Shown here one piece after another: positions 1 through 32,083 of a stretch of 32,083 bases of DNA. The notes below the pieces were generated by a model. It saw only the letters and a program-made list of their open reading frames with translations, ran no database searches and was not told where the DNA came from. Both the position numbers and the translations under genes were made by a program. The stretch comes from Actinomycetota bacterium (lineage in GTDB: Bacteria; Actinomycetota; Acidimicrobiia; Acidimicrobiales; Ilumatobacteraceae). Location: positions 1-32,083 of the forward strand of contig WLSJ01000003.1 in the NCBI GenBank assembly GCA_009705865.1, in the 5' to 3' direction. How positions within the stretch are numbered: the stretch's first letter is position 1; every line of letters begins with the position of its first letter.

Positions 1-1
1 C

Positions 2-295
2 GCACTGTCACGCGGGCGGGCGCGTCCGCAGCCAGATGTAGATGATGTGCCGACTCTGTTGGGAGACGTCATCATTTGTCCCATAGTGGCCGAGAGACAA
101 GCGTCTACCCATGCGGGCACGACAGACGACGAGTTGGCACTGTTGTTGGTGCATGGCATTTTGCATGTCTTGGGTTTTGATCACCACGATGAACCCACAA
201 CAACCGAGATGCGAGCACGGGAATTGGCTATCTTGACTACACACCATTGGTCAGGGCCAGCTCCGAGTGGTTTTAGACAGGAACAAGACGAATGA
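2..295 (+). CDS. ybeY: Endoribonuclease YbeY, C-terminal part (5' truncated by window edge)
   Basis: Frame is open from base 2: ...LLGDVIICPIVAERQ...ELALLLVHGILHVLGFDHHD, matching the YbeY zinc motif HGxxHxxGxDH; located upstream of a CorC-like gene. Confidence 0.9.
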   Translation, partial: ALSRGRARPQPDVDDVPTLLGDVIICPIVAERQASTHAGTTDDELALLLVHGILHVLGFDHHDEPTTTEMRARELAILTTHHWSGPAPSGFRQEQDE

Positions 296-1575
296 TTGCA
301 ACTTCACCCACCTCTGCTGATTGGTGGATGTTTGTCGGAATTCTCCTTTTGCTGGGATGTCTGATTGTTTTGTCCATTGCTGAAATGGGACTGTCGCGAG
401 TATCAAAGCCAAAGGCACAAGCTCTTGCAGACTCGGGCGCCAAAGGTGGCCCAGCTCTGCTTGGGCTCGTAACCCACCCAGAGCGATGGGTGAACCCGTT
501 GTTGTTGTCTGTGAACGTGTGTCAGACGGTGCAGGCAACGTTGACAGGTGTTGTTGCAGGTCGACTCTTTGGGCCGGCCGGAGTTGCAATTGGTGTGGTC
601 TTAAACGTTGTGGTGTTTTTTGTGTTTGCAGAAGCTGTGCCTAAGACCTATGCAATTTTGCATTCAGATAGAGCAGCACTTTCTACGTCTCGTCTGACGG
701 CTCTTCTAGTTGCGTTCTATCCGTTGCGCAAGATGTCGCAGGGTCTTATTGGCCTGACCAACATTGTTGTCAAGGGCAAAGGATTAGAACAAGGTCCATT
801 TATCGGCGAGCAAGAGTTCCTAGGGATGGTGGAAGCGGCGGTTGAAGATGAAGTCATTGAACATGAAGAACGCGCGCTGATCGAATCCATTATTGAATTC
901 GGCGACACCGTTGTCCGCGAAATTATGCGACCACGACCAGACATAGTCAGCGTTGACGCTGGTGAGACCCTGGACATGGCCCTTGATGAAGCGTTTGAAC
1001 ACGGAGTGAGTCGCTTGCCAGTAATGCGTAAGGACGAAGACGACAACGAAGACGTGCTCGGAATTGTCTACGCAAAAGATTTGATGAAAAAGATTCGCGC
1101 CGGTGCAGGATCTGAACCAGTTGACCATTTGGTTCGAGCTGCAGTGGTGATTCCGGAAAATAAGCCGGTTGCGAAACTGATGCGAGAGATGCAACGCGAC
1201 CACTTTCACATGGCCATAGTTGCCGATGAATACGGAAGCATCACTGGGCTTGTAACACTGGAAGATTGCCTTGAAGAACTTGTGGGTGAAATTGTTGATG
1301 AGCACGACGATGAAGTGCCGGATGTACGAATGCTTCCTAATGGGGAGTCGTTGGTAGATGCTGGAATGTCGATCGCAGATTTCAACGAGCATTTCAGTGT
1401 TGATCTGGCTGATGAAGAGTTCGATACGGTCGGCGGGTTCTTGTTTGGGCTGCTCGAGCATGTCCCTGTGGTCGGAGAAACCCTGGAAGTTGAAGGATGG
1501 CGTTTCGTTGTCGAGGCTCTAGAGGGTCGACGAATCACTGAAGTGCGCTTAATGCCTGTCATTGATACTGAGTAA
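292..1575 (+). CDS. CorC/HlyC-family (CNNM + CBS pair + CorC_HlyC domain) membrane protein
   Basis: N-terminal hydrophobic DUF21-like region, then EFGDTVVREIMRPRPDIVSVDAGETLDMAL...SRLPVMRKDEDD..GIVYAKDLM and C-terminal MAIVADEYGSITGLVTLEDCLEELVGEIVDE; 4-bp overlap with ybeY. Confidence 0.92.
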   Translation: MIATSPTSADWWMFVGILLLLGCLIVLSIAEMGLSRVSKPKAQALADSGAKGGPALLGLVTHPERWVNPLLLSVNVCQTVQATLTGVVAGRLFGPAGVAIGVVLNVVVFFVFAEAVPKTYAILHSDRAALSTSRLTALLVAFYPLRKMSQGLIGLTNIVVKGKGLEQGPFIGEQEFLGMVEAAVEDEVIEHEERALIESIIEFGDTVVREIMRPRPDIVSVDAGETLDMALDEAFEHGVSRLPVMRKDEDDNEDVLGIVYAKDLMKKIRAGAGSEPVDHLVRAAVVIPENKPVAKLMREMQRDHFHMAIVADEYGSITGLVTLEDCLEELVGEIVDEHDDEVPDVRMLPNGESLVDAGMSIADFNEHFSVDLADEEFDTVGGFLFGLLEHVPVVGETLEVEGWRFVVEALEGRRITEVRLMPVIDTE

Positions 1576-1597
1576 CGCTGCATCACAGCCCGTTCGG

Positions 1598-1603
1598 TAA
1601 GTT
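1598..1603 (+). promoter_or_regulatory. Putative -10 element for leaderless SDR transcript
   Basis: TAAGTT-N6-ATG(1610). Confidence 0.4.
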
Positions 1604-1609
1604 AGCCGC

Positions 1610-2359
1610 ATGGAAGTTTCACTCAAAGGTAAAGTCGCACTAGTAACGGGAGCATCTCGTGGCATCGGTTTGGCAATAGCTAAAACGTTTGCCGAATCTG
1701 GCGCCAGCGTCATGATGGTGTCTCGCAAGATTGATGAATCTGCAATGGAAGGCATTGATGGCGAAGTTGCTATTCGTCCTGCCAACGTAGGTGACCCAAC
1801 GGCCGCTGCTGATGTTGTGCGCGAAACTATTGAAAAGTTCGGACGTCTCGACATTCTGGTGAATAACGCCGCGACAAACCCGTACTACGGACCAACAATG
1901 GGTGTCGATGAGAGTCGTTATGACAAAACTTTTCAGATCAACTTGAAAGCTCCATTGCAGTGGACTCAAGCTGCGTACGAAGCATCATTCAAAAAGTCTC
2001 CGGGTGTAATTATCAACATCGCATCGGTAGGTGGTTTACGTACTGATGGAGGCGGCTTAGGTATTTACAACTTGACCAAAGCAGCGTTGATTCATTTCAC
2101 ACGTCAACTTGCTAGCGAAATCGGACCCAACAGAGTCATTGGTATTGCTCCTGGTTTGGTGAAGACAGACTTTGCTGGTTTTCTCGTAGAGAACTTTGGT
2201 GACAAGATCGCAGCAACAGTTCCGTTGAAGCGCCTCGGTGAACCTGAGGACATTGCGAACTTGGCAACATTCTTGGCATCTGATGCCGCTAGTTGGATTA
2301 CGGGCGAAACGTACGTCATTGACGGCGGCGCAGGCCTAGGTACTTCTGGCGCAAGCTAA
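1610..2359 (+). CDS. SDR-family oxidoreductase (FabG-like)
   Basis: GASRGIGLAIAK (TGxxxGxG), LVNNAATN, YNLTKAAL (YxxxK), C-terminal YVIDGGAGLG. Confidence 0.92.
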   Translation: MEVSLKGKVALVTGASRGIGLAIAKTFAESGASVMMVSRKIDESAMEGIDGEVAIRPANVGDPTAAADVVRETIEKFGRLDILVNNAATNPYYGPTMGVDESRYDKTFQINLKAPLQWTQAAYEASFKKSPGVIINIASVGGLRTDGGGLGIYNLTKAALIHFTRQLASEIGPNRVIGIAPGLVKTDFAGFLVENFGDKIAATVPLKRLGEPEDIANLATFLASDAASWITGETYVIDGGAGLGTSGAS

Positions 2360-3501
2360 GACGTTGACACGCTGCGTACGAGCAACGCTCGTTGCGGTTT
2401 ACCAAGAGATGTTCTTGGGATAGTAGAAACAACATGCACGTTGCGCGGAGCGCAGTGAGCTGGCATCACTAATTTGACGTGATCGCGCAGTTCTTCCAAG
2501 GTGATGCTTGTGGAATCTTGTACAACCACCCATGCGTGTACTGCCATGCCCCACTCAGGGTCAGGTACGCCAGCAACACACACTTCTGCAACTGATTCAT
2601 GAGTAAGCAAAGTCTCTTCAACAGATTCTGGCCAGATGTTTTCGCCGCCCGAAATAATGAGATCACCTTCGCGACCCTCAACTGTTAGTACGCCATCGCT
2701 AGATAATGCGCCACGGTCTCCGGTGCGAAACCAGCCATCATTATCTAGTGGGTATGTGTCGTCGCGATACGCGCGCAGCAACATCGGGGCGCGAACATAA
2801 ACGATGGAATCGCGAATCTCGATTTCGACTCCTGGCAGTGCAGTGCCGTTGTACACAATGCCACTGCCCGTTTCGGTCATTCCGTATGTAGTGATGCAAT
2901 TGTCTGGGAGATCTTTGGGGGCTCGGGCTCCGCCCAACACAATTGTTCTGTACAGAGACGCATCAACCCGTTGCAATGCAGTCGCAACGAGGGAAACAAG
3001 TGTTGCGCCGTTTGTTGCAGCATCTTCATAGGCCTCTTTCGTAAAAGAAGGGACTGCTACAAGTGAGGTACCCATGATGAGAGAACGCGTGATGACAGAA
3101 AGACCCCCAACATGTGATGGCGGCAAGCAGGCCAACCACTGGTCTTTTAGTGAAACTTTGAGTCTGGCCGAAGTTGCACGGGCACTTGCTTCCAAGGCTG
3201 CCATGGTGAGCACTGCGGCCTTTTGTGTTCCGGTGGTTCCGCTAGTGGCTACGACAACGGCATCGCCAGCATCGACGAGGCGCCCAGAGACTGTTTCGTC
3301 TCCGCCGAGGGTTGCCATGATTGTTGGCTGAACAATGTCAAGTATCTGTTGACGCGCTGGTGCAGGTAGTCGCTGGTCTAGGGCAAAGACGGCGTCGTCG
3401 TTATCCCATGCTCGTGACAGTCGATCCACGAGCGCTTGTCCGTTTGGCATGTCAAGGCAGACCAACTCGTTCACGTCTACAGCGTACGGCTCGTGCGACA
3501 C
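2356..3501 (-). CDS. menE: o-Succinylbenzoate--CoA ligase (MenE-like AMP-forming ligase)
   Basis: VVATSGTTGTQKAAVL, TYGMTETGSG, GWFRTGDRG, GREGDLIISGGENIWPESVEE; compact 381 aa; in a men gene cluster. GTG start. Confidence 0.85.
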   Translation of the reverse strand: MSHEPYAVDVNELVCLDMPNGQALVDRLSRAWDNDDAVFALDQRLPAPARQQILDIVQPTIMATLGGDETVSGRLVDAGDAVVVATSGTTGTQKAAVLTMAALEASARATSARLKVSLKDQWLACLPPSHVGGLSVITRSLIMGTSLVAVPSFTKEAYEDAATNGATLVSLVATALQRVDASLYRTIVLGGARAPKDLPDNCITTYGMTETGSGIVYNGTALPGVEIEIRDSIVYVRAPMLLRAYRDDTYPLDNDGWFRTGDRGALSSDGVLTVEGREGDLIISGGENIWPESVEETLLTHESVAEVCVAGVPDPEWGMAVHAWVVVQDSTSITLEELRDHVKLVMPAHCAPRNVHVVSTIPRTSLGKPQRALLVRSVSTS

Positions 3502-3508
3502 TAGTGGT

Positions 3509-4414
3509 ATGACAATTCCTCATGACCCCGCAACTCTTGGATGGAAAAAGTGGGTGATCGGGGCTCGGCCTCGCACATTGCCTGCAGCCGTTGTTCCGGT
3601 TCTCGTGGGCCTGGCTTGTGCAAGCGGTGCAGATGTGACGACGTGGTGGAGAGCTGCGCTTGCCGGAGTTGTCAGTTTGTCTTTGCAAGTGGGTGTGAAT
3701 TATGCAAATGACTATTCAGACGGAGTGAAGGGGACAGATGCTGTACGTGTCGGCCCACTGCGTCTCGTTGGTTCCGGTGCCGCGTCAGCTGTGCATGTAA
3801 AGCGTGCTGCCTTCATCATGTTTGCCATTGCAGCCTGTTCGGGTCTCGTGTTGGCACTTGATACATCACTGTGGCTGGTGGCGGTAGGTGCGGCTGCAAT
3901 TATCGCGGCGTGGACCTACACGGGTGGCCCACGACCTTATGGGTACGCCGGATGGGGAGAACTGTTTGTGTTCGTATTCTTTGGCATTGTTGCCACAGTG
4001 GGCACCGAATATGTGGTGTCAGAGGAATTCACGGCTGCTGGGCTTGTGGCAAGCGTTGCTGTTGGTTGTTTGGCCTGTGCATTGCTCGTAATCAACAATT
4101 TGCGTGACATTCCCGGAGACACGGTCGCAGGCAAAAATACTTTGGCGGTAAAACTGGGCGATGCACGCACACGCAAACTGTTTGCACTACTCATCATCAT
4201 CGCAATGGTTTCAATAGGTGCTACATCTGCGATGGTTGGGGCGTACGCATTGTTTGGCCTAGTAGGAATTGTCGCAATTCGACCCGCGCTAGAGGCAGTT
4301 GCTCGTGGCGCCAAGGGACGTGATTTGATTATCGTGCTGGGCAATGTTGGTAGAGCTCAGTTAGTAATGGGAGTCACTTTTGCTGCAGGAATAGCAGTCT
4401 CGTTAACGCAATAG
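3509..4414 (+). CDS. menA: 1,4-Dihydroxy-2-naphthoate polyprenyltransferase
   Basis: MTIPHDPATLGWKKWVIGARPRTLPAAVVPVLVG; NYANDYSDGVKGTD (NDxxD) and NNLRDIPGDTVAGKNTLAVKLG; polytopic. ATG at 3509 preferred over the ORF-track start at 3449. Confidence 0.93.
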   Translation: MTIPHDPATLGWKKWVIGARPRTLPAAVVPVLVGLACASGADVTTWWRAALAGVVSLSLQVGVNYANDYSDGVKGTDAVRVGPLRLVGSGAASAVHVKRAAFIMFAIAACSGLVLALDTSLWLVAVGAAAIIAAWTYTGGPRPYGYAGWGELFVFVFFGIVATVGTEYVVSEEFTAAGLVASVAVGCLACALLVINNLRDIPGDTVAGKNTLAVKLGDARTRKLFALLIIIAMVSIGATSAMVGAYALFGLVGIVAIRPALEAVARGAKGRDLIIVLGNVGRAQLVMGVTFAAGIAVSLTQ

Positions 4415-5119
4415 TTGTTGCAATATCGCAGCGGTTGTCAGTTCGTCTTCCAGGTGAACTGAATGACCGACAGATGACACGATCGAAATTTCTGATTGCG
4501 GAATTACATCGTTCATTTCTCTAGCGATCTCGACAAATTTGGAATCGAGTTCACCGGCAATTACGTGCACAGGCATTGCAAGTTGAGAGAGTGATTCCCA
4601 TAGTGGGTCTTGCGTTCCGGTGCCTGCATACCGTAATGAATTTGCAAGCCCGCTAGCACTATTGCGCAGACGATCTGAACGCTGGTCGTTGGAAGAATCA
4701 AGTCCTGAAAATAGTGGCAGGGCTAGCCATTCGTTGATGAAAGATTCAACACCGACATCTTCGATATGGTGAGCCAACGAATTGTCGCTGTTACGACGTG
4801 CGAGTCGTTCTTCTGTGTTTCGAATTCCTGGGGTACCGCTGATCAGTACTAATTGTGAAACCACCTGCGGGAACAGGGTTGCTACGTGGAGAGCCATACG
4901 GGCACCCATCGAATATCCGACTAAGACTCCTGGCTGCATCGTTGACGAAATGTCAGAGGCATATTCAGACAGTGTGCGTTTGCCGTCTGGGTTGAGGCCA
5001 TGACCAGGTGCATCAGGGCAAGAGGGGGTTACCGAAGATGGAAGCAGCCGTACAAGAGAATCCCACGATGATCCGGTTTGGGTGAACCCATGAAGGAAGG
5101 TGGCGTGTTGTTGAATCAA
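4403..5119 (-). CDS. menH: Alpha/beta hydrolase, probable SHCHC synthase (MenH-like)
   Basis: FLHGFTQTGSSWDSL, PDAPGHG, GYSMGARMALH (GxSxG), GHSVHLED; within men cluster; TTG start overlapping the upstream stop (TTGA). Confidence 0.8.
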   Translation of the reverse strand: MIQQHATFLHGFTQTGSSWDSLVRLLPSSVTPSCPDAPGHGLNPDGKRTLSEYASDISSTMQPGVLVGYSMGARMALHVATLFPQVVSQLVLISGTPGIRNTEERLARRNSDNSLAHHIEDVGVESFINEWLALPLFSGLDSSNDQRSDRLRNSASGLANSLRYAGTGTQDPLWESLSQLAMPVHVIAGELDSKFVEIAREMNDVIPQSEISIVSSVGHSVHLEDELTTAAILQQLLR

Positions 5120-5763
5120 CGAGTGAGCGCGCGTTCTAGGACATTGACGAACACATCGACATCTTGAGCGCCAGGGATAAGAAAGCGGTCATCAATAACG
5201 AATGAAGGGACAGCCGTTATCTCTCTCATAACTGCTCCGTCTAGGTCTGCTTGCACTTCGGCGAGGCCGTTGTCAGTATCGAGCCATGCACGTAGTGATG
5301 AACCGTCGAGGCCAATCTCTGTTGCGCACGTAGCCACAACGTCAGCATCGCCAACATCAAGCCCGTCTGTGAAATAGGCAGACATCAGTCGTTCTTTGAA
5401 TGTGGCCTGAACAATTGCACCGTGGTGTTCAAGAGCCCAGTGCAATGCACGATGAGCCAGGATGGTGTTTGCACGAAGAGCGATATCCATATTGAATTCG
5501 ATGTCATCGGCCGCAGCGACTGACGTGACATGGTGAAGAATCTGTTCGGCCCGTTCGCGTCCGCCAAACTTTTTTGCATAACTGTCAACAACGGGTGTTG
5601 GACTTCCCAACGGTGCTGTGGGGTCAAGTTGGTATGCCTTGAACACCACCTCGATTGGTTCTGAAAAACCTTTCTGGCGAAGCACTTCGAGCGCGTTGTC
5701 AAACCGGCGCTTTCCTATGAAGCACCAAGGGCAAACGACATCAGACCAGATTTCCACACGCAT
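5116..5763 (-). CDS. DsbA-family (FrnE-like) thiol-disulfide oxidoreductase
   Basis: MRVEIWSDVVCPWCFIGKRRFDNAL (CPWC), ...AVPSFVIDDRFLIPGAQ (cis-Pro). An alternative start (MSPIVTP) would lie at 5784. Confidence 0.88.
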   Translation of the reverse strand: MRVEIWSDVVCPWCFIGKRRFDNALEVLRQKGFSEPIEVVFKAYQLDPTAPLGSPTPVVDSYAKKFGGRERAEQILHHVTSVAAADDIEFNMDIALRANTILAHRALHWALEHHGAIVQATFKERLMSAYFTDGLDVGDADVVATCATEIGLDGSSLRAWLDTDNGLAEVQADLDGAVMREITAVPSFVIDDRFLIPGAQDVDVFVNVLERALTR

Positions 5764-5782
5764 AGGTGTAACGATAGGTGAC

Positions 5783-7465
5783 ATGAGTTCTTCTGGCGAC
5801 ACTGCAGCCACATTTTGCGCAACATTGGTCGACGAATGGGAACGCCAAGGCGTGGTTCATGCGGTGGTTGCTCCCGGTAGCCGTAGTACGCCACTTGCAA
5901 TCGCTCTCAGTCGTTCAGACATTATTCGGGTGCATGTGTTTCATGATGAACGAAGTGCAGCGTTTGCTGCCTTGGGTATCGGGTCAGCATCTGGTGCGCC
6001 AGCGATTCTGTTGTGTACGTCTGGCACCGCCGCCACACATTTCCATGCAGCAGTAGTTGAGGCCCATCAGAGCGATGTGCCGATGATTGTGTGTACCGCA
6101 GATCGTCCCCCTGAATTACGCGACGTCGCGGCCCCACAAACAATCGATCAAACACACCTGTTCGGCTCCGCGGTTCGATGGTTTCATGATCCGGGTGTGC
6201 CGTCTCGCGAAGCATCTTCGTCATGGAGATCTTTAGCGGCACGCAGCGTGCAAGCTTCTGTTGGGGTGCGTCCAGGCCCGGTGCATCTCAATTTGCCGTT
6301 CAGAGAACCGCTTGTTGGCAATGTAGTTGACATGCCGCAGGCACGTGATGGTTCATGGTCAGTGGTTTCCCGTTTGTCAGCTTCTACCGAGCATGGTGAA
6401 GAGCATGTCGCCCAGATATTGAGTGGACGTCGGGGAGTAGTGATTGCTGGTCGTGGAGCTGGCCGTGATGTGTTGTTGCTAGCTAACGCGCTTGGCTGGC
6501 CAATTTTTGCTGATCCACTCAGTGGTGTACGCGAAAATGATGACGCCGTAATTATCGGCTTTGATTCAATACTGCGATCTGATGCATTTGCTTCAAGTCA
6601 TTTCCCTGAAGTGGTTGTGCGAGTGGGGTCAACACCTGCTTCAAAAGTGTTGTCACAATGGGTGACACGATCAGGCGCTCGTATTGTGCAATTGCGTTCT
6701 TCTGAGATGGTGATTGATCAAGATCACTCTGTCGAAGCAAATGTTGTCGGTGATATTGGGTCAAGCATCCGAGTGTTAGCCAAATCTGTAACTTCCTGTG
6801 ACAAGAAATGGCGTGAGGAATGGATCGCTTCCGAACGTGTAGCTCAAAAGGTAATCGACATGTGGGCCTCACGGAACTTCAGTGAACCGTCCGTGGCCCG
6901 AGCAGTCACAGCGGCCATGAATGTTGGAGAACATCTCGTGATTTCTTCGTCTATGCCAATCCGAGATGTCGAATGGTACGGAACAGCGACGCCTGGCGTC
7001 ACTGTCTATTCCAATAGAGGCGCCAATGGCATTGACGGTGTCGTCAGTACTGCAGTCGGAGTGGCATTGGCTACGCGAGCTCCAGTCACTCTTCTGATCG
7101 GTGATGTTGCTTGTATTCATGACTCGAACGGTTTATGGGCACTGAATCGACGTGAGGTTGATTTAAAGATTGTGGTCACGAACAATGACGGGGGAAGCAT
7201 CTTTTCGTTTTTGCCTCAGGCAAGTGTGGTGAGTGAAAACACATTCGAGTTGTTATACGGAACTCCTCACGGAGTGTCGTTTGAACATTTAGCCGCAGCG
7301 CATGGGATTGAATTTGATCGCGCCAGCAGTACCGAAGATTTGCATCACGCACTGTCTAGGCATGGCACTCGCTTAATCGAAGTGCCTTGTGATCGTTCGG
7401 TCAATGTTGCACAGCATGAGGCGTTGCAAGCAGAAGTGATTTCAGCGATAGAGGCTATGGCCTAA
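5783..7465 (+). CDS. menD: 2-Succinyl-5-enolpyruvyl-6-hydroxy-3-cyclohexene-1-carboxylate synthase
   Basis: VVAPGSRSTPLAIAL, VFHDERSAAFAALG, TSGTAATHFHAAVVEA, TADRPPELRDVAAPQTIDQ, NRGANGIDGVVSTAVG, GDVACIHDSNGL; ThDP-enzyme signatures of MenD. Confidence 0.95.
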   Translation: MSSSGDTAATFCATLVDEWERQGVVHAVVAPGSRSTPLAIALSRSDIIRVHVFHDERSAAFAALGIGSASGAPAILLCTSGTAATHFHAAVVEAHQSDVPMIVCTADRPPELRDVAAPQTIDQTHLFGSAVRWFHDPGVPSREASSSWRSLAARSVQASVGVRPGPVHLNLPFREPLVGNVVDMPQARDGSWSVVSRLSASTEHGEEHVAQILSGRRGVVIAGRGAGRDVLLLANALGWPIFADPLSGVRENDDAVIIGFDSILRSDAFASSHFPEVVVRVGSTPASKVLSQWVTRSGARIVQLRSSEMVIDQDHSVEANVVGDIGSSIRVLAKSVTSCDKKWREEWIASERVAQKVIDMWASRNFSEPSVARAVTAAMNVGEHLVISSSMPIRDVEWYGTATPGVTVYSNRGANGIDGVVSTAVGVALATRAPVTLLIGDVACIHDSNGLWALNRREVDLKIVVTNNDGGSIFSFLPQASVVSENTFELLYGTPHGVSFEHLAAAHGIEFDRASSTEDLHHALSRHGTRLIEVPCDRSVNVAQHEALQAEVISAIEAMA

Positions 7466-8678
7466 CAATTGCAGACAGCATTGCTTGAAACTTTGCTTGA
7501 GTCTCAGCCAGCTCGACATACGGATCGCTGTCAGCAACGATGCCACCACCTGCAAACAGACGTGCGGTGCGGTTGTCTTGCGAGATTTCTGCGCACCTAA
7601 TAGTGACTGCAAAGACTCCGTTGCCTTTTGCGTCCATGTAGCCGACGGCGCCTCCGTAGTAGCCGCGGTGAAGGCCCTCTGTCTGATTAATGAGTGCGAT
7701 AGCGGCGCCAGAAGGGTGTCCGCCCAATGCCGGAGTAGGGCATAGAGCACGTACTAGCGAGAACACGTGAGCAGGCGGGTCGGTCAGCGCGCCTTCGATG
7801 CTCGTGCCGAGATGCTGCACGTTTGCAACCGTGACAATTGATGGTTCTGCTTCCCAATCGAGGTACGAGCAGTAGGGCAAGAGAGTGTCGTGCACCATGT
7901 CAATAACAATGCGATGCTCAATCTGATTCTTTTTGCTTGCGATGAGTTCATCTGCCAGCTGTTTGTCTGTTGCTGTATCTCCGGTTCTGGGTGCGGTACC
8001 CGCCAACGGATGACTACGAACTGTTGATTGGTCAACTGACACCAGCAGTTCGGGCGATGCGCCGATGATGTTGTTGACGCAATAGCGATAACTGGAACCA
8101 AAGGAGGCCCGTAAGCGCAGCAAAATGGCATGAACATCAATTGGGTCATCGGCATGAACCTCTATGTCGCGGGCGATCACTGCTTTGTCGATGTCTCCTG
8201 CACGCACTGCGTCGCGTGCGGAAGTGACGGCATCGAGATACTGGCCGATAGCGGTTCGCGGTGACACACGATATGAATTGCTATGAGGGCGTGGTGGTGG
8301 CGTGTTTATCGCTGTTGTTATCGCGGCATGAAAAACATCATCAGTTAGGTCGCTGTCGTCTTTTCCGATCAAGGTGACTGTCGGAATTGAACTTTCGGTT
8401 TTACGAAAGATGATCGTGGGCAGGACAAAGGTTGCAGACTCGGTGGGTAAGAACGGGACAAGCCCGAACAGGATTGGACCAGTGTCTCTCAGTGTTGAGT
8501 CAGTATTCGTGCTTGGCTTAAGAGTTGCCAAAAAGGTCAGCGCATCTGATTCTGAGACTGTGTGAGTTATTCCTCTACCAGCTACGCCAACACCATCACG
8601 TACAAAGAGAAAACCATCGCCACGGCACACAGTGTTGAGGTCGAATGGCTCAACACATTCGATGGTGCGATACATCAT
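7455..8678 (-). CDS. menF: Isochorismate synthase
   Basis: SPELLVSVDQSTVRSHPLAGTAPRTGD, KNQIEHRIVIDMV, CPTPALGGHPSGAAIALINQTEGLHRGYYGGAVGYMD, RLFAGGGIVADSDPYVELAETQAKF. Confidence 0.93.
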   Translation of the reverse strand: MMYRTIECVEPFDLNTVCRGDGFLFVRDGVGVAGRGITHTVSESDALTFLATLKPSTNTDSTLRDTGPILFGLVPFLPTESATFVLPTIIFRKTESSIPTVTLIGKDDSDLTDDVFHAAITTAINTPPPRPHSNSYRVSPRTAIGQYLDAVTSARDAVRAGDIDKAVIARDIEVHADDPIDVHAILLRLRASFGSSYRYCVNNIIGASPELLVSVDQSTVRSHPLAGTAPRTGDTATDKQLADELIASKKNQIEHRIVIDMVHDTLLPYCSYLDWEAEPSIVTVANVQHLGTSIEGALTDPPAHVFSLVRALCPTPALGGHPSGAAIALINQTEGLHRGYYGGAVGYMDAKGNGVFAVTIRCAEISQDNRTARLFAGGGIVADSDPYVELAETQAKFQAMLSAIVRP

Positions 8679-9403
8679 GGTGTGTTTTTGGTTCCGACCA
8701 TGAGCTGAGTAAGTCCACCAGATAACTGCGTGTGCGTTGCATCGGCAAAACCGGCCTTTTTGAGCATGGCCACTAGAGCTGTTCTTTCGGGAAGGTATGC
8801 GACACTTCGTGGTAGGTAGCGATACGCGGCTGCATCACTAAAGATGGCTCCGATACGCGGAACAATCTTGCCGAAATAAATGTTGTTCCCGAATCTGATG
8901 AGGCGATTGTGTGGAATGCCGACATCAAGAAGCGCAACACGACCGCCAGGGCGAATGACGCGTGCGCATTCAGCAAAGAATTTCTCAAGATCAACCAAAT
9001 TCCGAAGAGCGAACCCACAAATTACTCCGTCAACTGATTGAGAAGGAATGGGGAGGCGAAGAATGTCAGCCTGCACTCGTGGCGCACCGCTGTGATCGTT
9101 CGACAACATGCCAAAAGAGAGATCGAAAGCGATGGGTGTCAACTGGGCTCGGCGAAGGTCAACACATAAGTCTCCGGTACCTGCAGCAAGGTCTAGGACT
9201 ACCGACTGAGGGGGCAGAGCTAGGTCACGCACTGCACGGCGACGCCACCGCGTATCAAGACGAAAGGTCATGATGCGATTCACAAGGTCATAGCGAGGTG
9301 CAATGGCATCAAACATGCCGCGAACCATTTGAGACTTCTCGACACCCTCGGGAAGGGACGTAGAGTCCCATGAGGAGGGCATGGGGGACTCAGATGACTT
9401 CAC
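8675..9403 (-). CDS. menG: Demethylmenaquinone methyltransferase (UbiE/MenG family)
   Basis: VRGMFDAIAPRYDLVNRIMTFRLDTRWRR, VLDLAAGTGDLCVDL, GFALRNLVDLEKFFAECARVIRPGGRVALLDVG, LSGGLTQLMVGTK. GTG start; overlaps menF by 4 bp. Confidence 0.95.
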   Translation of the reverse strand: MKSSESPMPSSWDSTSLPEGVEKSQMVRGMFDAIAPRYDLVNRIMTFRLDTRWRRRAVRDLALPPQSVVLDLAAGTGDLCVDLRRAQLTPIAFDLSFGMLSNDHSGAPRVQADILRLPIPSQSVDGVICGFALRNLVDLEKFFAECARVIRPGGRVALLDVGIPHNRLIRFGNNIYFGKIVPRIGAIFSDAAAYRYLPRSVAYLPERTALVAMLKKAGFADATHTQLSGGLTQLMVGTKNTP

Positions 9404-9409
9404 ACGGTA

Positions 9410-9415
9410 AGACTA
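9410..9415 (-). promoter_or_regulatory. Putative -10 element for leaderless menG transcript
   Basis: Minus strand TAGTCT-N6-GTG(9403). Confidence 0.4.
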
Positions 9416-9509
9416 AGGGCGCAAATGCAGCTACCCCAAGTACAACTCGCCGTTTTTGTCTGCGACACAGCAGAATGGAACATCACAGAGTCCACAGGGA
9501 GGACCCCTC

Positions 9510-10748
9510 ATGATCGATTTCACTCTCGCACCTGAACACGAAGAAATCCGCACCCGCGTGCGCGACTTCGTTGACAATGTCATTAAGCCAGCCATGGAGC
9601 CATTCGGTCATCGAGATGACATGGCGCCAGAAGATCATGCTGAGTACGTTCGTCAATTGATCTCACTGCGCAAGAAGGCTGTTGAAGCCGGCTTGTGGTT
9701 GCCTCATATGCCTAAAGAATGGGGCGGTATGGGTCTTGGTCACGTGGCTCTTGCAATGGTGCAGGCTGAGTCGGCAAAAACTCGTGTCGGGCCGTGGGTG
9801 TTCAACTGCCAAGCTCCCGACGAAGGAAACATGCACACTTTGCTCCATTGGGCAACCGATGAACAAAAGGACAAGTACCTCAAGCCATTGCTTAACGGAG
9901 TGTCTTCATCTTGTTTCGCAATGACAGAGCCTGAAGTTGCTGGTTCTGACCCAACGCTTATTCGCACCAACGCAATCAAAGATGGTGATGAATGGATCAT
10001 CAATGGTCATAAGTGGTTTATCTCTGGTGCTCGTCGCGCACGCTTTGCAATCTTGATTGCCAGAACAGAGATGGACGTGCCGCCTGGATCACGTGGAGCA
10101 AACACAGCCTTCATCATCGACTTGCCTATGAAGGGCTGGAACGATGTACGCGAAATTGAAACGATGCATGGTGCTACTGGTCACTCAGAGATCGTCATCG
10201 AAGATTTGCGAGTTCATGATTCACAGATCTTGGGTGGACGCGGCAACGGGCACCGACTTGGCCAATACCGCCTCGGACCAGCGCGTCTAGCTCACTGCAT
10301 GCGCTGGGTAGCTCAGGCTGAGACAGCTCTTGACATGATGGTTGCTCGCTCGCTCGAGCGGTACTCACATGGTTCAATTCTTGCTGAGAAGCAAGGAATT
10401 CAGTGGTTGATTGCAGATTCAGCAATGGAGATCTACCAGTGCAAGTTGATGATTCTTCATGCAGCATCAAAGATTGATGCTGGCCAAGATTTCCGTCAAG
10501 AAGTATCAATGGCAAAGCACTTTGTTGCTAACAGTTTGAACCGCGTCATTGACCGTGCAATTCAGGTACACGGCGCACTGGGGTATTCAACAGATACGCC
10601 ACTTGCTGGCATGATGCAGAATGCTCGATGGGCACGATTCGCAGATGGTGCCGATGAAATTCACCAGATGCGTATAGCTGAAATCACTATTAAGGCATTC
10701 ACCGATACAGGCTCAACCAGAACCGCAACCGGCGATCTGCCGATTTAA
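9510..10748 (+). CDS. Acyl-CoA dehydrogenase family protein
   Basis: MIDFTLAPEHEEIRTRVRDFVDNVIKP; CFAMTEPEVAGSDPTLIRTNA; VHGALGYSTDTPLAGMMQNARWARFADGADEIHQMRIAE. Upstream AGGGAGGA ribosome binding site. Confidence 0.93.
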   Translation: MIDFTLAPEHEEIRTRVRDFVDNVIKPAMEPFGHRDDMAPEDHAEYVRQLISLRKKAVEAGLWLPHMPKEWGGMGLGHVALAMVQAESAKTRVGPWVFNCQAPDEGNMHTLLHWATDEQKDKYLKPLLNGVSSSCFAMTEPEVAGSDPTLIRTNAIKDGDEWIINGHKWFISGARRARFAILIARTEMDVPPGSRGANTAFIIDLPMKGWNDVREIETMHGATGHSEIVIEDLRVHDSQILGGRGNGHRLGQYRLGPARLAHCMRWVAQAETALDMMVARSLERYSHGSILAEKQGIQWLIADSAMEIYQCKLMILHAASKIDAGQDFRQEVSMAKHFVANSLNRVIDRAIQVHGALGYSTDTPLAGMMQNARWARFADGADEIHQMRIAEITIKAFTDTGSTRTATGDLPI

Positions 10749-12388
10749 TTGGGTACGGCGTCGAGGGCAATCTGTTTTGCCCATCGATAATCCGCTTTCC
10801 CTGCCGGAGAGCGAACAATAGAGTCCACAAAGACAAATTGCTTTGGCAATTTAAATCGTGCGATGTGCTGCTGGGCCACTTCTCGTAATGCATTTTCTGA
10901 AGTTGAGGCGCCAGCTTTTAGTCGCACAACAGCGACCACTTCGTTACCCCAACGTTCACTAGGACGCCCAGTGACTACGCAGTCATAAACATCTGGATGC
11001 GCTTTAACGGCTGCCTCTACTTCTTCAGCAAAAATCTTTTCGCCGCCAGAGTTAATGGTGACGGAGTCTCGCCCGTGCACTTCAATCATCTGATCTGCAG
11101 TGAGGCGTGCCCTGTCTCCTGGCACCACATATCGAACACCCTGAACAACTGGATAAGTCTTTTTAGTCTTTGCTTCATCATTGAGATAACCGAGTGCAAG
11201 TCGTCCACTTTTTGCGAGCCAGCCAAGTCCTTCGTGGCCTGCCTGAAGTTCTGATGTGAGGTCTTCGGACAAGATGTGATTTTGCGGTGCATAGGGAAAC
11301 GAGCCGGTGGTGGAACTGTCTCCAGATGCCACCTGCGACAATTGGCCACCAGCCTCAGATGATCCGAGACCGTCGACCAATATGACCGACGGCAGATATT
11401 TGTGGAACTCCACTTTCAGATGTGCAGAGAGAGGCGCTCCACCAGAAAGGATTGACAACAACGATGACAAATCACGTGTGTTGTTTTCCAGGCCATCAAG
11501 CAGCGGGCGAGCAAACGCATCGCCGACAATTAGTAGAAAGTTGGCTTTTTCTTTTTCTACTAATCCCCAAATATCGTCTGCGTCTAAACGGTCTGGTTGT
11601 GATTGCACGATTATGGTGCCGCCACTTAGCCAGGTGCGAATGGCAATCCAGTGTCCGGCACCGTGCATAAATGGTGGGCTTGGTAAAGCTCTGAGATTTC
11701 CTGCCGCTTCTGCGACAAACTCTTCGACCGTACTAGCGGTCTTTGACCCGCCGAAACATTCCACAACTGCATCGGCATTACGCCACAGCACTCCTTTGGG
11801 CATGCCTGTTGTTCCACCGGTGTACAAGATGTAGAGGTCATCGCCGTTGTAACCGGCAGCGGGTTTGTCAGATGATGATCCGCGCAACGCGTCTTCGTAC
11901 CACACTGCACCGTCAATGAGCTGATGACCCGAGGCATCAGGAACCTGAATGATGACTCGCAAGTTGGGAAGTTGTTGACGCACAGCATCAAGTAGCGGAG
12001 CGAATTGGGAATGAACGATGCAGGCAGATGCCTGTGAATCACGAAGTAGGTATTCCAGCTCTTCTGCCACGTAGCGATAGTTCACGTTGAAGGGCGCAAC
12101 ACGGGCTTTCCAAGAACCGAGCATTGCTTCTAGGTATTCATTGCCGTTGTGAAGATAGATCGCTAAGTGGTCTTGACCGGTTTCCCAACCCTGCAGTTGA
12201 TCGCGTTCAACGTGACACCCGAGTCCTTGAGACGCGAGGTAGTTGGCCAGCCGACGGGTGCGGTTTGTGATGTCGGCCCACGTGAAGCGCTTGTCGCGAA
12301 AGATAAGGCATTCATCGTCTGGACGAGTGGCAGCGATTGCTTCGTGGATTTCAGCGATGCTTAAGACAGCAGGTGGGAATTGCGACAT
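10745..12388 (-). CDS. Acyl-CoA synthetase (AMP-forming, FadD-like)
   Basis: YILYTGGTTGMPKGVLWR, VDGLGSSEAGGQ, GDRARLTADQMIEVHGRDSVTINSGGEKIFAEEVE, SPAGKADYRWAK. Confidence 0.92.
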   Translation of the reverse strand: MSQFPPAVLSIAEIHEAIAATRPDDECLIFRDKRFTWADITNRTRRLANYLASQGLGCHVERDQLQGWETGQDHLAIYLHNGNEYLEAMLGSWKARVAPFNVNYRYVAEELEYLLRDSQASACIVHSQFAPLLDAVRQQLPNLRVIIQVPDASGHQLIDGAVWYEDALRGSSSDKPAAGYNGDDLYILYTGGTTGMPKGVLWRNADAVVECFGGSKTASTVEEFVAEAAGNLRALPSPPFMHGAGHWIAIRTWLSGGTIIVQSQPDRLDADDIWGLVEKEKANFLLIVGDAFARPLLDGLENNTRDLSSLLSILSGGAPLSAHLKVEFHKYLPSVILVDGLGSSEAGGQLSQVASGDSSTTGSFPYAPQNHILSEDLTSELQAGHEGLGWLAKSGRLALGYLNDEAKTKKTYPVVQGVRYVVPGDRARLTADQMIEVHGRDSVTINSGGEKIFAEEVEAAVKAHPDVYDCVVTGRPSERWGNEVVAVVRLKAGASTSENALREVAQQHIARFKLPKQFVFVDSIVRSPAGKADYRWAKQIALDAVPN

Positions 12389-12394
12389 TCATGA

Positions 12395-12400
12395 ACGATA
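12395..12400 (-). promoter_or_regulatory. Putative -10 element for leaderless acyl-CoA synthetase transcript
   Basis: Minus strand TATCGT-N6-ATG(12388). Confidence 0.4.
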
Positions 12401-12423
12401 ACCTCGATAGCCAAGGGGGAACC

Positions 12424-13398
12424 ATGTCGAACGATTCTCATAAAAATATTTTTGGCGTCTTTATTCCGCAAGGCTGGAAGATGGAATTGGCCGGAATCTC
12501 TGGTGCTGCTGCCCAGTGGAAAACTGCGGTTGATGTTGCTGTGCTTGCTGAAGAGCTGGGATATGACTCCATCTGGGTGTACGACCATTTTCACAACGTG
12601 CCCAAGCCCGCTCAAGAAGCTGTCTTTGAATGCTGGACCACAATCGCTGCTATCAGCCAATTGACGTCACGAATCAGGTTGGGCCAGATGGTGGGTTGCA
12701 ATAGTTATCGCAACCCGGGGCTTCTCGCCAAGATCACATCAACCGTTGATGTCATCTCGGGTGGTCGTCTTGACTGGGGCATTGGCGCTGGTTGGTACGA
12801 AAGTGAATACAAGGGCTACGGGTACGAGTTCGCTAAACCGTCAGACCGAATTGGCATGTTGCGCGAAACTGTTGAAATCGTAAAGTCCATGTGGACCAAA
12901 GAAGAGACCAACTACGACGGCAAGTACTACAAGATGCAGCGAGCCAACTGTGATCCGAAGCCTTTGCAACAGCCAACGCCTCCTATCTGGATCGGCGGCG
13001 GCGGAGAACAATTGACCCTTCGTGTTGTTGCTGAACACGCAGACGTTGCCAACTTTGGAAGTTCTGTCGAAGAGTTCATTCGTAAACGTGCCATTTTGCA
13101 ACAACATTGTGTGACAGTTGGACGCGACGAAGATTCCATTCGCAAGACCATCTCGAGCGAAGTCTTTATTCGCGAGACCGAGGCCGAAGTTCTGGCTGCT
13201 GGAAGCCTCAATGTGTGGGGCAAAGATGCTGCAGATTGGCGCAATGAGGCTTTAGTCGGTACTCCCGAACAAGTAAGCGAAAAGATTCAGAAATACATCG
13301 ACGCAGGATGCACCGGGTTTATTCCGTGGTGCTCTGATTACCCGTCAACAGAGACGTTGGAATTATTTGCCAAGAAAGTCATTCCCAACTTTCGTTGA
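12424..13398 (+). CDS. LLM-class (likely F420-dependent) oxidoreductase
   Basis: ELGYDSIWVYDHFHNVP, SRIRLGQMVGCNSYRNPGLLAKITSTVDVISGGRLDWGIGAGWYESEY, PPIWIGGGGEQLTLRVVAEHAD. RBS AAGGGGGA before ATG 12424. Confidence 0.92.
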   Translation: MSNDSHKNIFGVFIPQGWKMELAGISGAAAQWKTAVDVAVLAEELGYDSIWVYDHFHNVPKPAQEAVFECWTTIAAISQLTSRIRLGQMVGCNSYRNPGLLAKITSTVDVISGGRLDWGIGAGWYESEYKGYGYEFAKPSDRIGMLRETVEIVKSMWTKEETNYDGKYYKMQRANCDPKPLQQPTPPIWIGGGGEQLTLRVVAEHADVANFGSSVEEFIRKRAILQQHCVTVGRDEDSIRKTISSEVFIRETEAEVLAAGSLNVWGKDAADWRNEALVGTPEQVSEKIQKYIDAGCTGFIPWCSDYPSTETLELFAKKVIPNFR

Positions 13399-13410
13399 GA
13401 AAGTTCTTCG

Positions 13411-13869
13411 TCAGACGAAGTACTGAAAGATAACTTCGGCGATGCAGGATGGCTTTGCAGCCCCTTCGCATTCGAATGTGGTCTCAAGGGTGACGCGAGC
13501 GCCGCCCGGAGTGTCGTCAACAGCAAGAACCTTGATGCCAGCGCGCAGTTGCGCACCGACTGGCACAGGGGACACGAAACGAACTTTGTTTGCTCCGTAG
13601 TTGACGCCCATTGATACTCCGCCAACAGAGAAAATCTGTGGCAGGAAGACTGGTCCGAGCGACAAGGTGAGATATCCGTGAGCGATGGGTCCGCCGAAAG
13701 GTCCTGCCTTTGCACGCTCGACATCAATGTGGATCCACTGATGGTCGCCTGTTGCTTCTGCGAATTGGTTGACGCGCTCTTGTGAGATGGTCATGTACTC
13801 GGAATAGCCGAGGTGTTCGCCGATAAGGCCCTTGAGAGCTTCGATGGATTCAATATGTCGTGTTGCCAT
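13411..13869 (-). CDS. MaoC-like (R)-hydratase / hotdog dehydratase
   Basis: ITQ-type core SQERVNQFAEATGDHQWIHIDVERAKAGPFGGPIAHGYLTLSL and VNYGANKVRFVSPVPVGAQLRAGI. Confidence 0.93.
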   Translation of the reverse strand: MATRHIESIEALKGLIGEHLGYSEYMTISQERVNQFAEATGDHQWIHIDVERAKAGPFGGPIAHGYLTLSLGPVFLPQIFSVGGVSMGVNYGANKVRFVSPVPVGAQLRAGIKVLAVDDTPGGARVTLETTFECEGAAKPSCIAEVIFQYFV

Positions 13870-13903
13870 GAGCAAATCTTGACACACCGGACCGGGAAGA
13901 CCT

Positions 13904-14341
13904 CTAACGGAGCCAGGTGCGAGCGTACGAACGACTCATGGGGTGAAGAAGAAGACCAGCGAGAGCAGCTTCAAACATGAAACCAATGAGATCTCCGCCC
14001 GTGATGATGGTGCGCAGCGTGAGCGAATACTCAAATGAAATAAGAAGACGCGCAACGATGGGCGAAAAGGATGCCCCGACGGCCACGTACCACCCAAGTT
14101 TTTTGCCGTTTGCCATCAGATAAGCACCGCCGAAGTAGCCAAGGCACGCCACAAGCCCGATTACGCCCATGACCGGACTAATGCGACGCAAAATACCGAA
14201 GTCGTTTGTCCTGTCGAGATAACCAATGATGCCAAAGACTCCGTCTAGATACAGCAGCCATGTAGCAATGGCCAAAGTCTGCGGATGCATGTTGTCAAAC
14301 CATTTGCGGGGATCAAGATTGTTGAATGCATGAGAGAACAT
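13904..14341 (-). CDS. Small polytopic membrane protein of unknown function
   Basis: 145 aa with four hydrophobic stretches; GGAG upstream of ATG; no family recognised. Confidence 0.65.
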   Translation of the reverse strand: MFSHAFNNLDPRKWFDNMHPQTLAIATWLLYLDGVFGIIGYLDRTNDFGILRRISPVMGVIGLVACLGYFGGAYLMANGKKLGWYVAVGASFSPIVARLLISFEYSLTLRTIITGGDLIGFMFEAALAGLLLHPMSRSYARTWLR

Positions 14342-14449
14342 GTCTCCAGTGTGTCAGGCAGTCTCACCATTTTCGGTGACCATCGCTTCGTGTCTTCCTC
14401 GAAGTGAGAGACGAAATTTCTTTTTTGCACTGAACGAGCAAATTGTTAC

Positions 14450-14455
14450 TACTCT
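14450..14455 (+). promoter_or_regulatory. Putative -10 element for leaderless era transcript
   Basis: TACTCT-N6-GTG(14462). Confidence 0.4.
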
Positions 14456-14461
14456 GTAGAT

Positions 14462-15301
14462 GTGCGGAGCGGATTTGTGACCTTTGTTGGTAGACCCAAT
14501 GTGGGGAAATCGACACTTGTGAACGCGATCTGTGGAGTCAAAATTTCCATCGTTTCGAACAAGCCGCAAACTACGCGAACTCGCATTCGCGGTATCCATC
14601 ACAGTCCTGATTCTCAGGTCGTCTTTGTTGATACGCCAGGACTTCATAAGCCAGTCACACTGTTGGGCGAGAAGGTAAATGCCACGGCTCTTGAAAGTGC
14701 AAAAGATGTTGACTTGGTGTGCTTGCTTGTTGATGCCACGAAACCATTTGGTCGCGGTGATCAGTGGGTCGCAGATCATATTGATATTGCAAAAGCATTT
14801 GTTGTTGTGAACAAGACCGACAAAGCAACACGGGAACAAGTCATTGCGCAACTTCAGGCGGTGTCGTCGCTTGGTGCTGCTGAATACTTTCCAGTTTCTG
14901 CCCGAACTGGTGAAGGTGTACCTGAATTGCTCGCAGCATTGAAAGCATTAATGCCAGAAGGCCCTGCGTATTACCCAGAAGACATGGTCACAGATACCGA
15001 AGATGCACAATGGATTGCAGAACTAGTTCGCGAACAGTTGCTTGCAGTGTTGAAAGATGAGCTTCCGTATTCAGTTGCAACGAAAGTGACTGAATGGGAA
15101 TGGCCCCGCGTGCGCTGTGAAATCTATGTGGAACGCGAAAGCCAAAAGGGCATGGTGATTGGCAAAGGCGGCGAACTGCTGAAGCAAGTAGGCATCGCTG
15201 TACGGGCCCAGATGCCAGAAGGAGCTTTTATTGAGCTTCACGTTGTGGTCGATAAAGACTGGCAACAACACGCTGATCGTCTCGAGCGTTTCGGGTACTA
15301 A
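14462..15301 (+). CDS. era: GTPase Era
   Basis: FVTFVGRPNVGKSTLVN, TTRTRIRGI, VFVDTPGLHKP, NKTD, C-terminal KH domain RESQKGMVIGKGGELLKQVG. GTG start. Confidence 0.97.
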   Translation: MRSGFVTFVGRPNVGKSTLVNAICGVKISIVSNKPQTTRTRIRGIHHSPDSQVVFVDTPGLHKPVTLLGEKVNATALESAKDVDLVCLLVDATKPFGRGDQWVADHIDIAKAFVVVNKTDKATREQVIAQLQAVSSLGAAEYFPVSARTGEGVPELLAALKALMPEGPAYYPEDMVTDTEDAQWIAELVREQLLAVLKDELPYSVATKVTEWEWPRVRCEIYVERESQKGMVIGKGGELLKQVGIAVRAQMPEGAFIELHVVVDKDWQQHADRLERFGY

Positions 15302-15305
15302 ACGC

Positions 15306-17201
15306 TTATTGCGATTTCGTAATGTCGCGCAGAAACTGTTCTATTTCAGCGCGATCACGGGTACGCGCCATAGGCGGTAGTGCAGCAATAAGGGTTCGCC
15401 AATAGCCAGCAGTGGCAAGACGGCGGTCAAGCACGGCGACAACGCCTTTGTCTTCCGCAGTGCGAATCAGGCGACCCGCAGCCTGAGCAAGTGACGTTGC
15501 AGCGATGGGAAGGTCAATCTGACTAAATGCGGTGTCGCGCCCGACAGCTTCGCGGCGCGCTTCAAGAAGTGGGTCATCGGGACGAGGGAACGGCAACTTG
15601 TCGAGCACTACGAGTGACAATGTTCGTCCTGGGAGGTCGATGCCTTGGAAAAAAGCCTGCGATGCAAAGATGCACGAACTTTCATCGGCCATAAACATCT
15701 CAATCAGTTTTTGGCGTGGGTAATCAGCAGGGCTCAAGATGGGAACTGAAAGTCGTTCACGCATTGCATCTGTGGCTGCGTGCAAAGCCTTGTTGCTTGT
15801 GAACAGTGCAAGTGTGCGACCGCCTGCTGCAGTAATGAGTGCTTCAAGTTCATCATGAACGAACTCTGTGAACTTCGGATCATTGCGATCTGGGAACGTA
15901 GGGGAGCAGTACAAGCGAGAATTGCGCTCATAATCAAAAGGGCTCTCAACAGAGAGAATTTCAGTTCCGTCTAACGGAAGGCCAACACGTTCTGGAAGAG
16001 AGGCCGGAATGGTTGCGCTGGTAAGAACGGCTGCAACGTTTCCCCAGACAGAACCAGACATCACTTCTCCGACATGAAGAGGGCTGATGCGTAGTTGCGG
16101 ACGATCTGGTGAACCTTCGACATAAGCGACATATCCCTGGATGGTTCCGAGAGCTAAGTCAAGCGCTTCAGCTAAGCGCGTCGCTTGTGTCTGTGCTCTG
16201 TAACTCTTTTGTTGTGTTGACTCGTTATCTGTAGAGATGCCACGTAGCGCGCCAAGAATGGTGTTGATCTCAATTCGTGCCAAGGCCAACGGCTCAGTCA
16301 CGGATGTGGGCAGAGGGTTAGAGAGTCGTTGACCAGACATCGGTGTGAGTGCAGAGGTGAGACGAACCCCTTGAGATTCAAGTGCACTGGTAACAGTTGG
16401 GTCAGCGATGACTTTGCGTACAGCTGACGCAAGGGAAGTGAAACGGCCAGACCCGAGCTGTACGCCAACCGTGTCGCTCATCACTGATTCGAGTTGATGA
16501 GCTTCATCAAAGATGACAACTTCATGTTCTGGAAGCAAGGAACCGCCGCTGGCGATATGAAGCCCGTATATATGGAGGTTGACAACGATGACATCTGCGG
16601 CGGCGGCTGCATCGCGAGCCTTTTCAGCAAAGCAATCATTACCCACGGGGCATTTTTGTTTCCCGGGGCATTCGTCGCTACTAACTGACACAGCTATGCG
16701 AGCACGTTCACTAGGTACCCGTGGCAATTCTTCAAAGTCACCTGTGCGGGTTTTGCCTGCCCACTTCACAATTGTTTCTATCTCGCGCTTGGTTGAGCCT
16801 GATACTTCTTCGAATTCCAGCTGACCGGCTGTTTCACTGAGTTCATTGATGCGCTGGCGACATACATAGTTGTTGCGGCCTTTGATGACTGCCCAGGAAA
16901 AATCGATACCGAGATGTTGTGCAAGAAGTGGAAGGTCGTTGCGGTTCAGTTGGTCTTGCAGTGCCTTTGTAGCGGTTGCGACAACTGTTTTTTTGCCATT
17001 AAGAAGAGCTGGCACGAGATACCCGAGTGACTTTCCGGTACCTGTCCCTGCTTGCACAATGATGGACCTGCCAGCTGCAAGAGTTTCTGCGATGGCATGT
17101 GCCATGTCGATTTGGCCTTGACGTTCTTCAGCGCCTTCGAAAGACGACGTAACTTTGCGCAGTGCCTCGATGGAAGCGGTTCCCGCTAGTGAGCGGCTCA
17201 T
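15306..17201 (-). CDS. DinG/XPD-like ATP-dependent DNA helicase (Fe-S type)
   Basis: VQAGTGTGKSLGYLVPAL (Walker A), VIFDEAHQLE (DEAH), Fe-S-type Cys set NNYVCRQ...DECPGKQKCPVGNDCFAEKA, C-terminal ASLAQAAGRLIRTAEDKGVVAVLDRR. Confidence 0.93.
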   Translation of the reverse strand: MSRSLAGTASIEALRKVTSSFEGAEERQGQIDMAHAIAETLAAGRSIIVQAGTGTGKSLGYLVPALLNGKKTVVATATKALQDQLNRNDLPLLAQHLGIDFSWAVIKGRNNYVCRQRINELSETAGQLEFEEVSGSTKREIETIVKWAGKTRTGDFEELPRVPSERARIAVSVSSDECPGKQKCPVGNDCFAEKARDAAAAADVIVVNLHIYGLHIASGGSLLPEHEVVIFDEAHQLESVMSDTVGVQLGSGRFTSLASAVRKVIADPTVTSALESQGVRLTSALTPMSGQRLSNPLPTSVTEPLALARIEINTILGALRGISTDNESTQQKSYRAQTQATRLAEALDLALGTIQGYVAYVEGSPDRPQLRISPLHVGEVMSGSVWGNVAAVLTSATIPASLPERVGLPLDGTEILSVESPFDYERNSRLYCSPTFPDRNDPKFTEFVHDELEALITAAGGRTLALFTSNKALHAATDAMRERLSVPILSPADYPRQKLIEMFMADESSCIFASQAFFQGIDLPGRTLSLVVLDKLPFPRPDDPLLEARREAVGRDTAFSQIDLPIAATSLAQAAGRLIRTAEDKGVVAVLDRRLATAGYWRTLIAALPPMARTRDRAEIEQFLRDITKSQ

Positions 17202-17887
17202 GAAGCTATGCCATTGGCATAAGCGGCAAGTGCGAGGTCAAGCTCGGCAGCATCAAAGTCTGGCCACGTGCGTTCGGTGAAAAAAACGCGGCTGCCAGTG
17301 ATTTGCCACAACATGAAATTGGAGATCCGTGACTCACCTGAGGTGCGAACAAGTAAATCGACAGATGGCATTGAAGGGTCGTACAGATTGTGGGAAATGC
17401 TGTCTGGCGTTACTGGGCCGGCTGCCATGGCGCGTTGAGAAGCTCGTACTAATTCAGCGCGACTTCCGTAATCAAATGCAACAGTGACCACAAGGCCAGT
17501 GTTGTGTTCGGTATCAGAGATGGCTTTGCGAATGGCCTTTTGTACATAGACAGGAGTTCGTGCACCAGGCTCGGCAAACGGGCGACCAATCCATCTGGTG
17601 CGAGCATTGTTTTCGTTCATCTCGTTGATGCGACCAAAAAGTTTGCGGTGAAGAGACAGAATGTGGCGTACTTCGGTGCGGGGCCTCACCCAGTTTTCTG
17701 TGGAGAACCCGAACACGGTGAGCCAGCCCACAGAGCGACGAGCACAAGCGCGAACCACTCCGGCAAGTGCCTCTTCGCCCGCGGTATGACCTTCCGTACG
17801 CGGTAGACCCTTGCGGCTAGCCCATCGGCCATTGCCATCCATAATGCAGGCCACATGGATTGGCAGGGGTGCGGTAGGGACATTCAT
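17198..17887 (-). CDS. uppS: cis-Prenyltransferase / undecaprenyl diphosphate synthase family catalytic subunit, lacking the C-terminal RxG motif
   Basis: HVACIMDGNGRWASRKGLPRTEGH, VFGFSTENWVRP, DYGSRAEL, DLLVRTSGESRISNFMLWQ, WPDFDAAELDLALAAYANGIAS-stop; the usual RERRFGG tail is absent. Confidence 0.95.
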   Translation of the reverse strand: MNVPTAPLPIHVACIMDGNGRWASRKGLPRTEGHTAGEEALAGVVRACARRSVGWLTVFGFSTENWVRPRTEVRHILSLHRKLFGRINEMNENNARTRWIGRPFAEPGARTPVYVQKAIRKAISDTEHNTGLVVTVAFDYGSRAELVRASQRAMAAGPVTPDSISHNLYDPSMPSVDLLVRTSGESRISNFMLWQITGSRVFFTERTWPDFDAAELDLALAAYANGIAS

Positions 17888-17965
17888 GGCATCTGCACCC
17901 TAGTTTCTCAGTGCGTCACAATGTCGTGCAACGCCGAGAGAGGTGGGTGCGTGGGAGACTAGAGC

Positions 17966-18586
17966 GTGCCTCACAGTGCTTCGCCAACGTTCCCCGGTCT
18001 CGATCATGTGGTCGTTTCTGGCGGCACCCCTGCTGAATGGGCCGCGATGTCCGCAGTTGAATGGACACAACGTCTCGATGCACTGGCTGCGGGTGTCAAG
18101 AGCAGTAGAGCACATTGGGTAACTCTGTTGCCACACCACGGAACAGAACTGCAGCCTCATGAGTTGGCGCAATTTTCAGAATTGATATCAGCCACCGGAA
18201 AAGTTGTGTTGGAAGATGCAGGTTACGGCCAACGTTTTGTGTGGCATCGCACGGCGAAACAAAGCATCATTATTGATCCGTCCTCAGATGGTCATAGAAG
18301 GTTTGCATCAATCATTGAATCGATGCGCCAATCAGGAGTTGACCCAGACAGCATTGACGAAAACGCTTTGACTGAAGCTTTGCTAGCACCAGCAACTAAC
18401 GATGCTGATTTGGCAGTCATCTTGGGACCACCTGATCGAATGCCTGAATCAATGGTGTGGGAATTGGCGTACTGCGAAATCGTATTTCTTGATCTTGATT
18501 GGTCTGCGTTTACTGCGAATCATTTGGAATTGGCAATTGATGATTTCAATCGCCGTCATCGTCGTTTCGGCGGACTTGATTCGTGA
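17966..18586 (+). CDS. Divergent UppS-fold (NgBR-like) putative non-catalytic cis-prenyltransferase subunit
   Basis: Aligns by eye with UppS: HVVVSGGTPAEWA vs HVACIMDGNGRWA; AHWVTLLPHHGTE vs GWLTVFGFSTEN; C-terminal DLAVILGPPDRMPESMVWELAYCEIVFLDLDWSAFTANHLELAIDDFNRRHRRFGGLDS vs the DLLVRTSGExRxSNFxLWQ...WPDF...RRFGG region. Catalytic Asp and RTSGE are lost; RRFGG is kept. GTG start. Confidence 0.75.
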   Translation: MPHSASPTFPGLDHVVVSGGTPAEWAAMSAVEWTQRLDALAAGVKSSRAHWVTLLPHHGTELQPHELAQFSELISATGKVVLEDAGYGQRFVWHRTAKQSIIIDPSSDGHRRFASIIESMRQSGVDPDSIDENALTEALLAPATNDADLAVILGPPDRMPESMVWELAYCEIVFLDLDWSAFTANHLELAIDDFNRRHRRFGGLDS

Positions 18587-19302
18587 GCACCTATCGCGAT
18601 AAGGCCGTTGTGCTGGGGTCGTATAAATTTGGCGAAGCTGATCGAGTGGTGGTGTTGTTGACCGAAGAGCACGGCAAAGTACGTGCAGTTGCCAAGGGTG
18701 TTCGCAAGACGAGGTCATCGATAGGTGCGCGGCTTGAACCCATGAGCCATGTTGATGTGTCGCTTCGGTCTGGAAAAAATCTGGACACCATCGCTGAAGT
18801 GAAACTCATTCATACTCACTCTGCGTTACGTACTGATTTTGATCGATTGAATCAGGGACTTTCAATGTTGGAGGCCGTGAATAAATTGACTCCAGATCGA
18901 GAGCCGGTCCCGCACTTATTCGAAGTGTTGTCTCGCGCTCTTCATGCTCTAAACGAACGACATTCACCCTTGATGTTGGGAGCTTTCTATTGGCGTCTTT
19001 TGTCAATTGAAGGACACGGTCCACAAATTGATGCATGTGTTCGTTGTGGCGAGCAAGGCGACATCGTTGCCTTTGATGTTTTAGAAGGTGGCGGCCATTG
19101 TGCTGCGTGTCGCTCCGGGGTGCCGATATCGCAGCAAGCCCTCGACATTTTGCGAATGGTGCTTGGTGGGCGGATGAATGAGGCACTCGCATTGCCAGAA
19201 TCCCCAGCTGTGCATGAAGTGAGTCAACTGGCGATGGAGGCGATGGAAGCTCATCTTGAGCGCCGACTACGAAGCCTCGGAGTGTTCGACCGCCACTTGT
19301 AG
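18583..19302 (+). CDS. recO: DNA repair protein RecO
   Basis: STYRDKAVVLGSYKFGEADRVVVLLTEEHGKVRAVAKGVRKTRSSIGARLEPMSHVDVSL; zinc motif CVRCGEQ...CAACR. 4-bp overlap (GTGA) with the preceding gene. Confidence 0.95.
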   Translation: MSTYRDKAVVLGSYKFGEADRVVVLLTEEHGKVRAVAKGVRKTRSSIGARLEPMSHVDVSLRSGKNLDTIAEVKLIHTHSALRTDFDRLNQGLSMLEAVNKLTPDREPVPHLFEVLSRALHALNERHSPLMLGAFYWRLLSIEGHGPQIDACVRCGEQGDIVAFDVLEGGGHCAACRSGVPISQQALDILRMVLGGRMNEALALPESPAVHEVSQLAMEAMEAHLERRLRSLGVFDRHL

Positions 19303-19313
19303 GCTGAGAGGCT

Positions 19314-20621
19314 ATGCCAGCTAAAGATCTCGATCAGATTGTCAATCTGTGTAAGCGCCGCGGATTCGTTTTTCCTAGCGCTGAAATTTATGGAGGCTTT
19401 CGCTCGTCCTATGACTACGGCCCACTCGGGTCATTGATGTTGCGCAATGTCAAAGAGGCATGGGTTCGTACCATGGTGCAACAGCGCGACGACACGGTGC
19501 TTATTGACGCAGCCATTCTCGGGCCTCCTCAGGTGTTTGAAGCTTCAGGTCACCTAGAGAACTTTTCTGATCCACTTGTTGACTGCACAGTGTGTAAGCG
19601 TCGTTTTCGCGAGGACCATATTGAGACTCGTGACTGCCCGCAGGGAATGAAAGGTTGTGCGTTTACTGAATCTCGCGCCTTCAACTTGATGTTTAAGACC
19701 ACCGCTGGCCCCGTCGAAGGGTCTGGTGCAGATGTGTACTTGCGTCCTGAGACTGCGCAGGGAATGTTTCTGAACTTCGCAAATGTTCTTCAGACGAGCC
19801 GCAAGCGACCACCGTTTGGTATCGCTCAGGTCGGAAAGAGTTTCCGTAACGAAATCACACCCGGAAACTTCATTTTCCGTACGCGGGAATTTGAACAGAT
19901 GGAACTTGAATTCTTTGTTCCACCTGCCGATGGTCCTAAGTGGTACGAATACTGGTGCAAAGCACGGCTTGATTGGTATGTCGAATTGGGTATACCGGCC
20001 GAAATGTTGCGAATCCGTGCACATGATGCTGATGAGTTGTCGCACTATTCAGCAGGCACGAGTGATGTTGAATTCATGTTCCCTTGGGGTTGGGGAGAAT
20101 TGGAAGGCATCGCGCAGCGGACCGACTTCGACCTCACTCAGCACGCAAATGCTTCCGGTCAAAAGTTGGACTTTTTTGATCAGGCCACGAACGAAAGATA
20201 TGTGCCATTCGTTGTTGAACCGGCTGCCGGAGCTAACCGCACTATGGCGGCGTTCCTTCTGGCTGCATACGACGAAGACATAGTTAACGACGAGCCACGT
20301 ACCGTGCTTCGTTTGCACCCACGTCTTGCGCCCTACAAGGTGGCGGTGTTGCCGCTGTCGAAGAAAGACACGTTGTCACCACTTGCTCGCGAGATTTATG
20401 GCACCTTGTCCCAGAGGTACATGTGTGATTACGACGAAACTCAAGCAATCGGACGCCGTTATCGCAGACAAGATGAAATCGGAACGCCTTTGTGTGTCAC
20501 TGTCGATTTTGACTCTCTTGAAGACAATGCAGTCACAATTCGTCATCGTGACTCAACAGAGCAAGTTCGGGTGCCGATTGCGAGCCTGTTGGCAGAAGTG
20601 ACTTCAATTCTCGGCTTTTAG
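19314..20621 (+). CDS. glyS: Glycyl-tRNA synthetase (dimeric type)
   Basis: LCKRRGFVFPSAEIYGGFRSSYDYGPLGSLMLRNVKEAW; RPETAQGMFLNFANVL; FGIAQVGKSFRNEITPGNFIFRTREFEQMELEFF; C-terminal anticodon-binding domain. Confidence 0.97.
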   Translation: MPAKDLDQIVNLCKRRGFVFPSAEIYGGFRSSYDYGPLGSLMLRNVKEAWVRTMVQQRDDTVLIDAAILGPPQVFEASGHLENFSDPLVDCTVCKRRFREDHIETRDCPQGMKGCAFTESRAFNLMFKTTAGPVEGSGADVYLRPETAQGMFLNFANVLQTSRKRPPFGIAQVGKSFRNEITPGNFIFRTREFEQMELEFFVPPADGPKWYEYWCKARLDWYVELGIPAEMLRIRAHDADELSHYSAGTSDVEFMFPWGWGELEGIAQRTDFDLTQHANASGQKLDFFDQATNERYVPFVVEPAAGANRTMAAFLLAAYDEDIVNDEPRTVLRLHPRLAPYKVAVLPLSKKDTLSPLAREIYGTLSQRYMCDYDETQAIGRRYRRQDEIGTPLCVTVDFDSLEDNAVTIRHRDSTEQVRVPIASLLAEVTSILGF

Positions 20622-20687
20622 CTGCACATAGTTGGCGTGTAATGTCACTATGTCGAATTGGCGTCACGCCAGAAAGAATGGACCATC

Positions 20688-20993
20688 ATGAGCACTGTCG
20701 CACTGCTAGCAAAGCTTCCCGCCGCTGAAGGAAAGGGCGCAGAACTGGCTGAAGCCTTCAAGGCGGCTTTCGAGCACGTCAATAAGGAATCCGGCACTCG
20801 CATGTATGTACTTCATGCTGATGCATCAAATGCTGACATTCTCTGGATCTACGAAATCTATGAGAACCAAGATGCAATGAACGCACATATGACAGCTGAT
20901 TGGTTCGGACCATTCAGCAAGACTCTGGCGCCATTCATGGGTGGACGTCCAGAGATGTTCTTCTTGACACCTCTTGGCGGCAAGGGTCTCTAG
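20688..20993 (+). CDS. Antibiotic biosynthesis monooxygenase (ABM)-like small protein
   Basis: MSTVALLAKLPAAEGKGAELAEAFKAAFEHVNKESGTRMYVLHAD...WIYEIYENQDAMNAHM: dimeric alpha/beta-barrel ABM pattern; start at 20688 preferred over 20658. Confidence 0.75.
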   Translation: MSTVALLAKLPAAEGKGAELAEAFKAAFEHVNKESGTRMYVLHADASNADILWIYEIYENQDAMNAHMTADWFGPFSKTLAPFMGGRPEMFFLTPLGGKGL

Positions 20994-21019
20994 TCCTACT
21001 GCGGTGGGTGCATATCGCT

Positions 21020-21799
21020 ATGGCACGCACATATCTTGATGACATTGTCGCTTGGCATCGTCAACGCGCACGTGAAGATGCACGATCTTTTGATTCTTTG
21101 TTAGAAGCTGCTCAGCAGTGCGTGCCGACGCGCGGTTTCATATCGAACATTCGTGCTACGCCGCATCTCGCAGTGATCGCCGAAATCAAGCGCAAGTCAC
21201 CGTCAAAAGGTGATTTGAATATCTCTCTAGACCCCGCTGAACTAGCGCTGCAGTATCAACGAGGCGGCGCATCGTGTTTATCGGTATTAACCGACAGTCA
21301 ACATTTTGGTGGTTCTGAATCAGATTTGCGCACAGCTCATGACGCCTGCACTCTTCCAGTTATTCGCAAGGACTTTACGGTCGATGCCAGAGACATTTGT
21401 GATGCACGAGTTATGGGCGCTGACTGTGTCTTGTTGATAGCAGCGGTTTTATCGAAAGACGAACTTATCAATTTTCTAGAAGTGTGCCGAGCTGTCGACA
21501 TTGATGCATTGGTTGAAGTTCATGATGAGGCTGAACTTGACCTGGCACTCGGTGCCGGCGCCACAATTGTGGGGGTTAATCAGCGAGACCTAGTGACTTT
21601 TGCAGTTGATCAAGATCGAGCAGTGCGTATGGCTCCACTTATTCCTCATCACGTTGTCAAGGTCGCTGAATCAGGGGTTCGTGGTCGCAATGACGCATTG
21701 GCTCTTCGTAGTGCGGGATATGACGCGATTCTTGTCGGAGAGCATCTGGTGACCTCAATTGACCCAGGTGCGGCGCTGACTGACCTGTGCGTTGATTAA
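21020..21799 (+). CDS. trpC: Indole-3-glycerol phosphate synthase
   Basis: PHLAVIAEIKRKSPSKGDL, GGASCLSVLTDSQHFGGS, PVIRKDFTVDARDI, GVNQRDLVTF, VAESGVRGRNDA. Confidence 0.97.
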   Translation: MARTYLDDIVAWHRQRAREDARSFDSLLEAAQQCVPTRGFISNIRATPHLAVIAEIKRKSPSKGDLNISLDPAELALQYQRGGASCLSVLTDSQHFGGSESDLRTAHDACTLPVIRKDFTVDARDICDARVMGADCVLLIAAVLSKDELINFLEVCRAVDIDALVEVHDEAELDLALGAGATIVGVNQRDLVTFAVDQDRAVRMAPLIPHHVVKVAESGVRGRNDALALRSAGYDAILVGEHLVTSIDPGAALTDLCVD

Positions 21800-21827
21800 G
21801 AGGCTTCGTCGCAGTTCTTAGTGGGAC

Positions 21828-21833
21828 TAAGGT
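21828..21833 (+). promoter_or_regulatory. Putative -10 element for leaderless trpF transcript
   Basis: TAAGGT-N6-ATG(21840). Confidence 0.4.
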
Positions 21834-21839
21834 TGGGTC

Positions 21840-22493
21840 ATGTTCGTAAAGATCTGTGGCATCACCAATGAAGACGATGCCCTTCTCGCTGTGGCGCTGG
21901 GGGCTGACGCAGTCGGCTTTGTCTTTGCTCCGTCAGTTCGACAAATAGCAGTGCAAAAGGTGTACGACATTACGCGACGCCTTCCGCCAGAGGTGTTGAC
22001 CGTTGGTGTCTTTCGTGATGAACATCCGAAGCGAGTGATTGAAATGGTGCAGTCGAGCGGGATTAAGGCAGCTCAGTTGCACGGACATGAGTCCCCAGCT
22101 GACGTAGCTGCAGTATCTCTTCATGTACGCACGGTGATCAAGGCTGTTACGGCAGGAACGATTGACGCGACACGAGCAGGAGACTTTGCAACAAAGATGA
22201 TTCTTGTCGATGCCCCAGAGCCAGGGTCTGGGGAAGTTTTCGATTGGAAGATGGCAGCTGAATTGCCTGAGGGTCTCCATCTTATTTTGGCTGGCGGCTT
22301 AACGCCCGAGAACGTAGCCAACGGCATTTCAATCGTTCGGCCATGGGGAGTAGATGTCAGTAGTGGCGTTGAATCTCAACCTGGGCGCAAGGATCCGATT
22401 CTGATGAAGCGATTTATAGAAAATGCCAAGGCTGCTGAGCCGGCAGAATATGACGGCGGCACTTTTATTCCTTATGACTGGCGTGACGAATGA
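21840..22493 (+). CDS. trpF: Phosphoribosylanthranilate isomerase
   Basis: MFVKICGITNEDDALLAVALGADAVGFVFAPSVRQI; VGVFRDE; AAQLHGHES; LAGGLTPENV; GVDVSSGVESQPGRKD. Confidence 0.96.
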   Translation: MFVKICGITNEDDALLAVALGADAVGFVFAPSVRQIAVQKVYDITRRLPPEVLTVGVFRDEHPKRVIEMVQSSGIKAAQLHGHESPADVAAVSLHVRTVIKAVTAGTIDATRAGDFATKMILVDAPEPGSGEVFDWKMAAELPEGLHLILAGGLTPENVANGISIVRPWGVDVSSGVESQPGRKDPILMKRFIENAKAAEPAEYDGGTFIPYDWRDE

Positions 22494-22544
22494 CATCTAC
22501 CAATTGGTGATGTGATTTCTGACAATTCGTGGTGGAATAAGAGG

Positions 22545-23711
22545 ATGTCAATTCTTCAGACTCCTGGTTCCGACGGCCGCTTCGGCGAGTTCGGCGGCCG
22601 ATTTGTGCCAGAGACTCTGGTACCTGCGTGTCAGGAATTGGAACATGCGTTTTCAGATGCATGGAATGACCCGATGTTTCGAGCTGACCTAGATCAGTTA
22701 CTTCGTGAGTACGCAGGCCGCCCGAGCATGGTAACGGAATGTCACAACCTCGGGTCGGAATTGGGTATCCGTCTATTTCTGAAACGTGAAGACCTAAACC
22801 ACACCGGTTCACACAAGATCAACAACGTTCTTGGACAAGTGCTGCTCGCTAAGCGGATGGGTAAGAAGCGCATTGTTGCCGAAACTGGTGCTGGTCAACA
22901 TGGAGTTGCATCGGCCACTGCCGCAGCTCTGCTTGGTCTTGAGTGCAAGGTGTACATGGGCGAAGTTGATACCGAGCGTCAAGAGTTGAATGTTTTCCGA
23001 ATGCGATTGCTTGGTGCTGAAGTGGAAGCTGTTACTTCAGGAAGTCGCACATTAAAAGATGCAGTGAACGAAGCGATGCGCGATTGGGTTGCATCGGTTG
23101 AGACCACGCACTATTGCCTTGGATCAGTCATGGGCCCTCATCCGTATCCATTTATGGTGCGCCAGTTTCACCGCGTCATCGGCGACGAAGCATTCGAGCA
23201 AATGAACGACGTGCTCGGTACTAGTCCTGATTATGTCGTGGCATGCGTTGGCGGTGGTTCTAATGCCATGGGAATTTTCTCGGGCTTCGTCGATACGCCA
23301 GCACAATTGATTGGCGTCGAGCCTGCAGGTGGAGCAGCTGTTGGTCGCGGACAACCAGGTGTTGTGCACGGTATGAAGAGTTATCTGATGCAAGATGAAT
23401 ATGGTCAAGTGTCAGAAGCACACAGTATTTCTGCTGGATTGGATTACCCAGGTGTGGGACCAGAACATTCGTATCTTGCATCTATCGGACGAGCGCAATA
23501 TCCGACTGTTACAGATGACGAAGTAATTGCTGCATTCCAGTTGATGGCGCGTTCCGAGGGAATTATTCCGGCGCTCGAATGCGCCCATGCAATGGCGTGG
23601 ATCAGCAGAGAAGCTCCGAACATGCAGGGAAAGACAGTTCTGATGAATTTGTCTGGTCGCGGCGACAAAGATGTAGGCCAGATGATGTCGATACTCGGCG
23701 ACGTCATATGA
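22545..23711 (+). CDS. trpB: Tryptophan synthase beta chain
   Basis: [73 protein letters not shown] upstream of ATG 22545. Confidence 0.97.
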
Positions 23712-24487
23712 GCGGACGGCTCGAAGCGGCGATGCGGTCTCGCATTGATGGCGGCGGCAAATGTTTAGTCCCGTACATCACTGGCGGATATCCCGGTTGG
23801 ATGGATGCAGTGCGAGCATGTGCCGCCAATGGTGCTGACGCAATAGAAATCGGAATTCCGTTTTCTGATCCTGTGATGGATGGGCCGATCATTCAGCAAG
23901 CGTCACAGACAGCATTAGATGGTGGTGCAACTCCTGTATCCATTCTTCATGATGTTCGTTCATTAGATGTAGGTATTCCACTTGCGGTGATGTGTTACTA
24001 CAACACTGTATTTCATGCAGGCCACGAGCGGTTTGCTCACGACCTTGCATCAGCCGGAATCTCAGCAGCGATTGTGCCTGATCTTCCGCTTGAAGAAGCA
24101 GGCGACTGGTGTGCTGCGGCTGATGCAGCCGGAATTGAGACCGTCATGCTTGCTGCGCCAACAGCTCCCGATGAACGACTTCCTCGTGTTGCTGAAAGAG
24201 CTCGTGGGTTCGTGTACTCAGTCGGACTACTTGGTGTGACCGGAGAGCGGGCGGCGCTTGCTCTAACCGCAACAACCCTTGCGGCCAGGGTTAAGAAAAT
24301 TACGACTAAGCCGGTCCTTATCGGAGTCGGAGTCTCGAATGCTCAACAAGCTGTAGAAGCAAGCCGAGTGGCTGACGGAGTCATCATGGGTGCGTCTGTT
24401 GTTCGCCGAATGATTGATGGTGGTGCAGATTCTGTGGGGGAGTTCATCGCAGAAGTCCGCCACGCACTTGACGGCGCCACGTGGTAA
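23708..24487 (+). CDS. trpA: Tryptophan synthase alpha chain
   Basis: [65 protein letters not shown] overlap with trpB. Confidence 0.96.
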
Positions 24488-24801
24488 ATATCTTCGGCGA
24501 AGGAATCTGTGAGCTGTGTCAGGCGGCGAAAATGTCTGAGTGGTTCTATGAAGATGACGAGTGCTGGATAGCCGAATGCGAGAGTTGCTCTGTGCCCATG
24601 GTGGTGTGGCGAGAACACAATGCCTTCCCTGACGAGGATGTAAAAACGCGTCTTCATGAGAGGTTGGCAGAGATTGTCTCTGAATTCTTTACCTTCGAGA
24701 TGCGTATCGATGATGACATGCGCACAATTCCTGACCACTACCACGCTCATGCGCGTCCGAAAAAGGGTTTTTTCGGTCATGGAATGCGTAAACCGACCTA
24801 A
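24481..24801 (+). CDS. Uncharacterised Cys/His-rich (putative zinc-binding) protein
   Basis: CELCQAAKMSEWFYEDDECWIAECESCSVPMVVWREH plus IPDHYHAHARPKKG; two CxxC pairs and an HxHxH string; translationally coupled to trpA. Confidence 0.75.
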   Translation: MVNIFGEGICELCQAAKMSEWFYEDDECWIAECESCSVPMVVWREHNAFPDEDVKTRLHERLAEIVSEFFTFEMRIDDDMRTIPDHYHAHARPKKGFFGHGMRKPT

Positions 24802-24810
24802 CTAAAGAAC

Positions 24811-24816
24811 TACCGT
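24811..24816 (+). promoter_or_regulatory. Putative -10 element for leaderless bcp transcript
   Basis: TACCGT-N6-ATG(24823). Confidence 0.4.
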
Positions 24817-24822
24817 TACAGA

Positions 24823-25272
24823 ATGTTGACTGACGGCTCCAAGGCACCGAAGATTGAATTACTCGATCAAAATGGGAAAAAGTTCTCACTAACTTCAATG
24901 GGAAAGAAAAAGGTATTGGTTTACTTCTACCCAAAGGCAGATACTCCTGGTTGCACCACACAGTCATGCGGACTGCGTGATATCAAGGACGACATTGGTC
25001 GAACTGTGATCGTAGGGATTAGCCCTGACAAACCCGAAAAGCAAAAGAAATTCGATGACAAATACGAACTTGGTTTTACATTGCTTGCTGATACAGAACA
25101 TGTTGTAGCTGAAGCGTTCGATGTGTGGAAAGAGAAATCCATGTACGGCAAAAAGTACATGGGCATTGTTCGGTCCGCTTTTCTTATTCAGGACGGAATT
25201 GTTCTGAATGCGTGGTACAAGGTCTCGCCGGCAGATACTCCAACGAACTTGTTGAAGGAATTGAAGAAATGA
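24823..25272 (+). CDS. bcp: Thioredoxin-dependent peroxiredoxin, BCP/AhpC-TSA family
   Basis: LTDGSKAPKIELLDQNGKKFSL; VLVYFYPKADTPGCTTQSCGLRD; GISPDKPEKQKKF. Confidence 0.95.
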   Translation: MLTDGSKAPKIELLDQNGKKFSLTSMGKKKVLVYFYPKADTPGCTTQSCGLRDIKDDIGRTVIVGISPDKPEKQKKFDDKYELGFTLLADTEHVVAEAFDVWKEKSMYGKKYMGIVRSAFLIQDGIVLNAWYKVSPADTPTNLLKELKK

Positions 25273-25697
25273 GTGCGTTTCCGTTGCCCATTGATGTGTT
25301 GCCACATCGCCCTCCGTTCCTTTTTATTGACCGTGTGACATCTCTTGAAGTGGGAGTCAACGCAATTGGTCACTGGAAACTCACTGGCGATGAATGGTTC
25401 TTTCCTGGCCATTTTCCGGGTCGGCCCACGTTGCCAGGCGTGTTGATGTGTGAAGCCATTGCTCAATTGGGCGCTTATGCGCTGTTGACAGATCCGTTGC
25501 ATCAGTCGAAGCTCCCGCTGTTTGGTGGGCTTGATGGCGCTCGCTTTCGTCGTCAGGTTGGCCCAGGCGATGAATTGGAATTGCAGGCAACACTTGGTCG
25601 TATCAGTGCTCGTGGCGGCAAGGGTTCTGGCCGGGCCTTACTCAACGGCAAGGTCGCGTGCGAATGCGACTTGATGTTCGTTCTTGTTGATCGGTAA
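25269..25697 (+). CDS. fabZ: 3-Hydroxyacyl-[ACP] dehydratase FabZ-like
   Basis: VLPHRPPFLFIDRV; WFFPGHFPGRPTLPGVLMCEAIAQLGAYALL; FGGLDGARFRRQVGPGDEL; ATGA overlap with bcp. Confidence 0.92.
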   Translation: MSAFPLPIDVLPHRPPFLFIDRVTSLEVGVNAIGHWKLTGDEWFFPGHFPGRPTLPGVLMCEAIAQLGAYALLTDPLHQSKLPLFGGLDGARFRRQVGPGDELELQATLGRISARGGKGSGRALLNGKVACECDLMFVLVDR

Positions 25698-25701
25698 GTA
25701 C

Positions 25702-26256
25702 ATGAGACAGGTGTCTGTCGGTCCCGAATCATTGCAAGTGGGTGACTATGTTGTGCGCAAGTACGAGCCATCAGATGCTCCCGCTTTGGTGGAAGCCGTC
25801 ACCGCAAGCTGTGAACACCTTCGGCCATGGATGCCATGGATCAAGTTTGAACCACAAACTGTGACGCAACGTGAAGTGTTAATCAAGACTTGGAGCAAAG
25901 CGTGGGAAAATTGCACAGAGTTCGTGATGGGCATCTTCTTGGGAAGTCGCGTGGTTGGCGGAACTGGCCTGCACCTGCGTGGAGACATCAACACGGTGGA
26001 AATTGGCTATTGGGTTCATGTTGATTTCGTTGGCAAAGGAATCGCTACTGAGGTTTCACGAATATTGACAGAGACTGCATTTTCAATCTGGCCCGAAATT
26101 GACATTGTTGAAATACATCACGATGAAGCAAATGTCGCATCGGGAAAGGTCCCAGACCGGTTGGGATTTGAGCATGTCTCTACAGGGCAGAGAGAACCTG
26201 AAGCACCTGCTGAAAGCGGAGTGATGTATCGCTGGGAAAAGAAACGGCCGAAATAG
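25702..26256 (+). CDS. GNAT-family N-acetyltransferase (RimJ/RimL-like)
   Basis: VVRKYEPSDAPALVEAVTASCEHLRPWMPWI; EIGYWVHVDFVGKGIATEVSRILTETAF; IHHDEANVASGKVPDRLGFEH. Confidence 0.9.
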   Translation: MRQVSVGPESLQVGDYVVRKYEPSDAPALVEAVTASCEHLRPWMPWIKFEPQTVTQREVLIKTWSKAWENCTEFVMGIFLGSRVVGGTGLHLRGDINTVEIGYWVHVDFVGKGIATEVSRILTETAFSIWPEIDIVEIHHDEANVASGKVPDRLGFEHVSTGQREPEAPAESGVMYRWEKKRPK

Positions 26257-27441
26257 TTATTCGGGCGGACCGATAATGACGGAACCGTTGTGTCCACCAA
26301 AACCGAAGTTGTTTGAGATCGCAGGACCTGGAACCCACGAACGAGCTGCACCCATGACCAAATCAATATCCATGGCCGGATCAAGTTCCGTAGTTCCTGC
26401 AGTTGGGGGAATCATTTTGTGTTGCATGGAAAGAACTACTTGAGCAGCTTCCAGTGCACCCGCGGCGCCTAGTGCATGGCCAGTGACGCCCTTACCGCTA
26501 GTGACAGCTACGCCACGTGGGCCAAAGACATGAGTCATTGCTGCAGCTTCTGCGGAATCGTTGAGCGGTGTCGATGTTCCGTGTGCATTCACAAGCTTGA
26601 TGTCGCTTGCTGTGATGCCTGCATCATCGAGCGCAAGATTCATGCATGCAATTGCACCGGTGCCGCCAGGCGCGGGTGCAGTGATGTGATGGGCATCTGC
26701 ATTACTTGCGGAGCCCAAAATTTCACCAAGAATCTTTGCTCCACGAGCTACCGCAAGGTCATAGCGCTCGAGAATAAATACTGCTGCGCCTTCGCCCATC
26801 ACGAAACCATCGCGGGTTGTGTCGAATGGTTTTGAAGATCCCGTAGACGACAGTGCAGTCATGTTGCCGAAACCAGCAAGAGAAGTAAGAGTGGCGGCGC
26901 ATTCAGCCCCGCCGGTAGCGACTGCGTCGCATCGTCCCCATGCAATCAACCGAGCTGCGTATCCGATTGCGTGAGTGCCGGCTGCACATGCAGTACAGAT
27001 GGTCTCGTTAGGACCCTGCAATCCGTATTTCATAGAGATCGCTGCACCTGATGCATTGGCCATCATCATTGGGACAAGGAAAGGTGAGACGCGACGTTCA
27101 CCTTTTTCGACACGAACAATTACTTGTTCTTCTAATGTGTGCAGACCACCGATTCCGGTTGCAAAGATTGTGCCAAATCGAGCTGGATCGACATTCAGAT
27201 CTCCGGCTTGCTCGAACGCTTCGGCAGCGGCTGCTAGAGCCAACTGTTCCACTCTGTCTGCCCGTCGTGCATCTTTAGGAGAGTCGAAATATGGCTGAGG
27301 ATCCCAGTCAGGTATTTCAAGGGAGCGAGTATTGGTGATACCCGGCCCCATAAGCCCGTTCCAGTACGCCTCTTTACCAATCCCACAAGGAGCAACAACT
27401 CCTAGCCCTGTGATTGCTACGCGATGTCCGACACCCTTCAT
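26257..27441 (-). CDS. fabF: Beta-ketoacyl-[ACP] synthase II (FabF)
   Basis: VAITGLGVVAPCGIGKEAYWNGL; TACAAGTHAIGYAARLI (active-site Cys); VNAHGTSTPLND; GKGVTGHALGAAGALEA; ISNNFGFGGHNGSVI. Confidence 0.96.
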   Translation of the reverse strand: MKGVGHRVAITGLGVVAPCGIGKEAYWNGLMGPGITNTRSLEIPDWDPQPYFDSPKDARRADRVEQLALAAAAEAFEQAGDLNVDPARFGTIFATGIGGLHTLEEQVIVRVEKGERRVSPFLVPMMMANASGAAISMKYGLQGPNETICTACAAGTHAIGYAARLIAWGRCDAVATGGAECAATLTSLAGFGNMTALSSTGSSKPFDTTRDGFVMGEGAAVFILERYDLAVARGAKILGEILGSASNADAHHITAPAPGGTGAIACMNLALDDAGITASDIKLVNAHGTSTPLNDSAEAAAMTHVFGPRGVAVTSGKGVTGHALGAAGALEAAQVVLSMQHKMIPPTAGTTELDPAMDIDLVMGAARSWVPGPAISNNFGFGGHNGSVIIGPPE

Positions 27442-27458
27442 GGCAGGAAAGATGTTGG

Positions 27459-27695
27459 TTACAGCTTGCCGACGATGACGTCGAATGCTTGACCGACTGT
27501 TTTGACTTCAGCAAGGTCTTCCTCTGGAACTTCAATTCCGAACTCTTCTTCAAGAGCCATGACAAGTTCAACCACGTCGAGTGAGTCTGCATCAAGGTCA
27601 TCTGCGAAATTGGCGGTGGGGACGACTTGTGAGGCGTCTACTGAAAGTGTTTCTACTGCGCACTTGACAAAGCGGCTAAATAGTTCTTGATCCAT
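27459..27695 (-). CDS. acpP: Acyl carrier protein
   Basis: FADDLDADSLDVVELVMALEEEFGIEVPEEDLAEVKTVGQAFDVI with DSL phosphopantetheine site; AAGGAG RBS. Confidence 0.97.
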   Translation of the reverse strand: MDQELFSRFVKCAVETLSVDASQVVPTANFADDLDADSLDVVELVMALEEEFGIEVPEEDLAEVKTVGQAFDVIVGKL

Positions 27696-27782
27696 GGGGT
27701 GTATCTCCTTGTTAGGTGTTCTAGTTTCTCACAAAGTGCGCTGATAGTCAGCCATTGGCTTTTCAGGCGCGGTGTTTGTGAA

Positions 27783-28487
27783 TTAATGGCCCATGCCAAG
27801 GCCGCCATCGACAGGAATAACAGCCCCTGTGATGTACGCAGCATCTGGACCAGCCAAAAATGCCACAACTCCAGCAATCTCGTCGGTCGTAGCCATTCGG
27901 GCGAGGGGAACAGAGGCAGAGATTTGATCGAGACGTTCCTGACCAAGTGAAGCGGTCATATCTGTTTCTACTGGGCCTGGTGCGACGACATTGACCGTGA
28001 TTGAGCGTGAACCAAGTTCGCGAGCGAGTGATCGAGCAAACCCGACGAGACCCGCTTTTGAGGCAGCATAATTTGCTTGGCCAGCTGAACCGAGAAGACC
28101 AACAACAGATGACATCAGAATGATTCGCCCTTTTCGTGCGCGAAGCATGCCTTGTGTTGCACGCTTCACAACTCGAAACGTTCCTGTGAGATTGGCGTCA
28201 AGCACTCCGGCAAAATCTGTTTCGCTCATTCGCAAAAGGAGTGTGTCTTTTGTGACGCCTGCATTAGACACCAAGATTTCTACTGGCCCGAAGTGTGCTT
28301 CGATGGCAGTGAAGGCTGCATCAACTTGAGCAGTGTCTGTGACGTCGCACTTGACACCGAAAAATTGTGGGGGTGGAGGAGACGAGTTGTACGTAACCGC
28401 CACTTTGTCGCCGAGGGCGGCAAATCGCTCAGCACACGCAAGACCAATGCCGCGTGAGCCCCCTGTGATTAATACAACTCTGCTCAT
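27783..28487 (-). CDS. fabG: 3-Oxoacyl-[ACP] reductase
   Basis: VVLITGGSRGIGLACAERFA; LVSNAGVTKDTLLLRM; SSVVGLLGSAGQANYAASKAGLVGFARSLARELGSRSITVNVVAPGPVETDM; ATGA overlap with fabH. Confidence 0.95.
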   Translation of the reverse strand: MSRVVLITGGSRGIGLACAERFAALGDKVAVTYNSSPPPPQFFGVKCDVTDTAQVDAAFTAIEAHFGPVEILVSNAGVTKDTLLLRMSETDFAGVLDANLTGTFRVVKRATQGMLRARKGRIILMSSVVGLLGSAGQANYAASKAGLVGFARSLARELGSRSITVNVVAPGPVETDMTASLGQERLDQISASVPLARMATTDEIAGVVAFLAGPDAAYITGAVIPVDGGLGMGH

Positions 28488-29434
28488 TGCGCACCCCATC
28501 GTATGACAGCACTAGCTGCGGTCATACCTGCGCCGAAGCCAACCATTAGTACGAGATCTCCGTCCTTGGGTCGAACTTGTCCGAAGTCTCCGAACATGGC
28601 AAGCGGTATGGACGCAGAAGACGTGTTACCGGTTTCATGAACAACAACTGCGACTTTGTCCATCGGTACCCCCAACTTGTCACAAGCAGACGTAATGATG
28701 CGGATGTTCGCTTGGTGAGGAATTACAACAGAAAGTTGATCTGCTGTAACACCTGCAGCAGCCATTGATTTCTGTGCACTGTCGACCATGATGCGAACTG
28801 CACGACGGAACACTTCCTTGCCGTCCATATGAATGAATCCACCTATCTCGGTGTACAGAATTTCTTCAGCGCTTCCGTCGGCATCAAGATCCCAACCGAG
28901 TAATTGTCCGTGACCAGTAGTGCTTTCTAAGACCGCAGCGCCCGACCCATCAGCAAACAGAATTGCTGTGTTGCGGTCGGTCCAATCAGTAATGCGTGAC
29001 AGGGTGTCAGTTCCGATAACAAGGATGCGTTGTGCACCCATTGCTATTAGTCCGTGAGCTGTGACCATTGCATAAACGAAACCCGAACACGCTGCGTTGA
29101 TGTCAAACGCTCCACAGCGCAAGCCCAGGGCATTTTGCACTGTGGCAGACGTAGCAGGCACTGTGCGATCCGGAGTGGTGGTGGCTAAAACTAGAGCGTC
29201 AATGGAATGTGGATCAATGCCTGCCATATCAATTGCGGCACGACCGCTTGAGATACTGAGTTCTGCGGTTGAACCACCTATATGTCGGCGATGAATACCT
29301 GTGCGTTCGCGGATCCATTCATCATTGGTGTCCATGGTTTGAGACAATTCATCATTGGTGACAGTCTTGTGTCCTAATGCGGTGCCCCAGCCAATAAAGC
29401 GAGCACCGCGAACATTGTCTGGTATCTGAGGCAT
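28484..29434 (-). CDS. fabH: Beta-ketoacyl-[ACP] synthase III
   Basis: TNDEWIRERTGIHRRHIG; AFDINAACSGFVYAM; VIPHQANIRI; VVHETGNTSSASIPLAM; start at 29434 (GGAGAATTC upstream) preferred over 29479. Confidence 0.95.
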   Translation of the reverse strand: MPQIPDNVRGARFIGWGTALGHKTVTNDELSQTMDTNDEWIRERTGIHRRHIGGSTAELSISSGRAAIDMAGIDPHSIDALVLATTTPDRTVPATSATVQNALGLRCGAFDINAACSGFVYAMVTAHGLIAMGAQRILVIGTDTLSRITDWTDRNTAILFADGSGAAVLESTTGHGQLLGWDLDADGSAEEILYTEIGGFIHMDGKEVFRRAVRIMVDSAQKSMAAAGVTADQLSVVIPHQANIRIITSACDKLGVPMDKVAVVVHETGNTSSASIPLAMFGDFGQVRPKDGDLVLMVGFGAGMTAASAVIRWGAQ

Positions 29435-29460
29435 GAATTCTCCGCGATCTCTTTCAGTGT

Positions 29461-30636
29461 CTACTTCGTGCGCAACCATGCAATGGGCTGACGCGATGTG
29501 ACTCGTTCGCCTTCAACTGCGATATAACTCTGCACGATGCCGGCGAATGGGGAACGAACTTCGGTTTCGCCAACATGTCCGATGAGTTGTCCTACCTCAA
29601 TAGTCATACCGCTTGAGATTCCGCCTATTGGAGTGAATACCCCCGCAGATGGACTAACGACTAATCGTTCGATAGCAAACAGATGCTCGCCCTCATGTTG
29701 TCCAGCAGCCAGTGGAGCAGAAGCGTCTACCCATTCAATGAGCTTGTCTAATTCATCTGGAGTAGCAACGCTGATAGTGCGCGCAGCTTGCACTGTGCGT
29801 TTTGCCATGCCGGTCAAGACACCGCCTGGTCCTAATTCCACAAATCCTGTGACTCCAGCTTCAGCAAGAGTCAGAAGGCAATGTTTCCATCGCACAGGAT
29901 TCGATAGTTGTGCAGACAGTAAAGATGACCATTCTTCTCCAGTTGCATGCATCAGAGCATCAACATTTGATACAACCGGAACTTCTGTGTCACGTGGACT
30001 TGCATCTGCGATTGCGATGCGCAATCGATCGCGTGCAGCAGTCATAAACGGAGTGTGAAAAGCCCCTGCCACTTGAAGTGGCATGACCTTTTTTGCACCC
30101 AATTCTTTGGCAACTGTTCCAGCAGCGGCAACACCGGCCGGAGACCCTGCGATAACAACTTGTCCGGGGGCATTGAAGTTGGCAACCCATACGTCACTGT
30201 CTGCGCGTCTGCATGCAACCTCTACTAGATCATCGTCAAGTCCCAATATTGCAGCCATGGTTCCGGGAGAAGCAAGACCAGCTTCATGCATGGCATCGGC
30301 TCGTTCAACAACTAAACGGACACCGTCTTCAAAAGACAAAGCACCAGTCGCTGTCAGTGCTGTGTATTCGCCAAGACTGTGACCCGCACAAAAACTTGGT
30401 TCAATTCCTAAGCGTTCAACCGCGTCCAAAACCATGAGGCTTGAAACAAATGTTGTTAATTGCGCATTTCGTGTGTCGCGTAAAACTTCTGCATCGGCAT
30501 CAAGCAACAATGCGCCAACATCTCGGCCCGCAACTTCGGACGCTTCATCAACTAGATCCCAGCTCTCGCTGTCTATCCAGGGGCGACCCATGCCGGGTCT
30601 TTGCGACCCTTGACCGGGAAATGTAAAGGCAAGCAC
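29461..30636 (-). CDS. fabD: Malonyl-CoA:ACP transacylase with C-terminal lipoyl/biotinyl-like domain
   Basis: LAFTFPGQGSQRPGMG; CAGHSLGEYTAL (GHSLG); GAFHTPFM; SNPVRWKHCL; VELGPGGVLTGM; the ~70 C-terminal residues look like a barrel-sandwich hybrid domain. GTG at 30636 chosen; the ORF extends to 30657. Confidence 0.9.
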   Translation of the reverse strand: MLAFTFPGQGSQRPGMGRPWIDSESWDLVDEASEVAGRDVGALLLDADAEVLRDTRNAQLTTFVSSLMVLDAVERLGIEPSFCAGHSLGEYTALTATGALSFEDGVRLVVERADAMHEAGLASPGTMAAILGLDDDLVEVACRRADSDVWVANFNAPGQVVIAGSPAGVAAAGTVAKELGAKKVMPLQVAGAFHTPFMTAARDRLRIAIADASPRDTEVPVVSNVDALMHATGEEWSSLLSAQLSNPVRWKHCLLTLAEAGVTGFVELGPGGVLTGMAKRTVQAARTISVATPDELDKLIEWVDASAPLAAGQHEGEHLFAIERLVVSPSAGVFTPIGGISSGMTIEVGQLIGHVGETEVRSPFAGIVQSYIAVEGERVTSRQPIAWLRTK

Positions 30637-30726
30637 TGCTAAAACCTTAGACGGCACGTTGCCAGCAGTGTGGACTACTAGTTAGTAAGGCTCAGCAGGG
30701 AAGTGCCGATACCATGGTTGACCCTG

Positions 30727-30809
30727 GCCCGAGTGGCGGAATGGCAGACGCGACGGACTCAAAATCCGTTGCTCGAAAGGGCGTGTGGGTTCGAGTCCCA
30801 CCTCGGGCA
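30727..30809 (+). tRNA. tRNA-Leu (anticodon CAA)
   Basis: Acceptor stem GCCCGAG/CTCGGGC; anticodon stem ACGGA-CTCAAAA-TCCGT; long variable arm; T-arm GTGGGTTCGAGTCCCAC; class II tRNA; no encoded CCA (CCC follows). Confidence 0.96.
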
Positions 30810-30819
30810 CCCAGGAAAT

Positions 30820-30840
30820 CCATACACTTAAGGTGTATGG
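30820..30840. repeat. Perfect inverted repeat CCATACAC-TTAAG-GTGTATGG
   Basis: 8-bp perfect arms with 5-nt loop, 11 nt after the tRNA-Leu 3' end; no downstream T tract on the + strand. Confidence 0.8.
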
Positions 30841-31130
30841 GACATCGACTACTGCAACGGCGTCTCACGCAGGTCTCTGCTCGAATGCGAGAGCTGTCTG
30901 AAGAACTCCGAGTCGTACAAGACCAGATGACGCACATTGTGGATGAAGCAGACGAGAAGTCATTGCGCGCTTTGGTGTCTGAGACCCCGAGCGCCGCGTT
31001 CGAATATCGCGAAGCAAAGAAACATGCTGACGTTATTCAAAGACTCCATGGTCAGTTGACCGCCGAATTGGCAGATCTAGAGCGCCGAATGAATAATCTC
31101 TTAGATCGTATGAAGGAACCAAGCGTATGA
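30837..31130 (+). CDS. Small coiled-coil protein of unknown function
   Basis: MGHRLLQRRLTQVSARMRELSEELRVVQDQMTHIVDEADEKSLRALVSETPSAAFEYREAKKHADVIQRLHGQLTAELADLERRMNNLLDRM; the ORF-track start at 30714 runs through the tRNA, so a start at 30837 or 30885 is preferred. Confidence 0.75.
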   Translation: MGHRLLQRRLTQVSARMRELSEELRVVQDQMTHIVDEADEKSLRALVSETPSAAFEYREAKKHADVIQRLHGQLTAELADLERRMNNLLDRMKEPSV

Positions 31131-31705
31131 GTATTCGAGTAGTCATCGCTGAAGATGAAGCAATTATCCGACTCGATCTGAAAGAGACGCTCGAAGAAGA
31201 GGGTTACGAAGTTGTTGGCGAAACTGGCAGAGGCGATAAAGCAGTCGATTTAGTGCGCGAGCTTCGTCCTGATTTGGCAATCCTTGATATCAAGATGCCG
31301 GGCATGGACGGAATTGAAGCTGCCAGATTGATTACTAAAGACAGAATTTGCGGAGTATTGGTCTTAACTGCATTCAGTCAGCGTGAAGTCATCGAACAGG
31401 CACGTGATGCTGGTGCGTTGGCGTATCTTGTGAAACCGTTCCAAAAGACTGACCTCGTACCAGCTATCGAAGTCGCCATTGCTCGTTTCAGAGAAATGCA
31501 AGCTCTTAATGGCGAGGTTGATGCGCTCGAGGAACAACTTGAGACTCGTAAATCAATTGATCGTGCAAAAGGGATACTGATTGATCAATGCGCGATGTCA
31601 GAGTCGGACGCGTACGGGTTCATTCAACGTGGAGCAATGAATCATCGTGCCACCATGAAAGCAGTTGCAGACATGGTGATTGCTGGCGATTTGCGCCCAG
31701 AATAG
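31127..31705 (+). CDS. Response regulator with ANTAR RNA-binding domain (PdtaR/AmiR-NasT family)
   Basis: VVIAEDEAIIRLDLKETLEEEGYEVVGE; PDLAILDIKMPGMDG; YLVKPFQ; ANTAR: ETRKSIDRAKGILIDQCAMSESDAYGFIQRGAMNHRATMKAVADMVI. Confidence 0.95.
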   Translation: MSIRVVIAEDEAIIRLDLKETLEEEGYEVVGETGRGDKAVDLVRELRPDLAILDIKMPGMDGIEAARLITKDRICGVLVLTAFSQREVIEQARDAGALAYLVKPFQKTDLVPAIEVAIARFREMQALNGEVDALEEQLETRKSIDRAKGILIDQCAMSESDAYGFIQRGAMNHRATMKAVADMVIAGDLRPE

Positions 31706-31721
31706 ATATGAGAGTTTTCCC

Positions 31722-32083
31722 ATGATGATCATGGCGTTAGACGGAAACTCTCTTGCGTACCGGGCTTTCTATGCTCTGCCTGAAGACATGTCGAATGCGA
31801 GTGGCCAAGTTACTAATGCCGTGTACGGATTCACCACGATGTTGTTGACCTTGATGCGTGACCATAAACCCGATGGTGTGGTGGTTGTTTTTGACCGACC
31901 AGAACCAACGTTTCGTCACGATGCGATTCCTGAATATAAAGCGCAACGCGAAAAAGCGCCAGACATTTTGTTTCAGCAACTAGGGATGATCAGAGAACTG
32001 CTTGACGTACTGGGAATCACATGGTGGGAAAAAGCTGGCTTCGAGGGCGATGACCTAATTGCCACGGTCGCAGAACATGGTGA
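31722..32083 (+). CDS. polA: DNA polymerase I, N-terminal 5'-3' exonuclease region (3' truncated by window edge)
   Basis: MALDGNSLAYRAFYALPEDMSNASGQVTNAVYGFTTMLLTLM...VVFDRPEPTFRHDAIPEYKAQREKAPD...GFEGDDLIATVAE; open to window end. Confidence 0.96.
   Translation, partial: MMIMALDGNSLAYRAFYALPEDMSNASGQVTNAVYGFTTMLLTLMRDHKPDGVVVVFDRPEPTFRHDAIPEYKAQREKAPDILFQQLGMIRELLDVLGITWWEKAGFEGDDLIATVAEHG

Follow-up and report, generated by a model that had tools for sequence, protein, structure and literature searches.

Cis-prenyltransferases of bacteria have been described as homodimeric and those of eukaryotes as heteromeric (PMC7839719). In the homodimeric mycobacterial enzyme MtDPPS, the RxG arginine of the counter-subunit (Arg292*) forms a hydrogen bond with a Mg-bound water or, when magnesium is absent, with the catalytic Asp76 itself (PMC6450523). 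The RxG tail of human NgBR forms both substrate sites of its partner DHDDS, and the R290H substitution lowers activity (PMC7573591); relative to the complex, DHDDS homodimers have a kcat reduced approximately 500-fold (PMC6921004). The motif is not absolutely required across the superfamily: MM_0014, a homolog from archaea, shows activity without RxG (PMC8131916). Also archaeal is MM_0618/MM_1083 from Methanosarcina mazei, a heteromeric cis-prenyltransferase for a glycosyl carrier lipid (cited in PMC8131916).

No heteromeric cis-prenyltransferase from bacteria was described in the literature that we searched, nor did we find there any published work on Ilumatobacter and undecaprenyl; these searches were restricted to open-licence texts and therefore do not prove novelty. 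Here we examine a pair of divergent genes within a stretch of 32,083 nucleotides (herein, the window) from a member of the Ilumatobacteraceae. The source is a fragmented metagenome-assembled genome (MAG) of 1.64 Mb in 170 contigs, estimated to be 74% complete.

Results

Two divergent genes encode UppS-type proteins

The two open reading frames singled out by the initial annotation were located where it had placed them (Table 1). The minus-strand product, which we refer to as the catalytic subunit, matches Pfam PF01255 with an E-value of 2.4e-63 over positions 1-213 of the 219 in the profile. Because the match ends at position 213, the chain stops before RxG. It retains all cis-acting motifs (MDGNGRW, FSTENW and RTSGE-R-S) and is missing the C-terminal RxG, in agreement with the annotation; this protein thus does not combine the catalytic residues and RxG in one chain as homodimeric UppS does. 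Its AlphaFold model (pLDDT 88.5, pTM 0.87) finds UppS and other cis-prenyltransferases as its best PDB fold matches, with TM scores of approximately 0.8.

Table 1. Features of the divergent uppS-type locus, in positions of the window; subunit names denote proposed roles.
Feature	Positions	Strand	Remarks
dinG-type helicase gene, downstream of catalytic gene	15306..17201	-	Helicase_C_2, E 2.1e-34; other border of ancestral uppS slot
Catalytic subunit gene (UppS-type cis-prenyltransferase)	17198..17887	-	229 aa; PF01255 and motifs
Divergent intergenic region, common to both genes	17888..17965		78 bp between start codons
Partner gene (non-catalytic UppS-fold subunit)	17966..18586	+	206 aa; GTG start; PF01255
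Partner C-terminal RRFGG (RxG) segment	18560..18577	+	conserved in 55/55 partners
recO, overlapping the partner stop	18583..19302	+	RecO_N/RecO_C; border of ancestral uppS slot

The plus-strand product, herein the partner, had been annotated as an UppS-fold paralogue that is devoid of catalytic motifs and ends in RRFGG. This description was borne out by sequence and by the fold of the model alike. PF01255 matches the partner (E 1.1e-11) in its C-terminal half only, from residue 122 to 202 (profile positions 138-219) and through the RRFGG end; the same family is matched by 46/46 partners. The best alignment among solved structures is with residues 157-247 of E. coli UppS, again including the RRFGG tail, and this alignment fixes the numbering used below for R194, R200, S202, W207, Y211, E213, W221, R239, R241, R242 and G244. 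Direct comparison of the catalytic subunit with the partner reveals weak similarity, located in the C-terminal half of the latter. For the AlphaFold model of the partner (pLDDT 88.8, pTM 0.86), the 50 best listed PDB fold matches are exclusively cis-prenyltransferases, and the best of them reach TM scores of approximately 0.55-0.6.

The gene order in pair-bearing members of the family is dinG(-), catalytic(-), partner(+), recO(+), glyS(+). Head-to-head orientation was found in 53/53 checkable pairs, that is, those with both genes on one locus, and the gap between the homologous N-termini ranges from -11 to 195 bp. The intergenic region of the window presumably holds both promoters.

The pair is distributed across the Ilumatobacteraceae

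The partner could be matched in 144 of 150 Ilumatobacteraceae genomes, and a true partner is present in approximately 140 of these; genomes G066, G078, G110 and G158 match only by way of a full-length UppS. The pair spans approximately 24 genera, with the single-contig genomes G067, G074 and G092 among its carriers. Six genomes gave no partner match. One (G096) belongs to the same genus as G078, three (G029, G035 and G143) have no PF01255 match at all, and in the remaining two (G168 and G191) the catalytic gene sits at a contig end. Co-occurrence of the partner with an RxG-less UppS, on which the initial annotation had made its proposal depend, is family-wide, and its exceptions trace to contig ends or gaps.

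In members of the family that lack the partner, either one UppS of full length is present or the slot is empty, and the other families sampled from the order, class and phylum have full-length UppS, usually just one among the matches listed. A profile built for the partner scores 178-250 bits within the Ilumatobacteraceae and at most 105 bits outside, where in nearly all cases it matches only the C-terminal half of an ordinary UppS.

Another full-length UppS in the same genome would have refuted the annotation. We found no PF01255 gene beyond the pair in the window genome, an absence that is weak alone at 74% completeness, and no second full-length UppS in G067, G074 or G092, all of which carry the pair. 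The idea of a hidden full-length enzyme was consequently rejected for the window genome and for its high-quality pair-carrying relatives, and the two genes can be said to co-occur without a self-sufficient enzyme in the genome. One MAG (G006, contig C178) contains a second, near-identical copy of the catalytic subunit (L092) at a contig end, which probably represents strain heterogeneity.

Conserved residues are divided between the two proteins

We aligned 28 single-gene UppS, 59 catalytic subunits and 55 partners; the functional roles of individual E. coli UppS residues are in part general background on the family. Asp26 is present in 28/28 single-gene enzymes and 58/58 catalytic subunits (one fragment was left out), and is replaced by Gly in 55/55 partners. 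Likewise, N28, R30, H43, N74, R77, R194, R200 and S202 are invariant in the first two sets and lost or replaced in nearly all partners, with R200 still an Arg in 21 of 55. The partner of the window itself lacks Asp26, Asn28, Arg30, Arg194 and Ser202 and keeps Trp207, Tyr211, Glu213 and the R-x-RRFGG tail. The tail exhibits the opposite distribution: R239, R241 and G244 are invariant in the 28 single-gene enzymes and in 55/55 partners, as is R242 with one exception (27/28 and 55/55), and all four are missing from the catalytic subunits. The residues R, R, R, F, G and G of the tail are each found in 55/55 partners, and RxG is absent at the homologous position from all 59 catalytic subunits aligned. 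The homologue from G077 is the only one of the 59 to have an R-Q-G close to its end, in a register shifted by three residues.

Two further positions, which the initial annotation did not mention, partition with the RxG tail and not with the catalytic motifs. Tyr211 and Glu213 are each present in 28/28 single-gene enzymes and 55/55 partners. In the catalytic subunits position 211 is mostly Gly (44/59), and position 213 is Lys in 23, Arg in 14, Ala in 9, His in 4 and Glu in only 3 of 59, with other residues in the remainder; the catalytic subunit of the window has Gly and Arg, respectively. From this partition, we predict that Tyr211 and Glu213 act in trans, as RxG does. No accessible literature text testing a trans role of Glu213 was found.

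It could be argued that, like MM_0014, the UppS without RxG works on its own as a homodimer, and that its paralogue merely regulates or chaperones its level or activity. There is precedent for this in MM_0014 and its relatives, which are active without RxG (PMC8131916), and in the weak activity of human DHDDS homodimers (PMC6921004). A regulator, however, has no need of an R-x-RRFGG tail, a Tyr211 and a Glu213 that are invariant in 55/55 partners; moreover, the residues that the partner keeps are those that the catalytic chain has lost, and where a genus lacks the partner, its UppS is full-length. We therefore consider a self-sufficient homodimer unlikely. Two details do count against a heteromer, namely the 3/59 catalytic homologues that keep Glu213 and the out-of-register R-Q-G of G077.

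The partner is maintained by selection

Among pairs with unsaturated dS, dN/dS is 0.025-0.11 for the catalytic subunit and approximately 0.05-0.18 for the partner, and the latter values indicate that the partner reading frame is under purifying selection. This selection is difficult to reconcile with a decaying or neofunctionalised duplicate that has no role in prenyl transfer, as might be supposed from the loss of the catalytic motifs and from the faster evolution of the partner (mean pairwise identity is 41%, whereas the catalytic subunit reaches 68% and RecO 61%). The partner is also kept in approximately 140 of 150 genomes, shows fixed linkage to the catalytic gene, and has 15 alignment columns without variation, which cluster in the C-terminal part of UppS. 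Taken together, these data render a duplicate of this type very improbable.

That the pair might be an artefact, with one uppS broken into two reading frames by misassembly or frameshift or with a C-terminus missing from a fragmented MAG (170 contigs, 74% complete), is scarcely credible, given that the same layout recurs in approximately 24 genera including the three single-contig genomes, that the genes lie on opposite strands, and that both keep homologous N- and C-terminal halves; together with the dN/dS values, the spread over genera and the single-contig genomes led us to rule out pseudogene and assembly artefact alike.

Partner and catalytic distances co-vary beyond what is accounted for by RecO (partial r 0.38, a value reached by none of 2000 permutations). 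As this single gene was the only control, the correlation is supportive and not decisive.

The partner occupies the ancestral uppS position

We compared synteny over the loci of the family and 22 outgroup loci. Single-gene relatives have one uppS between divergent dinG and recO, in the same direction as recO, and G066, a member of the same family (genus g36), has kept a single uppS in this ancestral slot. The dinG/recO synteny therefore places the partner at the ancestral uppS position and identifies the catalytic gene as its inverted neighbour. The initial annotation had recognized the recO/uppS neighbourhood and had suggested a duplication; synteny supports both points, with the correction that the ancestral slot is held by the partner and not by the catalytic gene. 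We infer from this synteny that uppS was duplicated in inverted, head-to-head fashion; the resident of the slot would subsequently have lost catalysis, and the inverted copy the tail.

In a protein tree, catalytic subunits and partners are each monophyletic (SH-aLRT 100 and 99, respectively), with the caveat that partner branches are long. For RecO, DinG and GlyS, constraining the genera that bear the pair to a single clade gives a tree no less likely than the unconstrained one (AU p 0.667), and the data are thus compatible with a single origin of the pair. By the same result, genera g36 and g48 may predate the split.

Genus g48 (L081, L091 and L090 from G078, G110 and G158, respectively, and L204-L206) has a dinG-recO junction without either gene and an UppS of a different type elsewhere in the genome. 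This type groups with the enzymes of G037 and G052 from other families and lies away from recO. The empty junction and the other type of UppS suggest that uppS was replaced in this genus. We do not claim a joint loss of the pair in g48, which would have amounted to a natural deletion experiment, since the tree uniting the pair genomes is no less likely. G158, although coded as genus g37, carries the g48-type UppS, has no recO match, and is possibly misbinned.

A common origin with NgBR/Nus1 receives no support from sequence: the match between partner and NgBR is insignificant (E approximately 1.6), whereas bacterial UppS match the partner at E 1e-11. The position of the partner in the actinobacterial uppS slot favours an origin independent of NgBR/Nus1.

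Related paralogues are present elsewhere in the Actinomycetota

In another actinobacterial lineage (f98; L211, L212, L213 and L220 with L214, L215, L216 and L219), genomes that encode a full-length UppS with Y211, E213 and RxG also encode a second UppS that has all catalytic motifs and lacks RxG; Tyr211 is lost in 4/4 of these and Glu213 in 2. It is possible that this second UppS marks an independent or intermediate stage of heteromer evolution, and the same process may be only partly complete in other Actinomycetota whose second UppS is without RxG.

A different family (f94, genus g310; L209 and L210 from G622 and G607, and also G629) has another partner-like protein, an UppS-fold paralogue without the N-terminal catalytic motif that contains LLWEMAYAEF, ends in RSRRRGG and coexists with a full-length UppS. 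Within the order, family f31 and some additional genomes encode a second UppS paralogue of full length (L221-L234); judged by profile coverage, the second PF01255 genes of f31 are ordinary and were set aside.

Discussion

The finding is real and family-wide; a catalytically dead twin appears to lend the active subunit its missing active-site tail. The two genes very likely encode a heteromeric cis-prenyltransferase, one subunit each, whose product would be the polyprenyl diphosphate from which the cell-wall lipid carrier derives. What we observed directly is confined to sequence, single-chain predicted folds, complementary residues, co-occurrence, synteny and a phylogeny compatible with a single origin; physical interaction, activity, any dependence of either subunit on its counterpart, and the identity and length of the product are inferred.

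Because the RxG arginine of homodimeric Mycobacterium DPPS acts on the catalytic Asp of the opposite subunit, we conclude that the pair is a heteromer like DHDDS/NgBR: RxG is trans-acting in the enzyme family, and shifting it to a dedicated subunit yields the pattern observed. An enzyme that works like DHDDS/NgBR and probably evolved independently in bacteria is thus the best explanation, with complex and activity remaining inferences. In such an enzyme, the catalytic subunit would bind the allylic diphosphate and IPP, and the chemistry would be performed by its Asp26, Asn28, Arg30, Asn74, Arg77, Arg194, Arg200 and Ser202. It would be unable to complete its active site, lacking the RxG tail and, in most homologues, Tyr211/Glu213. 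The partner, as a dead UppS paralogue, would dimerise with it through the usual UppS interface, and the R-x-RRFGG tail of the partner would extend into the active site of the other chain.

The initial annotation had proposed an obligate hetero-oligomer. Its heteromeric character is supported by the pattern described above and is much better supported than strict obligacy, which is not proven, because DHDDS has weak activity by itself (PMC6921004) and MM_0014 can dispense with RxG (PMC8131916). We consider it probable, with less assurance than for the heteromer as such, that undecaprenyl/decaprenyl diphosphate synthase is an obligate hetero-oligomer on which the whole family relies, and that it originated a single time, when uppS was duplicated head-to-head and the two copies reciprocally lost cis- and trans-acting active-site residues, in convergence with DHDDS/NgBR.

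If true, a heteromer found throughout a bacterial family would mean that nature has repeated the DHDDS/NgBR split independently. UppS is an essential enzyme and a target for antibiotics, and mutations in DHDDS/NgBR cause human disease. The pair offers small, soluble and adjacent genes for studying how and why a self-completing homodimer becomes an obligate heteromer, and the predicted trans-acting role of Tyr211/Glu213 can be tested in any UppS.

The two-protein split as such is already known from the human and yeast enzymes. Like DHDDS/NgBR, and like yeast Rer2 or Srt1 with Nus1, the pair combines an RxG-less catalytic UppS-like subunit with a non-catalytic UppS-fold subunit that bears the RxG tail, and, as with NgBR/Nus1, the partner resembles cis-prenyltransferases mainly in its C-terminus. 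Unlike those systems, the Ilumatobacteraceae pair is bacterial, soluble as judged by sequence, and free of both the DHDDS-type C-terminal helix-turn-helix extension and the NgBR membrane domain; its genes are adjacent and divergent, its origin is nested within actinobacterial UppS, and its expected product is a cell-wall carrier and not dolichol. MM_0618/MM_1083 of M. mazei is likewise a prokaryotic two-subunit cis-prenyltransferase, although an archaeal one. With homodimeric UppS/DPPS, such as E. coli UppS and M. tuberculosis Rv2361c, the pair shares family and fold, and its catalytic subunit has all of the cis residues; whereas each chain of those enzymes carries both the cis residues and the trans-acting RxG, the pair divides them between two proteins.
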